A model generated the notes under the pieces. That model had not been told where the DNA came from. It searched no databases and worked only from the letters and a program-made list of their open reading frames with translations. This document shows, in pieces, positions 1 to 64,000 of a stretch of DNA of 64,000 nucleotides (position 1 is the first letter of the stretch; each line of letters opens with the position of its first letter). Source of the stretch: Winogradskyella marina (GTDB taxonomy: Bacteria > Bacteroidota > Bacteroidia > Flavobacteriales > Flavobacteriaceae). Both the position numbers and the translations under genes were made by a program. The stretch covers positions 62,001 through 126,000 of the forward strand of contig NZ_JADOET010000007.1 in assembly GCF_015645385.1 (NCBI RefSeq), written 5' to 3'.

Positions 1-108
1 TTTATGGAAAATCAGGTTTCTAACCCAGAATTTGTGTACTCATCGGCTACAGATATATTTAACCCAACCCCTTATTTTATGACCAGTCAAAATATTCAAA
101 ATTTATAG
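1..108 (+). CDS. C-terminal end of an unidentified protein (5' truncated by window)
   Basis: An open frame in phase with base 1 runs for 35 codons to a TAG at 106-108. The peptide (ending ...FMTSQNIQNL) has ordinary amino-acid composition and no stop, so it is probably the tail of a real plus-strand gene starting outside the window. I do not recognise the family; too little is visible. It could also be a chance frame, but the codon usage (many AAT, GAA, TTT) matches the neighbours. Confidence 0.5.
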   Translation, partial: FMENQVSNPEFVYSSATDIFNPTPYFMTSQNIQNL

Positions 109-274
109 TCGTATTTCTAACTGTTAGAGCTTATTAACAACAAAATTAGACCCTTTTAAACAGGACGACTACAGCATCTTATACGATATATATGTGTTAT
201 ATCGATAGACACAGCACATTAACTAAAAAACGTACCACGTATCTATAATAAAATGTAACACACTAAAAAGTAAA

Positions 275-282
275 TAACTTTG
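275..282 (+). promoter_or_regulatory. candidate -7 promoter element (TAACTTTG)
   Basis: Matches the Bacteroidota -7 consensus TAnnTTTG and is followed by C. It lies about 75 bases before the exported-protein gene that starts at 356. No good TTG -33 element is seen at the usual spacing, so only half of the promoter is supported. Confidence 0.45.
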
Positions 283-355
283 CTTATAATGTTAAAACAA
301 ATTATAGGATTTGTTTGATGATAAAATTGTTTCCCAAAACAAAAACCTACTTATT

Positions 356-1330
356 ATGAGACTACTATACTTTATTGTATTGTTATTTTTGTCATCCATA
401 GTTTATGGTCAAAAATCTGTATTACTTCAAAATACGAATACACGAGCTCAAGAGCTTAAACACTACCTCAACAAAACAGAAGACAGTATTGCCTTTAAGT
501 GCGACCGTACTATCTACGAACTTATGGTTTTTAATGAAGAAGGTTTTGAACGCGTCATAAAGGTTAAAGATACAGTAGCGCAAATAAAAATTTCCGACAT
601 ACCTGTTGGGCGTTATGCCATTGAAGCCGTATTACGAGACAAGTTAATTATTATAACATTATTAAGAAATGAATCGTTTGACTTAGAAGAACCTACCCCA
701 TTAATAGCTAGACCTCATCGCCTTAATCACAATAAAATAATAAAACCAAAAAACATAATTGCTAGTGCTGAAAATGCACCTAAAAAACTTAAAACATATA
801 TAAAAGGACCTGCAAGATTAGATTCTTTAACCCACCAAACACTCTTTGGAACTGAAAATAACAAAGGTCGAACAGACTTGAGCTTATCGGGAAAAAAGGC
901 AACACCTGTGACTGAAACATCAAAGCGGACTATTAACACACAAAAAACTGATCTCATTAGCAATAGGATTCCTTCATATCCAACTGAAGCAGCAAAATCT
1001 ACATTACCAAGACAACCACAAACAAGAGCAGAGGATTCTAAAACGAACAATTCGAAATACTGGGTGGTTTACAAAATGAACAATGGCATACGTTCTGAAA
1101 AGGTGCTAAAAATAGCAGACCAAAAGACCGTTGACCGCATGATTCTTAAGAATGAAATTGACCGAAAAACCAAATCGGGTCAGTTAAATGAACTAACGGT
1201 TTGGGAAATATATGATACAACTAATTTTGCACGACACAAAAGAATGAACCAAACAAATTATATGAACATTGAGTCAGATAGTTTTAATTTAGTTCCTTAC
1301 TATAAAGTGGAAAATATCTCAAATAATTAA
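356..1330 (+). CDS. exported protein of unknown function
   Basis: 324 residues. The frame is open further upstream with a TTG at 311, but the ATG at 356 directly begins a clean signal peptide (MRLLYFIVLLFLSSIVYG then Q), so that start is chosen. Residues about 20-110 look like a small beta domain. About 110-235 is a Lys/Thr/Pro/Ser-rich low-complexity linker, and about 240-324 is a second compact region beginning KYWVVYKMNNG. This is a secreted or envelope protein by architecture; no family is recognised. It converges on gldC, ending 2 bases from it, so the two genes face each other tail to tail with almost no space. Confidence 0.75.
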   Translation: MRLLYFIVLLFLSSIVYGQKSVLLQNTNTRAQELKHYLNKTEDSIAFKCDRTIYELMVFNEEGFERVIKVKDTVAQIKISDIPVGRYAIEAVLRDKLIIITLLRNESFDLEEPTPLIARPHRLNHNKIIKPKNIIASAENAPKKLKTYIKGPARLDSLTHQTLFGTENNKGRTDLSLSGKKATPVTETSKRTINTQKTDLISNRIPSYPTEAAKSTLPRQPQTRAEDSKTNNSKYWVVYKMNNGIRSEKVLKIADQKTVDRMILKNEIDRKTKSGQLNELTVWEIYDTTNFARHKRMNQTNYMNIESDSFNLVPYYKVENISNN

Positions 1331-1332
1331 GC

Positions 1333-1668
1333 TTACTTTTTAAGCTCTAGTTTTTCGGCAAAATAATCACAAAAATCTTTCATATCTCCAGTCATTTTTT
1401 CATCTTGAGTTGCTCTTAAAAATGAATCGCTCATGGTTACTAAAGTTTGATGAAAAAACACTTTCATTTCATCTACAGGCATATCTTTAGTCCATAAATC
1501 TATTTTCAACGTTTCTTGCTCATTACTATCCCAAACGGACAACATAATCGCCTTAGCCTCTTCATTATTAACTCCACCATCTTGGGCTGACCAATTTAGT
1601 TTCTCTGGAACTCTATTCTCATCGAGTTCAACGTTTAATACTATTTTAGATTTTATAACTTTAGACAT
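1333..1668 (-). CDS. gldC: gliding motility protein GldC
   Basis: 111 residues, the usual GldC length, with the conserved start (KSKIVLNVELDENRVPEKLNWSA) and the middle block WDSNEQETLKIDLWTKDMPVDEMK. GldC is a small protein needed for full gliding and chitin use in flavobacteria; its biochemical role is not known and it has no signal peptide. It is the distal gene of gldB-gldC: its ATG shares one base with the gldB stop (TAATG), indicating translational coupling. The gldB-gldC pairing is the arrangement seen in other gliding Bacteroidota, which supports the call. Confidence 0.93.
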   Translation of the reverse strand: MSKVIKSKIVLNVELDENRVPEKLNWSAQDGGVNNEEAKAIMLSVWDSNEQETLKIDLWTKDMPVDEMKVFFHQTLVTMSDSFLRATQDEKMTGDMKDFCDYFAEKLELKK

Positions 1669-2636
1669 TACTTTTTGGGTTTAAATTTAGATTTTGTAAA
1701 TATTTCTTTAGGCGCTGTTTGCATAATTTTCATCAGATCGTCTCCTGAAACTTCTGCATAAGCTTTTACAATTTGCCAGCCAATATACTGACCTAATCGT
1801 CCTGGAGACTCATTATCTAATTCGAGATAAAACTTTGAAAACGGAGCATCCGCAATAAAACGGTTTGGTAATTTAGGATCTGTGCTGTACAATAATTCCT
1901 TTTCAATAAAATAACTCCAAATAGGACTTTCATTTGCTTCGGCCCATTTTATCTGATCTTCAGAGTACCCAATTTTTTCGGCGTCTGTTTTAAACGGAAT
2001 TATAACATCTTTGAAATAGAGAAGCTTTCCGAAGTAAATCATCTCATCGATCAATTGTTTTCTATCCGTCTGAAAAACATATTTCTTTGCATATCCATCA
2101 GCTAAATCAACTACAATTTGTTCCTTTCTAAAATTTTCAGCTAAATACGCTGGGATATTTCCATCAACATAAAACCTGTGTTCTTTACCCAAATAATTAT
2201 CTAACGCTATCAACGCAATACTATCTGTAACAATCACCTTATCTCTATACTGCACATTATTGGTTAAAGTTATGACTCTTGGTACAGAAAACACTTTGTC
2301 ATAATATTTTAGATGCTGAAACAAAGCCACTAAATCTGCTTCTATAGTACTAAAATCTTTAAAGGTATGATTCACCTCTTGCACTATTTCGTTCTGTAAA
2401 GTATCATTCATTCTCTGAATCATAAGAGAGTCTGGCATACGCTCAGAAAAGAAAAAAGGATAGTTTTCTTTTATTTGAGGTAAATCTGAGGGTGTTGCTT
2501 CAAAAAATACGTTTTCAAAACGATCTACATTAAGATCTACTTCAATTTTAGCGATTTCTTTTTCAACTTCAGATTCCCCATCACATGAAAGCATGATAAA
2601 TCCTAATATTAAAATAAAGTAAATTCTAATTTGCAT
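1668..2636 (-). CDS. gldB: gliding motility lipoprotein GldB
   Basis: 322 residues from the ATG at 2636. A longer frame reaches 2747, but the extension has no signal peptide and would cross the start of nadE. The chosen start gives a lipoprotein signal with lipobox LMLSC-type sequence and Cys18 (MLSCDGE). Conserved GldB features include VDRFENVFFEATPSDLP and the C-terminal GRLGQYIGWQIVKAYAE block, which resembles a substrate-accessory or peptidase-like fold. GldB is an outer-envelope lipoprotein essential for gliding motility. It is co-transcribed with gldC and divergent from nadE. Confidence 0.93.
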   Translation of the reverse strand: MQIRIYFILILGFIMLSCDGESEVEKEIAKIEVDLNVDRFENVFFEATPSDLPQIKENYPFFFSERMPDSLMIQRMNDTLQNEIVQEVNHTFKDFSTIEADLVALFQHLKYYDKVFSVPRVITLTNNVQYRDKVIVTDSIALIALDNYLGKEHRFYVDGNIPAYLAENFRKEQIVVDLADGYAKKYVFQTDRKQLIDEMIYFGKLLYFKDVIIPFKTDAEKIGYSEDQIKWAEANESPIWSYFIEKELLYSTDPKLPNRFIADAPFSKFYLELDNESPGRLGQYIGWQIVKAYAEVSGDDLMKIMQTAPKEIFTKSKFKPKK

Positions 2637-2684
2637 TTGGTAAAATATTTTTAATCCTAACTCTATTGCGTTATTTTTGTTGTG

Positions 2685-2692
2685 CAAAGGTA
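2685..2692 (-). promoter_or_regulatory. candidate -7 element for gldB-gldC (TACCTTTG on minus strand)
   Basis: The minus strand reads TACCTTTGC, a near-ideal Bacteroidota -7 box, about 50 bases before the gldB ATG. A plus-strand TATTTTTG at 2672-2679 could serve nadE. The two overlap in the short divergent gap, so the two genes probably share a compact bidirectional promoter. No clear -33 TTG was found for either. Confidence 0.5.
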
Positions 2693-2720
2693 CACTTCTT
2701 TGTTTTAAAAAATAAAAATT

Positions 2721-3509
2721 ATGCAAACCGAAAATGTAGTTAACCATATTGTAAACTGGCTAAAAGATTATGCTACAAAAGCTAAAGTTAATGGTTTTGT
2801 TGTAGGAATTTCCGGAGGAATTGATTCTGCCGTCACCTCAACGCTATGTGCAAAAACAGGGTTAGACGTTTTGTGTATAGAAATGCCTATTCACCAAGCA
2901 CCAAGTCACGTCACCAGAGCGCAAGAGCACATTGCTCATTTAAAACGTCAGTTTCCTAACGTTAAAGACACGGTTGTTAATTTAACACCTGTATTTGAAG
3001 CGTTTAAAACCGAGGTTAACCTAGACGGCAAACAAGCCACTGTAGACATGGCATTAGCCAATACAAGAGCACGCTTACGGATGACAACCTTATACTATCA
3101 CGCCGGACTTTTAGGACTTTTAGTAGCCGGAACCGGGAACAAAGTTGAAGATTTTGGAGTAGGATTTTACACAAAATATGGTGATGGTGGAGTTGATTTA
3201 AGTCCCATTGCAGATTTATTAAAGTCTGAAGTTTACACTGTTGGTAAGTACTTAGATGTACCCAAATCAATTATAGAAGCAGCGCCTAGTGATGGATTAT
3301 TTGGCGATGCACGTAGTGATGAAGATCAAATTGGTGCCTCTTATCCAGAATTAGAATGGGCAATGCACGTTACAGAAAACGGAAAAACAGCATCAGATTT
3401 TGAAGGTCGAAAACGCGAGGTTATTGACATATATCTAGGCTACAATTCATCCAACAAACACAAAATGAACCCAATACCTGTTTGCGAAATCCCTAATAAT
3501 TTAAAATAA
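2721..3509 (+). CDS. nadE: NH3-dependent NAD+ synthase
   Basis: 262 residues. Catalyses ATP-dependent amidation of nicotinic acid adenine dinucleotide to NAD+, the last step of NAD synthesis, in the cytoplasm. The PP-loop motif SGGIDSAVTS lies at about residues 31-40, and the substrate region VAGTGNKVEDFGVGFYTKYGDGGVD (with its metal-binding acidic residues) follows in the middle. The length fits the short NadE type that lacks an N-terminal nitrilase/glutaminase domain, so free ammonia is the expected nitrogen donor. It is divergent from gldB and appears monocistronic. Confidence 0.95.
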   Translation: MQTENVVNHIVNWLKDYATKAKVNGFVVGISGGIDSAVTSTLCAKTGLDVLCIEMPIHQAPSHVTRAQEHIAHLKRQFPNVKDTVVNLTPVFEAFKTEVNLDGKQATVDMALANTRARLRMTTLYYHAGLLGLLVAGTGNKVEDFGVGFYTKYGDGGVDLSPIADLLKSEVYTVGKYLDVPKSIIEAAPSDGLFGDARSDEDQIGASYPELEWAMHVTENGKTASDFEGRKREVIDIYLGYNSSNKHKMNPIPVCEIPNNLK

Positions 3510-3640
3510 TTTTTGCATTTCAGTGAATAAAATAGCTAATTTATTTAATTTTTAACTATTTTTACTTAACAAGTCTCCACAAAGTATTTGATAATAGCGC
3601 ATCAAAGTATTTATTAACCAAAAACCAAAATAATATTATC

Positions 3641-4270
3641 ATGATACATATTCTGATTGTAGACAGTCATCCTATTGTGAGAACAGGATTAGAACTATTT
3701 CTAAACAGCAAAGCAGATTTTAAAGTCATCGGTAGTTTAGGAAGCGGCATTGAGATTTTTGAATTTGTAAGACGCAACCACGTTGACGTTATTATATCTG
3801 AAATCGACTTACCAGAACTTAATGGAATTACGGCACTGAGAGCCATAAAAAAAGAAAACAAATCGGTTCAAGTTTTAATGTTTAGCCACCAGCCCGAAGA
3901 GATTTACGCCATAAGCACTATTAAAGCAGGCGCATCTGGCTACTTAAACAAAGGAGCTAGTGTTGACGAAATTGAAACTGCAGTTCGAAAAATTAGCGCT
4001 GGAGAAACATCCCTTAGTGAAAAAATGGATAAACACTATCGCTATGAAGATACTCGAAAAAGCAGAAGCCGTATGTTCAAAAAACTGTCTACTAGAGAGA
4101 TTGAAGTTTTAAAATTACTTTCTATTGGTCGTAAAAACAAAGAGATTGCGCAAGAGTTAGATATTAACGAAAAAACAGTAAGTACGTACAAAGCACGATT
4201 GTTTAAGAAACTTAATGTAACCAATATTGTAGATTTAATCCATCAAGCTAAGCATCACAATTTAACTTAA
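3641..4270 (+). CDS. NarL/FixJ-type response regulator with altered phosphorylation site
   Basis: 209 residues: receiver domain (about 1-120) then a LuxR-type helix-turn-helix (about 143-205, KLSTREIEVLKLLSIGRKNKEIAQELDINEKTVSTY). The usual acidic pair DD near the N terminus is D8-S9 here (LIVDSHPIVR). The position of the phospho-accepting Asp carries Glu54 (DVIISEIDLPELNG). The conserved Lys (YLNKGAS) is kept. The protein should bind DNA as a LuxR-family regulator but may not be switched by ordinary phosphotransfer. No histidine kinase is adjacent. It converges on dnaG; target genes are unknown. Confidence 0.9.
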   Translation: MIHILIVDSHPIVRTGLELFLNSKADFKVIGSLGSGIEIFEFVRRNHVDVIISEIDLPELNGITALRAIKKENKSVQVLMFSHQPEEIYAISTIKAGASGYLNKGASVDEIETAVRKISAGETSLSEKMDKHYRYEDTRKSRSRMFKKLSTREIEVLKLLSIGRKNKEIAQELDINEKTVSTYKARLFKKLNVTNIVDLIHQAKHHNLT

Positions 4271-4281
4271 CGAGGCATTTG

Positions 4282-6249
4282 TTAACCAAGAACTTTACCA
4301 AGTTTACGAGATAATAGCATTTTAAGACCAACGTAATCTTTTACATCTTCCATTATGGTTCGTGTATCAGCGTTTGCGTCTAAGGTTTCAGTTTTGTATT
4401 CAGCAACTTTTTTATCAATAAGATGGCAACGTAAACTAAGAATCGTCTGACTCACTAATTGAGATACAGAATCCTTCTTTTCTTTTGGTATAATCTGGTT
4501 GCGCTCCCAATCATGGAGATTATAACGCTCATCCTCCATTAAAATACTTGTCACTGTACTTGCAGATTCTTGATCTAATTGATTGACGAAGTTTTTAGTT
4601 GAAAAACCCTCGTCTTGATTCAGTTTATCTACAATAGAATAATAAAGTGTTTTAAATTGCGGATTAGAAAATTGCATTTCATCTTCTTGAAGGTCTAAAT
4701 AGACTTTTTCAAACACGCGCGTTTCATGCATTGTTGGTTCTAAAAGCAACTCCCCAGAATTTTCGTCTTCTTGTAAAATTAAGTCTTCAAACTGCTCTGT
4801 TCTATCACCATAGAGCATCAAAATTTCTATGATTTTTCGTTCTAACTCATATTGAACATCTACTTTTTGTTTTGACTGTGGTTCATTTTTAACAACTTGA
4901 AACGCTTGCTTTTCCTCTGGCTGATAGGATTTGTTTGCGCCTTGAGTATCTTTCTTATTAATTTGTGCCAAAGTGCTAAACAGAACGTTTTCACTTATAT
5001 CCATAATGCGAGCACATTCTTGAATATAAATTTCGCGCTTAATTTGATCTGGAATTTTTGAAATACTATTTACAATCTCGCGAATGGTCTCTGCCTTTTT
5101 AATCGGATCATTATCAGCTTCCTTTACTAATAGAGAAGCTTTAAACTGAATAAAATCTTTTGCATTTGTATCGAGGTAATCTGTAAGTTCTTCTAATGTA
5201 TTCGATTTTGAAAAACTATCAGGATCTTCACCATCTGGAAACGTACAGATTTTAACATTAACACCTTGTTCTAATATTAAATCGATACCACGAATGGAGG
5301 CTCTAATTCCGGCTGCATCACCATCAAAAAGCACGGTGATATTATTTGTAAGTCTATTAATTAAGCGAATTTGTTCTGGTGATAACGCCGTACCAGAAGA
5401 AGATACGACGTTGGTTATACCAGTTTGATGAAACTGAATAACATCTGTATAGCCTTCAACTAAATAACAATTATCTTCCTTTGCAATACTCTGTTTTGCA
5501 TGATACAAACCATACAAAATTTTACTTTTATGATAGATTTCGCTTTCAGGTGAATTTAAATATTTTGCAGCTTTTTTATCGTTAACCAAAATCCGCCCTC
5601 CAAAACCTAAAATCCGTCCGCTCATACTGTGAATAGGAAACATCACACGACCTTTAAATCTATCGAAACGTTTTTCACCTTTTACAATGGTTAAACCTGT
5701 CTGCTCTAAATATTGGAGCTGATACGCTTTACCCAACGCATCATCTGTGAAGGCTTGCCATTCGTCTAAGGAATAACCAAGTTCAAATTTCTTAATGGTT
5801 TCTTCAGTAAAACCACGCTCTTTAAAATAGCTTAAACCTATGGCTTTTCCTTGATCTGTTTTATGTAAAATTTTCTGAAAATAGGTGTTGGCATACTCAC
5901 TCACTAAATACAAACTTTCTCTCGTATCTGCTTGCGCCTTTTCCTCGTCGGTTCTTTCCGTTTCCTCTATTTCAATATTATACTTTTTAGCTAAATATTT
6001 TATAGCTTCAGGATAGGTAAAATGTTCGTGCTCCATTAAAAAAGTTACCGCATTTCCACCTTTTCCACTTGAAAAATCTTTCCAAATTTGCTTTACTGGA
6101 GACACCATAAAACTAGGAGAGCGCTCATCACTAAAAGGGCTTAAACCTTTGAAGTTACTTCCCGATTTTTTGAGTTGAACAAAATCACCAATCACCTCTT
6201 CTACGCGAGCGGTTTCAAATACTTGTGCTATGGAGTTTTGTGAGATCAA
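4282..6249 (-). CDS. dnaG: DNA primase DnaG lacking zinc-finger ligands
   Basis: 655 residues. Synthesises RNA primers at the replication fork and partners with the replicative helicase. The N-terminal CHC2-type domain (about 1-100) is recognisable by SPF.DERSPSFMVSP and SGKGGNAVTFLMEHE. However, the positions of the four zinc ligands (C-H-C-C in E. coli) are Ser37, Ser40, Asp58 and Ser61. The TOPRIM core is intact (YLVEGYTDVIQFHQ at about 260-273, and VLFDGDAAGIRA). A long C-terminal helicase-interaction region follows. The gene is convergent with the response regulator and appears to be transcribed alone. Confidence 0.95.
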   Translation of the reverse strand: MISQNSIAQVFETARVEEVIGDFVQLKKSGSNFKGLSPFSDERSPSFMVSPVKQIWKDFSSGKGGNAVTFLMEHEHFTYPEAIKYLAKKYNIEIEETERTDEEKAQADTRESLYLVSEYANTYFQKILHKTDQGKAIGLSYFKERGFTEETIKKFELGYSLDEWQAFTDDALGKAYQLQYLEQTGLTIVKGEKRFDRFKGRVMFPIHSMSGRILGFGGRILVNDKKAAKYLNSPESEIYHKSKILYGLYHAKQSIAKEDNCYLVEGYTDVIQFHQTGITNVVSSSGTALSPEQIRLINRLTNNITVLFDGDAAGIRASIRGIDLILEQGVNVKICTFPDGEDPDSFSKSNTLEELTDYLDTNAKDFIQFKASLLVKEADNDPIKKAETIREIVNSISKIPDQIKREIYIQECARIMDISENVLFSTLAQINKKDTQGANKSYQPEEKQAFQVVKNEPQSKQKVDVQYELERKIIEILMLYGDRTEQFEDLILQEDENSGELLLEPTMHETRVFEKVYLDLQEDEMQFSNPQFKTLYYSIVDKLNQDEGFSTKNFVNQLDQESASTVTSILMEDERYNLHDWERNQIIPKEKKDSVSQLVSQTILSLRCHLIDKKVAEYKTETLDANADTRTIMEDVKDYVGLKMLLSRKLGKVLG

Positions 6250-6311
6250 TTTTTTCTATTATTCCTGATATAACAAGAACTTTTTTTATTGGTTAAATAT
6301 TGATGTTTATA

Positions 6312-6331
6312 GATTTCTGACAAATCAGAAA
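6312..6331. repeat. small dispersed hairpin (TTTCTGA CAAA TCAGAAA)
   Basis: A 7-bp stem with a CAAA loop lies in the gap upstream of dnaG and is followed by ATGACAAGTT. It resembles the other short hairpins of this window (13098, 22866, 43974, 44137, 47786, 47838) in size and in its GAAATGA/GGAATC-type 3' flank. The function is unknown. Confidence 0.4.
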
Positions 6332-6450
6332 TGACAAGTTGGTAAATTTAATACAAAGAAATTGTTTTAAAAATTTATAAGAAGATTTAACGTGTCATTC
6401 GCGTTTAAATAAACTTTCTTCAAACTTTAATCTTAGCTAAACAGCACTAG

Positions 6451-7929
6451 TTATGAACTAAATTTTTCATTCAATTCTTCTACTATAGTCTCAATTTTCT
6501 TATTCTTAGCACTTTTATCTAAAACAACAGGAGGCACTTGCCTGAGCTTACAGTCCATAATATCACAACGCTCACAAGTTACGTTTACATTCTGAATATC
6601 GATTTTAGGATCGTCTAGGAAATTAAGTTTACGCTGTAACTGTTTATTAATTAACAAGCCAATACTTATACTGCGATACTGCTTATCTTTAAATGGATCT
6701 TTTGTCGCAGAGGATAGCACTAAATACTTCATGCCATCATTTTCATAATTAGAAATCTGCAAATCAAACTCGTGTTTCTTCTTGCTCTTACTAATATCTT
6801 TCAAAACTTTTAAAGAGACCCAACGCCTACAGTAATGTTCTTCGGTTTCATTGCCATGAGGAGAATGCTGATGTGATAAATGTAATTCTTTCTTAAGGTA
6901 AAACTTATCACTTTTAGCCTTATGTGTAAATCTTAAAAAGAATAAATTTTGAATATTAAATGCCTTAGGCAAAACATTAGTTAAACGCTGGTAAAATGAT
7001 TCTGGTGACGCATTAAATGCCTCAATGGCTTGTGTAAACAATGCGGCATCAAAACGATCTTCTGCAAAAATATCTTTTAAATAGTTACTGATTTTTTCAC
7101 GCGGAATTATTAAAGCACCTGCAAAATATGAGGCATAAAAATTGTTTAACACCTGATCGAAACTATCAAATTTTATCCATGGAAACGTATATAAACGGTC
7201 CTCAATCTCTAGATAATTGTACGCTAACTCTTTTGCAAAGATAAAGGTTCGTTGCGCCTCATCTATTTCGTTTGTTAATAATAAGGTTTTGGTTTTAGGA
7301 ACAAAAATAGACCTTAACTTTCCCAGAGCTTCATATCTACTAAGTTCGTTAGATTGAATATTATACCCATATTCTTCAACTAATATTTCAGCTAAATCAC
7401 TTGAGGTTACTTTTTTATTCAAATCTACATGATATGCTTTGGCAAACTTCAAAACACTTTGCTCTAAATCTTCAAAATAATTATTATTAGCCTCTTGGTA
7501 AGAACGCACGGAAGCCAAATAAAAGCTCTCTTTACTAAAACTATAATGTTTAGCAATTTTAATAATTGTACTAATAAACGCATTAACCTTTGCTGGCGCA
7601 TTAGCGACAATATCTATTAAGTTACTTTCTTTAATTCCAAATAACTCTAAAGGTATTTCCTTTAAGATTTTTGACTGTAATAAATCGCCAATTGGAGCTA
7701 GGTTTTTATCTAATTTAAGAGATACCATCTGATCATAAGGTACGTCTAATTTTTCTGAAAGTGTCGCAATTTTATCTGGTTTAGGATATTTTTTTCCATT
7801 TTCTATTTCATTTAAATACGACTTAGATAATCCTGAAAGTTTAGATAAACCAAAGAGGGACAAATTCTTATCAGTCCTTATCTGCTTTAGCTTTAACCCA
7901 AAAACCAACTTTATATAATCTTCTTCCAT
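6451..7929 (-). CDS. XRE-family regulator of ScfR/RamB type, probable glyoxylate-shunt regulator
   Basis: 492 residues from the ATG at 7929; an upstream in-frame ATG at 7980 would put hydrophobic residues ahead of the HTH and is not preferred. Domain order: XRE helix-turn-helix (about 8-70; LSKLSGLSKSYLNEIENGKKYPKP), a middle IrrE/DUF955-like region in which the zinc-peptidase HExxH is lost (FAKELAYNYL), and a C-terminal cysteine cluster (CERCDIMDC). This architecture is that of the short-chain fatty acyl regulators such as RamB of Corynebacterium, which controls acetate and glyoxylate genes. Its divergent position to aceB-aceA strongly supports that role. The ligand is inferred to be an acyl-CoA or fatty-acid signal. 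Confidence 0.85.
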   Translation of the reverse strand: MEEDYIKLVFGLKLKQIRTDKNLSLFGLSKLSGLSKSYLNEIENGKKYPKPDKIATLSEKLDVPYDQMVSLKLDKNLAPIGDLLQSKILKEIPLELFGIKESNLIDIVANAPAKVNAFISTIIKIAKHYSFSKESFYLASVRSYQEANNNYFEDLEQSVLKFAKAYHVDLNKKVTSSDLAEILVEEYGYNIQSNELSRYEALGKLRSIFVPKTKTLLLTNEIDEAQRTFIFAKELAYNYLEIEDRLYTFPWIKFDSFDQVLNNFYASYFAGALIIPREKISNYLKDIFAEDRFDAALFTQAIEAFNASPESFYQRLTNVLPKAFNIQNLFFLRFTHKAKSDKFYLKKELHLSHQHSPHGNETEEHYCRRWVSLKVLKDISKSKKKHEFDLQISNYENDGMKYLVLSSATKDPFKDKQYRSISIGLLINKQLQRKLNFLDDPKIDIQNVNVTCERCDIMDCKLRQVPPVVLDKSAKNKKIETIVEELNEKFSS

Positions 7930-7932
7930 ATT

Positions 7933-8028
7933 AGCAAATATAAGCAAATTTGCGAACATGAATAATTTGCGAAAATACATTTTTAGCGAACGTTCGCTTG
8001 TTTTTTTAAAAACTTTGTTATACTATTG
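7933..8028. promoter_or_regulatory. aceBA / regulator divergent control region with palindromes
   Basis: The gap holds a perfect 14-bp palindrome AGCGAACGTTCGCT (7985-7998) and a 10-bp palindrome GCAAATTTGC (7944-7953). TTTGCGAA occurs twice (7950-7957 and 7967-7973 region) and AGCAAAT once more at 7933. A plausible aceB promoter is TTG 7998-8000, 20-base spacer, TACTATTG 8021-8028, so the 14-bp palindrome abuts the -33 element. TTTGCAAA-like half sites are reminiscent of those reported for RamB. Binding is inferred, not shown. Confidence 0.6.
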
Positions 8029-8047
8029 TCTTATAAATTTAAATATT

Positions 8048-9646
8048 ATGGCACACACACTTCTAAAACCAGAGCAGATTACTTTCGCAAATAACGTTAG
8101 TAATTACTATCCAGAAATTCTTACCGATGAAGCACTTAATTTTTTAATTGCCCTTCATGAAAAATTCAATTCTAAGCGATTAGAATTATTAAACAGACGA
8201 CTAAAACAACAAGCTATTTTTGACGCTGGTAAGTTTCCTACGTTTCCTATTGAAACAAAAGCTATCCGAGAGAAAGATTGGACAGCAGGTTCTATTCCTC
8301 ACGACTTACAAGATAGACGTGTAGAAATCACAGGGCCCGTCGATAGAAAAATGGTGATTAATGCTTTAAATTCAGGTGCCAAAACGTTTATGGCAGATCT
8401 AGAAGATAGTAATGCACCAACATGGAAAAATACCATTGAAGGCCAGCAAAATTTAATTGATGCCAATAAAAAGACCATTGATTTAGTAGATTCTAAGCGT
8501 GGAAAATCTTATGAATTAAATGACGAAACTGCTGTTTTATTGGTGAGACCTCGAGGACTACATTTAAACGAACGACACATCTTAATTAACAACGAAGAAG
8601 CTTCTGGAAGTTTAGTGGATTTTGGACTTTATGTATTTCACAATACCAAAACCATGCTAGAGCATAACACCGCCCCTTATTTTTACCTTCCAAAACTCGA
8701 GCATTATTTAGAGGCACGATGGTGGAACGCCGTATTTGAATTTGCTCAAGACTACCTTAACGTACCAAAAGGCACTTTTAAAGCAACAGTTTTAATAGAA
8801 ACCATAACTGCAAGTTTTCAATTAGATGAGATAATCTATGAACTCAAAGATCATATTGTTGGCTTAAACTGTGGACGCTGGGATTACATCTTTTCATACA
8901 TTAAAAAGTTTAGAAACCACAAGAATTTCGTAGTTCCTAATCGCGATCAAGTGACCATGACCACTCCATTTATGGATGCCTATTCTAAGTTGGTAATTCA
9001 GCGGTGTCACAAAAGAGGAATTTTAGCTATTGGTGGAATGGCAGCTCAAATTCCAATTAAAAATGACGAAGATGCCAATGCAGCTGCTTTAGAAAAAGTA
9101 AGAAAAGACAAAGAGCGCGAAGTTAAAAACGGACATGATGGTACTTGGGTCGCACATCCAGCTTTAGTTGACGTGGCACTGCAAGAGTTTAACAAACACA
9201 TGCCAACTCCAAATCAATTACATGTTACACGAGACGATGTCCATATTACAACCGAAGATTTAGTAGAGCTTCCAAAAGGCACTGTAACTGAAGCTGGTAT
9301 TAGAAAAAATATCAATGTAGGCATTTTATATACTGAAGCTTGGTTAAGAGGTTATGGCGCTGTTGCACTATATAATTTAATGGAAGATGCAGCTACAGCA
9401 GAAATCTCTAGAACTCAGGTTTGGCAGTGGCTAAAAAACGAAGTCATCTTAGACGATGGCAGACAATTTAACTTAGAAATGTATAGCGACATCTTTAATG
9501 ATGAAGTTGCAAAAATCGTGAAAGAAGTTGGCAAAGACAATATTAAAAACACCAAGTTCGAACTCGCCATCAGCCTTTTTGACAAACTGGTACTATCAGA
9601 AGAATTTGAAGAGTTTTTAACGCTTCCTGCTTACCAACATATTTAA
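8048..9646 (+). CDS. aceB: malate synthase A
   Basis: 532 residues from the ATG at 8048, which follows an AT-rich leader; the open frame extends to 7958 but that part overlaps the operator region. Condenses glyoxylate with acetyl-CoA to give malate, the second reaction of the glyoxylate shunt. Family signatures include ITGPVDRKMVINALNSGA with MADLEDSNAPTW, LIETITASFQLDEIIYELKDHIVGLNCGRWDY (catalytic Arg and metal-binding Glu/Asp), and GGMAAQIP. The length fits the A form rather than the 720-residue G form. It is followed by aceA after 73 bases, forming an acetate/fatty-acid utilisation operon. Confidence 0.96.
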   Translation: MAHTLLKPEQITFANNVSNYYPEILTDEALNFLIALHEKFNSKRLELLNRRLKQQAIFDAGKFPTFPIETKAIREKDWTAGSIPHDLQDRRVEITGPVDRKMVINALNSGAKTFMADLEDSNAPTWKNTIEGQQNLIDANKKTIDLVDSKRGKSYELNDETAVLLVRPRGLHLNERHILINNEEASGSLVDFGLYVFHNTKTMLEHNTAPYFYLPKLEHYLEARWWNAVFEFAQDYLNVPKGTFKATVLIETITASFQLDEIIYELKDHIVGLNCGRWDYIFSYIKKFRNHKNFVVPNRDQVTMTTPFMDAYSKLVIQRCHKRGILAIGGMAAQIPIKNDEDANAAALEKVRKDKEREVKNGHDGTWVAHPALVDVALQEFNKHMPTPNQLHVTRDDVHITTEDLVELPKGTVTEAGIRKNINVGILYTEAWLRGYGAVALYNLMEDAATAEISRTQVWQWLKNEVILDDGRQFNLEMYSDIFNDEVAKIVKEVGKDNIKNTKFELAISLFDKLVLSEEFEEFLTLPAYQHI

Positions 9647-9719
9647 AAAAACAATCCTGCGATTGCGGCAACAATCAACAGGATCTAATTATTAATAATA
9701 AATAACGTATTACAAAATT

Positions 9720-11351
9720 ATGAAAAATTTATCACAAACAAATTACAGTTCAGCTCTAGACACGATTAGAAATCTAAAAGCAAAATATGGTGCGACTTGG
9801 AATTCTATAAATTCTGAAAACGCTGCAAGGATGGTAGCTCAAAATCGTTTTACATCTGGCTTGGATATTGCAAAATACACAGCAGCAATTATGAGAAAAG
9901 ATATGGCAGATTATGATGCCGATCCTTCACAATACACACAATCATTAGGTTGCTGGCATGGGTTTGTTGCACAACAAAAAATGATTGCTGTAAAAAAACA
10001 TCACAAAACAACCGACAAAAAATATCTATACTTATCAGGTTGGATGGTAGCGGCTTTACGTTCTGAATTTGGACCATTACCAGACCAGTCTATGCACGAA
10101 AAAACTGTTGTACCTGCATTAATAAAAGAAATTTATGAGTTCTTACGTCAAGCAGATGCTGTGGCACTAAATGACTTATTCAGAAGACTAGAAAACGGTG
10201 AAAATGTACAAGATGAAATTGACAATTTTGAAACACACGTTGTTCCAATCATAGCAGATATTGATGCTGGTTTTGGTAATGAAGAAGCGACTTATTTACT
10301 CGCTAAAAAAATGATTGAAGCTGGTGCTTGTGCGATTCAAATTGAAAATCAAGTTTCCGACGCAAAACAATGTGGACATCAAGATGGAAAAGTTACCGTT
10401 CCTCACGAAGATTTTGTAGCGAAACTAAACGCTGTTCGTTATGCGTTTTTAGAACTAGGAATTGAAGATGGCATTATTGTAGCCAGAACAGACTCTGAAG
10501 GTGCTGGATTAACGCAAAAACTTCCTGTAAGTAAAGAAGCTGGTGATTTAGCGTCGCAATACTTAGCATTTATTGAAGCTGAAGAAATTGCAATTACCGA
10601 GGCCAAGGAAGATGATGTACTTTTAAAAAGAGACGGTAAATTAGTGCGTCCTGTACGACTAGCGAATGGATTGTACAAATTTAAAGAAGGGACGAACATC
10701 GATCGTGTGGTTTTAGATTGCATTACAAGTCTTCAAAATGGAGCGGATTTACTTTGGATAGAAACTCCAACACCAAATGTGAGACAGATTGCACATATGG
10801 TCAACAGAGTTAAAGCAGTGATTCCTAATGCAAAATTGGTTTATAACAATTCACCTTCTTTTAATTGGACGCTTAGCTTTAGAAAACAAGTTTATGAAGA
10901 AATGCTATTAGAAGGAGAAAACATGACGGCTTACGATCAAAACAATTTGATGGATGCGCAATATGATGGTTCAGAATTATGCCATCGTGCTGATCAAAAA
11001 ATAAAATCCTTTCAAATGGATGGTGCTAAAGAAGCTGGTATTTTTCATCACTTAATCACTCTACCAACCTATCATACCACAGCGCTTCACATGAATGATT
11101 TAACCGAGGGTTATTTTGGAGAAGATGGCATGCTAGCGTATGTAAGAGAGGTACAACGCCAAGAAATTCGAAAAGGTGTGTCTTGTGTTAAGCACCAAAG
11201 AATGGCAGGTTCAGATCTTGGTGATGACCACAAAACATTCTTTGCAGGTGATAAAGCCTTAAAAGCTGGAGGGGAGAAAAACACCTCTAATCAATTTGAA
11301 ACAACGACTACAAATACCAAAGTAAAACAAACAATGAAAATTCCGGCATAA
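9720..11351 (+). CDS. aceA: isocitrate lyase, long form
   Basis: 543 residues. Splits isocitrate to glyoxylate and succinate, bypassing the decarboxylating TCA steps. The catalytic loop is KQCGHQDGK (KKCGH in E. coli) at about residues 216-224, and the metal site is PIIADIDAGFGN. It is about 110 residues longer than the E. coli enzyme and carries the inserted region typical of the Pseudomonas-type long lyases. The Thr-rich last 25 residues are outside the core. It is downstream of aceB in the same operon and ends at a strong terminator, 11383-11415. Confidence 0.96.
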   Translation: MKNLSQTNYSSALDTIRNLKAKYGATWNSINSENAARMVAQNRFTSGLDIAKYTAAIMRKDMADYDADPSQYTQSLGCWHGFVAQQKMIAVKKHHKTTDKKYLYLSGWMVAALRSEFGPLPDQSMHEKTVVPALIKEIYEFLRQADAVALNDLFRRLENGENVQDEIDNFETHVVPIIADIDAGFGNEEATYLLAKKMIEAGACAIQIENQVSDAKQCGHQDGKVTVPHEDFVAKLNAVRYAFLELGIEDGIIVARTDSEGAGLTQKLPVSKEAGDLASQYLAFIEAEEIAITEAKEDDVLLKRDGKLVRPVRLANGLYKFKEGTNIDRVVLDCITSLQNGADLLWIETPTPNVRQIAHMVNRVKAVIPNAKLVYNNSPSFNWTLSFRKQVYEEMLLEGENMTAYDQNNLMDAQYDGSELCHRADQKIKSFQMDGAKEAGIFHHLITLPTYHTTALHMNDLTEGYFGEDGMLAYVREVQRQEIRKGVSCVKHQRMAGSDLGDDHKTFFAGDKALKAGGEKNTSNQFETTTTNTKVKQTMKIPA

Positions 11352-11382
11352 CCGTTTTAATCATCTTAGAAAACGAAAAAAA

Positions 11383-11415
11383 AAGCCTTAATCATTTATT
11401 TGATTAAGGCTTTTT
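11383..11415 (+). terminator. intrinsic terminator after aceBA
   Basis: A 12-bp perfect stem AAGCCTTAATCA / TGATTAAGGCTT with a 6-base loop, followed by TTTTT. It lies 30 bases after the aceA stop. The A-run before the stem may let it work on the minus strand as well. Confidence 0.9.
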
Positions 11416-11508
11416 CAGTTTTAAAATTTGACTTTGTCATTTAAAAGAATGACCTTCGGTTTTGTACAGGATACTGGTTTGCGTATCATCATAGAAATTT
11501 AATATTAA

Positions 11509-11835
11509 ATGAATTGGATTTTATTAATCATTGCAGGATTATTTGAAGTTGCTTTTGCAGCCTGCCTAGGAAAAGCTAAAGCATCTACAGGCATCGAAAC
11601 TACGTATTGGTATATTGGTTTCTTGGTTTGTTTAAGCATTAGTATGTTATTGCTTGTAAAAGCCACACAAGAATTGCCCATAGGAACCGCTTATGCTGTG
11701 TGGACAGGAATCGGAGCTGTAGGCACTGTACTTGTTGGCGTCTTTGTATTTAAAGAGCCTGCCACGTTTTGGAGGTTATTTTTTATCTCGACATTAATAA
11801 TTTCTATCGTAGGACTTAAATTTGTATCCAATTAA
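11509..11835 (+). CDS. small multidrug resistance family transporter, Gdx/SugE type
   Basis: 108 residues with four hydrophobic helices. Glu13 (AGLFEVAFA) is the essential membrane acid of SMR proteins. The sequence IGTAYAVWTGIGAVGT in helix 3 is the signature of the SugE/Gdx branch, whose studied members export guanidinium in exchange for protons as antiparallel dimers; EmrE-like drug exporters differ here. A single gene in this branch implies a homodimer. It stands alone after aceA's terminator. No guanidine riboswitch is visible in its leader. Confidence 0.88.
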   Translation: MNWILLIIAGLFEVAFAACLGKAKASTGIETTYWYIGFLVCLSISMLLLVKATQELPIGTAYAVWTGIGAVGTVLVGVFVFKEPATFWRLFFISTLIISIVGLKFVSN

Positions 11836-11849
11836 TACTAAATAAGAAA

Positions 11850-11872
11850 CCTTAATCCATTATAGATTAAGG
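11850..11872 (+). terminator. weak hairpin after the SMR gene
   Basis: CCTTAATC / GATTAAGG stem (8 bp) with a 7-base loop, 15 bases after the SMR stop. It lacks a real T-tract (CTCCTTA follows), so termination strength is uncertain. It shares the CCTTAATCnnnnnnnGATTAAGG design with the aceA terminator. Confidence 0.4.
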
Positions 11873-11889
11873 CTCCTTAACACTCAAAA

Positions 11890-11923
<34 letters not shown>

Positions 11924-11926
11924 GAA

Positions 11927-13024
11927 TTAGTCCATATCAAAACGTATACCTAATGAAATATTATTCTGTTCTACCTCTTGGTCCTTAAATAAGGGATTAA
12001 GATCATACTTTACATATACTGCCATATCACCAAAAGCCACATATCCACTTAATCCATATACAAATTCGTTGACTTCAAAACCACCGCGTTGTTTATTTTT
12101 CACTCTGTTTCCATCTTCCTTGTACTTTAATTTTTGCATGGTTCCAATATTAATACCAGCATAACCACCTAAGCCTACTTTTAATTGTTTGTGTGTAGAG
12201 TATCTAAAGTAATTCTCTTTTTCTATCTTTTTAGAAGGTCCAAATTCTATGTGCATTGGGAATACTAGATTTGTGGTTCTAAAAACTGCCTTATTTAAAT
12301 CTAAAGGGAATTCTTGAAGTGAAATTTCACCATCAGTATTCACTAGATAATTATTATCATCCATTTCAAATTTATTCCATTGTACAGAGAAACCGTATTT
12401 TAACCTCCAAAAGTTAGTATCTTCAAAAAGTCTCGTTTTCCATGCATATCCTAATTCAAAAAAACCAGATTTTTCTAATTGGTATGGCGTATCACTTAGA
12501 TCTTGCCCTTCAATTATAGCATTATTAAACCCTAATGCTAAAACAATACTCGTGGTTGTGCGTTTATCGTACTTTCTTGGCTTTTCATTTGATTTTTCAC
12601 CAAAGTGTATAAAAGTTTCATTAGCTTCTTCTGCACCACCAATTCTAAACACAAATTGATCACCTTCACCGTCTTCGGTCATATAATCGTCATCGTTACG
12701 CTCTAGCAAGGCTATTTTATTATCTATAATAGCTAAACGGTTTTCAATATTTAATGCCCTGTTTTTTGCAGCTTCCTTCTTTAAATCTTCAGCTTCTGAC
12801 GCTGTTATTTTCCCAGCATCCAAACGGTTATTAATCGCTTCGATTTCAGATTTTAAAAATTCGCGTTCTTCATTCTCAATAGTTGTTTTGAGCTGTTTTA
12901 GTGTATTAATTTTTAACTGGGTTGCTGACGTGTTTGTACTATCAACTTTTACGTCTTGCCCTTGTAATGTTGTAAATGTTAGCGTTAACATTAAACTGAC
13001 TACTAATCTGGTAATTGTATTCAT
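11927..13024 (-). CDS. outer-membrane beta-barrel protein with coiled-coil N terminus
   Basis: 365 residues with signal peptide MNTITRLVVSLMLTLTFTTLQG. Residues about 30-110 are charged and heptad-like (KQLKTTIENEEREFLKSEIEAI..), predicting a periplasmic coiled coil. About 150-365 alternates aromatic and polar residues in the manner of an 8- to 12-stranded barrel (AFGDMAVYVKYDLNPLF, ISLGIRF at the end). The C-terminal aromatic strand fits BAM-assembled proteins. The function is unknown. It lies downstream of the ECF sigma/anti-sigma pair on the same strand and is probably part of its regulon or operon. Confidence 0.75.
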   Translation of the reverse strand: MNTITRLVVSLMLTLTFTTLQGQDVKVDSTNTSATQLKINTLKQLKTTIENEEREFLKSEIEAINNRLDAGKITASEAEDLKKEAAKNRALNIENRLAIIDNKIALLERNDDDYMTEDGEGDQFVFRIGGAEEANETFIHFGEKSNEKPRKYDKRTTTSIVLALGFNNAIIEGQDLSDTPYQLEKSGFFELGYAWKTRLFEDTNFWRLKYGFSVQWNKFEMDDNNYLVNTDGEISLQEFPLDLNKAVFRTTNLVFPMHIEFGPSKKIEKENYFRYSTHKQLKVGLGGYAGINIGTMQKLKYKEDGNRVKNKQRGGFEVNEFVYGLSGYVAFGDMAVYVKYDLNPLFKDQEVEQNNISLGIRFDMD

Positions 13025-13097
13025 AATTGTTCGTTTTTTGATTAATTGATTTATTGATGATTTATTTTAATTCTTGTTTCAAGTTTCTTTGATGAGA

Positions 13098-13115
13098 TTC
13101 CTGCTTTCGCAGGAA
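13098..13115. repeat. dispersed hairpin TTCCTGC-TTTC-GCAGGAA
   Basis: A 7-bp stem with a 4-base loop ending two bases from the stop codon of the anti-sigma gene (TAA at 13117-13119). A near copy with a longer stem (ATTCCTGC-CTTC-GCAGGAAT) sits beside the stop of the nucleoside transporter at 44137-44156. Confidence 0.7.
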
Positions 13116-13116
13116 C

Positions 13117-13902
13117 TTAATTATTTCGATCTGCAACTGCTGATTTTACAGTTTCGTAACTCTCTTTTAGGGCTTCAAAAACTCGGCTTCTAAAAGACTG
13201 TCCCATTTCGTCTTCTACACTCATTAATAGTGCTTTTGCGTCTACTGTTCTAGTGGCTTTTTTTTGTAAATTTTCTCTAAACAGCTCTTTACTTGCTAGT
13301 TTTAATAACGAATCTATCTCTCTGTCAGTTACTGACGTATCCTCAGACTTTATAGTTGCCATCGCTTCTGCTACTGCCAATTTCAACTTTGCTTCTTCTA
13401 AGAGATGCTTTGCTTCATTATGCAATTGCGCTTCCTCGTTTTTTTTAATTGGTGTCTCTGCAGGTTGAGTTTCATTTACAAGTTGGGTTTGAGACTTTGG
13501 CTTTTGATTAATTACTTCTTTATAATCTATAATCTTTGAATTATTTATAGTTGGCACAACCGCTTCTGTTTCTTCTGTGCTTTTTTCTTCGTTAGCTAAC
13601 TCAATAGATTCTTTTGGGTTTGGCGCTAGCTGTTCGTTCTGTAACTGTTTATTAATCACTTCTTCTTCAACCATTTTAGGCAATACCTTTTCCGACTCAT
13701 TACTGCTAAAAAATTGTATAGAAACCGCTATCATAAGTAATAATCCGGCAGCAATACTTAACCACCAAAAGATAGGTTGTTTAGACGTATTGTCTTCTGC
13801 ATCTAAGCGTTCCGATAGTTTAGACCAACTTTCAGAAGATGGTGTTATCTTTCGGTTTTCTAGCTTGTCTTTTATATTTTCTTCAAACTTAATTGGAGCC
13901 AT
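13117..13902 (-). CDS. putative anti-sigma factor (single-pass membrane protein)
   Basis: 261 residues. The cytoplasmic N terminus (about 1-43; FEENIKDKLENRKITPSSESWSKLSERLD) has the form of Bacteroidota anti-sigma proteins encoded next to ECF factors. One membrane helix follows at about 44-63 (PIFWWLSIAAGLLLMIAVSIQFF), then a long Glu/Lys/Gln-rich periplasmic part with coiled-coil character. It lacks a FecR domain, so it is not the iron-type FecI/FecR system. The start overlaps the end of the sigma gene by 14 bases, indicating coupled synthesis. The signal it senses is unknown. Confidence 0.72.
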   Translation of the reverse strand: MAPIKFEENIKDKLENRKITPSSESWSKLSERLDAEDNTSKQPIFWWLSIAAGLLLMIAVSIQFFSSNESEKVLPKMVEEEVINKQLQNEQLAPNPKESIELANEEKSTEETEAVVPTINNSKIIDYKEVINQKPKSQTQLVNETQPAETPIKKNEEAQLHNEAKHLLEEAKLKLAVAEAMATIKSEDTSVTDREIDSLLKLASKELFRENLQKKATRTVDAKALLMSVEDEMGQSFRSRVFEALKESYETVKSAVADRNN

Positions 13903-14467
13903 AACTGTTACTATTTAATTCTTTTAATTTCTTTTGAAGCATCTGTCTTGCTTTAAATAATTGTGATTTAGAAGTGCCTTCAGAAATCTTTAATAATTCG
14001 GCAATCTCATTGTGCTTATACCCTTCTATCGCGTACATTACAAACACCATTCGGTAACCTTCTGGCAAACCATCTATGAGTTGCTGTATTTCTGCAACTT
14101 CGATGTTAGAGTTAATGTTATTAGATGAATCCTGATCTAAATAGTCGTCTTCTACTGCAAACTCTATGTTCTTTTGTTGTCTTAAATACGAAATAGATTC
14201 ACGAACCATTATACGCCTAATCCATCCTTCAAAACTACCTTTATTTTTAAACGACTTCAGATTTTTAAAAACTTTAAAGAAACCATTCAACATTACCTCT
14301 TCTGCTTGGTACACATCTTTTATATAATACCTGCACACACTCAACATTTTTGGCGCATGCAATTGATACAATACATGCTGTGCTTCGCGATTTTGTTTCG
14401 CTGCGCTCTGTATGAGTTTTTTTTCGTTCCGATAGCTATCGGAATTATGAAGTTGAATAACTTTCAT
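13889..14467 (-). CDS. ECF-type RNA polymerase sigma factor
   Basis: 192 residues. Region 2 spans about 25-95 (HVLYQLHAPKMLSVCRYYIKDVYQAEEVMLNGFFKVFKNL and GSFEGWIRRIMVRESISYLR). Region 4 spans about 125-185 (GLPEGYRMVFVMYAIEGYKHNEIAELLKISEGTSKSQLFKAR). This is the common Bacteroidota ECF group paired with a membrane anti-sigma protein, here the overlapping downstream gene. Codons 9-15 (SDSYRNE) are encoded by an 18-bp palindrome at 14428-14445 that looks inserted compared with the usual MKVIQLH...REAQH start of this family. It presumably controls envelope genes such as the neighbouring barrel. Confidence 0.92.
   Translation of the reverse strand: MKVIQLHNSDSYRNEKKLIQSAAKQNREAQHVLYQLHAPKMLSVCRYYIKDVYQAEEVMLNGFFKVFKNLKSFKNKGSFEGWIRRIMVRESISYLRQQKNIEFAVEDDYLDQDSSNNINSNIEVAEIQQLIDGLPEGYRMVFVMYAIEGYKHNEIAELLKISEGTSKSQLFKARQMLQKKLKELNSNSYGSN
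14428..14445. repeat. 18-bp perfect palindrome TTCCGATAGCTATCGGAA
   Basis: Perfectly self-complementary, inside the first 15 codons of the ECF sigma gene. Elements of the form CCGATAGCTATCGG are familiar to me as frequent dispersed palindromes in flavobacterial genomes (recollection, not checked). Here one is read in frame as SDSYRNE without disrupting the gene. Confidence 0.8.
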
Positions 14468-14601
14468 GGTTTAGTTTAAGTTCTGAATACGTTCAGATGC
14501 CTTTCTATTTATAAAGACGCAATTTTGTAACCAAGGGTTGCCTGGGAAGTGAAAAATAATTAAAATAATTTTTATTGAACTGAATTACAGATGCTTATAT
14601 C

Positions 14602-15579
14602 TTACTTTTTTCTATCAATCACGTAATCCACCATAAGCTTAAGAGACGCTTTATATGGTGATTCTGGGTAATTTGCTAAAATAGTTAAGGCTTCTTCTTG
14701 AAATGCTTTCATTTTAGAAACGGCATAATCTAGCCCTCCATTAGCTTTTACAAAATTAATAACCTCTTTAACTCGGGTTTTATCTTTATTATGATTTTTA
14801 ACCGAATTAATTAACCAGGCTTTTTCTTTTTTGGTGCAGTTGTTTAAAACATAAATTAAAGGCAATGTCATTTTTTGCTCCTTAATATCAATACCTGTTG
14901 GCTTACCAATGGCTTCTTTGCCATAATCGAACAAATCGTCTTTAATCTGAAATGCCATACCAATCAGCTCACCAAATTTTCGCATGGTTTCTACGTCTGT
15001 CGAATTGGGTTTTACAGATGCAGCTCCTAAACTACAGCACGCTGCAATAAGCGTTGCTGTTTTTTGGCGTATTATTTCGTAGTAAATGTCTTCTGTAATA
15101 TCTAATTGTCTGGCTTTTTCGATTTGAAGCAACTCACCTTCACTCATTTCGCGAACCGCAACTGAGATAATTTTTAGTAAATCGAAATCATTATTATCAA
15201 TGGAAAGTAGTAAGCCCTTGGATAATAAAAAATCGCCAATAAGAACCGCAATTTTATTCTTCCAAAGTGCATTTATTGAAAAGAAACCGCGTCGCCTGTT
15301 ACTATCATCTACAACATCATCATGAACTAAGGTTGCTGTATGAATAAGTTCAATAACGGAAGCTCCTCTATAGGTACGTTCGCTTATATCTCCATTATTC
15401 ATCATTTTAGCTACCAAAAACACAAACATTGGTCGCATTTGTTTCCCTTTTCGGTTTACGATATAATGTGTAACCCTGTTAAGTAACGCGACCTTACTTG
15501 CCATAGCGAGTTGAAACTTCTGTTCGAAAAGTTCCATTTCGTAGGCGATAGGTTGTTTTATTTGTTCTGTTATTTTCAT
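14602..15579 (-). CDS. ispB: polyprenyl diphosphate synthase (long chain, trans)
   Basis: 325 residues. Adds isopentenyl units to an allylic diphosphate to give the C35-C45 side chain of menaquinone (MK-6 or MK-7 are usual in this family of bacteria). The first aspartate-rich motif is HDDVVDDSNRRR (about residues 88-99) and the second is QIKDDLFDYG (about 210-219). The chain length specificity is not readable from motifs alone. It is transcribed alone on the minus strand, with the divergent T9SS cargo gene after about 160 bases. Confidence 0.9.
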   Translation of the reverse strand: MKITEQIKQPIAYEMELFEQKFQLAMASKVALLNRVTHYIVNRKGKQMRPMFVFLVAKMMNNGDISERTYRGASVIELIHTATLVHDDVVDDSNRRRGFFSINALWKNKIAVLIGDFLLSKGLLLSIDNNDFDLLKIISVAVREMSEGELLQIEKARQLDITEDIYYEIIRQKTATLIAACCSLGAASVKPNSTDVETMRKFGELIGMAFQIKDDLFDYGKEAIGKPTGIDIKEQKMTLPLIYVLNNCTKKEKAWLINSVKNHNKDKTRVKEVINFVKANGGLDYAVSKMKAFQEEALTILANYPESPYKASLKLMVDYVIDRKK

Positions 15580-15720
15580 TTAAATCAATAATGCACTCAT
15601 ATTTTACAATATTACAAATAATCGTGATTGTAAATTACCTAAAATGTAAATATACAGTGTTACCTTATTTTCCATTAAAAAAAACTATATATTTAAAACT
15701 AATCTTAAAACTAAAAACAT

Positions 15721-15739
15721 ATGAAAAAAAATTACATTA
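15721..15739 (+). other. out-of-frame start and A8 tract before a T9SS cargo gene
   Basis: An ATG at 15721 is followed by eight A residues (15724-15731). With seven A residues the codons would read MKKITLMMFTFLAFNLSNAQ, a normal signal peptide joined in frame to the gene below. With eight, the 15721 frame stops after 14 codons and translation must begin at ATG 15740. The tract is a candidate phase-variable or slippage site, or a sequencing error. Confidence 0.7.
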
Positions 15740-16951
15740 ATGATGTTCACTTTTTTGGCATTTAACTTAAGTAACGCTCAAGACACATGCGAAACAGCTA
15801 TAGATGCTACTGTTGGAGTAACTTCTGTTGGCACTATAGAAGGAACTGCAAATGGAGGCTGCTATACTTTCCCAGGTGGATTCGGTGCATGGTATTCTTA
15901 CACAGCTACTGTTGATGGGGTTGTGACAATAACTTCAGATTTAGCGCAAAATGATGGAGTTACTAACAGTGAGGATACACGTTTAAGTATTTTTAGTGGT
16001 ACTTGTAGTGACTTAACCTGTATAGGAGGTAATGATGACGTAGGCAGTTTTAATTTCTTAAGCACAGCTAGCTTTTCGATAGAAAACGGCACCACTTATT
16101 ATATACATTGGGATGATACCTGGTCTGATAAAGGTTTTGACTTTGAAATAACAGAGGAAGCAATTTCTTGCTCAAATTCTTTACCTTTTTTAGATGATTT
16201 CTCAGTTCCAAATACATTAATAGCCTGCTGGGAATCAGTTGATGCTGATGGAGATGGCAATGGATGGTTCGTAGCTGATTACGACTCAGATGATGATGAT
16301 ACTCCTGATGGCAACCCTATGTTAGTCTCTGCTTCGTACGCCAGTGGCGCATTATTCCCTGATAATTGGTTAATTTCACAATCTTTTGACTTTTCAGCAT
16401 ACAGTGCAACTGATAATTTAGAATTATCATGGGATGCACGAGGTGTCGATGCAAGTTGGGCTGATGAAAACTACACTGTATATGTTGCAACTGGTAACGA
16501 GATTTCAGATTTTACAGCTAGTACAACAACTTTTAATGAAATTGTAGGTGAAAATGGTGGTGATGGAGTATTTGTTAGTAGAACTCTAGACCTTAGCGCA
16601 TTTGCAGGGGAATCTAATGTATATTTTGCTTTCAGACATCACGATGTATCTGATCAATTTGCATTGAATATTGATAATATTGCTATTTCCTCTACACTTA
16701 GCGTTAATGATTTTGAATCAAACACATTTACACATTATTACAACAGCGAATTAAAGACACTTAATTTTGAGTCGTCTGCAATGGCTTTAACAAGCATTGA
16801 AATATATTCTATTCTTGGACAAAACGTTATGACAAAATCTTTGTCTAACACCACAGAATCTTTAAACATTTCATCTTTAACTGACGGTGTGTATTTAGCT
16901 AAAGTAAATATAGAAGGAAATTATAAAACAATTAAGTTTGTTAAAAATTAA
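15740..16951 (+). CDS. T9SS-secreted protein with choice-of-anchor J-like domain
   Basis: 403 residues from ATG 15740. That start yields a signal peptide with no basic residues (MMFTFLAFNLSNAQ), whereas ATG 15721 would supply the Lys-rich start if the A8 tract were one base shorter. Residues about 15-140 resemble a CUB/PPC-like beta domain with paired Cys. About 145-310 (LPFLDDFS..., GNGWFVADYDSDDDDTPDGNP, NWLISQSFDFS, FAFRHHD) is choice-of-anchor J-like with probable Ca2+ sites. About 330-403 is a T9SS type A sorting tail (SIEIYSILGQNVM, DGVYLAKV, KTIKFVKN). It is probably an adhesin or surface protein. Confidence 0.85.
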   Translation: MMFTFLAFNLSNAQDTCETAIDATVGVTSVGTIEGTANGGCYTFPGGFGAWYSYTATVDGVVTITSDLAQNDGVTNSEDTRLSIFSGTCSDLTCIGGNDDVGSFNFLSTASFSIENGTTYYIHWDDTWSDKGFDFEITEEAISCSNSLPFLDDFSVPNTLIACWESVDADGDGNGWFVADYDSDDDDTPDGNPMLVSASYASGALFPDNWLISQSFDFSAYSATDNLELSWDARGVDASWADENYTVYVATGNEISDFTASTTTFNEIVGENGGDGVFVSRTLDLSAFAGESNVYFAFRHHDVSDQFALNIDNIAISSTLSVNDFESNTFTHYYNSELKTLNFESSAMALTSIEIYSILGQNVMTKSLSNTTESLNISSLTDGVYLAKVNIEGNYKTIKFVKN

Positions 16952-16978
16952 CTTTTAATGTTCATAATTACAACTGAA

Positions 16979-17005
16979 AAAAGCGGCAATTTGCCGCTTT
17001 TTTTA
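16979..17005 (+). terminator. intrinsic terminator
   Basis: AAGCGGCA / TGCCGCTT stem with a 3-base loop and a run of seven T's, 27 bases after the T9SS cargo stop; A-rich upstream side. Confidence 0.9.
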
Positions 17006-17352
17006 TGTCCTATTTTATAGAACTAAATAGTCCACATTATAAATATCAATAAGATAATGAGCAACAGTACTATTGCAAAATTACAAAGCATATGCATGAA
17101 TATTATCAATAAACTATTAATACAAATTCTATCTAAATTTCAGTTTAAAACACATGATTTCAAACATTTTTATCATTACATATTAAAAAACCAAAAAGAA
17201 ACATATAGATAATTCGGTTCTAAATGATGGTATATATTTATCAAAAATGAATATTGAAGAAACTTTAAGACCCTCAAAACTCACAAAGCACTATAGCTTT
17301 GTTTATAAAACGACTGTTTCCTATAAATAGAGTCTATACATCTTTTAAAAGC
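17006..17352. other. gene-free AT-rich stretch
   Basis: About 345 bases between two convergent genes, bounded by a terminator on each side. All frames are interrupted by frequent stops, and I see no tRNA-like fold, repeat or conserved motif. It is probably spacer or fully decayed sequence. Confidence 0.6.
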
Positions 17353-17382
17353 ACAGAGGACTTAATAAATTAAGTCCTCTGT
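17353..17382 (-). terminator. intrinsic terminator for the minus-strand T9SS cargo gene
   Basis: ACAGAGGACTTAA / TTAAGTCCTCTGT, a 13- to 14-bp near-perfect inverted repeat with a minimal loop, 27 bases beyond the stop of the gene at 17409. On the minus strand it is followed by GCTTTT. Confidence 0.8.
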
Positions 17383-17408
17383 TATAGTATTAATAAGAAA
17401 AAGAAATA

Positions 17409-18440
17409 TTACTCTTTAATAAATTTCTTAGTTTGTGAAGCACCATCAGTTGAGTTAATAGTCATAATATAAACCCCTGAAGTTAGATTAGAAATATCAA
17501 ATACATTCGTATTACTAAAATCAGAATTTTTCGTAAGAACCACTTGACCTAGGCTATTAAAAATTTCAACATTTTTAATTGAAATATCTGAAGCTAGAGT
17601 AATTGACTCTTTCGCTGGATTTGGATAAAGCCCAACTGAATTCAATTCAAACTCTTCTGTATTCAATAAAGTATTACTTGCTGTTGCCCTAGCCTCATAA
17701 TTATCAAAAATCATAGTGGTAGAAGCTGTGTTTGCACCTCCAGCTGTAGAACTTCCTGAGGCAACAACAAAATCCACTTCTGCCGGTGTGTCAACAGCAA
17801 CATTCGTTGGAAGACCTAAAGGACCACCCGTTATTGCATCGCTATCAATTAAAACCTCACCAGTAATTGTGTTATAACTAACACCAACTTTAGACCAAGT
17901 ATTAGATGCTAATGCCAAACCTGGAGCTGCTGCCAAACCGTATGTAAAATTACCTGGAGATAGCTCACCTGTAGGGAGACTATATGCTATAACTGATAAA
18001 GTATTAGTATCAGCGTCGACAATAAAACCAGCTAATACTTTAGTATAGTCAGCGTTATAAATATAAACACCAAAAGTATTTTTTGAAGTTCCAACAGCTC
18101 CAGGATTAACTGAAACTTCCACTTCAACTATATCGTTACCTGATGTTCTTGATGCCCAAGCGCCTGCAAATCCATCATTCCATATAAATGCTGATCCAGA
18201 ATCACCATTTGGTCCTGTAATAGTAAAACCGTTAGTGGAAGCAACACCCCCTGTCGTTACAGCTAAATTAGCTTCGGTCATATTGGTCGTCGAGCCATCA
18301 CCATTGCCTATTTGGCTTTGCCAAGTACCTTGTCCTGAAATACTCCCTAAAGACAAACCATCAAAAGTTTCAGATTCAATAGTTTGCCCAAATGAAATAA
18401 ATGGAACGATAAATAATAAATAAAGTAATTTTGTTCTCAT
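17409..18440 (-). CDS. T9SS-secreted protein, jellyroll-like
   Basis: 343 residues with signal peptide MRTKLLYLLFIVPFISFG. Residues about 22-245 form a Gly/Thr/Asn-rich beta domain (ESETFDGLSLGSISGQGTW..., IFDNYEARA) like LamG/laminin-type concanavalin folds found in secreted carbohydrate-binding proteins. The last 75 residues are a T9SS type A sorting domain (VGLYPNPAKESITL, VEIFNSLGQVVL, GVYIMTINS, QTKKFIKE), which sends the protein across the outer membrane and is then removed. No catalytic motif is seen. It is monocistronic and ends at its own terminator. Confidence 0.85.
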   Translation of the reverse strand: MRTKLLYLLFIVPFISFGQTIESETFDGLSLGSISGQGTWQSQIGNGDGSTTNMTEANLAVTTGGVASTNGFTITGPNGDSGSAFIWNDGFAGAWASRTSGNDIVEVEVSVNPGAVGTSKNTFGVYIYNADYTKVLAGFIVDADTNTLSVIAYSLPTGELSPGNFTYGLAAAPGLALASNTWSKVGVSYNTITGEVLIDSDAITGGPLGLPTNVAVDTPAEVDFVVASGSSTAGGANTASTTMIFDNYEARATASNTLLNTEEFELNSVGLYPNPAKESITLASDISIKNVEIFNSLGQVVLTKNSDFSNTNVFDISNLTSGVYIMTINSTDGASQTKKFIKE

Positions 18441-18512
18441 AATATATGTGTTTTTTTAAATTAAATTGAAAGGTAAAACAAATTTACAATAAGCAGAAAA
18501 AATACTACAACT

Positions 18513-19553
18513 TTAACTTTTATTAGCCAACTGTCCACAAGCAGCATCAATATCCTTACCTCTACTTCGTCTTACAGTAACCGTAATATTATTTGCCTCT
18601 AGAACAGAAACATACATATCAATCGCTTTTGAATGGGCTTGCTGAAACTCACCATCATCTATTGGGTTGTATTCAATAAGGTTGACTTTACTTGGTGCGA
18701 ATTTGCAAAACTCTACTAAAGCTTCGGCATCTTTTCGTTTATCGTTAATTGCATCCCAAACCACATACTCGTACGTAATTCTATTTTTTGTAGCTGCGTA
18801 CCAATATTGTAATGCCTCTCTTAAATCGGATAACGGAAATGTAGCGTTAAATGGCATTATTGAGGTACGAATTTCATCTATGGCCGAGTGTAATGATACG
18901 GCTAACTTAAATTTCACCTTATCATCTGCCATCTTTTTTATCATTTTTGGCACTCCAGAGGTTGACACCACAATTCGTTTTGGTGACATCCCTAAGCCTT
19001 CTGGCGAGGTGATTTTATCTATAGCCTTAAGCACATTATTGTAGTTCATTAAGGGTTCTCCCATTCCCATAAACACAATATTACTTAATGGTCTGTTATG
19101 ATATAATCGGCTTTCATTATCTATAGCAACAACTTGGTCGTATATTTCATCTGGATTCAAATTACGCATACGTTTTAATCGCGATGTTGCACAAAACCTA
19201 CAATCTAAACTACAACCTACTTGAGACGACACACAAGCTGTGGTTCTGGTGGCTGTGGGAATTAAAACCGACTCTACCACTAAATCATCATGTAAACGAA
19301 CCGCATTTTTAATAGTACCATCAGAGCTACGTTGCATCTGATCTACTTTTATATGATTAATAACAAAGTTATCTTCTAGCATTTGTCTGGTTTCTAAAGA
19401 TACATTGGTCATATCTTCAAAACTATGTGCAGACTTTTGCCACAACCACTCATAAACCTGGTTACCTCTAAAAGCTTTATCTCCTTGTTTTACAAAGAAA
19501 TCTCTGAGTTGCTTTTTCGTTAATGCGCGTATGTCTTTCTTTTTGGCTTCCAT
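18513..19553 (-). CDS. rlmN: 23S rRNA (A2503-C2) / tRNA (A37-C2) methyltransferase RlmN
   Basis: 346 residues from the ATG at 19553 (MEAKKKDIRALTKKQLRDFF). The frame continues to 19610, but that part crosses the queA terminator. This is a radical-SAM enzyme that methylates C2 of A2503 in 23S rRNA and A37 in tRNAs. The cluster motif is CSLDCRFC (about residues 106-113), and the resolving/catalytic Cys lies in DIDAACGQL at the C terminus; both are required by the double-Cys mechanism. It is downstream of queA, another RNA-modification gene, but separated by a terminator. Confidence 0.95.
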   Translation of the reverse strand: MEAKKKDIRALTKKQLRDFFVKQGDKAFRGNQVYEWLWQKSAHSFEDMTNVSLETRQMLEDNFVINHIKVDQMQRSSDGTIKNAVRLHDDLVVESVLIPTATRTTACVSSQVGCSLDCRFCATSRLKRMRNLNPDEIYDQVVAIDNESRLYHNRPLSNIVFMGMGEPLMNYNNVLKAIDKITSPEGLGMSPKRIVVSTSGVPKMIKKMADDKVKFKLAVSLHSAIDEIRTSIMPFNATFPLSDLREALQYWYAATKNRITYEYVVWDAINDKRKDAEALVEFCKFAPSKVNLIEYNPIDDGEFQQAHSKAIDMYVSVLEANNITVTVRRSRGKDIDAACGQLANKS

Positions 19554-19595
19554 ATTTTGCAAAAGTAATGAAATGAATTTAGGTTTTCCCTTAAA

Positions 19596-19623
19596 ATAAA
19601 AAAGCCTCAATAAAGAGGCTTTT
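19596..19623 (-). terminator. intrinsic terminator after queA
   Basis: AAAAGCCTC / GAGGCTTTT with a 6-base loop, 20 bases beyond the queA stop. On the minus strand it is followed by a TTTTTTATTTT tail. It lies between queA and rlmN and so separates them into two units. Confidence 0.88.
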
Positions 19624-19643
19624 AGAATAGATGTTATTCGTAA

Positions 19644-20693
19644 TTAGATGATTAACATAGCGTCACCATAAGAATAGAACTTATACTTTTCTTTTACAGC
19701 TTCTTCATATGCTTTTTTCATAAAATCATGACCTGCAAATGCCGATGTCATCATTAACAATGTCGATTTTGGTGTATGGAAGTTTGTAATCATACAATTA
19801 GCGATGCTAAAATCATACGGTGGAAATATAAATTTATTGGTCCATCCTTCAAATGCATTTAATCTTCCGTTTGATGATACAGAACTTTCAATTGTACGCA
19901 TTGATGTTGTACCTACAGCACATACGCGCTTTCTATTTTCAATAGCGTTATTTACCGTATCTGCCGAATTTTGTTTAATGATGATCTCTTCACTATCCAT
20001 TTTGTGTTTCGATAAATCTTCAACTTCAACCGGATTGAATGTACCTAAACCAACATGTAAAGTAACTTCAGCTGTTTTAACGCCTTTAATCTCTAAACGT
20101 TTTAATAAGTGTTTAGAAAAATGCAAACCTGCTGTTGGTGCTGCTACAGCGCCTTCATTTTTTGCATAAATAGTTTGGTAACGCTCTTCATCTTCTGGCT
20201 CTACCTCTCTATTAATATATTTTGGCAATGGTGTTTCACCAAGTTGGGTTAATTTTGTTCTAAAGTCTGTGTAAGAACCATCATAAAGGAAGCGTAATGT
20301 TCTACCTCTTGAGGTTGTGTTATCAATAACTTCGGCAACTAATGTCTCATCTTCACCAAAATACAATTTATTACCAATTCTTATTTTACGAGCAGGATCT
20401 ACCAATACATCCCAAAGACGTTGATCTTGGTTTAATTCACGAAGTAAAAACACTTCGATACGTGCGCCTGTTTTTTCTTTATTACCAAATAAACGTGCTG
20501 GAAACACTTTGGTATCATTCATAATCATCACATCACCTTCATCAAAATAATCGATAATATCCTTGAATTGTTTGTGTTCAATAGTTTGTTCTGCCCTATT
20601 AAGCACCATTAATCGCGATTCGTCCCTGTGTTCTGCAGGACGTTCGGCAAGTAATTCTTCAGGAAGGTCAAAATGGAAATGTGATAATTTCAT
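19644..20693 (-). CDS. queA: tRNA preQ1(34) S-adenosylmethionine ribosyltransferase-isomerase QueA
   Basis: 349 residues from the ATG at 20693 ([19 protein letters not shown]); the earlier in-frame ATG at 20726 would add an unconserved Lys-rich tag. Transfers and isomerises the ribosyl part of SAM onto preQ1 at tRNA position 34 to form epoxyqueuosine. Family blocks: [52 protein letters not shown] and [18 protein letters not shown]. It is followed closely by a terminator. Upstream aroA is on the same strand with 74 bases between. Confidence 0.96.
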
Positions 20694-20767
20694 ATGTGTC
20701 TTTTTATTTTTTTTAGCGAATTGCAAATATACAATCTCGAGATAGGCGTTGTCAAGTAAATGAGGGA

Positions 20768-21994
20768 TTATTTTAAATTGAAGCCAATGGATTTAAAATC
20801 TTCCCAAAATTGAGGATAAGACTTACTCACCACATCAGCGTTTTCAATATCAATTGGCACTTTTAAACCTAAAGGTGCAAAAGCCATTGCCATTCTGTGA
20901 TCATTGTAAGTTGCAATTTTAATATTACTATTGCGATTTTCCGATGGTTGTAAGTGCAAAGAAAGGTCTGTAATCTCTACTTGAGCACCTAACTTTTCTA
21001 ATTCAGTTTTAAGCGCTACTAAGCGATCTGTTTCCTTAATTTTTAAGGTATGTAATCCAATCATATAACACTCTAACCCTAAACCAAATGCCGTAACAGC
21101 AATGGTTTGCGCAATATCTGGTGCATTTTTTAAATCTAATTCAACTTTCAACTTTTTATCAGGATTTGATATTTTTTGAAGCCTTATAGATTCGTCTTTA
21201 AAAGTCGTAGTAATTCCAAATTCCTTGTAAATAGTAGCTAATACAGAGTCACCCTGTAAACTTTTGTCTTTATAGGCTGCAATCGTAATTTCAGTACCAA
21301 CAGGACTTAATGCGATTAGACTATAAAAATATGATGCTGATGACCAATCGGACTCAACAGTTAAGGTTTGTGGTTTGAGGTTTGTGGTTTGAGGTTTTAC
21401 AGTTATTGTATTTTCAATAAAGCTCGTTTCAACTCCAATAGATTGCAACAAACTCAAGGTCATATTAATATATGGTACAGAGGTTATTTTCCCTTTTAAG
21501 GTTAGTTCTAATCCGTTTTCTAGTTTAGACGCAATTAGTAATAATGCCGAAATATACTGACTACTAACGTTTGCTTGTAAAGTGACTTTGTGCTTTGTTA
21601 ATTCACTTCCTACTATTTTTATAGGTGGAAAACCATCATTTTCTAAATAAGTGATATCTGCACCTAACATTTTTAGAGCATCGACCAAAATTTTAATTGG
21701 ACGTTCTTTCATACGAGGCGATCCCGTAAGAATGGTTTCTCTACCCTTTTGAATAGCGAAATACGCTGTTAAAAACCGCATAGCAGTACCAGCATGATGA
21801 ATATCTATTAATTCGTCTTCTGAAACCAATGCGTTTTGCATGAGTACAGAATCGTCTGAGTTAGATACATTGTTGATACTTATTTGAGGATACAAAGCCT
21901 GAAGCAACAGTAAGCGATTTGATTCACTTTTTGATCCTGTAATTTGAATCTTTTGGTGATTATGAAGTTTTGATTTTTGGATTCTAATGTCCAT
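20768..21994 (-). CDS. aroA: 3-phosphoshikimate 1-carboxyvinyltransferase (EPSP synthase)
   Basis: 408 residues. Joins phosphoenolpyruvate to shikimate-3-phosphate in the sixth step of the shikimate pathway. Motifs: [16 protein letters not shown] (N-terminal Lys/Ser/Arg substrate site), [31 protein letters not shown] and the C-terminal [13 protein letters not shown]. The strand around residues 200-212 contains a repeated [11 protein letters not shown], encoded by a tandem 14-bp DNA repeat (about 21366-21396), likely a late in-frame expansion in a surface loop. It is separate from the other aromatic genes at 24.7-28.8 kb. Confidence 0.95.
21366..21396. repeat. short tandem repeat inside aroA (GGTTTGTGGTTTGA unit, about 2 copies)
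   Basis: The plus strand shows the 14-base unit repeated twice plus a partial copy. It is translated in frame as [11 protein letters not shown] just before the conserved [10 protein letters not shown] segment. Its length keeps the frame. Confidence 0.75.
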
Positions 21995-22027
21995 AAGAAA
22001 GCTCTAAATAAAAAATGAATGACAAAA

Positions 22028-22354
22028 TTACTTTAATTTATCATTATTGTGATGTCTGTTGTGATCTCGTTTTGCCTTTTTATCCATTTTTTTATCAAAA
22101 GCGGCTTGTAAGTCTATTCCCGTTTGGTTTGCTAAACACAATACAACAAACATTACATCAGATAATTCTTCACCTAGATCTTTATCTTTATCACTTTCCT
22201 TTTCGCTTTGCTCTCCGTAGCGTCTTGCTATAATACGAGCCACTTCACCAACTTCTTCGGTTAACTGTGCCATGTTTGTAAGTTCATTAAAATACCTTAC
22301 ACCATGTTCATTTATCCAATCGTCAACTTCCTTTTGTGCGTTTTTAATATTCAT
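22028..22354 (-). CDS. MazG-like nucleotide pyrophosphohydrolase
   Basis: 108 residues. The helical MazG-type metal site is visible as EEVGEVARIIARRYG (about 33-47) and LGEELSDVMFVVLCLANQTGID (about 61-82), giving the ExxE...ExxD metal ligands. Such short single-domain proteins hydrolyse (d)NTPs to monophosphates for pool cleaning. The substrate cannot be read from sequence. The His/Lys-rich tail (KKAKRDHNRHHNNDK) is unusual but short. It lies between dtd and aroA in a same-strand run. Confidence 0.85.
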   Translation of the reverse strand: MNIKNAQKEVDDWINEHGVRYFNELTNMAQLTEEVGEVARIIARRYGEQSEKESDKDKDLGEELSDVMFVVLCLANQTGIDLQAAFDKKMDKKAKRDHNRHHNNDKLK

Positions 22355-22408
22355 ATTCAGTTTTTTTTATGGTTAAAAGCATATATCCTAAGATTTACCT
22401 ATTGGTTT

Positions 22409-22861
22409 TTACGTTCTATGCTTAGAATCGATAATGATCGTTACAGGACCATCATTAACTAACTGCACTTTCATGTCTGCTCCAAACTCTCCTGTTTGTA
22501 TCGGTTTCCCTAAATGCTCTTGAAGTGTTTTAATAAAATCATTATACATCGGAATAGCAACATCTGGTTTTGCTGCTTTAATATAACTCGGGCGATTTCC
22601 TTTTTTTGTACTGGCGTGAAGTGTGAATTGACTCACCAAAATAACATCTCCATTAACAGCTTTTAGAGAGGTGTTCATTACATCGTTTTCATCTGGAAAA
22701 ATACGAAGATTTGTTATTTTATTACAAAGCCACTTGATGTCTTCTTGAGAATCGTCATGCTCAATACCTAACAAAATTACCAATCCTTTTTCTATAGCTG
22801 CTACTTCAGAATTATTTATAACAACCGAAGCTTCAGAAACTCTTTGTATTACTATTTTCAT
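22409..22861 (-). CDS. dtd: D-aminoacyl-tRNA deacylase
   Basis: 150 residues, the family's standard length. Removes D-amino acids mistakenly attached to tRNA. The two active-site strands are present: SQFTLHAST (about 77-85) and the cis Gly-Pro motif in NDGPVTIIIDS near the C terminus. It is followed by the MazG-like gene after 54 bases. A small hairpin repeat (22866-22885) lies only 4 bases upstream of its start codon. Confidence 0.95.
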   Translation of the reverse strand: MKIVIQRVSEASVVINNSEVAAIEKGLVILLGIEHDDSQEDIKWLCNKITNLRIFPDENDVMNTSLKAVNGDVILVSQFTLHASTKKGNRPSYIKAAKPDVAIPMYNDFIKTLQEHLGKPIQTGEFGADMKVQLVNDGPVTIIIDSKHRT

Positions 22862-22865
22862 ATCA

Positions 22866-22885
22866 TTTCCCTTGAAAATGGGAAT
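22866..22885. repeat. dispersed hairpin TTTCCC...GGGAA just upstream of dtd
   Basis: TTCCC and GGGAA arms around an A/T-rich loop. On the dtd mRNA the 3' arm runs straight into the start: GGGAAATGATATG. The thyA leader at 43974-43991 has the same layout (GGGAAATGTTATG). Confidence 0.6.
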
Positions 22886-22894
22886 CGTTTTTTA

Positions 22895-22925
22895 AACCTA
22901 AAAGGTTTTGAAAACCTTGCAGGTT
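22895..22925. repeat. nested hairpin AACCT..AAGGTTTT-g-AAAACCTT..AGGTT
   Basis: Two stacked inverted repeats (5 bp outer, 8 bp inner) in the 83-base gap between rsgA and dtd. It is likely another small dispersed element or an RNA-stabilising hairpin; no T-run follows that would make it a clear terminator. Confidence 0.55.
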
Positions 22926-22944
22926 AGCGGATTTACACTAAATA

Positions 22945-23895
22945 CTAATTTTCTTCCCAATTATCTGTTCTGTAATGCTCATCTTCGCCTTCTAAAATTT
23001 GAAGATAACTTTTATACCTAGAATAAGACACCTCATTAGCTTCTAAGGCATCTTTAACGGCACATTTTGGTTCGTTTAAGTGAATACAATTATTGAATTT
23101 ACAATCTTGCTTTAGTGCGAAAAATTCAGGAAAATAATCACCAACTTCTTCCCGTTCCATATCAACAACTCCAAAACCTTTAATGCCTGGTGTATCAATA
23201 ATGACAGCATCGAAACTAAGATCGAACATTTCTGCAAATGTGGTAGTGTGCTGTCCTTGACTATGTTGTGTAGAAATTGCTTTTGTTTTTAAGTCTAAGG
23301 ATGGCTCAATAGCATTAACTAAAGTCGATTTACCAACTCCTGAATGACCAGCGAACATACTCACCTTACCTTTCATTAACGCTTTTACTTTGTCTATATT
23401 TTTCCCTGTGGTTGCTGAAATCCCAATACACTCGTAACCTATGTCTCTATAAATGCTGGCTAGATATTTTACTTCGAGTAAGGTGTCCTCATCATAGCTA
23501 TCTATTTTATTAAATAATAGAACTGTATTAATAGAATATGCCTCAGAAGTAACTAAAAACCGATCAATAAACGTGGTAAATGTTGGCGGATTATCTATGG
23601 TTACCAACAAAAACACCTGATCGATATTAGCTGCAATAATATGCGTTTGCTTAGAAAGGTTAACTGATTTACGAACAATATAGTTTTTGCGCTCTTCAAT
23701 ACGATTAATAACACCTGTTTCAGTATTATTTTTTGTTTCAAGATCGAATTCTACTTTATCGCCAACAGCAATTGGATTGGTACTTTTAATACCATCTAAC
23801 CTAAAACGGCCTTTAATTCTACATTCATAGAATTTACCGTTTAAGGTTTTTACAGTGTACCAACTGCCTGTAGATTTATATACTGTTCCTGTCAT
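22945..23895 (-). CDS. rsgA: ribosome small-subunit-dependent GTPase RsgA
   Basis: 316 residues from the ATG at 23895 (MTGTVYKSTGSWY); the extra six upstream residues of the longer frame are not conserved. Circularly permuted GTPase that checks late 30S maturation. An N-terminal OB fold comes first, then the G motifs in permuted order: G4 (LLFNKIDS, about 133), G1 (GHSGVGKSTLVN, about 185) and G3 (DTPGIKGF, about 235). A C-terminal zinc knuckle follows (CKFNNCIHLNEPKC). It is first in a run with dtd and the MazG-like gene. Confidence 0.95.
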   Translation of the reverse strand: MTGTVYKSTGSWYTVKTLNGKFYECRIKGRFRLDGIKSTNPIAVGDKVEFDLETKNNTETGVINRIEERKNYIVRKSVNLSKQTHIIAANIDQVFLLVTIDNPPTFTTFIDRFLVTSEAYSINTVLLFNKIDSYDEDTLLEVKYLASIYRDIGYECIGISATTGKNIDKVKALMKGKVSMFAGHSGVGKSTLVNAIEPSLDLKTKAISTQHSQGQHTTTFAEMFDLSFDAVIIDTPGIKGFGVVDMEREEVGDYFPEFFALKQDCKFNNCIHLNEPKCAVKDALEANEVSYSRYKSYLQILEGEDEHYRTDNWEEN

Positions 23896-23960
23896 TACAA
23901 CAAAGATGGTCATTATTGTTTAATGGAACAAAAAAGCGCGCAAAATATACGAGCCAATTT

Positions 23961-24587
23961 TTAACTTTTTATGGCTTTTATAGGTTCTAATCGACTTCCG
24001 TCAGCTATAATATTTACGATATAGATACCTGTTGGATACGTTGACAAATCAATAGTTCCTTTTTTACCAAACTTTTGCTGTGTTGTATTTTGAATGATTT
24101 TTCCGGACATATCTGCTATTGAAATAGATACATTACTGTAATTATTGACCAACATTAATTGAAAAATTCCGTTCGATGATGGGTTTGGGAAGAGATTTAG
24201 TTTTTTCTCATTCGAGATATCCACAATTTGTTTGACTTCACTAAACATTCCTGAACAACCTATTCGATAATTAAAATAACCATTAATAACAACTTCTTCA
24301 AGGCTACCACCTTCTATTAACTTAACAGTTAAATATTTATCAGAATTTACGACTAGTTCTTTACTTTCATACCCTAAATACGACACAGATAATGTGTCTC
24401 CTTTTTTAGCTTCAAGTTTAAATTCGCCTTTGTTATTCGTAGCAATTCCGTTGGTTGAATTTTTAATCATTACACTTGCTGATTCTAATTGGATGGAATC
24501 ATTGGTAACAATTCCTGTTACTGTAATTTGTGCAGAAGCAATTGCACTTAAACTTAATGCTAGGATAAATAAAGTCATTTTTTTCAT
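23961..24587 (-). CDS. carboxypeptidase-regulatory-like protein with T9SS sorting tail
   Basis: 208 residues with signal peptide MKKMTLFILALSLSAIASAQ. Residues about 21-105 form a CarboxypepD_reg-like beta sandwich (ITVTGIVTNDSIQLESASVMIKN..., KKGDTLSVSYLGYESKEL), the domain usually found before TonB receptors. Here it is instead followed at about 130-208 by a T9SS type A tail (LNLFPNPSSNGIFQLML, SISIADMSGKII, GIYIVNII). So it is a small secreted or surface-attached protein and not a receptor. The binding target is unknown. It is apparently transcribed alone. Confidence 0.82.
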   Translation of the reverse strand: MKKMTLFILALSLSAIASAQITVTGIVTNDSIQLESASVMIKNSTNGIATNNKGEFKLEAKKGDTLSVSYLGYESKELVVNSDKYLTVKLIEGGSLEEVVINGYFNYRIGCSGMFSEVKQIVDISNEKKLNLFPNPSSNGIFQLMLVNNYSNVSISIADMSGKIIQNTTQQKFGKKGTIDLSTYPTGIYIVNIIADGSRLEPIKAIKS

Positions 24588-24689
24588 GAGTGATTGGTTT
24601 TGGATAATAGACCAAACCTATCTAGAAACCAAAACTTAAAAAACAACCAATTCGTAAACGATACGTTTCAATTAGTAAACGCACCAAAT

Positions 24690-24722
24690 AAAAAAGGCTC
24701 GCAAAAATTGCGAACCTTTTTT
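24690..24722 (-). terminator. bidirectional intrinsic terminator
   Basis: AAAAAAGG.TCGCAA / TTGCGA.CCTTTTTT with one mismatch and an AAA loop. It lies 20 bases beyond the stop of the aromatic operon's last gene; the T-run on the minus strand fits termination of that operon. Confidence 0.88.
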
Positions 24723-24740
24723 CATACTTGTAATACACTT

Positions 24741-25823
24741 CTAACTATTAATAATCTTTTCTTGATGATTAATAGATTCTTGGTGAATAGCTTTAAACAT
24801 ACGTAAAATAAACTCTTCACTTAGTCCTTTTTCTTCTCCTTCTAGCACCATACTTCCTAAAATTTCATTCCAACGTTTACTTTGTAAAACAGCAACATTC
24901 TTTTGTTTTTTAAGGGTTCCGATACCATCAGCAACTTTCATGCGTTTTCCTAACAATTCAATAATTTGGTTATCAACAACATCAATCTGAGCTCTTAAAT
25001 TGTTGAGTTCAGCATTGTACTCTGCTTCAGGATCTGTTTCTTTTCTGATCTTTAAATCTTTCATTATCTGCACCAAACTACTTGGTGTTACTTGTTGTGC
25101 AGCATCACTCCAAGCATTTTCAGGATCGAAATGTGTTTCTATCATTAAGCCATCAAAATTAAGATCTAAGGCTGTTTGAGAAACCTCTAAAATCATATCT
25201 CTATTTCCTGTGATATGCGATGGATCATTAATTAAAGGTAAATCTGGAAATCTATTTTGAAACTCAATGGCTAATTGCCATTCTGGTATATTTCTATATT
25301 TAGATTTCTCATATGTTGAAAACCCTCTATGGATAGCTCCTAAATTTTTAATTCCTGCAGAGTATAAACGTTCAATACCACCTAACCATAAGGATAAATC
25401 TGGATTTACTGGATTTTTAACCAATACAATTTTATCGGTTCCTTCTAAAGCATCAGCAATCTCTTGCATTATAAATGGACTTACCGTAGAACGTGCACCA
25501 ATCCATAATAAATCAACATCATGCTCTAATGCTAATTTCACATGCGCTGCATTGGCAACTTCCGTACAGGTCTTCATTCCTGTTTCTTCTTTTACTTTTT
25601 GCAACCATTTTAAACCTAAAGCTCCAACACCTTCAAAGTTACCAGGACGTGTTCTTGGTTTCCAAATACCAGCTCTATAATAATTAACATCTGTATCTTT
25701 TAGCTCGTGTGCTATTTTTAACACTTGCTCTTCTGTTTCTGCGCTACATGGACCTGCAATTACTATTGGATGATCTAATTTCATATCATCTAACCAGGTT
25801 CTCATTTCTTTTTTGTTTTCCAT
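24741..25823 (-). CDS. bifunctional DAHP synthase / chorismate mutase
   Basis: 360 residues. The N-terminal part (about 1-265) is a type I-beta DAHP synthase, the first step of the shikimate pathway: GPCSAETEEQVLKIA, RAGIWKPRTRPGNFEGVG, WIGARSTVSPF, LVKNPVNPDLSLW and NDPSHITGNRD. The C-terminal about 85 residues are an AroQ-type chorismate mutase (LRAQIDVVDNQIIELLGKRMKVADGIG). Mutase fused C-terminally is the Bacteroidota layout and gives feedback control of both enzymes by prephenate-type ligands. It is the last gene of the pheA operon and sits ahead of a strong terminator. Confidence 0.94.
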   Translation of the reverse strand: MENKKEMRTWLDDMKLDHPIVIAGPCSAETEEQVLKIAHELKDTDVNYYRAGIWKPRTRPGNFEGVGALGLKWLQKVKEETGMKTCTEVANAAHVKLALEHDVDLLWIGARSTVSPFIMQEIADALEGTDKIVLVKNPVNPDLSLWLGGIERLYSAGIKNLGAIHRGFSTYEKSKYRNIPEWQLAIEFQNRFPDLPLINDPSHITGNRDMILEVSQTALDLNFDGLMIETHFDPENAWSDAAQQVTPSSLVQIMKDLKIRKETDPEAEYNAELNNLRAQIDVVDNQIIELLGKRMKVADGIGTLKKQKNVAVLQSKRWNEILGSMVLEGEEKGLSEEFILRMFKAIHQESINHQEKIINS

Positions 25824-25922
25824 AATTTTTAAATCAATTTCAATAAATCAAAACCTAAATTCCAATGGTTTTTACTTATAAAGTTCTTGGAATGTGGATT
25901 TTGAAATTTGTTTTTTAGTTAT

Positions 25923-26774
25923 TTATTGTATTCCGTTTAATATGTCTTTTATATGATTTGTGGTTTCCATTTCTTCAAACACAGCATCAAAATCACCGTC
26001 TTCCATCAATGTTTTGAAATGTTTTAAATTGGAAATATATTCATCTAATGTTTCAATAACATTCGTTTTATTCTGCTTAAAAATAGGTGCCCACATGGCT
26101 GGTGAACTTTTTGCTAATCGTACTGTGCTTTCAAATCCACTACCAGCCATATCAAAAATATCGCGTTCGTTTCTTTCTTTATCAATCACTGTTTTTCCTA
26201 ACATAAATGCACTGATGTGCGATAAATGCGACACATAAGCAATATGTTTATCGTGTGCTTTAGGATTCATATAACGAATACGCATTCCTAATTCTGAAAA
26301 CAATTCCAATGCTCTTTCTTGAAGTTTAAAGGCTGTGTCCTCAACTTCGCAAATAATATTGGTTTTGCTTTTATATAGATTATGAATCGCTGCTTTTGGA
26401 CCAGAATGTTCTGTACCAGCAATAGGATGCACTGCTAAATAATTTCGACGTTTTGGATGATTCTTTACCGAAAAACAAATATCTTCTTTGGTAGAACCAG
26501 CATCAAATACAATAGCGTTGTCTGATACATGATCTAAAACTTTCGGCAAAATTGTTAAAGTTGCATCTACAGGAATGGCTAAGATGACCAAATCTGCTTT
26601 TTCTAAATCTTCAAATTTAGCTTTTTGGTCTATAATCTTTAGCTCAATTGCTTCATCGAGATGCGCTTCATTATTATCTATACCAAAAATAGTACTCTCT
26701 GGGTGTAATTTTTTAATATCCAAAGCGAAGCTTCCTCCAATTAACCCAACTCCTATGATAAAAATAGTATTCAC
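25923..26774 (-). CDS. tyrA: prephenate dehydrogenase
   Basis: 283 residues. Oxidatively decarboxylates prephenate to 4-hydroxyphenylpyruvate for tyrosine synthesis. N-terminal Rossmann motif IGVGLIGGSFALDI (about 6-19), substrate-site blocks HPIAGTEHSGPKAA (about 117-130) and AYVSHLSHISAF, and GFESTVRLAKSSPAMW. It has no fused chorismate mutase, which is supplied by the next gene. It is third gene of the aromatic operon, 50 bases after the aminotransferase and 99 bases before the DAHP synthase. Confidence 0.93.
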   Translation of the reverse strand: MNTIFIIGVGLIGGSFALDIKKLHPESTIFGIDNNEAHLDEAIELKIIDQKAKFEDLEKADLVILAIPVDATLTILPKVLDHVSDNAIVFDAGSTKEDICFSVKNHPKRRNYLAVHPIAGTEHSGPKAAIHNLYKSKTNIICEVEDTAFKLQERALELFSELGMRIRYMNPKAHDKHIAYVSHLSHISAFMLGKTVIDKERNERDIFDMAGSGFESTVRLAKSSPAMWAPIFKQNKTNVIETLDEYISNLKHFKTLMEDGDFDAVFEEMETTNHIKDILNGIQ

Positions 26775-26824
26775 TTTTAATTTTTTCTTTTTACGAGTTA
26801 CCTCAATTTGTAACCATTATTTTT

Positions 26825-27967
26825 TTAAACTCTCGCTATAGCTTCTTCAATAACTTCTTCTGTTGCACATAACGAAAATCGCACATAACCTTCACCATTA
26901 CTACCAAAAACAGTTCCTGGCGTAATAAATATTGAATGCTCTTTTAGCACCAAATCTGTAAATTCTTCAGATTTTAAGTTTGGTGGTAATTTTGCCCAAA
27001 CAAACAGCCCTGATGCATGTTCATCATAAGTACATTTAAGTCTTTCGGCTAATTTCCACACTAATTCTCTACGTGTTTGGTACACACTGTTTAAACTCTT
27101 AAACCACAATTCTGAACATCTTAAAGCTTCAATAGCTCCTTTTTGTATGCCATAGAACATACCAGAATCCATATTACTTTTCACTCTTAAAACGGCACTT
27201 ATAAAATCGTAATTACCTACTAACATGCCAACACGCCAACCAGCCATATTAAATGTTTTACTCAAAGAATTTAGCTCTAAGCAGACGTCTTTAGCATCCT
27301 TGTATCTCAAAATACTTATAGGTTTTTCATTGAGAATAAAACTATACGGATTGTCATTTACGATTAAAATATCGTGACGTTTCCCAAACGCAATTACCTT
27401 ATCATAAAACTTATTGGTGGCATTTGCACCTGTTGGCATATGCGGATAATTAATCCACATTATTTTTACACGTTTTAAATCTAAACGTTCTAAAGCGGCA
27501 AAATCTGGCTCCCAATTATTGTCTTCTTTTAAACCGTAATACACAGGTTTTGCTTCTAAAAGTTTGGTAACTGAAGCATAGGTTGGATAACCAGGATTAG
27601 GAATTAACACTTTATCACCTTTATTTAAAAAAGCCATAGAAATGTGCATTATGCCTTCCTTGCTACCCATTAATGGCAATACTTCAGCTTTTGAACTTAA
27701 ATTAACCTGATAATGTGTTTTATAAAAGTTTGCAATCTCATCTCTCAATTCTGGTAAGCCTTGGTAACTTTGATATTGGTGTGCTTTTTCTTCAGCTAAA
27801 CTATCTTGAAGTAACATTGAGGCCTTAATAGGAGGTTCTAAATCTGGACTACCAATTCCTAAATTAATAATAGGTTTACCTTGCGATTTTAAAAACGCGA
27901 CTTCTCTCAATTTCTTAGAGAAATAGTATTCTTCAACTTTTTGTAAACGTTTTGCAACTTCTATCAT
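26825..27967 (-). CDS. class I/II aminotransferase, probably aromatic
   Basis: 380 residues. A PLP-dependent fold-type I aminotransferase: IINLGIGSPDLEPP near the N terminus, NPGYPTYASV, WINYPHMPTGA, the PLP lysine in SLSKTFNMAGWRVGM (about 236), and the C-terminal substrate Arg in GYVRFSLC. The sequence is closest in feel to LL-diaminopimelate/aspartate-type enzymes. Its place between pheA and tyrA, with a 4-base overlap with pheA, makes transamination of phenylpyruvate and hydroxyphenylpyruvate the likely job. Substrate specificity is inferred from context only. Confidence 0.88.
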   Translation of the reverse strand: MIEVAKRLQKVEEYYFSKKLREVAFLKSQGKPIINLGIGSPDLEPPIKASMLLQDSLAEEKAHQYQSYQGLPELRDEIANFYKTHYQVNLSSKAEVLPLMGSKEGIMHISMAFLNKGDKVLIPNPGYPTYASVTKLLEAKPVYYGLKEDNNWEPDFAALERLDLKRVKIMWINYPHMPTGANATNKFYDKVIAFGKRHDILIVNDNPYSFILNEKPISILRYKDAKDVCLELNSLSKTFNMAGWRVGMLVGNYDFISAVLRVKSNMDSGMFYGIQKGAIEALRCSELWFKSLNSVYQTRRELVWKLAERLKCTYDEHASGLFVWAKLPPNLKSEEFTDLVLKEHSIFITPGTVFGSNGEGYVRFSLCATEEVIEEAIARV

Positions 27968-28791
27968 AGTCTTGCATTTTTATATTCTCCTAATACTTTA
28001 AAATTCTCAGCCATTAAACTTATAATAGACTTGGCTTTATCGTAATCTTTGTAATCTCCAAAAGTAACATCCACGAAAAAGGCATATTTCCAAGGTGTAT
28101 CTATTTTTGGCAACGATTGAATTTTAGTAAGGTTAAGTTTACAGTCACTCAACACATTTAACAATGCTGCTAAGCTTCCTCGTTTATGATCTAATTCAAA
28201 TTTTAACGATGCCTTATTAATATCATTATTATCTGTTCTGTTACTTTCTCGCCTCACAATAACAAAACGCGTTTCATTGTGTTTTATAGTTTGAATGCTT
28301 TTTGCCAAAACATTAAGACCGTATAATTGTGCTGCATTTTTACTAGCTATGGCTGCAATACCTTTTAAATTCTGTTCAGAAATTTGCTTAGCAACATCTG
28401 CTGTATCCTTAGCTTCTACAAGTTTTATATGCGGATAACTTCTAAAAAACTCCTTACATTGCAATAATGCCATAGGATGCGAATGCACTTCTAAAATATC
28501 TCCAATAGATTGATTTTCTAAAGCCAAAAAATGATGCTGAATATCTAAATAGCACTCACCAACAATACTTAATTGATGTGTATCGATTAAAGCATAGTTA
28601 GGTATAATTGAGCCTGCAATAGAGTTTTCTAACGCCATTACAATTTCATCGGTTTGCCCTTCGAGTAAGGTATCAATCACACGATCAAACGTCATACATT
28701 CAACAACGTCTGCATCAACATTAAAATAATGCTGAACAACTTCGTGATGAAATGATCCCTTAATTCCTTGTATTGCTATTGGTTTATTCAC
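27964..28791 (-). CDS. pheA: prephenate dehydratase
   Basis: 275 residues, GTG start at 28791 (MNKPIAIQGIKGSFHHEVV). Converts prephenate to phenylpyruvate. The dehydratase domain spans about 1-180 (ENSIAGSIIPNYALI, AAIASKNAAQLYGL, NETRFVIVRR with the conserved Thr-Arg-Phe). An ACT regulatory domain spans about 190-275 (KRGSLAALLNVLSDCKLNLTKIQSLPK), including the ESRP-like segment for Phe feedback. There is no chorismate mutase part. It is the first gene of the aromatic operon and lies directly downstream of an aromatic leader peptide and terminator. A small frame, 28788-28886, ends with a TGA overlapping this GTG. Confidence 0.94.
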   Translation of the reverse strand: MNKPIAIQGIKGSFHHEVVQHYFNVDADVVECMTFDRVIDTLLEGQTDEIVMALENSIAGSIIPNYALIDTHQLSIVGECYLDIQHHFLALENQSIGDILEVHSHPMALLQCKEFFRSYPHIKLVEAKDTADVAKQISEQNLKGIAAIASKNAAQLYGLNVLAKSIQTIKHNETRFVIVRRESNRTDNNDINKASLKFELDHKRGSLAALLNVLSDCKLNLTKIQSLPKIDTPWKYAFFVDVTFGDYKDYDKAKSIISLMAENFKVLGEYKNARL

Positions 28792-28835
28792 AATTTATCT
28801 TTCTTATTTATCAACTCCTTAAAAATTGGCATAAA

Positions 28836-28862
28836 AAAAGTCTCGATTAAATCGAGACTTTT
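28836..28862 (-). terminator. attenuator terminator upstream of pheA
   Basis: On the minus strand: AAAGTCTCGAT, 3-base loop, ATCGAGACTTT, then a run of T's. It lies 45-70 bases before the pheA GTG, in the leader rather than at an operon end, so it is placed to abort transcription before pheA. The upstream segment 28891-28899 (minus-strand AACGAGACT) repeats the 3' arm and can pair with the 5' arm as an antiterminator. Confidence 0.85.
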
Positions 28863-28902
28863 AAAACTATATTTTAAATAAAACATACTCAGTCTCGTTC
28901 CT

Positions 28903-28953
28903 TTAGCTAAAAAAGAAATAAAACCAGTTATAATATGTTCTAGATATGTTCAT
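28903..28953 (-). CDS. aromatic leader peptide of the pheA operon
   Basis: 17 codons, ATG at 28953 to TAA at 28903-28905, encoding MNISRTYYNWFYFFFS. Eight of 16 residues are aromatic: three Tyr, one Trp and four Phe, with the run W-F-Y-F-F-F directly before the final Ser. GGAG lies 8 bases before the ATG. The stop is 4 bases upstream of the antiterminator arm, so a ribosome reaching the stop would cover that arm while one stalled at the Tyr/Phe codons would not. This is the classical layout of a translation-coupled attenuator controlling Phe/Tyr synthesis. Confidence 0.85.
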   Translation of the reverse strand: MNISRTYYNWFYFFFS

Positions 28954-29078
28954 ATTTATTCTCCACATCCGTGGAAATCTTTTAATTATGTGGCTAATGT
29001 AATTATTATTTTTACAAATCAAAATTGTTGCATTGTTTTTTTGGAAAAAATTTCAAAAATTTAAAGAATTATTAATAA

Positions 29079-29111
29079 TTGCTATACAATATTCGGAAAT
29101 ACCTATTTTTG
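29079..29111 (+). promoter_or_regulatory. gldA promoter
   Basis: TTG at 29079-29081, a 22-base spacer, then TATTTTTG at 29104-29111, matching the Bacteroidota TTG / TAnnTTTG pair, 17 bases before the gldA start codon. Confidence 0.55.
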
Positions 29112-29127
29112 AATAAATTCTAATTGT

Positions 29128-30024
29128 ATGTCAATCGAAGTTTCAAACATAACCAAACTGTACAAAGATCAGAAAGCACTTAACAATGTTTCTTTTAAAG
29201 TAAATGATGCTGAAATTGTAGGTTTTTTAGGACCAAATGGTGCCGGAAAATCTACTATGATGAAAATTTTAACCACGTATATTGATGCTACAGAAGGTTC
29301 TGCAAGTGTGAATGGATTTGATATTACTTCAGACAAGAAGGCTGTACAAACTAGTGTTGGGTATTTACCGGAGCACAATCCGCTTTATACGGACTTGTAC
29401 GTTAAAGAGTATTTGAATTTTAACGCGAATGTCTATGGCACTTCTAAATCTAGAATAGAAGACGTTATTGAACTTACGGGTTTACAACCTGAATCACACA
29501 AAAAAATAAGTCAGCTTTCTAAAGGTTATAGACAGCGTGTTGGTTTGGCCAATGCTTTACTGCACAATCCGGACGTTTTAATTTTAGATGAACCTACAAC
29601 CGGTTTAGATCCAAATCAATTAGTAGACATTAGAAACTTAATTAGAAGCATAGGAAAAGAAAAAACGGTGTTTTTATCGACGCATATTATGCAAGAAGTT
29701 GAAGCCATGTGCGACCGTGTTATTATCATCAATAAAGGAGAAGTTGTTGCTGATAAATATTTGAAAGATTTGCGTGATGGCCAAGAACAAATTGTGATTG
29801 TTGAATTTGACTTTAGAGTGGAAGATGCCTTTTTGCTAAAATTACCAAAAGTAAAAGCGGTAAAAAACACACATAGTTTTGTTTACGAAATTACATTTTC
29901 TACAAAAGAAGACATGCGTTCTCATGTGTTTGATTTTGCACATGATAATGAGTTGAAAATTTTACAACTGAATCAGAAGAATGCAAGTTTAGAAAGTTTA
30001 TTTAGGGAATTGACCAGTAAATAG
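29128..30024 (+). CDS. gldA: gliding motility ABC transporter ATP-binding protein GldA
   Basis: 298 residues. Cytoplasmic ATPase subunit of the GldA-GldF-GldG exporter, which is required for gliding in Flavobacterium johnsoniae. Walker A GPNGAGKSTMM (about 35-45), Q-loop region GYLPEHNPLY, signature LSKGYRQRVGLANALL (about 133-148), Walker B VLILDEPTTGLDP, and switch His in STHIMQE. The C-terminal about 80 residues form the DUF4162-like tail. The permease genes gldF and gldG are not adjacent here, as in F. johnsoniae where gldA is also apart. Confidence 0.9.
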   Translation: MSIEVSNITKLYKDQKALNNVSFKVNDAEIVGFLGPNGAGKSTMMKILTTYIDATEGSASVNGFDITSDKKAVQTSVGYLPEHNPLYTDLYVKEYLNFNANVYGTSKSRIEDVIELTGLQPESHKKISQLSKGYRQRVGLANALLHNPDVLILDEPTTGLDPNQLVDIRNLIRSIGKEKTVFLSTHIMQEVEAMCDRVIIINKGEVVADKYLKDLRDGQEQIVIVEFDFRVEDAFLLKLPKVKAVKNTHSFVYEITFSTKEDMRSHVFDFAHDNELKILQLNQKNASLESLFRELTSK

Positions 30025-30076
30025 AAGCCCATCCTAGCCATCCCAAAAGGAAGGAATTCTTGTACTTGTGGGTTAT

Positions 30077-30985
30077 TTAATCCCAATTAAATTCTGTTTT
30101 TATACGCTTATAGAAATCTAAATCTTCAATTGGTGCTTCTGTTAATCCGTCTTTATTAAACAGTTCTGGAACACTTTCTATAGCTAATAATCCGAAGCGT
30201 TGTGTTTTAAAATTAACGAAACTCCAGTTATCATAATTTTTAAAATAGATATATGAAATCTCATTATTTAAATATGCTTTTTTATAATATGGATAAAATA
30301 ACACCCAAAAACGCTTCAAATTTTCTTTCACTTGCATATTATGAAACTCAGTAACTCCAAAACTATTTTGAACTAAAGCAAAAGTTTTTCCGGTTGGGTA
30401 ATTTTGATATTTAACCGTTATTTGATTAAGGTCTGAAATGTTTTCAAAGAAAAAATTATTAATCAGTTTGGAATGTGCTACCATTTGAAGTGAATCTAAT
30501 GCAATTTCAGTTCTTAGTTTAATTGCAAAACGATTAACGATTTGGTCTTTTGTTTTTAATTCGTTGAGTTTCTTTAAATCTATTTGTTTTTCAAAATTGT
30601 TTTTGAGCCAAATAAAATGATTTGTTAGAAACATATCTTTAAACCATTCGGATAATTCTCCGCTAACTATAGCATCGTAATAAGATTCATTACCGTCTAA
30701 ATAAATGAGCTGAAACCCATACTCCTTTACTAGAATGGCTATTTCATTTTTAAAAAATTCAATATCATTATTCTTATAACTTTGATTGACTAATGTGTGT
30801 TTTAGCTCAGGTTCAAATCCATATTGTTTTTCGAGATTTAAAACCATTTTTTTGACCTGAGGGTATTTATCAGCTTGATAAAGTATTGGGTAAATTGAAT
30901 CGTGAATTACGATATCTCTTTCGTTTTGCCCAAAACAAACCAGAACATTTATAAAAAGCAATACTAACAAGGATGTGTTTTTCAT
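30077..30985 (-). CDS. exported protein of unknown function
   Basis: 302 residues from the ATG at 30985, giving signal peptide MKNTSLLVLLFINVLVCFG followed by Q. The rest is mixed alpha/beta and rich in Asn, Lys and aromatic residues, without transmembrane helices, so the protein is probably periplasmic or on the surface. A helical block (about 60-150) is followed by YFKNYDNWSFVNFKTQRFGLLAIE near the end. No family is recognised. It converges on gldA and lies downstream of the DUF2807 gene on the same strand (19 bases apart), so it is probably co-transcribed with it. Confidence 0.7.
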   Translation of the reverse strand: MKNTSLLVLLFINVLVCFGQNERDIVIHDSIYPILYQADKYPQVKKMVLNLEKQYGFEPELKHTLVNQSYKNNDIEFFKNEIAILVKEYGFQLIYLDGNESYYDAIVSGELSEWFKDMFLTNHFIWLKNNFEKQIDLKKLNELKTKDQIVNRFAIKLRTEIALDSLQMVAHSKLINNFFFENISDLNQITVKYQNYPTGKTFALVQNSFGVTEFHNMQVKENLKRFWVLFYPYYKKAYLNNEISYIYFKNYDNWSFVNFKTQRFGLLAIESVPELFNKDGLTEAPIEDLDFYKRIKTEFNWD

Positions 30986-31004
30986 AAAGTTCAAATATTA
31001 ATAA

Positions 31005-31748
31005 TTATTGAAAACGTAATTCTCCAGTATAAAAACGTTCAACATCTTCTGTGGTTGGTTGGTTAACTGAAATCAAATCACCTGTTCCATAAAGTTGACC
31101 TGTTAAGGTTTGTTGCGGATTTACAACCATATCATTACTACCACGATGATAAACACGTACATTTTGAGCACTTAAATTTTCACCTTCAAAACGGCCTGCA
31201 CCTGCATAAAAGCCAACGAATAGATTGTCTACAGTTCCAGTTATATAATAAAACGACAGATTATTAGATGATATGGAAAGGTTTTCAGAACTAATATTGA
31301 GCCTAAAATCGCCAACAGTGAATTCATTTGTTTCGTTAAAATCTTCAGAAAGTAAGGTTAGTGAGTCATAATTTAAAACACCATCAGATGAAATATCATA
31401 CTGTGTAGAAGATCTTATTTCTGTAAGTGTTGGTGTTTCAACATATATTTTGGTGATACCATAATCTCTTACCAAATTACATGAATTATGATCTGTTAAA
31501 ACCAAACGATTATCGATGACCTCAACCGCTACATCGTTAATTAAATTTTCACCTGTTTCAATGGTTACTTTATAATTTGGCGATGCTTTTATAATTACTT
31601 CAATATCTCTATGAACAAGCATGCGATTGAAATTAGATACCGAAACCTCTTGCTGAATGATACTTCCTGAGGTTTGAAAACAATCGTAGGCATCTTCGCT
31701 ATTACAAGCTAATATAAACAAGCTAAATATGTAAACTAATTTTCTCAT
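31005..31748 (-). CDS. DUF2807 (head GIN domain) lipoprotein
   Basis: 247 residues with a lipoprotein signal (LFILACNSED; Cys15). The body is a run of short beta strands characteristic of DUF2807, a putative autotransporter-adhesin-like beta helix: VSNFNRMLVHRDIEVIIKASPNYKVTIETGENLINDVAVEVIDNRLVL, then SSDGVLNYDSLTLLSED and SAQNVRVYHRGSNDMVV. It is anchored in the envelope; the ligand is unknown. Its ATG overlaps the stop of the upstream PagL-like gene by 4 bases (ATGA), so the two are translated together. Confidence 0.85.
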   Translation of the reverse strand: MRKLVYIFSLFILACNSEDAYDCFQTSGSIIQQEVSVSNFNRMLVHRDIEVIIKASPNYKVTIETGENLINDVAVEVIDNRLVLTDHNSCNLVRDYGITKIYVETPTLTEIRSSTQYDISSDGVLNYDSLTLLSEDFNETNEFTVGDFRLNISSENLSISSNNLSFYYITGTVDNLFVGFYAGAGRFEGENLSAQNVRVYHRGSNDMVVNPQQTLTGQLYGTGDLISVNQPTTEDVERFYTGELRFQ

Positions 31749-32836
31749 AATCTTACTCCTATACCGAATTCTACAGCTTCAGCTTTTGCTCCATGTGATT
31801 TTAAGGTAATAGCTCCAAATAGTTTTTTACCAAAATACCGTTTTAAACCTATTCTAATATAGGTTCTTCCCTCAAAATCAAATGGATAATAAACATAATA
31901 ACCTAACTGTGTTTCAATAGACATTCTATTTATAAACAATTCATGACCAGCAAAAAGGCCAACACGCTTATAATCTTCATCACCACTTACATTTTCCTCA
32001 GGAAACGAAACGGATTGAAAGTAGATCAATTCCTTTAAAAATTTTGAAAAAAACACATCTGCACCAAACTGAATAGCACTAACATGGCTTAAACGCTTAT
32101 CGGCATAACCAGACAACACATAAAATGGAAATTGGCCACTACCAATAACATCACTTTCATTAATTCCAGATCTAAATACTAAGTTATATTTCACCTTTTC
32201 CGTGTACTTTTCTTCAGCAATAGGTTCACTAAATTCTGGATCTTCAGTATCTAAATGATACGTTAGACCTAAATTAAAATTTATAGTATTTACGCTTGTG
32301 TTTGGCGCTTTAACATTAGCATTAGAATAGTGCGTTAAAGCCAATCCTGTTTGAAAACCAAAACGATTAAAAAGACGGTCTTTCTTATAGTTCAACATGA
32401 TATATGTTGAACTTAAAATATCTGATCCGAAGGCCACATTTTTTGCATTTTCAATCTTATCATAAGGGTTGCTGGCATATGCTAACCCTTGACCAAGACG
32501 CAACATGACACGCCGTTTAAAAAAATAGAAATTATAGTGTGCGTATAGGGCAATGGTGTTTCCTAATGTTTCATTCTTTAAATCTTGATAAATTAGAGAC
32601 GCTCCATAATCTGGATAATTAAATCGATGTTCCCATGCTTCGTTTCCAAATGTTTTTTTATTCCAGCTAAAAACAAAACCTTCGGGATGCCCTTTAATTA
32701 AATGAAGAATACTGTTATTATGAAGTGCTATATTGCCTCCTATATAATTGAGATCAAAATATGAACTGTTCGTTTCTTCTTGTCCATAGAGTCCTATAGA
32801 TAGTAGTAATACAATTAAACATAATAGATGTCGCAT
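31745..32836 (-). CDS. PagL-like lipid A deacylase / acyloxyacyl hydrolase family protein
   Basis: 363 residues with signal peptide MRHLLCLIVLLLSIGLYG. An outer-membrane beta barrel with the PagL-type active-site neighbourhood GLALTHYSNANVKAPNTSVN (about 165-185), where His and Ser are expected to act with an acidic residue. PagL removes the 3-O-acyl chain of lipid A. The protein is about twice the length of Pseudomonas PagL because of a second barrel-like half (about 210-363), as is usual in Bacteroidota. First gene of a three-gene unit; its promoter overlaps a 16-bp palindrome. Confidence 0.8.
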   Translation of the reverse strand: MRHLLCLIVLLLSIGLYGQEETNSSYFDLNYIGGNIALHNNSILHLIKGHPEGFVFSWNKKTFGNEAWEHRFNYPDYGASLIYQDLKNETLGNTIALYAHYNFYFFKRRVMLRLGQGLAYASNPYDKIENAKNVAFGSDILSSTYIMLNYKKDRLFNRFGFQTGLALTHYSNANVKAPNTSVNTINFNLGLTYHLDTEDPEFSEPIAEEKYTEKVKYNLVFRSGINESDVIGSGQFPFYVLSGYADKRLSHVSAIQFGADVFFSKFLKELIYFQSVSFPEENVSGDEDYKRVGLFAGHELFINRMSIETQLGYYVYYPFDFEGRTYIRIGLKRYFGKKLFGAITLKSHGAKAEAVEFGIGVRL

Positions 32837-32852
32837 GGCAATTATTGAGCTG

Positions 32853-32860
32853 CAAAAATA
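32853..32860 (-). promoter_or_regulatory. -7 promoter element of the pagL-like operon
   Basis: The minus strand reads TATTTTTG, a full TAnnTTTG match, 17 bases before the start codon. The -33 zone is occupied by the palindrome at 32873-32888 and has no TTG. Confidence 0.5.
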
Positions 32861-32872
32861 GTCAATAATTAC

Positions 32873-32888
32873 AATTCACTAGTGAATT
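32873..32888. promoter_or_regulatory. 16-bp palindrome AATTCACTAGTGAATT, candidate operator
   Basis: A perfect palindrome centred 20 bases upstream of the -7 element of the pagL-like gene, the usual place for a dimeric repressor or activator. The cognate regulator is unknown. Confidence 0.55.
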
Positions 32889-32901
32889 AACCTACAAGAC
32901 T

Positions 32902-32997
32902 TTACACAAATAAAGTCGCGATTAATGATATCACTGTTAACGCCAAAAGCTGTAACACAAACTTAAAATCTGATTTATACTTATTTATTAATTTCAT
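32902..32997 (-). CDS. putative 31-residue single-pass membrane peptide
   Basis: ATG at 32997 to TAA at 32902-32904. The peptide has a basic start (MKLINKYKSDFK) followed by a continuous hydrophobic stretch (VLQLLALTVISLIATLFV) ending at the terminus, which is the layout of a small inner-membrane protein. It lies in an otherwise empty 295-base gap between the PagL-like gene and the sulfur cluster. There is no homology evidence. A chance frame is possible, but the amphipathic-then-hydrophobic order is not random-looking. Confidence 0.4.
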   Translation of the reverse strand: MKLINKYKSDFKFVLQLLALTVISLIATLFV

Positions 32998-33131
32998 GAT
33001 TAAGGGCTTAATAATAAAGTGCAAATATCAGATTAAATCAATTTTCTTTTGTTAATTAAAGCCTAAGAAATAGTTATCTAATTAATCTCTAAAGCAGATA
33101 GAATTTTCGAAAATCAAACAGCTTTACTTTT

Positions 33132-34181
33132 TTATAAAATTGCTTTAACTACGGCTTTTGGTGATTCTTTTCTTGAACCATCAAAACCATTTATTCCACT
33201 AACAGTTGTGTATTTTAAAACAAACTTCTTACCAGGATTTAATCTTTTATATGCTGACTGACACATTAAAGTTGCCTCATGAAAACCACAAAGAATTAGT
33301 TTTAATTTCCCTTCGTAAGTGTTGACATCTCCAATGGCATAAATACCCGGAATATTAGTTTGATAATCTAATGTATCTACTTTTATGGCGTTTTTTTCAA
33401 TCTCAAGTCCCCAATTACCTATTGGACCTAATTTTGGCGACAATCCAAAAAGAGGAATAAATTCATCAGCTTCTATAAATTCTGTTTCACCATTTTTAGT
33501 CACAGAAACTCCTTCGATTTTATTCTCGCCATGTAATTCTGTAATTTCTGCTGGTGTAATGATGTTAATTTTATTAATTAGTTTTAATTCTTGCACGCGT
33601 TCTACGGAATCTAAAGCACCTCTAAATTCATTTCGTCTGTGCACTAAAGTTACTTTTGAAGCCACATCTGCTAAGAAAATACTCCAATCTAAAGCAGAAT
33701 CTCCACCACCTGCAATCACCACTTTTTTATTGCGATATACTTCTGGATCTTTTATAAAGTATGCCAAACCGTTATCTTCATATTTTTCTATATTTTCTAA
33801 TTGTGGTTTTCTTGGCTCAAAACTCCCTAAACCTCCTGCAATTGCAATTATAGGCGCATGATGTTGTGTGCCTTTATTCGTCGTCACAATAAAGCTTCTG
33901 TCCTCTAATTTTTCAATCGTTTCGGCACGTTCACCTAAGGTAAAACCAGGCTGAAATTGTTTCCCTTGTTCCAATAAATTTGAAGTTAGATCGCCAGCCA
34001 AAATCTCCGGAAATCCTGGAATATCATAAATCGGTTTCTTAGGATATAATTCAGAGCACTGACCACCAGGTTGTGGTAAGGCATCAATTAAATGGCACTT
34101 TAATTTTAACAATCCGGCTTCAAATACGGTAAATAAACCTGTTGGTCCTGCTCCTATAATAAGTATATCTGTTTTAATCAT
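33132..34181 (-). CDS. ferredoxin/flavodoxin-NADP+ reductase, thioredoxin-reductase-like
   Basis: 349 residues. FAD site GAGPTGLFTVFEAGLL (about 9-24), NADPH site VVIAGGGDSALDWSIFLA (about 154-171), and the second FAD block GIYAIGDVNTY (about 279-289). The redox CxxC of thioredoxin reductases is absent, so this is the TrxR-like FNR class. Placed last in the siroheme/sulfite-reductase operon, it probably supplies reduced ferredoxin to the neighbouring sulfite reductase. The electron partner is inferred. Confidence 0.87.
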   Translation of the reverse strand: MIKTDILIIGAGPTGLFTVFEAGLLKLKCHLIDALPQPGGQCSELYPKKPIYDIPGFPEILAGDLTSNLLEQGKQFQPGFTLGERAETIEKLEDRSFIVTTNKGTQHHAPIIAIAGGLGSFEPRKPQLENIEKYEDNGLAYFIKDPEVYRNKKVVIAGGGDSALDWSIFLADVASKVTLVHRRNEFRGALDSVERVQELKLINKINIITPAEITELHGENKIEGVSVTKNGETEFIEADEFIPLFGLSPKLGPIGNWGLEIEKNAIKVDTLDYQTNIPGIYAIGDVNTYEGKLKLILCGFHEATLMCQSAYKRLNPGKKFVLKYTTVSGINGFDGSRKESPKAVVKAIL

Positions 34182-34184
34182 AAT

Positions 34185-34763
34185 TCATATTTTTTCGACT
34201 AAACCTTTAGTGAATTCGTTTAACTTTTCGACTTTTTGCTCAAAGTCACCTTTTATTGTTTTTCTGTATATATTGAGATTCTTTACTAAATCATCTATAT
34301 TTTCTGGAATGACATCTTCAAAAAATTGACGTAATCGTTTTGCTGTAGTTGGCGATTGTCCATTGGTAGAAATGGCCACTTTTACATTGCCTTTGGTAAC
34401 AATACCTCCCATATAAAAATCGCAATACGGTGGATTATCTGCCACATTAACTAACTTGTTTTGTGAGCGACAATCCTGATATATTTTCATATTCACATCT
34501 GGATTATCTGTTGTTGCAATGACGATATGATGACCTTTTAAATACCCATCGTTGTAAGTGTCGTCTACGCGAGTTACATGCCCTGTATTAGCCACAGCTA
34601 TAGTGCCATCTCTATATAATGGTGCTACCATAGTGACATTGGCATCTGGACTGGATTTTAACAGGAAGGTTAATTTTTCTTCTGCCACATGGCCTCCTCC
34701 AACTATTAAGACATTGAGGTTTTTTGCTTTAAGAAAAATGGGATACAAATTATTTCGTTCCAT
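34185..34763 (-). CDS. precorrin-2 dehydrogenase / sirohydrochlorin ferrochelatase family protein
   Basis: 192 residues matching the N-terminal half of CysG and yeast Met8: Rossmann motif VGGGHVAEEKLTFLL (about 20-34), ATTDNPDVNMKIYQDCRSQNKLVNVADNPPYCDFYMGGIV and the ISTNGQSPTTAKRLRQFFE catalytic block. Oxidises precorrin-2 and inserts iron to complete siroheme. In enterobacteria this is fused to the methyltransferase; here the methyltransferase is the separate upstream gene, 2 bases away. Siroheme is the cofactor of the sulfite reductase in the same operon. Confidence 0.92.
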   Translation of the reverse strand: MERNNLYPIFLKAKNLNVLIVGGGHVAEEKLTFLLKSSPDANVTMVAPLYRDGTIAVANTGHVTRVDDTYNDGYLKGHHIVIATTDNPDVNMKIYQDCRSQNKLVNVADNPPYCDFYMGGIVTKGNVKVAISTNGQSPTTAKRLRQFFEDVIPENIDDLVKNLNIYRKTIKGDFEQKVEKLNEFTKGLVEKI

Positions 34764-34765
34764 AC

Positions 34766-35545
34766 TTAAGCGACTTGTTTTTTTGAACTCGCCAGAGCCA
34801 AATCTGCTTGCGAATAAATATTAGAAAGGTCTACACGTTGATTAACCACCTCACCTATAATTATAATTGCAGGATTAGCTAATTGCTTTTCTTCAACAAT
34901 AGATTCAATGTTTGAGATTTTTCCGATACCAACGTTTTCATTTGGCCGTGTACCATTTTGAATAATAGCAATGGCTGTACCAGAGCGTCCTTCATTAGAA
35001 AAAATTTGAACAATTTCTGACAACTTACTCATGCCCATTAAAATAACCACAGTTGCTGTGGATTTTGCTGCGAGTGCTATATCTCCAGAAATTTTATGTG
35101 ATTTTGTGGTTCCTGTAATTACCCAAAAACTTTCTGAAGCATTTCGTTTTGTTAATGGAATACCTTGATATGCTGGTACAGCAGCTGAAGATGAAATACC
35201 AGGAACTACAGCAACTTCAATTGCATATTCCTTGGCATAATCTAACTCTTCTGCTCCACGACCAAAAATAAAAGGATCTCCACCTTTTAACCGAACGACA
35301 TGGCCAAATCTTAAGGCACGCTGTACGACTAACTCATTTATTTGTTCTTGTTGATAAGCATAACATCCTTTACGTTTTCCAACAAAAATAAATTCGGTTT
35401 TTGGTGAAGCGTATTTTAGCAATTCTACATTAACTAATGCATCGTACAAAATGACGTTTGCCGACTTAATAGCTTTTATTGCTTTCAAAGTAATTAAGTC
35501 TGCATCCCCTGGACCTGCGCCTACTATGGTTAATCTTGGTGTCAT
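34766..35545 (-). CDS. cobA: uroporphyrinogen-III C-methyltransferase
   Basis: 259 residues. Adds two methyl groups from SAM to uroporphyrinogen III to give precorrin-2, the entry to siroheme. Family signatures: VGAGPGDADLITLKAIKAIK at the N terminus, VRLKGGDPFIFGRGAEE (about 85-101), VVPGISSSAAVPAYQGIPLTKR and VILMGMSKLSEI. The single-domain form is expected because the dehydrogenase/chelatase is separate. It sits between the sulfite reductase (10 bases upstream) and the Met8-like gene. Confidence 0.95.
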   Translation of the reverse strand: MTPRLTIVGAGPGDADLITLKAIKAIKSANVILYDALVNVELLKYASPKTEFIFVGKRKGCYAYQQEQINELVVQRALRFGHVVRLKGGDPFIFGRGAEELDYAKEYAIEVAVVPGISSSAAVPAYQGIPLTKRNASESFWVITGTTKSHKISGDIALAAKSTATVVILMGMSKLSEIVQIFSNEGRSGTAIAIIQNGTRPNENVGIGKISNIESIVEEKQLANPAIIIIGEVVNQRVDLSNIYSQADLALASSKKQVA

Positions 35546-35555
35546 AATATTAGTG

Positions 35556-37643
35556 TTATGCTACAACTTGTTCATCTCTAAAAGCTCTTACGCTTCCTAA
35601 AAATTGTTGTGCTGTGTTAATATAATTTTTGGCAAATTCTTTTGAAGGAGGAAATACTTTAATCTGATAAATAAGATCAGAAAAAGAGGTTCCTAAATCT
35701 ATTCGTTTCGTTTCTACAAAAAGTTCATCGAATTGTTTAATGATACCCGCTTGCGTATTCGTTTTTATGTTTTCTGACAGTAAAATGGCTTTTGCCGAAT
35801 TCACCATTGAGCGATACGCTTCGTAAATAGCTCCAGAATACACTTGGTTAGCATACGCTTTTTTTGCTTCTTCAATTTTTTCATCGCTTTCTAAAAAAAG
35901 TGTAGCGATTAAATCGATAACAACTCCTGCACACTCACCAATTCCGATGGCTTTAACGTATTGTTCATTAGTTCCCCAATCAATAAAATCTTCTTGAGTC
36001 AGGTTTTCTGTATTAGACAAATCGGTTAGTAAGTGGTAAAAATACTTTTCACCTTGAGTTTTATAATAGTCAACAAAGGGTTTGCCATCTGCATTTGCTT
36101 CAAAATCATCTAATATTCTGCGTAAGGCTTCTGGTCCTCTTCTACTTGGAATTTTAACCACCTTATCTGCAAAATATGCACTTCCATTTCCTAAGTTTCC
36201 TCCACCTAATAGTACTTGTAGTGCTGGAGCAACTAATTTATCTTTTGTACGAATTGACATGCCTTGAAAACCAATATCTGCCATATTGTGCTGTCCACAT
36301 GCATTCATACAACCACTGATTTTTATTACTAAATCAGAATTTTCTAAATATTGAGGATACTCAGATTTAATAACACGTTCTAACTCCTCTGCAATTCCGG
36401 TACTATTTGCAATTCCTAGATTACATGTATCTGTACCAGGACATGCTGTGATATCGACAGCTTTATTATAACCTGCTTCAACAAAACCCAACGTTTCTAA
36501 TTCGGTATAGAAAAAAGGCAGTAATTCTTCTTTTACAAAGGGAATTAAAATGTTTTGACGCAAACTCAATCGTAATTCACCAGCAGCATAATTCTCAACC
36601 AAATCTGCTAATTTGCGCGCCTTATCTGTATAAAAATCTCCTAAAAGCACCTTAATTCCTATAGCAACATAACCCTCTTGTTTTTGAGGCACTACATTAG
36701 TAGATTTCCATAAGTTGTACGCTTTAGTATTTTCTATTTCTACTTTTGGTGCTGTTACAGAAACTGGTTTTGAAACGTTGTAATTAGCTTCGTCTATCGC
36801 TACAGTTTTAAATTCTATGGCATTTTGTTCTTCTTCAACTAGACCTTTAAAATCTTCTAAACCGATATCTTTTATCAAGAATTTAAGTCGTGCTTTGGCT
36901 CTACTTTTTCGTTCACCATAGCGATCAAAAACTCTTAGAACACCTTCCATTAATGGAATAATTTTATCTGAAGGTAAAAATTCATAGAACACATCGGCAT
37001 GTCTTGGTTGAGAACCTAATCCTCCACCTAACATCACTTTAAAACCTTTTATACCATTTTCAATTTTCGCAATAAAACCTAAATCGTGCATGTATGATAA
37101 TCCTGTATCTTCATCTGAAGCTGAAAAGGATACTTTAAATTTTCGACCCATTTCTTGACAAACAGGATTTCGTAAAAAGAACTTAAATAATGCATCTGCA
37201 TAAGGTGACACATCAAATGGTTCGTTAACATCAATACCTGCCGTTTCACTTGCAGTAACGTTTCTTACCGTGTTTCCACACGCTTCTCTTATGGTTACAT
37301 TATCGCGCTCTAATTCTGCCCAAAGTTCTGGAGTTTTGTTAATATCTACATAATGAATCTGGATATCTTGACGCGTTGTAATATGTAAGCGACTTCTAGA
37401 ATATGTATCTGAAACTTCAGAAATACGACGCAATTGGTGACTTAAAACTTTACCATAAGGCAATTTAATTCTAATCATTTGTACACCTTCTTGGCGCTGA
37501 CCATAAATCCCTCTGGCTAATCGCAGACTTCGAAATTTTTCTTCATCTACTTTACCATTGTTAAATAGCTCAATTTTATTAGCTAAGTCTATGATATCTT
37601 TTTCTACGACCGGGTTTTCTAATTCTGTTCTAAAACTTTTCAC
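35556..37643 (-). CDS. siroheme nitrite/sulfite reductase with C-terminal HEPN domain
   Basis: 695 residues. Ferredoxin-type reductase with two ferredoxin-like and two siroheme-binding halves (about 1-560). The [4Fe-4S]-siroheme cysteines appear as TACPGTDTCNLG (about 408-419) and SGCMNACGQH (about 451-460). The last about 130 residues (LIATLFLESDEKIEEAKKAYANQVYSGAIYEAYRSMVNSAKAIL...) are helical and of HEPN type, an extension absent from classic CysI/Sir. With cysH, siroheme genes and an FNR around it, sulfite is the likely substrate; nitrite cannot be excluded. Confidence 0.88.
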   Translation of the reverse strand: MKSFRTELENPVVEKDIIDLANKIELFNNGKVDEEKFRSLRLARGIYGQRQEGVQMIRIKLPYGKVLSHQLRRISEVSDTYSRSRLHITTRQDIQIHYVDINKTPELWAELERDNVTIREACGNTVRNVTASETAGIDVNEPFDVSPYADALFKFFLRNPVCQEMGRKFKVSFSASDEDTGLSYMHDLGFIAKIENGIKGFKVMLGGGLGSQPRHADVFYEFLPSDKIIPLMEGVLRVFDRYGERKSRAKARLKFLIKDIGLEDFKGLVEEEQNAIEFKTVAIDEANYNVSKPVSVTAPKVEIENTKAYNLWKSTNVVPQKQEGYVAIGIKVLLGDFYTDKARKLADLVENYAAGELRLSLRQNILIPFVKEELLPFFYTELETLGFVEAGYNKAVDITACPGTDTCNLGIANSTGIAEELERVIKSEYPQYLENSDLVIKISGCMNACGQHNMADIGFQGMSIRTKDKLVAPALQVLLGGGNLGNGSAYFADKVVKIPSRRGPEALRRILDDFEANADGKPFVDYYKTQGEKYFYHLLTDLSNTENLTQEDFIDWGTNEQYVKAIGIGECAGVVIDLIATLFLESDEKIEEAKKAYANQVYSGAIYEAYRSMVNSAKAILLSENIKTNTQAGIIKQFDELFVETKRIDLGTSFSDLIYQIKVFPPSKEFAKNYINTAQQFLGSVRAFRDEQVVA

Positions 37644-37738
37644 TGCTAAAAGCCTCTTCTAACTTCCCTTTATGTTAATATGATAAACATAGTTTGAGAA
37701 GATCCTTTACTTGGGCCAAGTAAGGGTTTTATTAATAT

Positions 37739-38359
37739 TTATTGAAAGTGAATACCGCACTCTCTGTTAAGTAATGCTTTAATTGGATCGAAGTAATAAC
37801 TGTTTTTAGTTAACTGATTTTCTTTTATATAGGCATCTAAATCGGCATCGCTCCAATAGTAAAATGGGCTCACTTTAAGAATTCCATCTTTACTAAAACT
37901 TAAAATATCTTTCTTATCTCTATATTCCGTTTGCCTCACTCTAATGTTCGTAAACCAAATGTCTGGATCCTGCTCTTTTAAGGCACGTCTAAAGGGTTCG
38001 AGTTTCACTGCTTCTGAAAAAATCGCATGGTTATCATCTTCTAAACTTGGTAACCCAATACTCGCCTCAATTTCTTCTTTAGTATATAAACTTTGATACT
38101 TAAGCATATTTAGATTATACTTCTTTATTAGATTAGAAGCGTGCTCGTATGTGCTTGGCTGATTGTATAAAGTGTCGCACCAAACCACTCTAATATCTTT
38201 ATCTAGTTTAGACATCGTACTCAATAAAACCGAAGAATACTTTCCAAAGCTTGTGCTTACAATGTTATTATTGGACAAGGTTAACGCCCATTCTGCTATC
38301 TCAACAGGAGTTTTATCCCGTAATTTTTTATTCCAAACGTCTATATCTATTTGTATCAT
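37739..38359 (-). CDS. cysH: phosphoadenylyl-sulfate reductase (CysH-like)
   Basis: 206 residues from the ATG at 38359, which overlaps the DUF2061 stop in an ATGA arrangement; an ATG nine bases earlier (38368) is also possible. Reduces PAPS (or APS) to sulfite with thioredoxin. The PP-loop variant VSTSFGKYSSVLL lies at about 33-45 and the redox-active Cys is in the C-terminal RECGIHFQ. The paired Cys-Cys iron-sulfur motifs of APS reductases are missing, pointing to the PAPS type. ATP-sulfurylase genes cysD and cysN, normally next in this cluster, are not present in the window. Confidence 0.88.
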   Translation of the reverse strand: MIQIDIDVWNKKLRDKTPVEIAEWALTLSNNNIVSTSFGKYSSVLLSTMSKLDKDIRVVWCDTLYNQPSTYEHASNLIKKYNLNMLKYQSLYTKEEIEASIGLPSLEDDNHAIFSEAVKLEPFRRALKEQDPDIWFTNIRVRQTEYRDKKDILSFSKDGILKVSPFYYWSDADLDAYIKENQLTKNSYYFDPIKALLNRECGIHFQ

Positions 38360-38616
38360 TTTCCCCATTTAATAGAATTCCACGTACGCTCATGAAAGAA
38401 ATAAAGCACCATTTTAGACACTAATTCTATACCTCCAATTGAAAATGCTAGTGCTAATGTGCCAGTTAAGAGATAAGAAATAGTTACGGTTGCAATTGTT
38501 CCGACAATCCTCCAACTAATTGTTTTTACAATACTTCTTTTTATATTTTCTTTAGGTGCAGTAGAAACTTGCTGGTCGTTTTCCAAATTTAGATCTGCTT
38601 GTATTACTCTATTCAT
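38356..38616 (-). CDS. DUF2061 membrane protein
   Basis: 86 residues. Residues about 23-86 match DUF2061: KRSIVKTISWRIVGTIATVTISYLLTG, then LALAFSIGGIELVSKMVLYFFHERTWNSIKWG. It contains two membrane helices. The family is recurrently next to sulfate-assimilation genes; a role in sulfate uptake or activation has been guessed but is not established. Here it is the first gene of the sulfur operon and overlaps cysH by 4 bases. Confidence 0.9.
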   Translation of the reverse strand: MNRVIQADLNLENDQQVSTAPKENIKRSIVKTISWRIVGTIATVTISYLLTGTLALAFSIGGIELVSKMVLYFFHERTWNSIKWGK

Positions 38617-38644
38617 AAATTGCTATTAATTTTAATCCTTTTAC

Positions 38645-38675
38645 CCTATAGATTTACTAGAGTAATGCAAACATA
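38645..38675 (-). promoter_or_regulatory. sulfur-operon promoter and candidate Rrf2 operator
   Basis: The minus strand reads TATGTTTG (38668-38675), a full TAnnTTTG match. An inverted repeat TTACT-AG-AGTAA (38654-38665) covers the predicted start of transcription. The Rrf2 regulator gene lies immediately upstream and is the natural candidate to bind here. Confidence 0.5.
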
Positions 38676-38736
38676 GAAATTATTTCCAATTAAGGCTGTA
38701 ATAATTTCGAAAAAAAAAGATTAAAAAAATTAGAAT

Positions 38737-39150
38737 TTAATAATGAGACAGATCGGCCAAGGTTGTATTCCGGAATATTTCTAAGGTATTGTCTCGTACT
38801 TTTAGCATTAATTTATTTACAGCACAAGCGTCTTCGTCTTTACAATCTGCACATTTTTCGTAGAAGTTTAAACTTACGCAAGGCACCATGGCAATTGGCC
38901 CTTCTAACAATCGCATTACAGTTGTCATCGGGATTTCTTTAGGATCCTTTAATAAGTAATAGCCACCACCTTTACCTTTTTTAGAACCCAAAATCCCATT
39001 TTTTCTTAAGGTCAATAATATACTTTCTAAAAATTTTTGAGAAATATTTTCTGTTTTCGAAATTGTAGAAATTTGCACAGGTGAACGATCTTCTAATCGT
39101 GCTAAGTGCACTAAAGCTTTAATTCCGTATTTTGTTTTCTTTGAAAGCAT
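38737..39150 (-). CDS. Rrf2-family transcriptional regulator with cluster cysteines
   Basis: 137 residues. Winged helix at about 1-70 (MLSKKTKYGIKALVHLARL, SQKFLESILLTLRKNGILGSKKGKGGGYYL). The cluster-binding loop has Cys residues spaced as in [2Fe-2S] sensors (PCVSLNFYEKCADCKDEDAC, about 90-109), which separates it from cluster-free CymR. Its position next to the DUF2061-cysH operon suggests control of sulfate assimilation in response to cysteine or iron-sulfur status. An alternative is an IscR-like global role. Confidence 0.9.
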   Translation of the reverse strand: MLSKKTKYGIKALVHLARLEDRSPVQISTISKTENISQKFLESILLTLRKNGILGSKKGKGGGYYLLKDPKEIPMTTVMRLLEGPIAMVPCVSLNFYEKCADCKDEDACAVNKLMLKVRDNTLEIFRNTTLADLSHY

Positions 39151-39595
39151 TATGTTATTATAAGTATTTTAGAAGCTAAATGCTAATTTGTAGTATGCAA
39201 TTTTTTTACAGCATAATAAGTTGCCTGTTTATAATCATCATTACCAGAATATTTTCCTTGAAGAATTCCAGCTTTAAAATATATGTATTGTCCACCAACA
39301 TTATAGCCACGGTTAACCATATTTAAAGTGTTTACAACATCACTTTTTTCCTACTCTAATAATAAAAATTATCACCAACATCATTACGTCTATTGCTAAA
39401 ACAGGTTCTCTTGTTTAATACCACCTGACGGGTTTGAAGTCGTACAACGCGTTAGTAATAAAAACAATTACTAGTGAAAAAACAAATGGTAATGATTTGA
39501 TAATTCTATTTTACAAAATAACATCTAAAAAAAGACATATTTAGGAATAAAAACATAAAAAAACTAAAATAAAATTTCATTCCATATAATTTTTC
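39151..39595. other. region without an intact gene between the Rrf2 gene and metK
   Basis: Holds a decayed minus-strand gene (39183 to about 39510), described separately. The remaining bases up to the metK promoter are AT-rich with no recognised signal. Confidence 0.6.
39183..39510 (-). pseudogene. remnant of a PL7-type alginate-lyase-like gene
   Basis: The minus-strand frame ending in TAG at 39183-39185 reads ...VVNTLNMVNRGYNVGGQ, then YIYFKAGILQGKYSGNDDY and KQATYYAVKKLHTTN. This fits the C-terminal end of the alginate_lyase2 (PL7) fold, where YFKAG and DYxQxTxYxLxxxH are recurrent. Upstream the frame is broken by a stop (near 39352) and by shifts. A second fragment at about 39420-39510 encodes a signal-peptide-like IIKSLPFVFSLVIVFITNA without a start codon. 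So both ends of a secreted lyase survive while the middle is deleted. Family assignment is moderate; decay itself is clear. Confidence 0.6.
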
Positions 39596-39603
39596 TACTT
39601 TTG
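39596..39603 (+). promoter_or_regulatory. metK -7 promoter element (TACTTTTG)
   Basis: Full TAnnTTTG match. Expected transcription start near 39610, just before the riboswitch P1 stem at 39619, giving a leader of about 180 bases. No TTG at -33 spacing. Confidence 0.6.
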
Positions 39604-39617
39604 TACCATCAAAAATT

Positions 39618-39728
39618 AAGAGGAAAAATTTGATCTGATTGCAACCTCTAGTGCTGAAATCGATTCAGTACCTGTTCTTAAGGAGCAGATTCTGAAATTA
39701 TTTCAGAATAAAAAATGCTAAAGCAGTA
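39618..39728 (+). ncRNA. SAM-II-like riboswitch with long internal loops, upstream of metK
   Basis: P1 is AGAGG (39619-39623) pairing with CCTCT (39645-39649). Its loop holds the SAM-II-like string TTTGATCTGATTGCAA, and the 3' part holds ATGCTAAAGC (39715-39724), matching the conserved pseudoknot strand. Between them are extra hairpins: CTGAA/TTCAG (39654-39668), CTGTTC/GAGCAG (about 39672-39688) and a perfect 9-bp ATTCTGAAA/TTTCAGAAT (39689-39709). This is how I recall the SAM-II variant with long loops of Bacteroidota. It would link SAM level to metK expression. Confidence 0.75.
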
Positions 39729-39789
39729 AGTTTTCTACTTCTCTAGCGACCCAGCAATCTAAAGTTTTTTAATCTAAACAAAAGGAATT

Positions 39790-41043
39790 ATGCCATATTT
39801 ATTTACTTCAGAAAGTGTTTCTGAAGGCCACCCAGACAAAATAGCAGATCAAATTAGTGATGCTTTAATTGATAATTTTTTAGCTTTTGATTCTGAATCT
39901 AAAGTTGCATGCGAAACTTTAGTAACTACAGGGCAGGTTATACTTGCGGGTGAGGTAAAGTCACAAACCTATTTAGACGTGCAAAAGATAGCAAGAGACA
40001 CGATTAACAAAATAGGTTATACTAAAAGTGAGTATATGTTTGATGGTAATTCTTGTGGAGTTTTATCTGCGATCCACGAGCAATCTCCAGAGATTAATCA
40101 AGGTGTAGATAGAACATCTAAAGAAGAACAGGGCGCAGGAGATCAAGGTATGATGTTTGGTTACGCAACAAACGAAACTGAAAATTTTATGCCTTTAGCT
40201 TTAGATTTATCACACCGAATTTTAAAAGAATTAACCGAAATTCGTCGTGAAAACAAAGACATAACATACTTAAGACCAGATTCTAAAAGTCAGGTTACTA
40301 TTGAGTATAGTGATGATAATGTCCCTCAACGCATCGATGCCATTGTGGTATCTACACAACATGATGAGTTTGATGCAGATGACACTATGTTGGCTAAAAT
40401 TAGAAAAGATATTGTTAAAATTCTAATTCCGAGGGTTATAGCTAAATTACCAGAACATATTCAGCATTTATTTAATGATGATATTACTTACCATATTAAT
40501 CCAACAGGAAAATTTGTAATTGGAGGACCACACGGAGATACTGGTTTAACTGGTCGTAAGATTATTGTTGATACCTATGGTGGAAAAGGTGCACATGGAG
40601 GAGGCGCATTCTCAGGAAAAGATCCAAGTAAAGTAGACCGTAGTGCTGCATATGCTACAAGACATATTGCTAAGAATTTAGTTGCGGCAGGTTTATGTGA
40701 CCAAGTTTTAGTGCAAGTTTCTTATGCCATTGGAGTGGCTGAACCCATGGGAATTTTTATAGATACTTACGGTACATGTCATTTTAATTTAACCGACGGT
40801 GAAATTGCTAAAACAGTTGAAAAGCTATTTGATATGCGACCTGCAGCAATTGAAGATCGTTTAAAATTGCGTCAACCAATGTATAGCGAAACTGCTGCTT
40901 ATGGCCACATGGGAAGACAACATGAAGTGGTAAGCAAATCATTTCAGCAAGTCAATGGTGAACCTATTACTTTAGATGTAGAATTGTTTACTTGGGAGAA
41001 ATTGGATTATGTTGACAAAGTAAAAGCAGCTTTCGAAATTTAG
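39790..41043 (+). CDS. metK: S-adenosylmethionine synthetase
   Basis: 417 residues, slightly longer than the E. coli enzyme (384). Makes SAM from methionine and ATP. Signatures: [27 protein letters not shown]...[24 protein letters not shown] (about 117-128), [46 protein letters not shown]. The leader carries a SAM-II-like riboswitch, so product feedback on its own expression is likely. It is transcribed alone and ends at a strong terminator. SAM feeds cobA, queA and rlmN of this window. Confidence 0.97.
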
Positions 41044-41070
41044 TAAGCTTCAATACTATTGATAAATGAA

Positions 41071-41107
41071 AACACCCTAACTTATAAAGTAGTTAGGGTG
41101 TTTTTTT
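41071..41107 (+). terminator. intrinsic terminator after metK
   Basis: AACACCCTAACT / AGTTAGGGTGTT, a 12-bp perfect stem, 8-base loop, then seven T's, 28 bases after the metK stop. Confidence 0.92.
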
Positions 41108-41128
41108 ATACAGCGTGATAACATTATT

Positions 41129-42070
41129 CTATTTCCGTAAATACGTAATAAACGAAAATGCATAGGCGTGTTTTTCGTCAACATCGTGCGAAGTTCTATC
41201 GACTTCACTCCATAATGTTTCATCAATTTCTGGAAAGAAGGTGTCAGCATTTTCAAATTCTGCATGAACACGTGTTATTTCAAGCTTATCTACTAAAGTC
41301 ATAGCTTGTTTATAGATTTCACCACCTCCAATAATAAATGGTTGTTTGTCGCGTCTTGCAGCATCGAGAGCATCTTCTAATGAATTAACTACAATAACAC
41401 CTTCTGGAACCTTGTAATCTTTTTGTCTTGTAATTACAACGTGTACACGGTTTGGTAGTGGCTTCGGAAAGCTCTCAAAAGTCTTTCTTCCCATAATTAT
41501 ATGATGACCATTTGTTAAGGATTTAAACCTTTTGAGGTCGTCACTTAAGTGCCATATTAAATCATTATCCTTGCCAATAGCGTTGTCTTCACCTGCCGCA
41601 ACAATAATAGTTAACTCAGAGGCCTTTTTTTTTTCTTTAGCCAACGCGTTTTCTTTGGTTTCTTTATACACCTGGCTTTGAGCTATCTTAGATTCTTCTT
41701 TTTCAAAATTCTGTTTTAACTTATCGATGCGTTCTTGTTGCTTATTAACTAATTTTTCGAGTTGCTGTTTTTCCCAATCCTTACCCATAAACTTATTAGT
41801 AATAAAAACACTTATAAAATGATATATAAGAATGAGTAGCCAAGCTAATACAACATAAAACCACCAACCTTGACCAGCAATTATTAATGTATCTCCAATC
41901 CCTAAAAAGTTGTTTGCTACAATACAAAACACTGATCCTATTAAAAAAATCACAAAATGAATATACAAACGCTTCTTTTGTTTTATGCGTTTTTGAGCAT
42001 TTTCAATAAGCTCTAACTGATCTCTATCTATAGTCGTAGCTTCCTTTTTTTTACCAAACATAATCGTCAT
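41129..42070 (-). CDS. folA: 2TM-domain / dihydrofolate reductase fusion
   Basis: 313 residues. About 1-100: 2TM domain with two hydrophobic helices (IHFVIFLIGSVFCIVANNFLGIG and WWFYVVLAWLLILIYHFISVFI). About 100-148: a Lys/Glu/Gln-rich coiled coil. About 150-313: complete DHFR (LTIIVAAGEDNAIGKDNDLIWHLSDDLKRFKSLTNGH, IMGRKTFESFP, IIGGGEIYKQAM). DHFR regenerates tetrahydrofolate for thyA just downstream. The fusion would tether it to the inner membrane, which is unusual. The two parts join at ten A's on the coding strand (41625-41634); a one-base slip either way stops within seven codons. Confidence 0.88.
   Translation of the reverse strand: MTIMFGKKKEATTIDRDQLELIENAQKRIKQKKRLYIHFVIFLIGSVFCIVANNFLGIGDTLIIAGQGWWFYVVLAWLLILIYHFISVFITNKFMGKDWEKQQLEKLVNKQQERIDKLKQNFEKEESKIAQSQVYKETKENALAKEKKKASELTIIVAAGEDNAIGKDNDLIWHLSDDLKRFKSLTNGHHIIMGRKTFESFPKPLPNRVHVVITRQKDYKVPEGVIVVNSLEDALDAARRDKQPFIIGGGEIYKQAMTLVDKLEITRVHAEFENADTFFPEIDETLWSEVDRTSHDVDEKHAYAFSFITYLRK
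41625..41634 (-). repeat. A10 homopolymer at the 2TM-DHFR junction
   Basis: Ten consecutive T's on the plus strand (A's in the mRNA) within codons for KEKKKA. With 9 A's the frame reads KKRPLS then TAA; with 11 it reads KKKGL then TGA. Transcript slippage would therefore release a 2TM protein without DHFR. Confidence 0.8.
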
Positions 42071-42318
42071 TTAATAAAGATAAAGATACTTGTTTTTTTA
42101 CAAAATTTGTATTGTGATTTCAAGAGTTTCACATATCTCAACACGTAAAAACGATATAACTGATTATCAGCAATCAAGCAAATCTATTCTTTGTTATCAA
42201 TCCTATAGTTTAAAGGTTTTAAATTACACGGAATAATAAAAAACATTTCCAATATTAAGAAATTGATAATTCTTTAGGTTTTAGAGGTTTAATAAATATA
42301 TTTTGCACTTTTCTTTTA

Positions 42319-42326
42319 TATTTTTG
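42319..42326 (+). promoter_or_regulatory. -7 promoter element (TATTTTTG)
   Basis: Full TAnnTTTG match 33 bases before the CBM48 protein start. A TTG at 42303 is too close to be the -33 box. Confidence 0.5.
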
Positions 42327-42358
42327 TACCTATATATAAATTCATATTTCATATTATT

Positions 42359-42655
42359 ATGGCAATTAAAAAGCAGTATTTAAAAAGTAAGCCAGTTTGT
42401 AAGGTAACATTTTCTGTGCCTGCAAAAGAGGCAAAAAGTGTAGCAGTTGTTGGAAACTTTAACGAGTGGAATACTGAAGCTACTGAACTAAAGAAATTAA
42501 AAAACGGTACTTTTAAAGGGACTGTTGATTTAGAGAAAGATAACTCTTATGAGTTTAGATACCTAGTCGATGGTATTTACACTAATGATGATCAAGCGGA
42601 TTCTTATGCATTCAACGAATTTGCAGGAGAAGAAAACTGTGTCATCAATTTATAG
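42359..42655 (+). CDS. small protein with isoamylase-early-set / CBM48 domain
   Basis: 98 residues forming a single glycogen-binding immunoglobulin-like domain of the AMPK-beta/CBM48 type: CKVTFSVPAKEAKSVAVVGNFNEWN, then GTFKGTVDLEKDNSYEFRYLVDG. The Trp and Lys/Asn residues known to contact alpha-glucan in related domains are kept (GNFNEWN). It has no signal peptide and no attached enzyme. It presumably binds glycogen or a partner enzyme in the cytoplasm. Monocistronic with its own promoter and terminator, consistent with an abundant protein. Confidence 0.87.
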   Translation: MAIKKQYLKSKPVCKVTFSVPAKEAKSVAVVGNFNEWNTEATELKKLKNGTFKGTVDLEKDNSYEFRYLVDGIYTNDDQADSYAFNEFAGEENCVINL

Positions 42656-42683
42656 GCTATTTCAATACAAACACGACATAAAT

Positions 42684-42716
42684 AAAGCGTTCTGATGTAA
42701 TTCGGAACGCTTTTTT
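42684..42716 (+). terminator. intrinsic terminator after the CBM48 gene
   Basis: AAAGCGTTC / GAACGCTTT with a 12-base loop and a T6 tail. Confidence 0.9.
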
Positions 42717-42721
42717 ATATT

Positions 42722-43135
42722 TTACCCTAACAACCTTACCGTTATTAACGCCCTAAAATGCGTCTCAACAGCTTCACCATTTCGAGTGCCTGGTGCTTTA
42801 AATTTTGGCATACGTTTTATAAGCTGAATCACATCTACAGCAATAGCTTTATGATGCGCCTTTACATTGATTTGTTCTGTTTTACCTTTTTTATTAATAG
42901 TAAATTCTACTTGAAAATTAGTGTTTAATTCCGTTGGAAAGACTTTATCTGCGAGTTCATAATTAAAACTCACTTTAATATAATCTAGTATCTTATCTGT
43001 AGAACACTTTTTAGTCTCCTCAAAGCTTAAATCCTTACCACAACCTCTATATACAGGGTATGTAGCATCTTCCTTTTCTTGGGCATTTAATAACAAGCCG
43101 CAAAAAAAAACAACAGCTAAAATACTATTTCTCAT
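42722..43135 (-). CDS. exported TonB C-terminal-like protein
   Basis: 137 residues with signal peptide MRNSILAVVFFCGLLLNAQ. About 45-137 resembles a TonB C-terminal domain: CSTDKILDYIKVSFNYELADKVFP, FQVEFTINKKGKTEQINVKA, VIQLIKRMPKFKAPGTRNGEAVETHFRALITVRL. It lacks the N-terminal membrane anchor and Pro-rich spacer of a true TonB, so it is a free periplasmic or envelope protein of unknown role. It lies 8 bases after thyA on the same strand, a common arrangement but of unclear meaning. Confidence 0.78.
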   Translation of the reverse strand: MRNSILAVVFFCGLLLNAQEKEDATYPVYRGCGKDLSFEETKKCSTDKILDYIKVSFNYELADKVFPTELNTNFQVEFTINKKGKTEQINVKAHHKAIAVDVIQLIKRMPKFKAPGTRNGEAVETHFRALITVRLLG

Positions 43136-43143
43136 AAATAATC

Positions 43144-43968
43144 TTACACGGCAACTTTACCTTTTATATGTGGATGTGGGTTGTAATCGACCAACGTAAA
43201 ATCTTCAAACTTAAAGTCGAATATATTGGTTACCTCAGGATTTAAAATCATTTTAGGCAATGGTCTAATTTCTCTCGATAATTGTAATTCTAGCTGCTCT
43301 TTATGATTGTTATAAATATGTGCATCACCAAACGTATGAATAAAATCACCTGCTTCATAGCCACACACTTGCGCCATCATCATAGTAAACAAAGCATAAG
43401 AACCAATATTAAAAGGCACACCTAAAAAGATATCTGCACTACGTTGATAGAGTTGGCAAGATAATTTACCATCTGCAACATAAAACTGAAAAAACGCGTG
43501 GCATGGAGGCAATGCTGCTTTTCCATTAGCTACATTTTCAGAAAACGATTTTGATGTATCTGGTAATACCGAAGGGTTCCACGCAGAAACTAACATTCTA
43601 CGGCTGTTTGGATTATTTTTTAAAGTTGAAATAACCTCTTTAATTTGGTCAATTTCTTCACTTGCCCAATTTCTCCATTGGTGACCATAAACAGGGCCAA
43701 GATCACCATTTTCATCAGCCCATTCATTCCAAATTCTAACACCATTTTCGGTTAGATATTGGGTATTAGTATCTCCTTTTAAGAACCAAAGTAATTCGTA
43801 TATAATAGATTTTAGGTGTAACTTTTTAGTGGTCACCATTGGAAAACCTTCACTTAAATCGAAACGCATTTGGTAACCAAAAACACTTGTAGTTCCTGTG
43901 CCTGTTCTATCTCCTTTTTCGTTGCCTTCTGCAAAAACGTGTTTTACTAAGTCGTGATATTGTTTCAT
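43144..43968 (-). CDS. thyA: thymidylate synthase
   Basis: 274 residues from the ATG at 43968 ([25 protein letters not shown]); the frame's earlier ATG falls inside the 5' hairpin repeat. Methylates dUMP using methylene-tetrahydrofolate, producing dihydrofolate for the downstream DHFR. The active-site Cys is in [11 protein letters not shown] (about 152-162), with [14 protein letters not shown] and [12 protein letters not shown] following. It is in a minus-strand run after nupC, consistent with thymidine/pyrimidine salvage. Confidence 0.97.
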
Positions 43969-43972
43969 AACA

Positions 43973-43992
43973 TTTCCCACGAAAGTGGGAAT
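43973..43992. repeat. dispersed hairpin TTCCCAC-GAAA-GTGGGAA upstream of thyA
   Basis: A 7-bp stem and a 4-base loop whose end is 5 bases from the thyA ATG. On the mRNA it reads TTCCCACTTTCGTGGGAA then ATGTTATG. It is the same placement as the dtd hairpin at 22866. Confidence 0.75.
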
Positions 43993-44062
43993 CTCTTTAA
44001 ATTAAACTAAAATATTGATGTAATTGAATGCTGAAAATAAATTCAACATGGCTTGAAGCGAA

Positions 44063-44100
44063 AATAAAAAAAAAGCATCAAATATTATATTTTGATGCTT
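44063..44100 (-). terminator. intrinsic terminator after the nucleoside transporter
   Basis: AAGCATCAAA / TTTGATGCTT stem (10 bp) with an 8-base loop. On the minus strand it is followed by a run of nine T's. It separates the nupC-like gene from thyA. Confidence 0.87.
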
Positions 44101-44136
44101 GAGTATCTATGATTACTTATTAACTATAATTTTTAG

Positions 44137-44156
44137 ATTCCTGCCTTCGCAGGAAT
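44137..44156. repeat. dispersed hairpin ATTCCTGC-CTTC-GCAGGAAT
   Basis: An 8-bp stem ending 4 bases from the stop of the transporter gene (TAA at 44160-44162). Near copy of the element at 13098-13115, which also sits beside a stop codon. Confidence 0.75.
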
Positions 44157-44159
44157 TTG

Positions 44160-45872
44160 TTACCCTATTATCATCCCAGCAATAGTAGCAGATATTAAAG
44201 AAGCGATTGTTCCTCCTATTAAGGCTTTCATACCAAATTTAGACAACTGTGTACGTTGACCTGGTGCTAAAGAACCTATACCACCAATTTGAATTCCAAT
44301 AGATGCGAAGTTCGCAAAACCACATAACATATACGTTGCCATTATAATCGACTTCTCATAAGTAAGGTGTGTGGCGTTTGCTACATTTTTTAAATCTGCA
44401 AGTTGAATGTACCCAATAAATTCACTTGCAGCTAATTTAATTCCTAAAAGCTGCCCCATTAAAGCCATATCTTCTTTTGCTACACCAATAAGCCACATTA
44501 AAGGAGCAAACAAATAGCCTAAAAGAAACTCTAAAGACAGGCTCTGGTATGGTGTATTTGCTGCAATGACTTCATTAAGTGATGTAAAATGCCAATTCAC
44601 ATTCCACTTTTCAATAACAATACCATCAAATCCAGCAAGACCACCTAAAATTCCATTAATCATAGCAATAAACGCTACGAATACTAAAAGCATAGCACCA
44701 ACGTTTACAGCTAGTTTTAGACCTTCTGTTGTTCCATTAGCTATTGCTTCCAATATATTAGAACCTATTTTTTCTTTTGAAACGGCAACATCTGTATTAA
44801 CATCTTCTACTTGTGGAAATAAAATTTTAGAAATTACAATAGCTCCCGGTGCCGCCATTACTGACGCTGCTAATAAGTGTTTAGCATAAAACAATTGTAA
44901 CGCTTCGTCTTCCCCTCCTAAAAACCCAATATAAGCAGCCAAAACAGCACCTGCTACAGTAGCCATTCCACCGATCATTACTAGGAGAATTTCAGACTTA
45001 TTCATTTTCTCCAAATAGGCTTTTATTAATAAAGGAGCTTCTGTTTGACCTAAGAAAATATTTCCCGCAACACTTAAACTTTCTGCACCAGAAATACCTA
45101 GTACTTTCGATAATAACCAGCCCAACCCTTTTACAACTTTTTGAATTAGTCCTAAATAAAATAGCACTGAAGTTAAAGCCGAAAAGAATATAATTGTTGG
45201 TAATACTTGAAAAGCAAAAATGTAACCAAAAGAGTTTACATCTAACATGCCTCCTAATAAAAATTCACTTCCAGCTTGCGTAAATCCAAGTATAGCTATA
45301 AAACCTTGCCCTATAAATTCGAAAACTGTTTTTACAAAATCTATTTTTAAAACTCCAATAGCAATTACTAATTGAAAAATTAACCCAATACCAACCGTTT
45401 TCCAATTAATAGCTCTTCGATTACTACTAAATAAAAAAGCAATAAAAATTAAGGTTACCATTCCTAATATGCCTCGCCATAAACTGCTAAAAGAAAACCC
45501 TTGATTTGGAATAATTTCTCCTTTAATAGACGCAGGTGTAACTATAGTTTTATTTTGTTTTGACACTAAATTAAAACGCATCTCATTTCCAGAGAAAACC
45601 AGAGTAGAATCTGTAAGTTCTGTAATTTTATATCGCTTAATAGAGTTTAACGAATCATTGTGATACAGTACCAACAAATTATTTTGGTACATATAATCTC
45701 CTGTTAAATCATCTACCGTGTTTGAAGAAAAGTTGAATTCTCCCTTTTTAAATTCTAAAGTAGAATAGCTGTTTTCAGAAGTTGTTGACTCCCATGTTTT
45801 TTCAAGTTCTTGTGCTGTTATTGATGAAAGGCTAATAAAAATAGCCAGAAAAGCCTTGAAAAACTGATTCAT
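44160..45872 (-). CDS. concentrative nucleoside transporter with periplasmic N-terminal domain
   Basis: 570 residues. Signal peptide MNQFFKAFLAIFISLSSITAQ, then a small beta domain (about 21-110; lipocalin-like: LEKTWESTTSENSYSTLEFKKGEFNFS...TLVFSGNEMRFNLV). The CNT fold follows from about 130: many membrane helices with GNIFLGQTEAPLLIKAYL (substrate loop), GGMATVAGAVLAAYIGF and CGFANFASIGIQIGG. CNT proteins import nucleosides with Na+ or H+. The added periplasmic domain is not part of NupC of E. coli. It stands ahead of thyA, consistent with pyrimidine salvage. Confidence 0.9.
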   Translation of the reverse strand: MNQFFKAFLAIFISLSSITAQELEKTWESTTSENSYSTLEFKKGEFNFSSNTVDDLTGDYMYQNNLLVLYHNDSLNSIKRYKITELTDSTLVFSGNEMRFNLVSKQNKTIVTPASIKGEIIPNQGFSFSSLWRGILGMVTLIFIAFLFSSNRRAINWKTVGIGLIFQLVIAIGVLKIDFVKTVFEFIGQGFIAILGFTQAGSEFLLGGMLDVNSFGYIFAFQVLPTIIFFSALTSVLFYLGLIQKVVKGLGWLLSKVLGISGAESLSVAGNIFLGQTEAPLLIKAYLEKMNKSEILLVMIGGMATVAGAVLAAYIGFLGGEDEALQLFYAKHLLAASVMAAPGAIVISKILFPQVEDVNTDVAVSKEKIGSNILEAIANGTTEGLKLAVNVGAMLLVFVAFIAMINGILGGLAGFDGIVIEKWNVNWHFTSLNEVIAANTPYQSLSLEFLLGYLFAPLMWLIGVAKEDMALMGQLLGIKLAASEFIGYIQLADLKNVANATHLTYEKSIIMATYMLCGFANFASIGIQIGGIGSLAPGQRTQLSKFGMKALIGGTIASLISATIAGMIIG

Positions 45873-45887
45873 AAAAAGATGTGTTAG

Positions 45888-46505
45888 TTAGCGTTTGGAA
45901 ATTTCGTCTCTTAACTGAGCAGCCATTTCATAATCTTCATTATTAACGGCTTCTTCGAGAAGTGTATTGAGTTCTTCGAGAGATTTATTTTTATAACCTT
46001 CTTGTTCTGCTGATGCAGCTTCAATTTCTTCAACAATAAGATCATCGACAAGAATACTATCTTGCTCTTCTTCGTCTTCCTTTTTTGGGTTGACTTTAAG
46101 GTAGATTCCTGCTTTATCTAGAATATTTTTATAGGTAAATATTGGTGCCTGAAAACGTAAAGCTAACGCAATAGCATCACTAGTTCTAGCATCGATAATT
46201 TCTTCGATTTTATCGCGTTCGCAAATTAAACTCGAATAAAAAACACCATCAACCAACTTATGAATAATAACTTGCTTAACAACAATATCGAAACGATCAG
46301 AGAAGTTTTTAAATAAATCGTGAGTTAAAGGACGCGGAGGTCGAATTTCTTTCTCCAAAGCAATTGCAATGGATTGGGCTTCAAATGCACCAATAACTAT
46401 TGGTAATTTTCGGTCACCATCTACTTCGTTAAGTATTAAAGCGTAGGCACCATTTTGGGTCTGACTGTAAGAAATCCCCTTTATATTTAAACGTACTAAA
46501 CTCAT
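45888..46505 (-). CDS. bifunctional nuclease family protein (DUF151) with UVR motif
   Basis: 205 residues. About 1-130 is the BFN/DUF151 domain (YALILNEVDGDRKLPIVIGAFEAQSIAIALEKEIRPPRPLTHDLF, ARTSDAIALALRFQAPIFT). An acidic linker follows, then a C-terminal UvrB/UvrC motif (EELNTLLEEAVNNEDYEMAAQLRDEISKR, about 176-204). Plant and archaeal members show RNase/DNase activity; the bacterial role is unknown. Transcribed together with the transporter (15 bases apart). Its leader contains a long-range inverted repeat (46526-46630). Confidence 0.9.
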   Translation of the reverse strand: MSLVRLNIKGISYSQTQNGAYALILNEVDGDRKLPIVIGAFEAQSIAIALEKEIRPPRPLTHDLFKNFSDRFDIVVKQVIIHKLVDGVFYSSLICERDKIEEIIDARTSDAIALALRFQAPIFTYKNILDKAGIYLKVNPKKEDEEEQDSILVDDLIVEEIEAASAEQEGYKNKSLEELNTLLEEAVNNEDYEMAAQLRDEISKR

Positions 46506-46525
46506 AATTTATAAAACACAAAGAA

Positions 46526-46630
46526 CTGTTTAAATTTGGACTTTACCAACTGCATTGTGCAGATTTGGTTAATTTTCCTGATACTTTCGATAAAACGCAA
46601 GTGAACAAGAGTGCTTCTAAATTTAAACAG
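46526..46630 (-). promoter_or_regulatory. structured leader upstream of the DUF151 gene
   Basis: CTGTTTAAATTT (46526-46537) is exactly complementary to AAATTTAAACAG (46619-46630). Inside is a hairpin CTGCA-TTG-TGCAG (46550-46562). The closing stem ends 20 bases before the start codon. It could be an RNA element controlling the nuclease/transporter unit; no known riboswitch class is recognised. Confidence 0.4.
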
Positions 46631-46689
46631 TCCCTATTTATACCTCATCGATCTAATTATTGATTTGGCATTGAACTTTAAAGGTAGTA

Positions 46690-46725
46690 AAAAAAAACCT
46701 CTGAGCAAGCCGAGAGGTTTTTTTT
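46690..46725 (-). terminator. intrinsic terminator after etfBA
   Basis: AAACCTCT / AGAGGTTT with a 10-base loop, A-run and T-run on either side. On the minus strand the tail is TTTTTTTTT. Confidence 0.9.
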
Positions 46726-46801
46726 AAACTAAGATGTTTGTATTCAACGCCCCAATTTAAATGCGTCATAACGTAACGATTTAAATTAGCGTTTCAATAA
46801 A

Positions 46802-47764
46802 TTATGCGTTAGCAGCTTTAAAAGCCTTTAACTTTTCTATTAATTTCGGCACCACTTCAAAGGCGTCACCTACCACTCCATAGTCTGCAGCTTTAAAGAA
46901 AGGTGCTTCTGGATCTGTATTGATGACTACTTTTACTTTAGACGAATTAATACCTGCTAAATGCTGAATCGCTCCAGAAATACCAACGGCAATATACAAA
47001 TTAGATGCTACAGGTTTTCCTGTTTGTCCAACGTGTTCGCCATGTGGTCTCCATCCTAAATCTGAAACTGGTTTAGAACACGCGGTTGCTGCTCCTAAAA
47101 CTTCAGCAAGCTCTTCAATCATTCCCCAATTTTCTGGACCTTTTAATCCTCTTCCTCCAGATACCACAATTTCGGCATCCGCAATACTTACTTTATCAGT
47201 TGCTTTATCAACAGACTCAACAGTTACACCAGAATCTGGAATTGAAGGTGAAAAATCTTCAACCGAAGCACTACCACCAGATTCTACTAACCCAAATGAG
47301 TTATTAGATATACCTACAATTTTTACCTCTGTTGTAATTTCTGTGTTCGCAAATGCTTTATTTGTAAATGCTGAATGTTTTACTGTAAACGGAGACACGC
47401 TAGATGGTGCTTCTACCACATTAGATACATAACCTGCATCTAACCCAACCGCCAACAATGGTGCTACATATTTACTATTGGCGCTGGCACTTACCACAAC
47501 TACTTTTGCTCCTTCAGTTTTAGCAGCACCTTCTAAAATAGCGGCATATTTTTGTGCGTTGAATACGTTTAAAGACTCGTCTTTTACCAAAAGTACTTTT
47601 GATGCTCCGTAGTTTCCAAGCGTTTCTGTGTTGTCTGCATTAACAGCAACTGCCGTTACTGTTGTTCCCATTTGGTCCGCAACAGCTTTAGCATAAGAGA
47701 CAACTTCTAAAGCCGCCTTTTTTAATTTTCCGTTTTCGGATTCTGTATATACTAGAATTGACAT
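46802..47764 (-). CDS. etfA: electron transfer flavoprotein alpha subunit
   Basis: 320 residues. With EtfB forms the soluble FAD heterodimer that takes electrons from acyl-CoA dehydrogenases to the quinone pool. The C-terminal FAD domain carries VSGGRGLKGPENWGMIEELAEVLGAA (about 201-226), GWRPHGEHVGQTGKPVASNLYIAVGISGAIQHLAG and the end motif VVINTDPEAPFFKAADYGVVGD. It is downstream of etfB; the gap between them (47765-47869) holds two small hairpins. Confidence 0.96.
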   Translation of the reverse strand: MSILVYTESENGKLKKAALEVVSYAKAVADQMGTTVTAVAVNADNTETLGNYGASKVLLVKDESLNVFNAQKYAAILEGAAKTEGAKVVVVSASANSKYVAPLLAVGLDAGYVSNVVEAPSSVSPFTVKHSAFTNKAFANTEITTEVKIVGISNNSFGLVESGGSASVEDFSPSIPDSGVTVESVDKATDKVSIADAEIVVSGGRGLKGPENWGMIEELAEVLGAATACSKPVSDLGWRPHGEHVGQTGKPVASNLYIAVGISGAIQHLAGINSSKVKVVINTDPEAPFFKAADYGVVGDAFEVVPKLIEKLKAFKAANA

Positions 47765-47785
47765 AAAATTTTATTTATAAAATTT

Positions 47786-47806
47786 TTCCTGAACTTGATT
47801 CAGGAA
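47786..47806. repeat. dispersed hairpin TTCCTGAA-CTTGA-TTCAGGAA
   Basis: An 8-bp stem and 5-base loop in the etfB-etfA gap. Same outer TTCC/GGAA arms as the elements at 13098, 43974 and 44137, but a different inner stem. Confidence 0.7.
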
Positions 47807-47837
47807 CTTATTATTATTTCCTTTTAACTCCATGAGC

Positions 47838-47856
47838 TTCCGAAACAAGTTCGGAA
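47838..47856. repeat. dispersed hairpin TTCCGAA-ACAAG-TTCGGAA
   Basis: A 7-bp stem and 5-base loop, second element of the same etfB-etfA gap. It ends 13 bases from the etfB stop. Confidence 0.7.
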
Positions 47857-47869
47857 TAATTTAGTTTCA

Positions 47870-48616
47870 CTAAATCACTTTAGCTTCGTTATGAAGTAAG
47901 TTTACTAATTCGTCTATATTATCAGCATCAACCAATTTAACAGCTCCTTTTGGTGCTGGTTTTTCAAAACTCACTACTTTAGTTTCTGCATTTGCATCAG
48001 TTGGCTCAACAACATTTAATGGTTTTTTACGCGCCATCATAATCCCTCTCATATTTGGAATACGAAGATCGCTCTCTTCTACCAATCCTTTTTGTCCACC
48101 AATTACTAATGGTAACGATGTGCTAACTGTCTCCTTACCTCCATCAATCTCTCTAACCGCTTTTGCGTTGGTTCCGTCGACTTCTAAACTAATACAGTTA
48201 GTTACAAAATTAGCATTAACCATTGCAGCTAACATACCAGGAACCATAGTTCCATTATAGTCAATAGATTCTCTTCCAGCAATTACTAAGTCATAACCAC
48301 CATCGTTAACCACTTTTGCCAATTGCTTAGCAACGGCATAACCATCTGTTGCAGGTGTATTTACTCTAATTGCAGTATCTGCACCAATCGCTAAAGCTTT
48401 TCTTAAAGTTGGTTCTGTTTCTGCCCCACCAACATTAACAACATCTACACTTGCTCCTTGTTTTTCCTTAAACCACATGGCGCGTGTTAGACCAAATTCA
48501 TCATTTGGATTAATGACATACTGAACACCATTAGTGTCAAATTTTGTATCGCCATCTGTAAAATTAATCTTTGAGGTTGTATCAGGAACATGACTAATAC
48601 ATACTAATATTTTCAT
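47870..48616 (-). CDS. etfB: electron transfer flavoprotein beta subunit
   Basis: 248 residues from the ATG at 48616 (MKILVCISHVPDTTSKINF); the longer frame to 48718 would include 34 residues crossing the operator palindrome and is rejected. Binds AMP and pairs with EtfA. The family block VNFVTNCISLEVDGT...VREIDGGKETVSTSLPLVIGGQKGLVEESDLRIPNMRGIMMARKKPL is complete. It leads the etfBA pair, which supports fatty-acid beta-oxidation; the acetyl-CoA produced would feed the aceBA shunt of this window. Confidence 0.96.
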   Translation of the reverse strand: MKILVCISHVPDTTSKINFTDGDTKFDTNGVQYVINPNDEFGLTRAMWFKEKQGASVDVVNVGGAETEPTLRKALAIGADTAIRVNTPATDGYAVAKQLAKVVNDGGYDLVIAGRESIDYNGTMVPGMLAAMVNANFVTNCISLEVDGTNAKAVREIDGGKETVSTSLPLVIGGQKGLVEESDLRIPNMRGIMMARKKPLNVVEPTDANAETKVVSFEKPAPKGAVKLVDADNIDELVNLLHNEAKVI

Positions 48617-48681
48617 ATATAAATGATTTATTTTAAACGTCTGTTTTCTTGAGTACGAAGATAAAAATAATAATTTGAATT

Positions 48682-48701
48682 TTACTATGCACGCATAGTA
48701 A
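48682..48701. promoter_or_regulatory. inverted repeat TTACTATGC-AC-GCATAGTAA, candidate etfBA operator
   Basis: A perfect 9-bp inverted repeat with a 2-base centre, 66 bases upstream of the etfB ATG, in the divergent gap with pdhB. Size and symmetry fit a TetR- or MarR-type dimer site. The regulator is not in the window. Confidence 0.55.
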
Positions 48702-48903
48702 TTTTTGTAAAAACTCAATATTTTTCGATAAAACTGTCAATTTTTCAAAAAAACTCAGAAATTCTGATGATTATCCGACAATTCTATCATCCTAAAAATA
48801 AAATGCTCCAATTCGCATTCCTATAAATCTTATAAAAAATAAATCTTCACAAATTTTTATGTTTTCACACTACTTTTAATGGGGTTATATAGTATAGAAT
48901 TAT

Positions 48904-48911
48904 TATTTTTG
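48904..48911 (+). promoter_or_regulatory. pdhB -7 promoter element (TATTTTTG)
   Basis: Full TAnnTTTG match 23 bases before the pdhB ATG; no TTG at -33 spacing. Confidence 0.5.
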
Positions 48912-48933
48912 CTATTCGATTAAAAACAAAATA

Positions 48934-49911
48934 ATGAAGACAATTCAATTTAGAGAAGCTATTTGTGAAGCTATGAGCGAAGAAATGCGCAGAGATGAAA
49001 GCGTTTATCTTATGGGTGAAGAAGTAGCAGAATATAATGGTGCTTATAAAGCATCTAAAGGTATGTTAGATGAATTTGGCGCAAAACGCGTTATTGACAC
49101 ACCTATTGCAGAACTTGGTTTTGCAGGTATAGCTATTGGATCTACAATGACTGGAAACAGACCGATTGTAGAATATATGACGTTTAACTTCTCTTTAGTT
49201 GGTATTGACCAAATTATAAATAATGCGGCTAAGATTAGACAAATGTCTGGTGGCCAATTTAAGTGTCCTATTGTTTTTAGAGGTCCAACAGCTTCTGCTG
49301 GTCAGTTAGGTGCAACACACTCTCAAGCTTTTGAAAATTGGTTTGCTAATACACCAGGATTAAAAGTAGTTGTACCATCAAACCCATATGATGCAAAAGG
49401 ATTATTAAAAGCAGCTATTAGAGATGACGATCCTGTTATTTTTATGGAAAGTGAGCAAATGTATGGTGACAAAGGTGAAGTACCTGAAGGAGAATATGTA
49501 TTACCACTTGGAGTTGCAGATATTAAACGAAAAGGTACAGATGTAACCATTGTGTCTTTTGGTAAAATCATTAAAGAAGCATACAAAGCTGCAGACGAAT
49601 TAGAAAAAGAAGGTATTTCTTGTGAGATAATCGATTTACGTACCGTTCGTCCAATGGATAGAGCAGCGATTTTAGAATCTGTTAAGAAAACAAATCGTTT
49701 AGTAATATTAGAAGAAGCATGGCCTTTTGGAAATGTGGCTACAGAAATCACGTATTTAGTACAATCTGAAGCTTTTGACTATTTAGACGCACCAATCGTT
49801 AAAATAAATACAGCAGATACACCTGCACCTTATTCACCTGTTTTATTGGCAGAATGGTTACCTAACAGTGACGATGTTGTTAAAGCAGTGAAAAAAGTTA
49901 TGTACAAGTAA
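48934..49911 (+). CDS. pdhB: pyruvate dehydrogenase E1 component beta subunit
   Basis: 325 residues. Pyr-domain subunit of the thiamine-diphosphate E1 that turns pyruvate into acetyl groups for E2. Signatures: REAICEAMSEEMRRDESVYLMGEEVAEYNGAYK (with the catalytic Glu), DTPIAELGFAGIAIGSTMTGNRPIVEYMTF, PTASAGQLGATHSQAFENWFANTPGLKVVVPSNPYDAKGLLKAAI, DLRTVRPMD and ILEEAWPFGNVATEI. It stands without pdhA or pdhC next to it, which is common in this family. A branched-chain E1 beta is less likely. Confidence 0.92.
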   Translation: MKTIQFREAICEAMSEEMRRDESVYLMGEEVAEYNGAYKASKGMLDEFGAKRVIDTPIAELGFAGIAIGSTMTGNRPIVEYMTFNFSLVGIDQIINNAAKIRQMSGGQFKCPIVFRGPTASAGQLGATHSQAFENWFANTPGLKVVVPSNPYDAKGLLKAAIRDDDPVIFMESEQMYGDKGEVPEGEYVLPLGVADIKRKGTDVTIVSFGKIIKEAYKAADELEKEGISCEIIDLRTVRPMDRAAILESVKKTNRLVILEEAWPFGNVATEITYLVQSEAFDYLDAPIVKINTADTPAPYSPVLLAEWLPNSDDVVKAVKKVMYK

Positions 49912-50001
49912 ATAAATTGCAGATTTCTGCGTTTAGTAAACTTCATTAGTAACCCTCTAACTTATTTTTAGCATGGTTATTGATGAAGTTTATTTTTTAA
50001 T

Positions 50002-52512
50002 ATGAGACAAAACCTACTTATTCCATTTCTAGTTCTTGGATTTTTTTCTGCCTTAGCGCAGACCAAAGTTAGCGGTCATGTTTTTGATGAAAACAGCCAA
50101 CCAATTCCATTTGCCAATGTTATATTTAAAGGTTCTACAGAAGGCACCATTACCAATGAAGATGGTAAATTCTACCTTGAATCTGATAACAATTGGGACA
50201 CATTAATAATTTCTTTCGTAGGCTTCGAAATGTTAGAAGCACCTTTAACTAAACGTGTTAACTACGAACTAAATTTTACACTTAAAGAAGAGGAATCCTC
50301 CTTAGATGAAGTGCTTATTGTTACTGGTAAGCAGTCTAAGAAAGCTTCAGAAAATCCCGCAATTCGTATTCTTAAAAAAATATGGGAACGCAAACGACAA
50401 AATGGTTTAAGCCAGTTTAAACAATACCAGTACGACCAATACGAAAAAGTTGAATTTGACCTGAACACTATTGATAGTGCTCTCATAAAGAGCAAACTTT
50501 TTAAAGGTATGGAGTTTGTATTTAATGAAGTAGACACCTCTAAGGTTACCGGAAAAACCTATTTACCCATTTTCTTAAATGAATCCGTAAAGAAAATTTC
50601 TGGAGATAATAGCCTTAATAAAGAACACGAAGAATTAAAAGGAAATAAAAACTCAGGATTTAGTAATAATCAGATTATTATAGACTTTATAGACGATTTA
50701 TATTCCGAATATAATGTGTATGATAATTATTTAGAGTTCTTCGATAAAAGTTTTGTTAGTCCATTGAGTAGAACTGGAGTTCAAACTTATAATTACGTAT
50801 TATCAGATAGTGCTTTTATAGACGATAAATGGTGTTATAACATTGTGTATTACCCAAGACGAAAAAACGAATTGACCTTTAAAGGGGATTTCTGGGTAAA
50901 TGACTCAACCTATGCTATTAAAGAAATTAATCTTCAGGCGTCTAAAAGTGCCAATATAAACTGGGTTAAGGAAATTTATATTGAACAAGAGTTTGAGGTC
51001 TTAAACGATTCCGTATTTCTTATTAAACGCGATTATTTCCTTTCTGATTTTGCCATGAACAAAAAAGAAAAATCGAGAGGTGTTTATGGGAAACGAACCA
51101 CAATCTATGATAATTACGAATTCAATCAACCAAAAGACCCTAAGTTTTATGAAAAGGTTGTTTATAATTACAATGAAGACGTATACAACCGAGAAGATAA
51201 TTTTTGGCAAACCAATAGACTTGAAGCCTTAAGCAAAGATGAAAAAGGCGTTTACAAAATGTTGGATACGCTAAAAACAGTGAAAAAATTTAAACGCTTA
51301 TATAACTTAGGAAGTATTCTAGCTTCTGGTTATATAGAGTTTCCTTCTATTAATTTAGATTACGGTCCTATTTTTTCAACTTTTGGATATAATGACGTCG
51401 AAGGTGTTAGAGTCCGTGGAGGAGGACGAACCTACTTTGGTCAAAATGATATGTGGAGACTAGAAGGCTTTTTGGCTTATGGATTTAAAGATGATAAAGT
51501 AAAACATGGTATTTCGGGTAAATGGCTATTGGATAAACGCTCTCGATTTACAATTTTTGGTGGTCATAGACGAGATATAGAGCAAATTGGGGCAAGTTTA
51601 ACAAGCTCATCGGATGTATTGGGTCGTAGTTTGGCGTCTTCTGCCGTAATTGGTACAAGTACTAATGATAAATTATCAAATATCAACCTCACCAATCTTG
51701 GGTTTTCTATAGAGCCTGCAAGGAATTTTGAAATTCGCGTAGATGGTAGCGTTCGTAAATTGAGTTCAGCGTCACCGACCTTTAGTTTAGATTATCTCGA
51801 TCCCGATTCACCTTCTGGTATTTCGTCTGAGATTAAACAATTTGAATCTCGATTGTCTCTTTCCTATTTCCCAAATAGACAGATGACAGGTTTTGGAGTA
51901 GAACGAAGAAATAAGAACGACAAATTTGCTACCTTGTTTGCTCAAATAAGTCAAGGATATCAAAACCTGTTTGATAGTGATTTTGATTACACAAAAGTAC
52001 AGTTTTCGTATATACAGCCATGGCAACTCGGTGGTTTTGGAAGGTTAACAACCTCAGTAGAATTAGGGAAAACCTTTGGTGAAGTTCCGCTTGGTTTACT
52101 TAGTGTTGTTCCTGGTAACCAATCGTATTTCTCTATTTACAATACATTTTCTCAGTTAGATTTTTACGAATTTGTCACTGACACATACAGTTCTGTGCAT
52201 GTAGAACACAATTTTAATGGCCGCATATTTTCACGAATACCATTCTTAAAAAAACAAAACCTTAGAGCTATAGTAGGCGTTAGAGGAGTTTGGGGAGAAC
52301 TCTCAGATGAAAACATTGCTTTAAATACTACAGGAAATCCGGCAGAAATTCCACTAATTGCACCAGATTCGCAAATTTACTACGAATACAGCTTTGGAGT
52401 TGCTAATATTTTTAAAGTTCTACGATTAGATTTTAACTTTAGAGGAAACTACTTAGACCGACCAGATGCGAGGCCTTTTGGTATTACAGGCAGTTTTGGA
52501 TTTTATTTCTAG
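50002..52512 (+). CDS. DUF5686 / carboxypeptidase-regulatory-like outer-membrane protein
   Basis: 836 residues. Signal peptide MRQNLLIPFLVLGFFSALAQ, CarboxypepD_reg-like domain at about 22-95 (TKVSGHVFDENSQPIPFANVIFKGSTEGTITNEDGKFYLES), then a DUF5686-type body. A conserved early block (KASENPAIRILKKIWERKRQNGL) is followed by a large beta-strand region ending in FNFRGNYLDRPDARPFGITGSFGFYF, whose C-terminal Phe fits an outer-membrane barrel. There is no TonB plug. The function is unknown; such proteins are widespread in Bacteroidota. It follows pdhB after 90 bases but is probably independent. Confidence 0.85.
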   Translation: MRQNLLIPFLVLGFFSALAQTKVSGHVFDENSQPIPFANVIFKGSTEGTITNEDGKFYLESDNNWDTLIISFVGFEMLEAPLTKRVNYELNFTLKEEESSLDEVLIVTGKQSKKASENPAIRILKKIWERKRQNGLSQFKQYQYDQYEKVEFDLNTIDSALIKSKLFKGMEFVFNEVDTSKVTGKTYLPIFLNESVKKISGDNSLNKEHEELKGNKNSGFSNNQIIIDFIDDLYSEYNVYDNYLEFFDKSFVSPLSRTGVQTYNYVLSDSAFIDDKWCYNIVYYPRRKNELTFKGDFWVNDSTYAIKEINLQASKSANINWVKEIYIEQEFEVLNDSVFLIKRDYFLSDFAMNKKEKSRGVYGKRTTIYDNYEFNQPKDPKFYEKVVYNYNEDVYNREDNFWQTNRLEALSKDEKGVYKMLDTLKTVKKFKRLYNLGSILASGYIEFPSINLDYGPIFSTFGYNDVEGVRVRGGGRTYFGQNDMWRLEGFLAYGFKDDKVKHGISGKWLLDKRSRFTIFGGHRRDIEQIGASLTSSSDVLGRSLASSAVIGTSTNDKLSNINLTNLGFSIEPARNFEIRVDGSVRKLSSASPTFSLDYLDPDSPSGISSEIKQFESRLSLSYFPNRQMTGFGVERRNKNDKFATLFAQISQGYQNLFDSDFDYTKVQFSYIQPWQLGGFGRLTTSVELGKTFGEVPLGLLSVVPGNQSYFSIYNTFSQLDFYEFVTDTYSSVHVEHNFNGRIFSRIPFLKKQNLRAIVGVRGVWGELSDENIALNTTGNPAEIPLIAPDSQIYYEYSFGVANIFKVLRLDFNFRGNYLDRPDARPFGITGSFGFYF

Positions 52513-52561
52513 AAACAGTAGAACCTCTTAGCGTCACCAATGAATTGAGATAGATTAATAC

Positions 52562-53440
52562 CTACTCGAATAAGTCCGAGGACAAATACCGATCGCCGCG
52601 ATCACAAATAATACAAACTACGATTCCGCTTTTTAAATCTTTCACTAATTTTAAAGCAGCAGCTGTAGCTCCTCCACTACTCATACCTGCTAAAATGCCT
52701 TCGTCTTTAGCTAATCGTCTTGTCATTTCTACAGCTTCATCTTTACTGACTTCAATAGTTTGATCGACTTTAGAGGCATCAAATATTTTAGGTAAATATT
52801 CTAAAGGCCATTTTCTTATACCTGGAATTTTAGAACCATCTGTTGGTTGCACACCTACAATTTTTATGTCTGCATTTTGTTCTTTCAAAAACGTAGAGGT
52901 TCCCATTATGGTTCCTGTAGTTCCCATTGAAGACACAAAATGGGTAATTGTACCCTCTGTATCTCTCCAAATTTCAGGACCAGTTGTTTTATAATGTGCT
53001 TTCCAATTGTCATTATTTGCAAACTGATTAAATGAAAAGTAACCTTCATTTTCAACTTTATGTGTGGCATAATCTCTAGCACCTTCAATTCCATCGGGAT
53101 GTAATGTTACTTTAGCACCATAAGCACGCATAGTTTGTACACGTTCTTTTGTAGCTGTTTCTGGCATTACCAGTTCAATATTCAACTTAAAAACACTACA
53201 AATCATTGCTAAAGCAATACCTGTATTTCCACTTGTAGCTTCAATTAGCTTAGAATTGGCATCAATTCTTTTAGAATCTAGAGCAGATTTAATCATATTG
53301 TAAGCGGCTCTATCTTTTACACTACCGCCAGGATTATTCCCTTCGAGTTTAAAATATAAACTTACATTAGGATTTGTGTTCAACGCTATTGATTTTACAA
53401 TAGGTGTGTTTCCGATTTGATCTATAAGCGTTTTATTCAT
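52562..53440 (-). CDS. cysM: cysteine synthase B
   Basis: 292 residues from the ATG at 53440 (MNKTLIDQIGNTPIVK); the longer frame overlaps cysE. A PLP enzyme that replaces the acetyl group of O-acetylserine with sulfide. The PLP lysine is in NPGGSVKDRAAYN (about 35-47), the substrate loop is EATSGNTGIALAMI (about 64-77), and the phosphate-binding SSMGTTGTIMG and C-terminal GMSSGGATAAAL are present. The length and context favour CysM over CysK. Coupled one base after cysE, and consumes sulfide from the 33-38 kb cluster. Confidence 0.93.
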   Translation of the reverse strand: MNKTLIDQIGNTPIVKSIALNTNPNVSLYFKLEGNNPGGSVKDRAAYNMIKSALDSKRIDANSKLIEATSGNTGIALAMICSVFKLNIELVMPETATKERVQTMRAYGAKVTLHPDGIEGARDYATHKVENEGYFSFNQFANNDNWKAHYKTTGPEIWRDTEGTITHFVSSMGTTGTIMGTSTFLKEQNADIKIVGVQPTDGSKIPGIRKWPLEYLPKIFDASKVDQTIEVSKDEAVEMTRRLAKDEGILAGMSSGGATAAALKLVKDLKSGIVVCIICDRGDRYLSSDLFE

Positions 53441-53441
53441 A

Positions 53442-54230
53442 TTACTTCTTTGTTTTGGCAAAAACCTCAACCTTATGATTGTGTGTTACTATCGAATTTT
53501 CAGGTACGGATTCCGTTAACCATGTATTACCACCAATGATACTGTTTTTACCAATTATAGTATCACCACCCAAAATGGTTGCATTAGCATAAATGGTCAC
53601 ATTACTTTTAATGGTTGGATGACGCTTTGTGTCTTGGTATTGTTTTTTAACCGTAAGTGCACCTAAAGTTACACCTTGATACACCTTAACATTACTATGT
53701 ATTTCTGTAGTTTCACCAATAACAACTCCTGTGCCATGATCTATAAAAAATGAATCACCAATATTTGCACCAGGATGTATATCTATTCCGGTAATACAAT
53801 GTGCATATTCTGTCATTAATCGTGGAATTAACGGCAACTTTAATTTATAAAAAACACGTGCCATTCTATAGGTAGAAATAGCAAAAAATCCTGGATAAGC
53901 TAAGTATATTTCTTCAACGGATTGCGATGCTGGATCGTTATTAAAGATCGCTTCAGCATCTTTCTTTAAATTGGTATATAGTTCGGGAATATTGGATTTA
54001 AAATCATCCCAGCGTTTACATGGCAAATTCTTAATTTGCGGACAAGCAATGTTTCTTATTTTCACAAAAAGCACTTCAAGTTCCTTTAAAGCCTGTTCTG
54101 CATCTGTATCACAATCATAGAAAGCCTTATAAAGTAATTTTGTAAATCGTTGTGATTCTTCCTTTAACGTTAAAGACACCTTGACGGTTTCTTTATGCTG
54201 ATTGATAACATGTATTAAGTTCGAATTCAT
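53442..54230 (-). CDS. cysE: serine O-acetyltransferase
   Basis: 262 residues from the ATG at 54230. Acetylates serine with acetyl-CoA, the committed step of cysteine synthesis. A helical N-terminal domain (about 1-130) is followed by a left-handed beta helix of hexapeptide repeats: GIDIHPGANIGDSFFIDHGTGVVIGETTEI (catalytic Asp-His), NVKVYQGVTLGAL, RHPTIKSNVTIYANATILGGDTIIGKNSIIGG. Ends without the long C-terminal tail that mediates strong CysE-CysK binding in enterobacteria. Upstream partner of cysM in a two-gene operon. Confidence 0.94.
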   Translation of the reverse strand: MNSNLIHVINQHKETVKVSLTLKEESQRFTKLLYKAFYDCDTDAEQALKELEVLFVKIRNIACPQIKNLPCKRWDDFKSNIPELYTNLKKDAEAIFNNDPASQSVEEIYLAYPGFFAISTYRMARVFYKLKLPLIPRLMTEYAHCITGIDIHPGANIGDSFFIDHGTGVVIGETTEIHSNVKVYQGVTLGALTVKKQYQDTKRHPTIKSNVTIYANATILGGDTIIGKNSIIGGNTWLTESVPENSIVTHNHKVEVFAKTKK

Positions 54231-54417
54231 GGTGAGATCACGGCTTTTAACCATGTACAATTCATTTCTTCAGATTGCACATTATTATGTTAAACGAAAT
54301 TAATGAAACTATTTTGAACAAGAAAAGTACAGCCTAGTAAATTAAGACGATTTTGCATTAGAAAATTCAATCTAGACGTAATCCTTTAATAATAACCTAA
54401 TAATTACGGCACACCAA

Positions 54418-54447
54418 TTGCTTAACTCACACAATATATTATCTTTG
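54418..54447 (+). promoter_or_regulatory. ppa promoter (TTG-N19-TATCTTTG)
   Basis: TTG at 54418-54420, a 19-base spacer, TATCTTTG at 54440-54447 followed by C. It is the best match to the full Bacteroidota consensus in this window. Leader of about 70 bases. Confidence 0.75.
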
Positions 54448-54523
54448 CACGGCTAAAAAGCTTTAATAGCGCATATAACAACAGTTCTAAATAGAAAAAG
54501 AACACCCAAATAATAATAAAAAA

Positions 54524-55051
54524 ATGGCAGAAACACAAGACATTACTTTCGATGTATTAATCGAAATACCAAAAGGAAGTCGAAATAAATACGAATACGA
54601 TTTTACCTTACATAAAATTAGATTTGATCGTATGCTTTTTTCATCCATGATGTATCCTGGAGATTATGGTTTTATACCAGAAACATTAGCCTTAGATAGT
54701 GACCCTTTAGATGTATTAGTGTTAGGACACCAGCCAACCTACCCAATGGTAGTTATGGAAGTAAGGCCAATTGGCGTTTTCCATATGACAGATGAAAAAG
54801 GACCTGATGAGAAAATAATTTGCGTTCCTGTTTCAGATCCTATCTGGAGTAACAATAGAGATATCAATGATTTAAATCCACATAGATTAAAGGAAATAGA
54901 ACATTTCTTTAGAGTTTATAAAGATTTAGAGAAGAAGAAAGTTGATGTTGGTGGTTGGGGAGATGCTAAAGAAGCCGTTAAGATTTATAATGAATGTGTG
55001 CAACGCTACGATGAGAGCGAACACAAAAAGAAACGCACTTTTACTATATAG
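54524..55051 (+). CDS. ppa: soluble inorganic pyrophosphatase, family I
   Basis: 175 residues. Hydrolyses PPi in the cytoplasm with Mg2+. Motifs: VLIEIPKGSRNKYEYD near the N terminus, MMYPGDYGFIPETLALDSDPLDVLVLG (about 43-69, with the three metal-binding Asp), and DEKIICVPVSDP. It is followed after its terminator by hppA, a membrane pyrophosphatase, so the same substrate has one enzyme that only hydrolyses it and one that conserves the energy. Confidence 0.96.
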   Translation: MAETQDITFDVLIEIPKGSRNKYEYDFTLHKIRFDRMLFSSMMYPGDYGFIPETLALDSDPLDVLVLGHQPTYPMVVMEVRPIGVFHMTDEKGPDEKIICVPVSDPIWSNNRDINDLNPHRLKEIEHFFRVYKDLEKKKVDVGGWGDAKEAVKIYNECVQRYDESEHKKKRTFTI

Positions 55052-55094
55052 CATCACAGTTTCGAAATTCTAACTTTTTAAGCTTAAAACTATT

Positions 55095-55130
55095 AAAAAA
55101 GCAATATCATGTAATTGGTATTGCTTTTTT
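55095..55130 (+). terminator. intrinsic terminator after ppa
   Basis: AAAAAAGCAATA / TATTGCTTTTTT, a 12-bp perfect stem with a 12-base loop; the A/T ends make it bidirectional. Confidence 0.9.
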
Positions 55131-55152
55131 CGTAAAATATAATTCATTTTAC

Positions 55153-55160
55153 TACTTTTG
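55153..55160 (+). promoter_or_regulatory. hppA -7 promoter element (TACTTTTG)
   Basis: Full TAnnTTTG match 37 bases before the hppA ATG, just after the ppa terminator, indicating a separate transcript. -33 box not clear. Confidence 0.5.
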
Positions 55161-55196
55161 CCCAGCTAAAAACTAATCAAATTTAAAAATTATACT

Positions 55197-57614
55197 ATGG
55201 AATCAATGATGATTTACATGCCAATAGCATTGGCACTTTTAGGCTTAATTTACATGATTGTAAAGCAATCTTGGGTTATGAAACAAGATGCTGGAGATGG
55301 TAAAATGAAAGAAATTTCAGATCATATATACGAAGGTGCTTTAGCATTCTTAAATGCCGAATATAAACTGCTAGCTATTTTCGTAGTTATCGTTAGTATT
55401 TTACTTGCCGTGGTTTCATTTATAGTACCAACTACACATTGGCTTATTGTTATCGCTTTTATTTTTGGAGCTGTATTTTCTGCTTTTGCTGGAAACATCG
55501 GAATGAAAATAGCAACAAAAACTAATGTAAGAACTACACAAGCCGCGCGTACAAGTTTACCAAACGCTTTAAAAATCTCTTTTGGTGGTGGAACTGTAAT
55601 GGGACTTGGTGTCGCTGGTTTAGCGGTTTTAGGTTTAACCGTTTTCTTCATCGTATTTTTCCATGTATTTATGGGAGGACTTTGGACAAACACAATGGAT
55701 ATGACCATTGTTTTAGAAACACTCGCTGGTTTCTCTCTTGGGGCTGAATCTATCGCCTTATTCGCAAGAGTTGGTGGAGGTATTTATACGAAAGCTGCCG
55801 ATGTTGGTGCCGATTTAGTAGGTAAAGTTGAAGCTGGTATCCCAGAAGATGATCCTCGTAATCCTGCAACCATTGCAGACAACGTTGGTGACAATGTTGG
55901 TGATGTTGCTGGTATGGGAGCCGATTTATTTGGGTCTTACGTAGCAACTGTATTAGCAGCTATGGTTCTTGGAAACTATGTAATTAAAGATATGGGAGGA
56001 GCCATCACTGATGCCTTCGGAGGTATTGGCCCAATTTTATTACCAATGGCAATTGCTGGTGCAGGAATTATTATTTCTATCATCGGAACGATGTTAGTAA
56101 AAATTAAAAATAATGACGCTAAAGAAGCTCAGGTTATGGGAGCTTTAAATGTTGGTAACTGGACATCTATTATTTTGGTTGCAGCATCTTGTTTCGGGTT
56201 AGTAACTTGGATGTTACCTGAAACCATGCAAATGAATTTCTTTGGTGAAGGCTTGATAGAAATTTCTTCAATGCGTGTCTTCTACGCCACCTTAGTTGGT
56301 TTGGTTGTAGGAGCTGTGATTTCATCGGTAACTGAATTTTATACAGGATTAGGTAAAAAACCTATCTTAAAAATAGTACAACAATCGTCTACAGGAGCTG
56401 GAACAAACATCATCGCAGGTTTAGCGACAGGTATGATCTCTACATTCCCTTCTGTCTTATTATTTGCTGGAGCCATCTGGGCATCTTATGCTTTTGCAGG
56501 CTTCTACGGAGTGGCTTTAGCTGCTTCGGCAATGATGGCAACAACAGCGATGCAATTAGCTATTGATGCTTTTGGACCAATCTCTGATAATGCTGGTGGT
56601 ATTGCTGAAATGAGCGAACAAGAACCAATTGTAAGGGAACGTACAGATATTTTAGATTCTGTTGGTAATACAACAGCTGCAACAGGAAAAGGTTTTGCTA
56701 TTGCCTCTGCAGCATTAACTTCTTTAGCCTTATTTGCGGCTTATGTGACGTTTACAGGAATTGATGGTATTAACATTTTTAAAGCGCCCGTTTTAGCTAT
56801 GCTATTTGTTGGTGGAATGGTACCTGTTGTATTTTCTGCCTTAGCCATGAATGCTGTAGGTAAAGCTGCCATGGAAATGGTACAAGAAGTACGTCGTCAG
56901 TTTAAAGATATCCCTGGCATTATGGAAGGCACAGGAACGCCAGAATACGATAAGTGTGTGGCAATTTCTACAGAAGCGTCTTTAAAAGAAATGATGCTAC
57001 CTGGTTTATTGACTATAGGGTTTCCTTTAGTTATTGCGTTTGTACCAATGCTATTTGGAATGGATCCATTAGCTATCGCTGAAATGTTAGGTGGTTATAT
57101 GGCAGGTGTTACGGTTTCTGGTGTGCTTTGGGCTATTTTCCAAAACAATGCAGGTGGAGCTTGGGATAATGCTAAAAAATCATTTGAAGCTGGAGTTGAA
57201 ATTAATGGAGAAATGACTTATAAAGGTTCTGAAGCTCATAAAGCTGCTGTAACTGGTGATACGGTTGGTGATCCATTTAAAGACACATCTGGTCCTTCAA
57301 TGAACATATTAATTAAATTAACGTGTTTAATTGGTTTAGTGATTGCACCTATTTTAGGTGGTCATACTGAAACTGGTGTAGCAAATAACGACACCGAAGT
57401 TTCTATTGAAATGACCGTTGATTCTCAAGAAATAACCAAAGCAACTGTTGATTATTCTACAGTGAAAAACGGCATAAAAACATCTGAAGTCATGGTATTT
57501 GAAGGCACTAAATCTGAAGTTGAAAAAGAATTACAAGCTTTTGAAGCTTCACTTACAAACGAAGCAGGTGAGGTTGAAAAAGTTATTGAAAAAGTAGATA
57601 TTTCTAAAAGCTAG
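55197..57614 (+). CDS. hppA: membrane-bound ion-translocating pyrophosphatase, K+-dependent type
   Basis: 805 residues with about 16 membrane helices. Couples PPi hydrolysis to Na+ or H+ export. The substrate-binding loop is DVGADLVGKVEAGIPEDDPRNPATIADNVGDNVGDVAGMGADLF (about 201-245). GNTTAATGKG (about 494-503) has Ala where K+-independent pumps have Lys, so K+ activation is expected; Na+ versus H+ is not decided. After the last conserved helix (ILIKLTCLIGLVIAPIL) comes a tail of about 80 charged residues (NNDTEVSIEMTVDSQEITK... to DISKS) that is longer than usual. Confidence 0.95.
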   Translation: MESMMIYMPIALALLGLIYMIVKQSWVMKQDAGDGKMKEISDHIYEGALAFLNAEYKLLAIFVVIVSILLAVVSFIVPTTHWLIVIAFIFGAVFSAFAGNIGMKIATKTNVRTTQAARTSLPNALKISFGGGTVMGLGVAGLAVLGLTVFFIVFFHVFMGGLWTNTMDMTIVLETLAGFSLGAESIALFARVGGGIYTKAADVGADLVGKVEAGIPEDDPRNPATIADNVGDNVGDVAGMGADLFGSYVATVLAAMVLGNYVIKDMGGAITDAFGGIGPILLPMAIAGAGIIISIIGTMLVKIKNNDAKEAQVMGALNVGNWTSIILVAASCFGLVTWMLPETMQMNFFGEGLIEISSMRVFYATLVGLVVGAVISSVTEFYTGLGKKPILKIVQQSSTGAGTNIIAGLATGMISTFPSVLLFAGAIWASYAFAGFYGVALAASAMMATTAMQLAIDAFGPISDNAGGIAEMSEQEPIVRERTDILDSVGNTTAATGKGFAIASAALTSLALFAAYVTFTGIDGINIFKAPVLAMLFVGGMVPVVFSALAMNAVGKAAMEMVQEVRRQFKDIPGIMEGTGTPEYDKCVAISTEASLKEMMLPGLLTIGFPLVIAFVPMLFGMDPLAIAEMLGGYMAGVTVSGVLWAIFQNNAGGAWDNAKKSFEAGVEINGEMTYKGSEAHKAAVTGDTVGDPFKDTSGPSMNILIKLTCLIGLVIAPILGGHTETGVANNDTEVSIEMTVDSQEITKATVDYSTVKNGIKTSEVMVFEGTKSEVEKELQAFEASLTNEAGEVEKVIEKVDISKS

Positions 57615-57635
57615 ATTTTAGAAATACACGAACAT

Positions 57636-57675
57636 AAACCCCCTCAGCATGTCAATTAATGTTGAGGGGTTTTTT
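57636..57675 (+). terminator. intrinsic terminator after hppA
   Basis: AAACCCCCTCAGCAT / ATGTTGAGGGGTTT with one bulged C and one G-U pair, T7 tail; 20 bases after the stop. Confidence 0.9.
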
Positions 57676-57972
57676 ATTGTTAGAATTCAAAAAAAGGATC
57701 TCATGTCTGATAAAAATCCTTAATACATTAACAGGACTCGCCTGAATAACAATTAAATTAATTCTGATTAAAACCCGATTAATTTCTTAGAATTAAGTCT
57801 TAGAACACAATACTTTAAACTACTAAATTGTTCTAATAAAAAAGCCTCACATCCATAAATTTGAATGCGAGGCTTTCGCTATTATATTAAAACATTTAGT
57901 AAGCTTCTTCTAATTAACAGTAAACAAATCTTTCGTTTTGAGTCTGTCTGCAACAGAATTTATGTCCTTTTC
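57676..57972. other. convergent intergenic spacer with a terminator
   Basis: About 300 bases between the hppA terminator and the stop of the barrel gene. Apart from the minus-strand terminator at 57837-57876, I see only AT-rich sequence with no frame or repeat of note. Confidence 0.6.
57837..57876 (-). terminator. intrinsic terminator of the barrel/GLPGLI cluster
   Basis: AAAGCCTC / GAGGCTTT with an internal CAT/ATG extension (about 11 bp in all with mismatch). On the minus strand it is followed by TTTTTT. It lies about 100 bases after the barrel gene stop. Confidence 0.8.
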
Positions 57973-60702
57973 TTAAAGCGTATACGTCAACCTAAATGTT
58001 ATAAATCTCGGTAAGATAAACGTTTCCGAACTATACACCGAAATATTACTCGATCCATTATTTACATTAGAATCTATATTTAATAAGTTGGTGGCTCTTA
58101 GTTGGTATTCCCATTTTGCATCCTGATCTTTTCTGTAGGCTAAACTCGCATTCCAGGTTTGAAAAGAATCTGTAGGACCAACATTACTACTTTGACTTGT
58201 GTAAGAATAATCTGTTCTAAACGTTAAAGCTTTCCATATATAAGCATCAAATTCTACCGATGGAGCATTGGTGATAAATTGTGTCTCATTATTATCACCT
58301 TGCTTTGTATCTGAAATACTATATCTATAACTCAACGTTACATTTGGCGCATCTCTAAAATTGGTACGTAGTTCTGGTGAATACGTTTGAGAAAACGTTT
58401 CATTTACAGATCTCACATCTTGAATAAACTGATTACTCTTACTGTAATTATAGCCAACGCGCATACTCGCTCTCAACTTACCAAAAGTTCGCTGAACACG
58501 ACCACTAGCAGAAACACTTTCGTCGGCGAAATTAGAATTAAAATAGGTATTGGTTCTGATTACGTTATCAAAATTAGTGAATGATCTTACTTGATCTATA
58601 TTCTTGTTATAATTAAGAAATGCGAACACATTTGTATAATTAAACAAGTTGAAACTAAAGTAACGCAAATTTAAGTTGTGCGACAATGAATTCTGTAAAC
58701 TTGGCTCACCATACTGAAGACTGTTATAATTATTTAAAACCAAACCTTCTGCTAAACTCGTGACGTCTGTAAATGAGTTTTGCATATTATAACGGAACGT
58801 TAAGCTTTCACTCTTTTTAAATTGAATCTGAGTTTCAAAATCTGGTAATATTCTAAAGAAGTTTTCTTCATAAGTTTCACCAAATTGTGTGTTTTTGTTT
58901 CCATAAGCATGAACTGAGAATCCTGGTGTAATGGTAAATTTCCCTGTTTTTAATCTGTAATGAACTCCGAGATAAATATCACTAAAATTATATTCGGTAT
59001 CATTTTCATTTCGTAATACTTCACCTTCTTCGTTAGTTAAACTTGCCGTAGGATCAAAGAATGAACCATCGTCTAAAAACTGAAAAATATTAGAATTAAA
59101 CTCCTGTTTGCTTAAAATTGTACCTAAAGTTAGGTTGATATTACTCTTTGAGTTCAAAATATTATAATAATCTAATTTAGCATCTAATTGGTTCGATTTT
59201 ACTCGTCGTTCTTGATTAAGATTATAACTATTCTGATTGGTATCTAACCCTAAACTTGTTGCTGTACTTTCAAAAGCGCCTTCTTCTTTTAAACCAATGA
59301 CATTATAGAAAGGGTCCTCATCTTTAATTAAATGTTGCGCTTCAAAAGCAAAAATGTTAGTCTCGTTTAGTGTATAGTAATAATTTAAATTTTGATTAAT
59401 ACTAAATGGTTTTGCTTCGTCTAACTGAGTGGTATTTCCTACCACATCGGAAAATTCATTTTGTAATTCGGAATCATCAGAGATACGTGCTAAAACATCA
59501 TAGTCTAATTGATTACTAGCGTTTGGCTTATAGCTCGCACTTAGTTTCGCTAAACCTTGATTGGTAGCTTCCCTTCCTGTTTGTATAGTTTCTTCATCAG
59601 GAATTCCTAATTCTGGATTGGTATAACGTACAAAACTTTCTTGTCTAGTTTTTAAACGATTTGCATTATAAATTAAAAATCCGCTAAGGTCTAAAGCCTT
59701 ATTTGGTGAGTAACTAAAGTTTACCGCTCCTAATTTAGATTCTATAGATTGCGAATCGTCTATATTGGTTAAACCTCTTAGGCCATTATTCCCAAGATTA
59801 AGATTTGTACCACTACTAGAACTTGGACGTCTAAAACCTCCTCCAAAATTTCGAATATCTCTTCCTGTTAATGCAACTTCTCCAATATTATTTAAATCGC
59901 CTATAACGTTAATACTGTACTTTGGACTGTAGTAAAACAATTTGGGTTGTACCATATACAACTCGTCATTTGGTGATGGCGCTACACCTCCACCTGCAGT
60001 AACATCTCCAAACCAAAAGTTTTCTTTACCTTCTTTCAGCTTAATGTTAATAGCAACATTATCTTGGTTGTTTTGCACTCCGCTTAATTGCCCTACCTCG
60101 GCATAATTTCGCAATACTTGAATTTTATCTACAGCATTTGAAGGAATATTTTTAGTCGCTAATTTAGAATCTCCATCAAAGAAATCTTTTCCATTTACCA
60201 TTAGTTTGTTAACCACCTTGCCTTCGACTTCAATTTGGCCATCAGTATTTATTTCAACGCCTGGTAATTTTTTTAAGACATCTTCAAGCTTTCGCTCTGT
60301 ACCACTTTTAAAGGAATCTGCATTATAGATTAAGGTATCTCCTTTTATAGTCACTGGCATATCATATGTAAGTTCCACAGCATCTAACATGTTATCAGAA
60401 ACCATACTAAAGTCTTTTGTAATATCAGCCTCTTTAGTTTCAACAGTTTCATCTACCGATTTTAAACCAATATAGCTAACCTGAATATTGTAAGAACCGT
60501 TTTCACCTAATGAGATCACATATTTTCCATCAGCATCTGTAATGGCATAAGATTCTAAAGTGTTAGATGCTTTATTGATGGCAATAATATTGGCGAGTTC
60601 TAAAGGTGAACCAATACTATCTCTTACAGTTCCTTGCATTTTAATTTGAGCAAAAGAACTCATTGCTACTAATGTAAATAGTAGTGCTAAAATATTTTTC
60701 AT
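57973..60702 (-). CDS. TonB-receptor-like outer-membrane protein (carboxypeptidase-regulatory N terminus, OMP beta-barrel)
   Basis: 909 residues. Signal peptide MKNILALLFTLVAMSSFAQ. CarboxypepD_reg-like domain at about 20-105 (IKMQGTVRDSIGSPLELANIIA, GSYNIQVSYIGLKSVDETV). Plug-like domain at about 110-225 (TLIYNADSFKSGTERKLEDVLKKLPGVEINTDGQIEVEGKVV, IPSNAVDKIQVLRNYAEVGQL). A long barrel follows, ending PRFITFRLTYTL with aromatic alternation. This is the outer-membrane beta-barrel (OMP_b-brl_3) subgroup that accompanies GLPGLI genes. The substrate is unknown; last gene of the GLPGLI cluster. Confidence 0.87.
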   Translation of the reverse strand: MKNILALLFTLVAMSSFAQIKMQGTVRDSIGSPLELANIIAINKASNTLESYAITDADGKYVISLGENGSYNIQVSYIGLKSVDETVETKEADITKDFSMVSDNMLDAVELTYDMPVTIKGDTLIYNADSFKSGTERKLEDVLKKLPGVEINTDGQIEVEGKVVNKLMVNGKDFFDGDSKLATKNIPSNAVDKIQVLRNYAEVGQLSGVQNNQDNVAINIKLKEGKENFWFGDVTAGGGVAPSPNDELYMVQPKLFYYSPKYSINVIGDLNNIGEVALTGRDIRNFGGGFRRPSSSSGTNLNLGNNGLRGLTNIDDSQSIESKLGAVNFSYSPNKALDLSGFLIYNANRLKTRQESFVRYTNPELGIPDEETIQTGREATNQGLAKLSASYKPNASNQLDYDVLARISDDSELQNEFSDVVGNTTQLDEAKPFSINQNLNYYYTLNETNIFAFEAQHLIKDEDPFYNVIGLKEEGAFESTATSLGLDTNQNSYNLNQERRVKSNQLDAKLDYYNILNSKSNINLTLGTILSKQEFNSNIFQFLDDGSFFDPTASLTNEEGEVLRNENDTEYNFSDIYLGVHYRLKTGKFTITPGFSVHAYGNKNTQFGETYEENFFRILPDFETQIQFKKSESLTFRYNMQNSFTDVTSLAEGLVLNNYNSLQYGEPSLQNSLSHNLNLRYFSFNLFNYTNVFAFLNYNKNIDQVRSFTNFDNVIRTNTYFNSNFADESVSASGRVQRTFGKLRASMRVGYNYSKSNQFIQDVRSVNETFSQTYSPELRTNFRDAPNVTLSYRYSISDTKQGDNNETQFITNAPSVEFDAYIWKALTFRTDYSYTSQSSNVGPTDSFQTWNASLAYRKDQDAKWEYQLRATNLLNIDSNVNNGSSNISVYSSETFILPRFITFRLTYTL

Positions 60703-60777
60703 ACTAATATCTTTGGGTTGGTTATGGCGAGCGTAGTTTAAGTAACGCTCAGAATTAAAGTTGAATATAATATAGTG

Positions 60778-61647
60778 TTAATTTCTGCCGCCTCGTCCGC
60801 CACGACCACCACGTCCTCCGTACATTTCTCGCATTTCTTCCATCTTTTTAGTGGTAATTTCTGTATACTCTTTTTGCGTCACCTCTTCACCTTTTTTAGG
60901 CTTTTCAATAATTTCCTTATCTGAAGGATTTAATACAATCCTAGTACAAAGAATAGTAGTTCTACCTGCATTTACTTCTAAAATTAAACCTGGCAAACCC
61001 CAATAATCATCTGGTCCTTGGTTAACAGGAATTTGTGGCGTGTACCACGCAACAACTTCAATGGTTTTTGGTGTAGCAGATTCGTTTGAATTTGTAGAAT
61101 CTTTTTCCGTATCATTATTTTGCCCTCTTCCTCTTCGTCCTCTAAAACTACTAATATCAAAACCACTAGGTTCTATAGTTGCCGTAGCTTTAAAAGCCAT
61201 GTATTGCCCAATTTTTTTAGTTTCTGTACCCATTTGCCATTCTATAGGCTTTAATTCGTCTTTAACCAAAAATTGCTTTCCAAAAAATTCTTGATCTTGA
61301 AGCATTTCTTTAGTTTGAACATTTTTATATTTTGGTCCACCAGCCATGCTTCCTCCAAAACCTCGTCGTCCACCCGCACCTGGTGCTTCTAACTTTTCTT
61401 CCTCTTTATAAATAGATTCAGATTTAGAAAACGTTAAGGTAAATTCTTTCTCCAAAAAGCTCTTCATTCGTTCTTGGATTTGCTTTTTTCGTTCTGCACT
61501 CATGTCTTGTCCTCCAAACTGATCTAGGTCCATTGTGGTTTTAGACATGTAATAAGCCTTTCCTTGAAAGTCATCTTGTGCAAACAATTGAGAACTGGTA
61601 AAAAACACAGTAAACAGTAATGCAATTGTAATTTGTAATTTCTTCAT
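60778..61647 (-). CDS. GLPGLI family protein with RGG-rich segments
   Basis: 289 residues from the ATG at 61647 (signal MKKLQITIALLFTVFFTSSQLFAQ); the longer frame to 61713 has no signal ahead of it. The family motif is DYWGLPGLILEVNAGR (about 224-239). The family layout is kept: AYYMSKTTMD near the start, FTLTFSKSES, QEFFGKQFLVKD, PIEWQMGTETKKIGQYMAFKA and VAWYTPQIPVNQGP. It differs from its neighbours in Gly/Arg-rich inserts (GAGGRRGFGG, FRGRRGRGQNN) and a C-terminal GGRGGRGGRGGRN. The function of GLPGLI proteins is not known. Confidence 0.9.
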   Translation of the reverse strand: MKKLQITIALLFTVFFTSSQLFAQDDFQGKAYYMSKTTMDLDQFGGQDMSAERKKQIQERMKSFLEKEFTLTFSKSESIYKEEEKLEAPGAGGRRGFGGSMAGGPKYKNVQTKEMLQDQEFFGKQFLVKDELKPIEWQMGTETKKIGQYMAFKATATIEPSGFDISSFRGRRGRGQNNDTEKDSTNSNESATPKTIEVVAWYTPQIPVNQGPDDYWGLPGLILEVNAGRTTILCTRIVLNPSDKEIIEKPKKGEEVTQKEYTEITTKKMEEMREMYGGRGGRGGRGGRN

Positions 61648-61759
61648 TTTTAAGTTTCTAGTTAAAAAGAATAACGTTTTGTTGGTTAATCTTACGACCA
61701 TAAGACTCTGCAAATAAAGAAAAGTTAAATTTCAACATGTTAAACTTGTGTTAAGAGTT

Positions 61760-62617
61760 TTAACCTCTACGACGTCCGCTTCTGTTATCTCTAAATTCCT
61801 TCATTTTCTTGCTTATAATTTCTTGATACTCCATTTTTGTCACTTGTGTTCCTTTTTCAGGTGCTTTAATCTCCATCTTCTCTTCTGGATTCATTACAAT
61901 TTTAGAACACAACATAGTGGTTTCTCCGGCACTTACCTCTAAAATTAAGCCTGGAAGTCCCCAATATTCCATAGGACCATGACTTACTGGTATTTGAGGA
62001 GTGTACCAAGCTTCAACTTCTGTCATTGCAATTTCAACAGCTTTAGATTCCGCTTGTATTGTATCTGTTTCTTTTGGATTGGAATCTCGTAATTTACTCC
62101 AAGAAAAATTAAACCATGTTAATTCATTTGTAGGAATAGAAGCTGTAGCTTTAAAACACATATAGTCACCTATCTGCTTAGTTTCTTTTCCTAATACCCA
62201 TTCTATTGGTTGCAAATTGTCGTTAACTAAAAAGTTTTTTCCATAAAACTCTTGATTTTGTATCTGCGAGTTCGTCTTTACATTTTTATATTGATCACCA
62301 GGTGCAAAATTTTTCCCCCAAGAATCAGTAGCACCAGACATAGCATCCAATTGATCCTCTTCACTAAAAAAAGATTCTTCCTTATTAAAAGTTAAGACAT
62401 AACTTTTTTGTAATCTATTTTTCAGACGCGCTTCAATTTCTTTTTTCTGACCTTCGCTTAAACGCGCTCCCCAAGTACCTAAATTCATTTTGGCTTTTGA
62501 GAGATAATAGGCTTTACCCTGAAAACTCTGTTTTTTTTCATTTTGTTTTGTATCTGAAAGACTAGACAGGCTTAAAGTAAGCACAATTGCACTAAATTTT
62601 AATAAAAGTGATTTCAT
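61760..62617 (-). CDS. GLPGLI family protein
   Basis: 285 residues with signal MKSLLLKFSAIVLTLSLSSLS. The family blocks run parallel to the downstream paralogue: GKAYYLSKAKMNLG, YVLTFNKEESFFSEED, QEFYGKNFLVND, PIEWVLGKETKQIGDYMCFKA, AWYTPQIPVSHGP, YWGLPGLILEVSAGETTMLC. It ends with a basic RDNRSGRRRG tail. Predicted periplasmic or surface protein with mostly beta structure. Middle gene of three; the leader holds a 10-10-10 inverted repeat (62631-62660). The function is unknown. Confidence 0.9.
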   Translation of the reverse strand: MKSLLLKFSAIVLTLSLSSLSDTKQNEKKQSFQGKAYYLSKAKMNLGTWGARLSEGQKKEIEARLKNRLQKSYVLTFNKEESFFSEEDQLDAMSGATDSWGKNFAPGDQYKNVKTNSQIQNQEFYGKNFLVNDNLQPIEWVLGKETKQIGDYMCFKATASIPTNELTWFNFSWSKLRDSNPKETDTIQAESKAVEIAMTEVEAWYTPQIPVSHGPMEYWGLPGLILEVSAGETTMLCSKIVMNPEEKMEIKAPEKGTQVTKMEYQEIISKKMKEFRDNRSGRRRG

Positions 62618-62630
62618 AATCGAGTTGTTT

Positions 62631-62660
62631 TGTTTAACAAATATAAGTTTTTGTTAAACA
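62631..62660. promoter_or_regulatory. inverted repeat TGTTTAACAA-N10-TTGTTAAACA
   Basis: Perfect 10-bp arms with a 10-base spacer, so arm centres are 20 bp (two helical turns) apart, 14 bases upstream of the middle GLPGLI start. A related TGTTAAAC occurs at 61738-61745 before the next paralogue. Candidate operator or 5'-UTR hairpin. Confidence 0.5.
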
Positions 62661-62735
62661 TTATTTTTTCACTTTACATCAAAATTAACATTACCTATTC
62701 TTTTTCGGTATTAAAAATTTCGAATAAAAAGATTA

Positions 62736-63584
62736 TTATCCTCCTACAGTTATATGAATCGTTCCATCTTTAGCCCCTCTACTTGGTGCATAACGTTCCA
62801 ACATTTCCTTACTTTTCTTCTCCATGATGTCGTCATATTCCGTTTGCGAAACTTCTTTTCCCTTTGATGGCGCTTCAATCTCATTTTTTTCTTCTGGGTT
62901 TATGACAATTTTACTACAAATGACCGTGAGTTTTCCGTCGTGAATTTCTAAAATTAAACCAGGTAAACCTTGGTATTTTGCAGGTCCATTACTTACTGGA
63001 ATCTGAGGTGTATACCATGCCGTAACAGTACGCTCTATCATTTCTGGTGCTTCCGCTTCGTCTTTCTCTTCATCGTTGTTTGAATTACTACTAAAGTTGA
63101 AATTTATTTTAGGAACTTGTTTTGTGTACGTAGCTTTAAAACACATATATTCTCCTATATGTTTGGTATCGGATTCTAGCTTCCATTCAATTGGAGAGAT
63201 AGAATCTTTAATTAAAAATCGTTTTCCCATGGTTTCCTTTTGATCTACATAACGCTTATCCTTTATGTTTTTATAAAAGACATCTGATCCACTACTGCCT
63301 AAAGACATTTGAAAACCACTCCCGACTTGTGGTTTATCTAATTCTTCTTCTTGCTGATATAAGGACTCCTTTTTATCAAAAGTTAAAATGTATGTTTTTT
63401 GAAATTGCTTTTTCATCATCTCCATTATTTGTTTCTGCTTAGCATCATTCATCTTGGTGCTATCCATTTTTATATCGAAATCACGATGGGTTTTATAGGT
63501 TGCTACTCCTTGAAAGTCTTGGGCATTTACAGTGGAAAATGCTATTATTACAGTTAATAGTATAATGTTAATTATTTTTTTCAT
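62736..63584 (-). CDS. GLPGLI family protein
   Basis: 282 residues with signal MKKIINIILLTVIIAFSTVNAQ. Same block order as the other two: GVATYKTHRDFDIKMD, YILTFDKKESLYQQEEE, KRFLIKDSISPIEWKLESDTKHIGEYMCFKATY, TAWYTPQIPVSNGP, KYQGLPGLILEIHDGKLTVIC. It is the most diverged of the trio, has Gln in place of Trp before GLPGLI, and lacks the Arg-rich tail (ends TIHITVGG). It is 10 bases from the upstream small gene, so co-transcribed with it. Confidence 0.9.
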   Translation of the reverse strand: MKKIINIILLTVIIAFSTVNAQDFQGVATYKTHRDFDIKMDSTKMNDAKQKQIMEMMKKQFQKTYILTFDKKESLYQQEEELDKPQVGSGFQMSLGSSGSDVFYKNIKDKRYVDQKETMGKRFLIKDSISPIEWKLESDTKHIGEYMCFKATYTKQVPKINFNFSSNSNNDEEKDEAEAPEMIERTVTAWYTPQIPVSNGPAKYQGLPGLILEIHDGKLTVICSKIVINPEEKNEIEAPSKGKEVSQTEYDDIMEKKSKEMLERYAPSRGAKDGTIHITVGG

Positions 63585-63594
63585 CTGGTTAGTT

Positions 63595-63969
63595 TTAATT
63601 GTTATTTTGATAATAAGTGATAGCCATTGCTTTTAAATTTTGAACTCGTTTTAAAAATAAAGCTTCATTTTCTATTGTGCTCTCAATTTTAACAGACATG
63701 TTTTTTTTATAAACATTAGATGTCCTCATGTCATTACAAACCAATTGAAAGGACACCCTTTTAAATGCCTTGATCTCTTCAAACAAATCTTTTAAATCGG
63801 ACACGTTTAATTCAGATTCTAGTTCTTCTAAAGAATCTACAGTAATAATCATATCAAGATTTTGAAACTCGCTGTTGTCATTTTTTAAAACATTTTGTTC
63901 ATCGTTTTGAGATTGACTAAATCCAAAAAGCGAAACCAATACCATTACATAAGCAAATAACTTTTTCAT
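63595..63969 (-). CDS. small exported protein heading the GLPGLI cluster
   Basis: 124 residues from the ATG at 63969 (signal MKKLFAYVMVLVSLFGFSQ); an alternative ATG six codons upstream (63987) gives a tandem MKKL start. The mature part is acidic and helical with a central VDSLEELESELNVSDLKDLFEEI stretch and a beta-like VSFQLVCNDMRTSNVYKKN. No family is recognised. It is the most upstream visible gene of the cluster; whether more genes precede it lies outside the window. Confidence 0.65.
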   Translation of the reverse strand: MKKLFAYVMVLVSLFGFSQSQNDEQNVLKNDNSEFQNLDMIITVDSLEELESELNVSDLKDLFEEIKAFKRVSFQLVCNDMRTSNVYKKNMSVKIESTIENEALFLKRVQNLKAMAITYYQNNN

Positions 63970-64000
63970 TATAATTAGTTTTTTCATTAATACCTTACAA

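Follow-up and report, generated by a model that had tools for sequence, protein, structure and literature searches.

What controls the pheA operon of Winogradskyella marina, and does the short open reading frame just ahead of it sense the amino acids that the operon makes? A preliminary description of the window (the whole stretch of 64,000 nucleotides that was analysed) had proposed an aromatic leader-peptide attenuator at this position. In enterobacterial pheA and pheST leaders, a Phe-rich peptide ends with its stop codon by the antiterminator arm, the 2:3 and 3:4 helices exclude one another, and a terminator lies ahead of the gene; the 1:2, 2:3 and 3:4 helices are the set found in classical attenuators. 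The analysis presented here suggests that pheA-aminotransferase-tyrA-aroG/CM is very probably under the control of a ribosome-mediated transcription attenuator that responds to charged tRNA-Phe and tRNA-Tyr, and perhaps to tRNA-Trp. The computed and sequence basis for this comprises the leader frame, three helices, their conservation and covariation, the association with the operon, and the matching of leader residues to gene products.

Organization of the pheA leader and operon

The leader frame, MNISRTYYNWFYFFFS, lies on the minus strand at 28953-28903 including its TAA stop codon (16 codons; sequence and coordinates were rechecked), and its codons 7-15 include eight aromatic ones (YY-N-WFYFFF). 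Its start codon has an A at both -3 and -6, the positions where adenines correlate with translation in F. johnsoniae according to PMC6847099. On the same strand, three bases past the leader stop rather than the four claimed at first, lies AACGAGACT (28899-28891); the close adjacency of the two stands. Within it, CGAGACT (28897-28891) forms segment 2, the 5′ arm of an antiterminator of 7 bp with AGTCTCG of segment 3. Segment 3 itself, AAAAGTCTCGAT (28862-28851, minus), doubles as the 5′ arm of an intrinsic terminator (28862-28833, minus; 12 bp, a 3-base TTA loop and a T-run; -13.4 kcal/mol), whose 3′ arm is ATCGAGACTTTT (28847-28836, minus), with the T-run continuing to 28833. Segment 3 can thus pair with either segment 2 or segment 4, giving a mutually exclusive antiterminator and terminator that share one strand. 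The frame, CGAGACT, the terminator with its complementary arm, the T-run and pheA were all found with the sequence and at the coordinates previously given.

Folding segments 2-3 of the window gave -13.9 kcal/mol and an additional 8-bp hairpin, UAUGUUUU/AAAAUAUA, in the antiterminator loop (28887-28868, minus). The window fold also contains a 25-bp 1:2 protector helix (28942-28879, minus), in which the leader's aromatic codons pair with the antiterminator arm and the bases flanking it. This helix, absent from the preliminary description, completes the classical 1:2, 2:3 and 3:4 set. As in classical attenuators, codons for the end products lie within a short ORF and the 1:2 helix extends over the regulatory codons.

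Four minus-strand genes follow, and domain matches bore out the identities proposed for them. The first is pheA, encoding prephenate dehydratase (PDT; 28791-27964, GTG start; PF00800, E 1.3e-55), which overlaps by four bases with a class I/II aminotransferase gene (27967-26825; PF00155, E 2.6e-61). Then come tyrA, encoding prephenate dehydrogenase (26774-25923; NF006307 above its cut-off, PF02153 and PF20463), and aroG/CM, a DAHP synthase fused to chorismate mutase (25823-24741; PF00793 and PF01817). Upstream of the leader, the neighbouring gene is gldA on the plus strand (29128-30024). We considered whether the hairpin might be a plain terminator that ends another transcript, or might act in translational attenuation by hiding the pheA start, as hairpins near gene starts are able to do. 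Both are very improbable: gldA is transcribed divergently, which leaves no listed gene running into the hairpin, a T-run is present, and about 40 nt separate the end of the hairpin from the pheA start.

Ahead of the leader, a putative Bacteroidota-type promoter consists of a -33-like element, TTTTG (29024-29020, minus), and a -7-like element, TACATTAG (29001-28994, minus), one base off TAnnTTTG, which is the promoter consensus in PMC9723704. In 100/138 leaders, the 110 nt ahead of the leader start contain the pattern TTG-N16-22-TAnnTT(A/T/G)G, whose second half is a loosened form of that consensus; for mononucleotide shuffles the figure was 47/2760. Between this promoter and the leader, a small hairpin, TCCACGGATGTGGA (28975-28962, minus), covers an in-frame ATG upstream of the leader (MWRIN-MNIS...). 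The longer upstream frame is also open in several members of the genus, and the hairpin may choose between the two leader starts.

To what extent could such an arrangement arise by chance? A strict detector was applied to both strands of the 64 kb, requiring a short ORF in which 7 of 10 residues are aromatic, then 8-100 nt further on a hairpin followed by a T-run, and a complementary arm of at least 6. The pheA leader was the sole match; loosening the detector to 5 of 10 aromatic residues added one match, on the plus strand of the window. When the intergenic region was shuffled 2000 times with its dinucleotides preserved, neither setting gave a match. The stretch 28830-28975 folds at -36 kcal/mol (z -4.65), and none of 200 shuffles folded as well. 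These tests confirmed the observed arrangement as real and not due to chance.

Conservation and covariation of the helices

An alignment of 82 distinct relatives allowed each helix to be assessed (cells being the aligned positions of a pair in one sequence). In the 1:2 helix, 89.9% of cells are paired and 64 cells show two-sided changes; two pairs turn from A-U to U-A or U-G, contributing 22 and 26 of the two-sided cells. None of 500 shuffles matched this helix in paired cells or in covariation score, a test in which kinship alone can let related sequences outscore shuffles without structure. Sliding the helix by 1-3 columns left 44-64% of cells paired, a comparison that favours the true register since the structure was taken from the window sequence itself. 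The terminator (3:4) is paired in 94.1% of cells, with two-sided changes at four pairs, and 0/500 shuffles scored as high in paired cells or covariation.

The antiterminator (2:3) is paired in 94.4% of cells, compared with 21-45% when slid. Its arms barely vary within the family, and 55/500 shuffles reached its covariation score. When slid by -2 it scored 0.114 vs. 0.102 in register, with 23 vs. 2 two-sided cells, yet only 45% of cells were then paired. RNAalifold on the whole alignment recovered the terminator and not the 1:2 helix; on a sub-stretch it gave five pairs of 2:3 and no 1:2 helix.

A wider sample gave more variation in the arms. The multi-genome detector, which required at least 5 aromatic residues in 10 and did not demand both F and Y, was run on 178 upstream regions; 140 passed, and the 38 that did not include at least 14 genuine leaders outside its rules. 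Among the 140 loci there are 45 different arm cores, ranging from CGAGACU/AGUCUCG to AGCGGGA/UCCCGCU and GCCGGGGCU/AGUCCCGGC. With one mean taken per core, the region around the leader stop pairs on average at -9.6 kcal/mol with its own arm and at -6.3 kcal/mol with that of another locus, and 0/20000 permutations were as good. As read from these sequences, the leader-stop region and the terminator arm covary across the 140 loci.

Position of the leader stop and masked folding

If the leader acts through a ribosome, the place of the antiterminator arm relative to the leader stop matters. Across the 140 loci, the distance from the stop to the start of the arm ranges from +9 to -22 nt (the search extended to -22) and is most often -16 (33 loci), -7 (31) or +8 (25), the last being the position in the window. 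At such distances the arm would lie beneath a ribosome halted on the stop codon, or at its margin.

We modelled the ribosome on the window sequence as a 12-nt mask beginning at the first base of the A-site codon. For RNA ending at segment 3, the probability of the 2:3 helix was 0.99 with the ribosome on codons 7-15 and 0.04 with the ribosome at the stop codon. By computation only, then, a ribosome at the stop covers segment 2 and one on the aromatic codons does not. With no ribosome, the same RNA formed 2:3 with a probability of 0.85; therefore, the 1:2 helix protects, allowing termination without translation, only if it forms first. In the complete RNA at equilibrium, the terminator reached 0.97 wherever the ribosome sat. 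Equilibrium folding was rejected as an explanation of the switch, given that the terminator always wins and the order of synthesis must matter; the switch must therefore be kinetic.

The following sequence of events is proposed. When Phe or Tyr is short, a ribosome would stall on the aromatic codons of the leader, break the 1:2 helix and leave CGAGACU free. Once segment 3 had been made, CGAGACU would pair with it as the 2:3 antiterminator, and RNA polymerase would continue into the operon. With Phe and Tyr plentiful, the ribosome would reach the stop codon and cover CGAGACU, and the 3:4 terminator would form. In the case of no translation, the 1:2 helix may likewise favour termination. From the sequence we infer leader translation, polymerase pausing, termination and a response to starvation, and with them the switch itself.

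Distribution within the Flavobacteriaceae

Our next question was how far the leader extends. The genus set comprised 60 genomes including that of W. marina, of which two lacked a PDT match and a third had just a fragment; leader, arm and terminator were present in 57/57 genomes with a usable upstream region. Elsewhere in the family, 176/197 genomes of other genera had a PDT match, from which we sampled the best 28 loci and 40 more spanning the range of PDT similarity (some of the genomes share a genus). Of the best 28, the script accepted 26, whose arms are 4 bp or longer; a contig end truncates one of the two failures, and the other has a 3-bp arm. The frame and hairpin were found at 40/40 of the further loci, so that by script 66/68 of the genomes examined from other genera carry the leader device.

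A covariance model built from the family alignment matched 138/199 family genomes at E≤0.001. The remaining 61/199 had no match, yet at least one of them (G105) has the leader. At E≤1e-5 there were 93 matches in the 199 genomes, 92 with PDT as the next gene downstream and one at a contig end; among the 92, 87 have the PDT match 3-519 nt further downstream, four adjoin PDT and one was assigned by eye. Model matches away from PDT (E≥3.7e-4, eight genomes) were inspected by eye and rejected, as none contained a convincing aromatic leader and they resemble ordinary terminators. A pattern for the leader core gave 50 matches in a one-genome-per-species collection (84,980 genomes), with PDT 107-211 nt further on in 45 and the sequence stretch ending too soon in five. 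These matches fall in genera of the Flavobacteriaceae (Winogradskyella, Psychroserpens, Mangrovimonas, Lacinutrix and others), in unplaced Bacteroidetes and in one MAG named 'Algicola sp.'

Distribution beyond the family

Elsewhere in the order, the leader was present in every genome examined of the families f2 (3/3), f3 (1/1), f9 (3/3) and f15 (3/3), in some by eye only. It was found in 0/2 genomes examined of f16, whose genomes are 0.6 Mb, and in 0/1 of f12, and no aromatic leader was found in genome G070. In f5, an aromatic leader with a terminator at the PDT was found in 0/12 genomes (L159-L170); the PDT of this family is divergent in 11/12 (E 6e-22 to 2e-30), that of G387 being closer (1.3e-69).

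In other orders of the class, 19/19 genomes examined (of 24 with a match) have the leader. The frame lies upstream of PDT in 16 of these, with hairpins identified by eye only in 5/16. For the other three (G514, G544 and G619; L243-L245), absence of the leader was rejected: their operon is rearranged, with the leader ahead of its first gene, which by eye resembles DAHP synthase, and with PDT further down. Beyond the class, the leader was present in 3/9 genomes examined (L158 in G584, L171 in G458 and L172 in G505). The PDTs of these three are much closer to that of the window than the PDTs that the same search gave for other members of their families, and it is possible that operon and attenuator were transferred together.

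The preliminary description had proposed looking in relatives for an F/Y frame with covarying arms. This was found within the genus and the family, and also in four further families of the order and in other orders of the class, and supports the attenuator interpretation. Orthologous pheA regions without the aromatic frame, which that description would have counted against it, do exist (f16, 2/2; G070; f5, 12/12; and 6/9 beyond the class).

Amino acids probably sensed by pheA leaders

Phe is the commonest residue of the 140 detected leaders, at 22%. This might suggest that the leader senses phenylalanine alone, the Tyr and Trp codons being tolerated or kept for the 1:2 helix; the aromatic codons are indeed also paired in 1:2, and conservation by itself cannot prove sensing for each codon. 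However, F and Y occur together in 140/140 leaders although the detector did not demand both, Tyr is also a product of the operon, and Tyr-rich leaders precede a Tyr-making enzyme in three relatives (described below). We consider sensing of Phe alone unlikely.

Whether tryptophan is sensed as well is harder to judge. The aroG/CM product feeds all three aromatic amino acids, and W is present in 105/140 leaders (52/87 outside the genus), in varied sequence contexts, making up 3.6% of residues. On the other hand, 35/87 leaders outside the genus lack W, trpE has a WWW leader of its own in the same genome, and UGG also contributes to the 1:2 helix. Sensing of Trp is a real possibility, to which we give somewhat less than an even chance. 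The preliminary description had named Phe and Tyr, with Trp as a perhaps; the first two are well supported, and Trp is the weaker candidate.

Leaders for other amino acids

Other amino acid operons of the W. marina genome have leaders with hairpins and T-runs, identified by eye: MILIQLHHHFHMIAQAR before hisG (His, HHHFH; L179), MKTNTNHTWWWNFSNLRS before trpE (Trp, WWW; L180) and MKKQVINIISIISIVIISRSQGML before ilvD (Ile/Val, IISIISIVIIS; L182). No leader was found at the second match of the trpE family, or, within the stretch examined, upstream of the best leuA-like match. At thrA (aspartokinase/homoserine dehydrogenase; L187), a short frame ending in ...MFIISTRITLWGNL overlaps a weak hairpin, ATTACCCTTTGGGGTAAT; as a thrA leader it is possible but unconvincing.

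Short phenylalanine hydroxylase genes (PF00351) of relatives follow Tyr-rich leaders in 3/7 cases, with hairpins seen by eye: MKNLNNTYYYYPILTRRIGQ (L268, G140), which has four Tyr; VINTNIYYYYYPLLNFRIG, read from a GTG (L266, G271); and MKTNRIYTIYMYTFYHRWRAR (L271, G187). The other 4/7 have no leader, and another open frame ends 17-57 nt before the match. In G131 (L247), which has no PDT match, a Trp-Trp leader, MTNNNTWWSNSKFYLKR, and a terminator precede aroG/CM. Leaders rich in Phe/Tyr, Tyr, Trp, His or Ile/Val thus each stand before a matching gene, and the residues follow the product.

Comparison with known RNA elements

Could the element belong to a known class? The best Rfam match of the window, RF01859 (Phe_leader), scored 26 vs. 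55 bits (E 0.031), and membership was rejected. Four pheA-leader loci scanned (L001, L003, L142 and L105) had no Rfam match at the gathering score, RF01692 (Bacteroid-trp) included, and RF01692 is not among the matches of the window up to E 10. A structured 5′ element with a terminator would fit a riboswitch, a T-box or a protein-bound leader in outline, with the short frame being incidental. Such an explanation is extremely improbable: the list of 14 Rfam matches (up to E 10) for this stretch of the window includes no T-box or riboswitch family, and the coding frame, the shifting stop position and the matching of residues to products are all unexpected for it.

The attenuator favoured here resembles the enterobacterial pheA and pheST leaders (RF01859) in having a Phe-rich leader peptide with its stop beside the antiterminator arm, 2:3 and 3:4 helices that cannot form together, and a terminator before the gene. 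It differs from them in its mixed Phe and Tyr codons, in a stop position that varies, in a four-gene operon for Phe, Tyr and DAHP, and in its host phylum, the Bacteroidota, described in PMC6847099 as being without Shine-Dalgarno sequences. Bacteroid-trp (RF01692), like it, is an amino acid leader of Bacteroidota (among the motifs tabulated by Weinberg 2010, PMC2864571), but has Trp codons and a trp operon. The trpE leader of W. marina is a member of this family (66.3 vs. 49 bits), and the only one of the His, Trp and Ile/Val leaders of that genome to reach an Rfam threshold.

A structured 5′ element ahead of pheA in F. psychrophilum, conserved in other Flavobacteriaceae and without an Rfam match, is listed by Guerin et al. 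(2021; PMC9723704), who also describe strong clues that leader-peptide attenuation operates ahead of amino acid operons. In the portions of that paper that deal with it, the element is described without a leader peptide, arms, covariation or a distribution beyond the family. Two uORF candidates on shikimate genes, drawn from five genomes and notable for F and Y, are given in PMC6429828. They too are short Phe/Tyr frames ahead of aromatic biosynthesis genes, but the genomes named in the relevant part of that report (HIMB5, Arcobacter and Baumannia) are Proteobacteria. Searching the open literature on leader peptides and attenuation in Bacteroidota or Flavobacterium, we found nothing closer. With one paper among those found (PMC9723704) listing a structured element upstream of pheA in F. 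psychrophilum, the earlier remark that such an attenuator is little described in Bacteroidota was a fair one.

Implications for amino acid regulation in Bacteroidota

Taken a step further, these leaders may be part of a reusable set of ribosome-stalling attenuators in Bacteroidota, a reading that we think somewhat better than even. The aromatic one would be ancient in the class and re-coded with its target: Phe and Tyr for pheA/tyrA, Tyr for phenylalanine hydroxylase, and Trp for aroG/CM in the absence of pheA. The leader would stay at the head of the operon while its stop and arms drift.

The pheA leader offers a widespread and testable example of amino acid attenuation, which the literature that we found merely suggests for Bacteroidota, a phylum without Shine-Dalgarno sequences. 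It also defines an RNA element that has no Rfam family at threshold and that would make Phe/Tyr regulation easier to annotate across many genomes. Residue swaps that occur in nature (Phe/Tyr, Tyr and Trp) provide ready-made controls. Attenuation needs the ribosome and the polymerase to be in step, and coupling in Bacteroidota is therefore directly testable. If these attenuators do form a reusable set, tight coupling of transcription and translation would operate widely in Bacteroidota.
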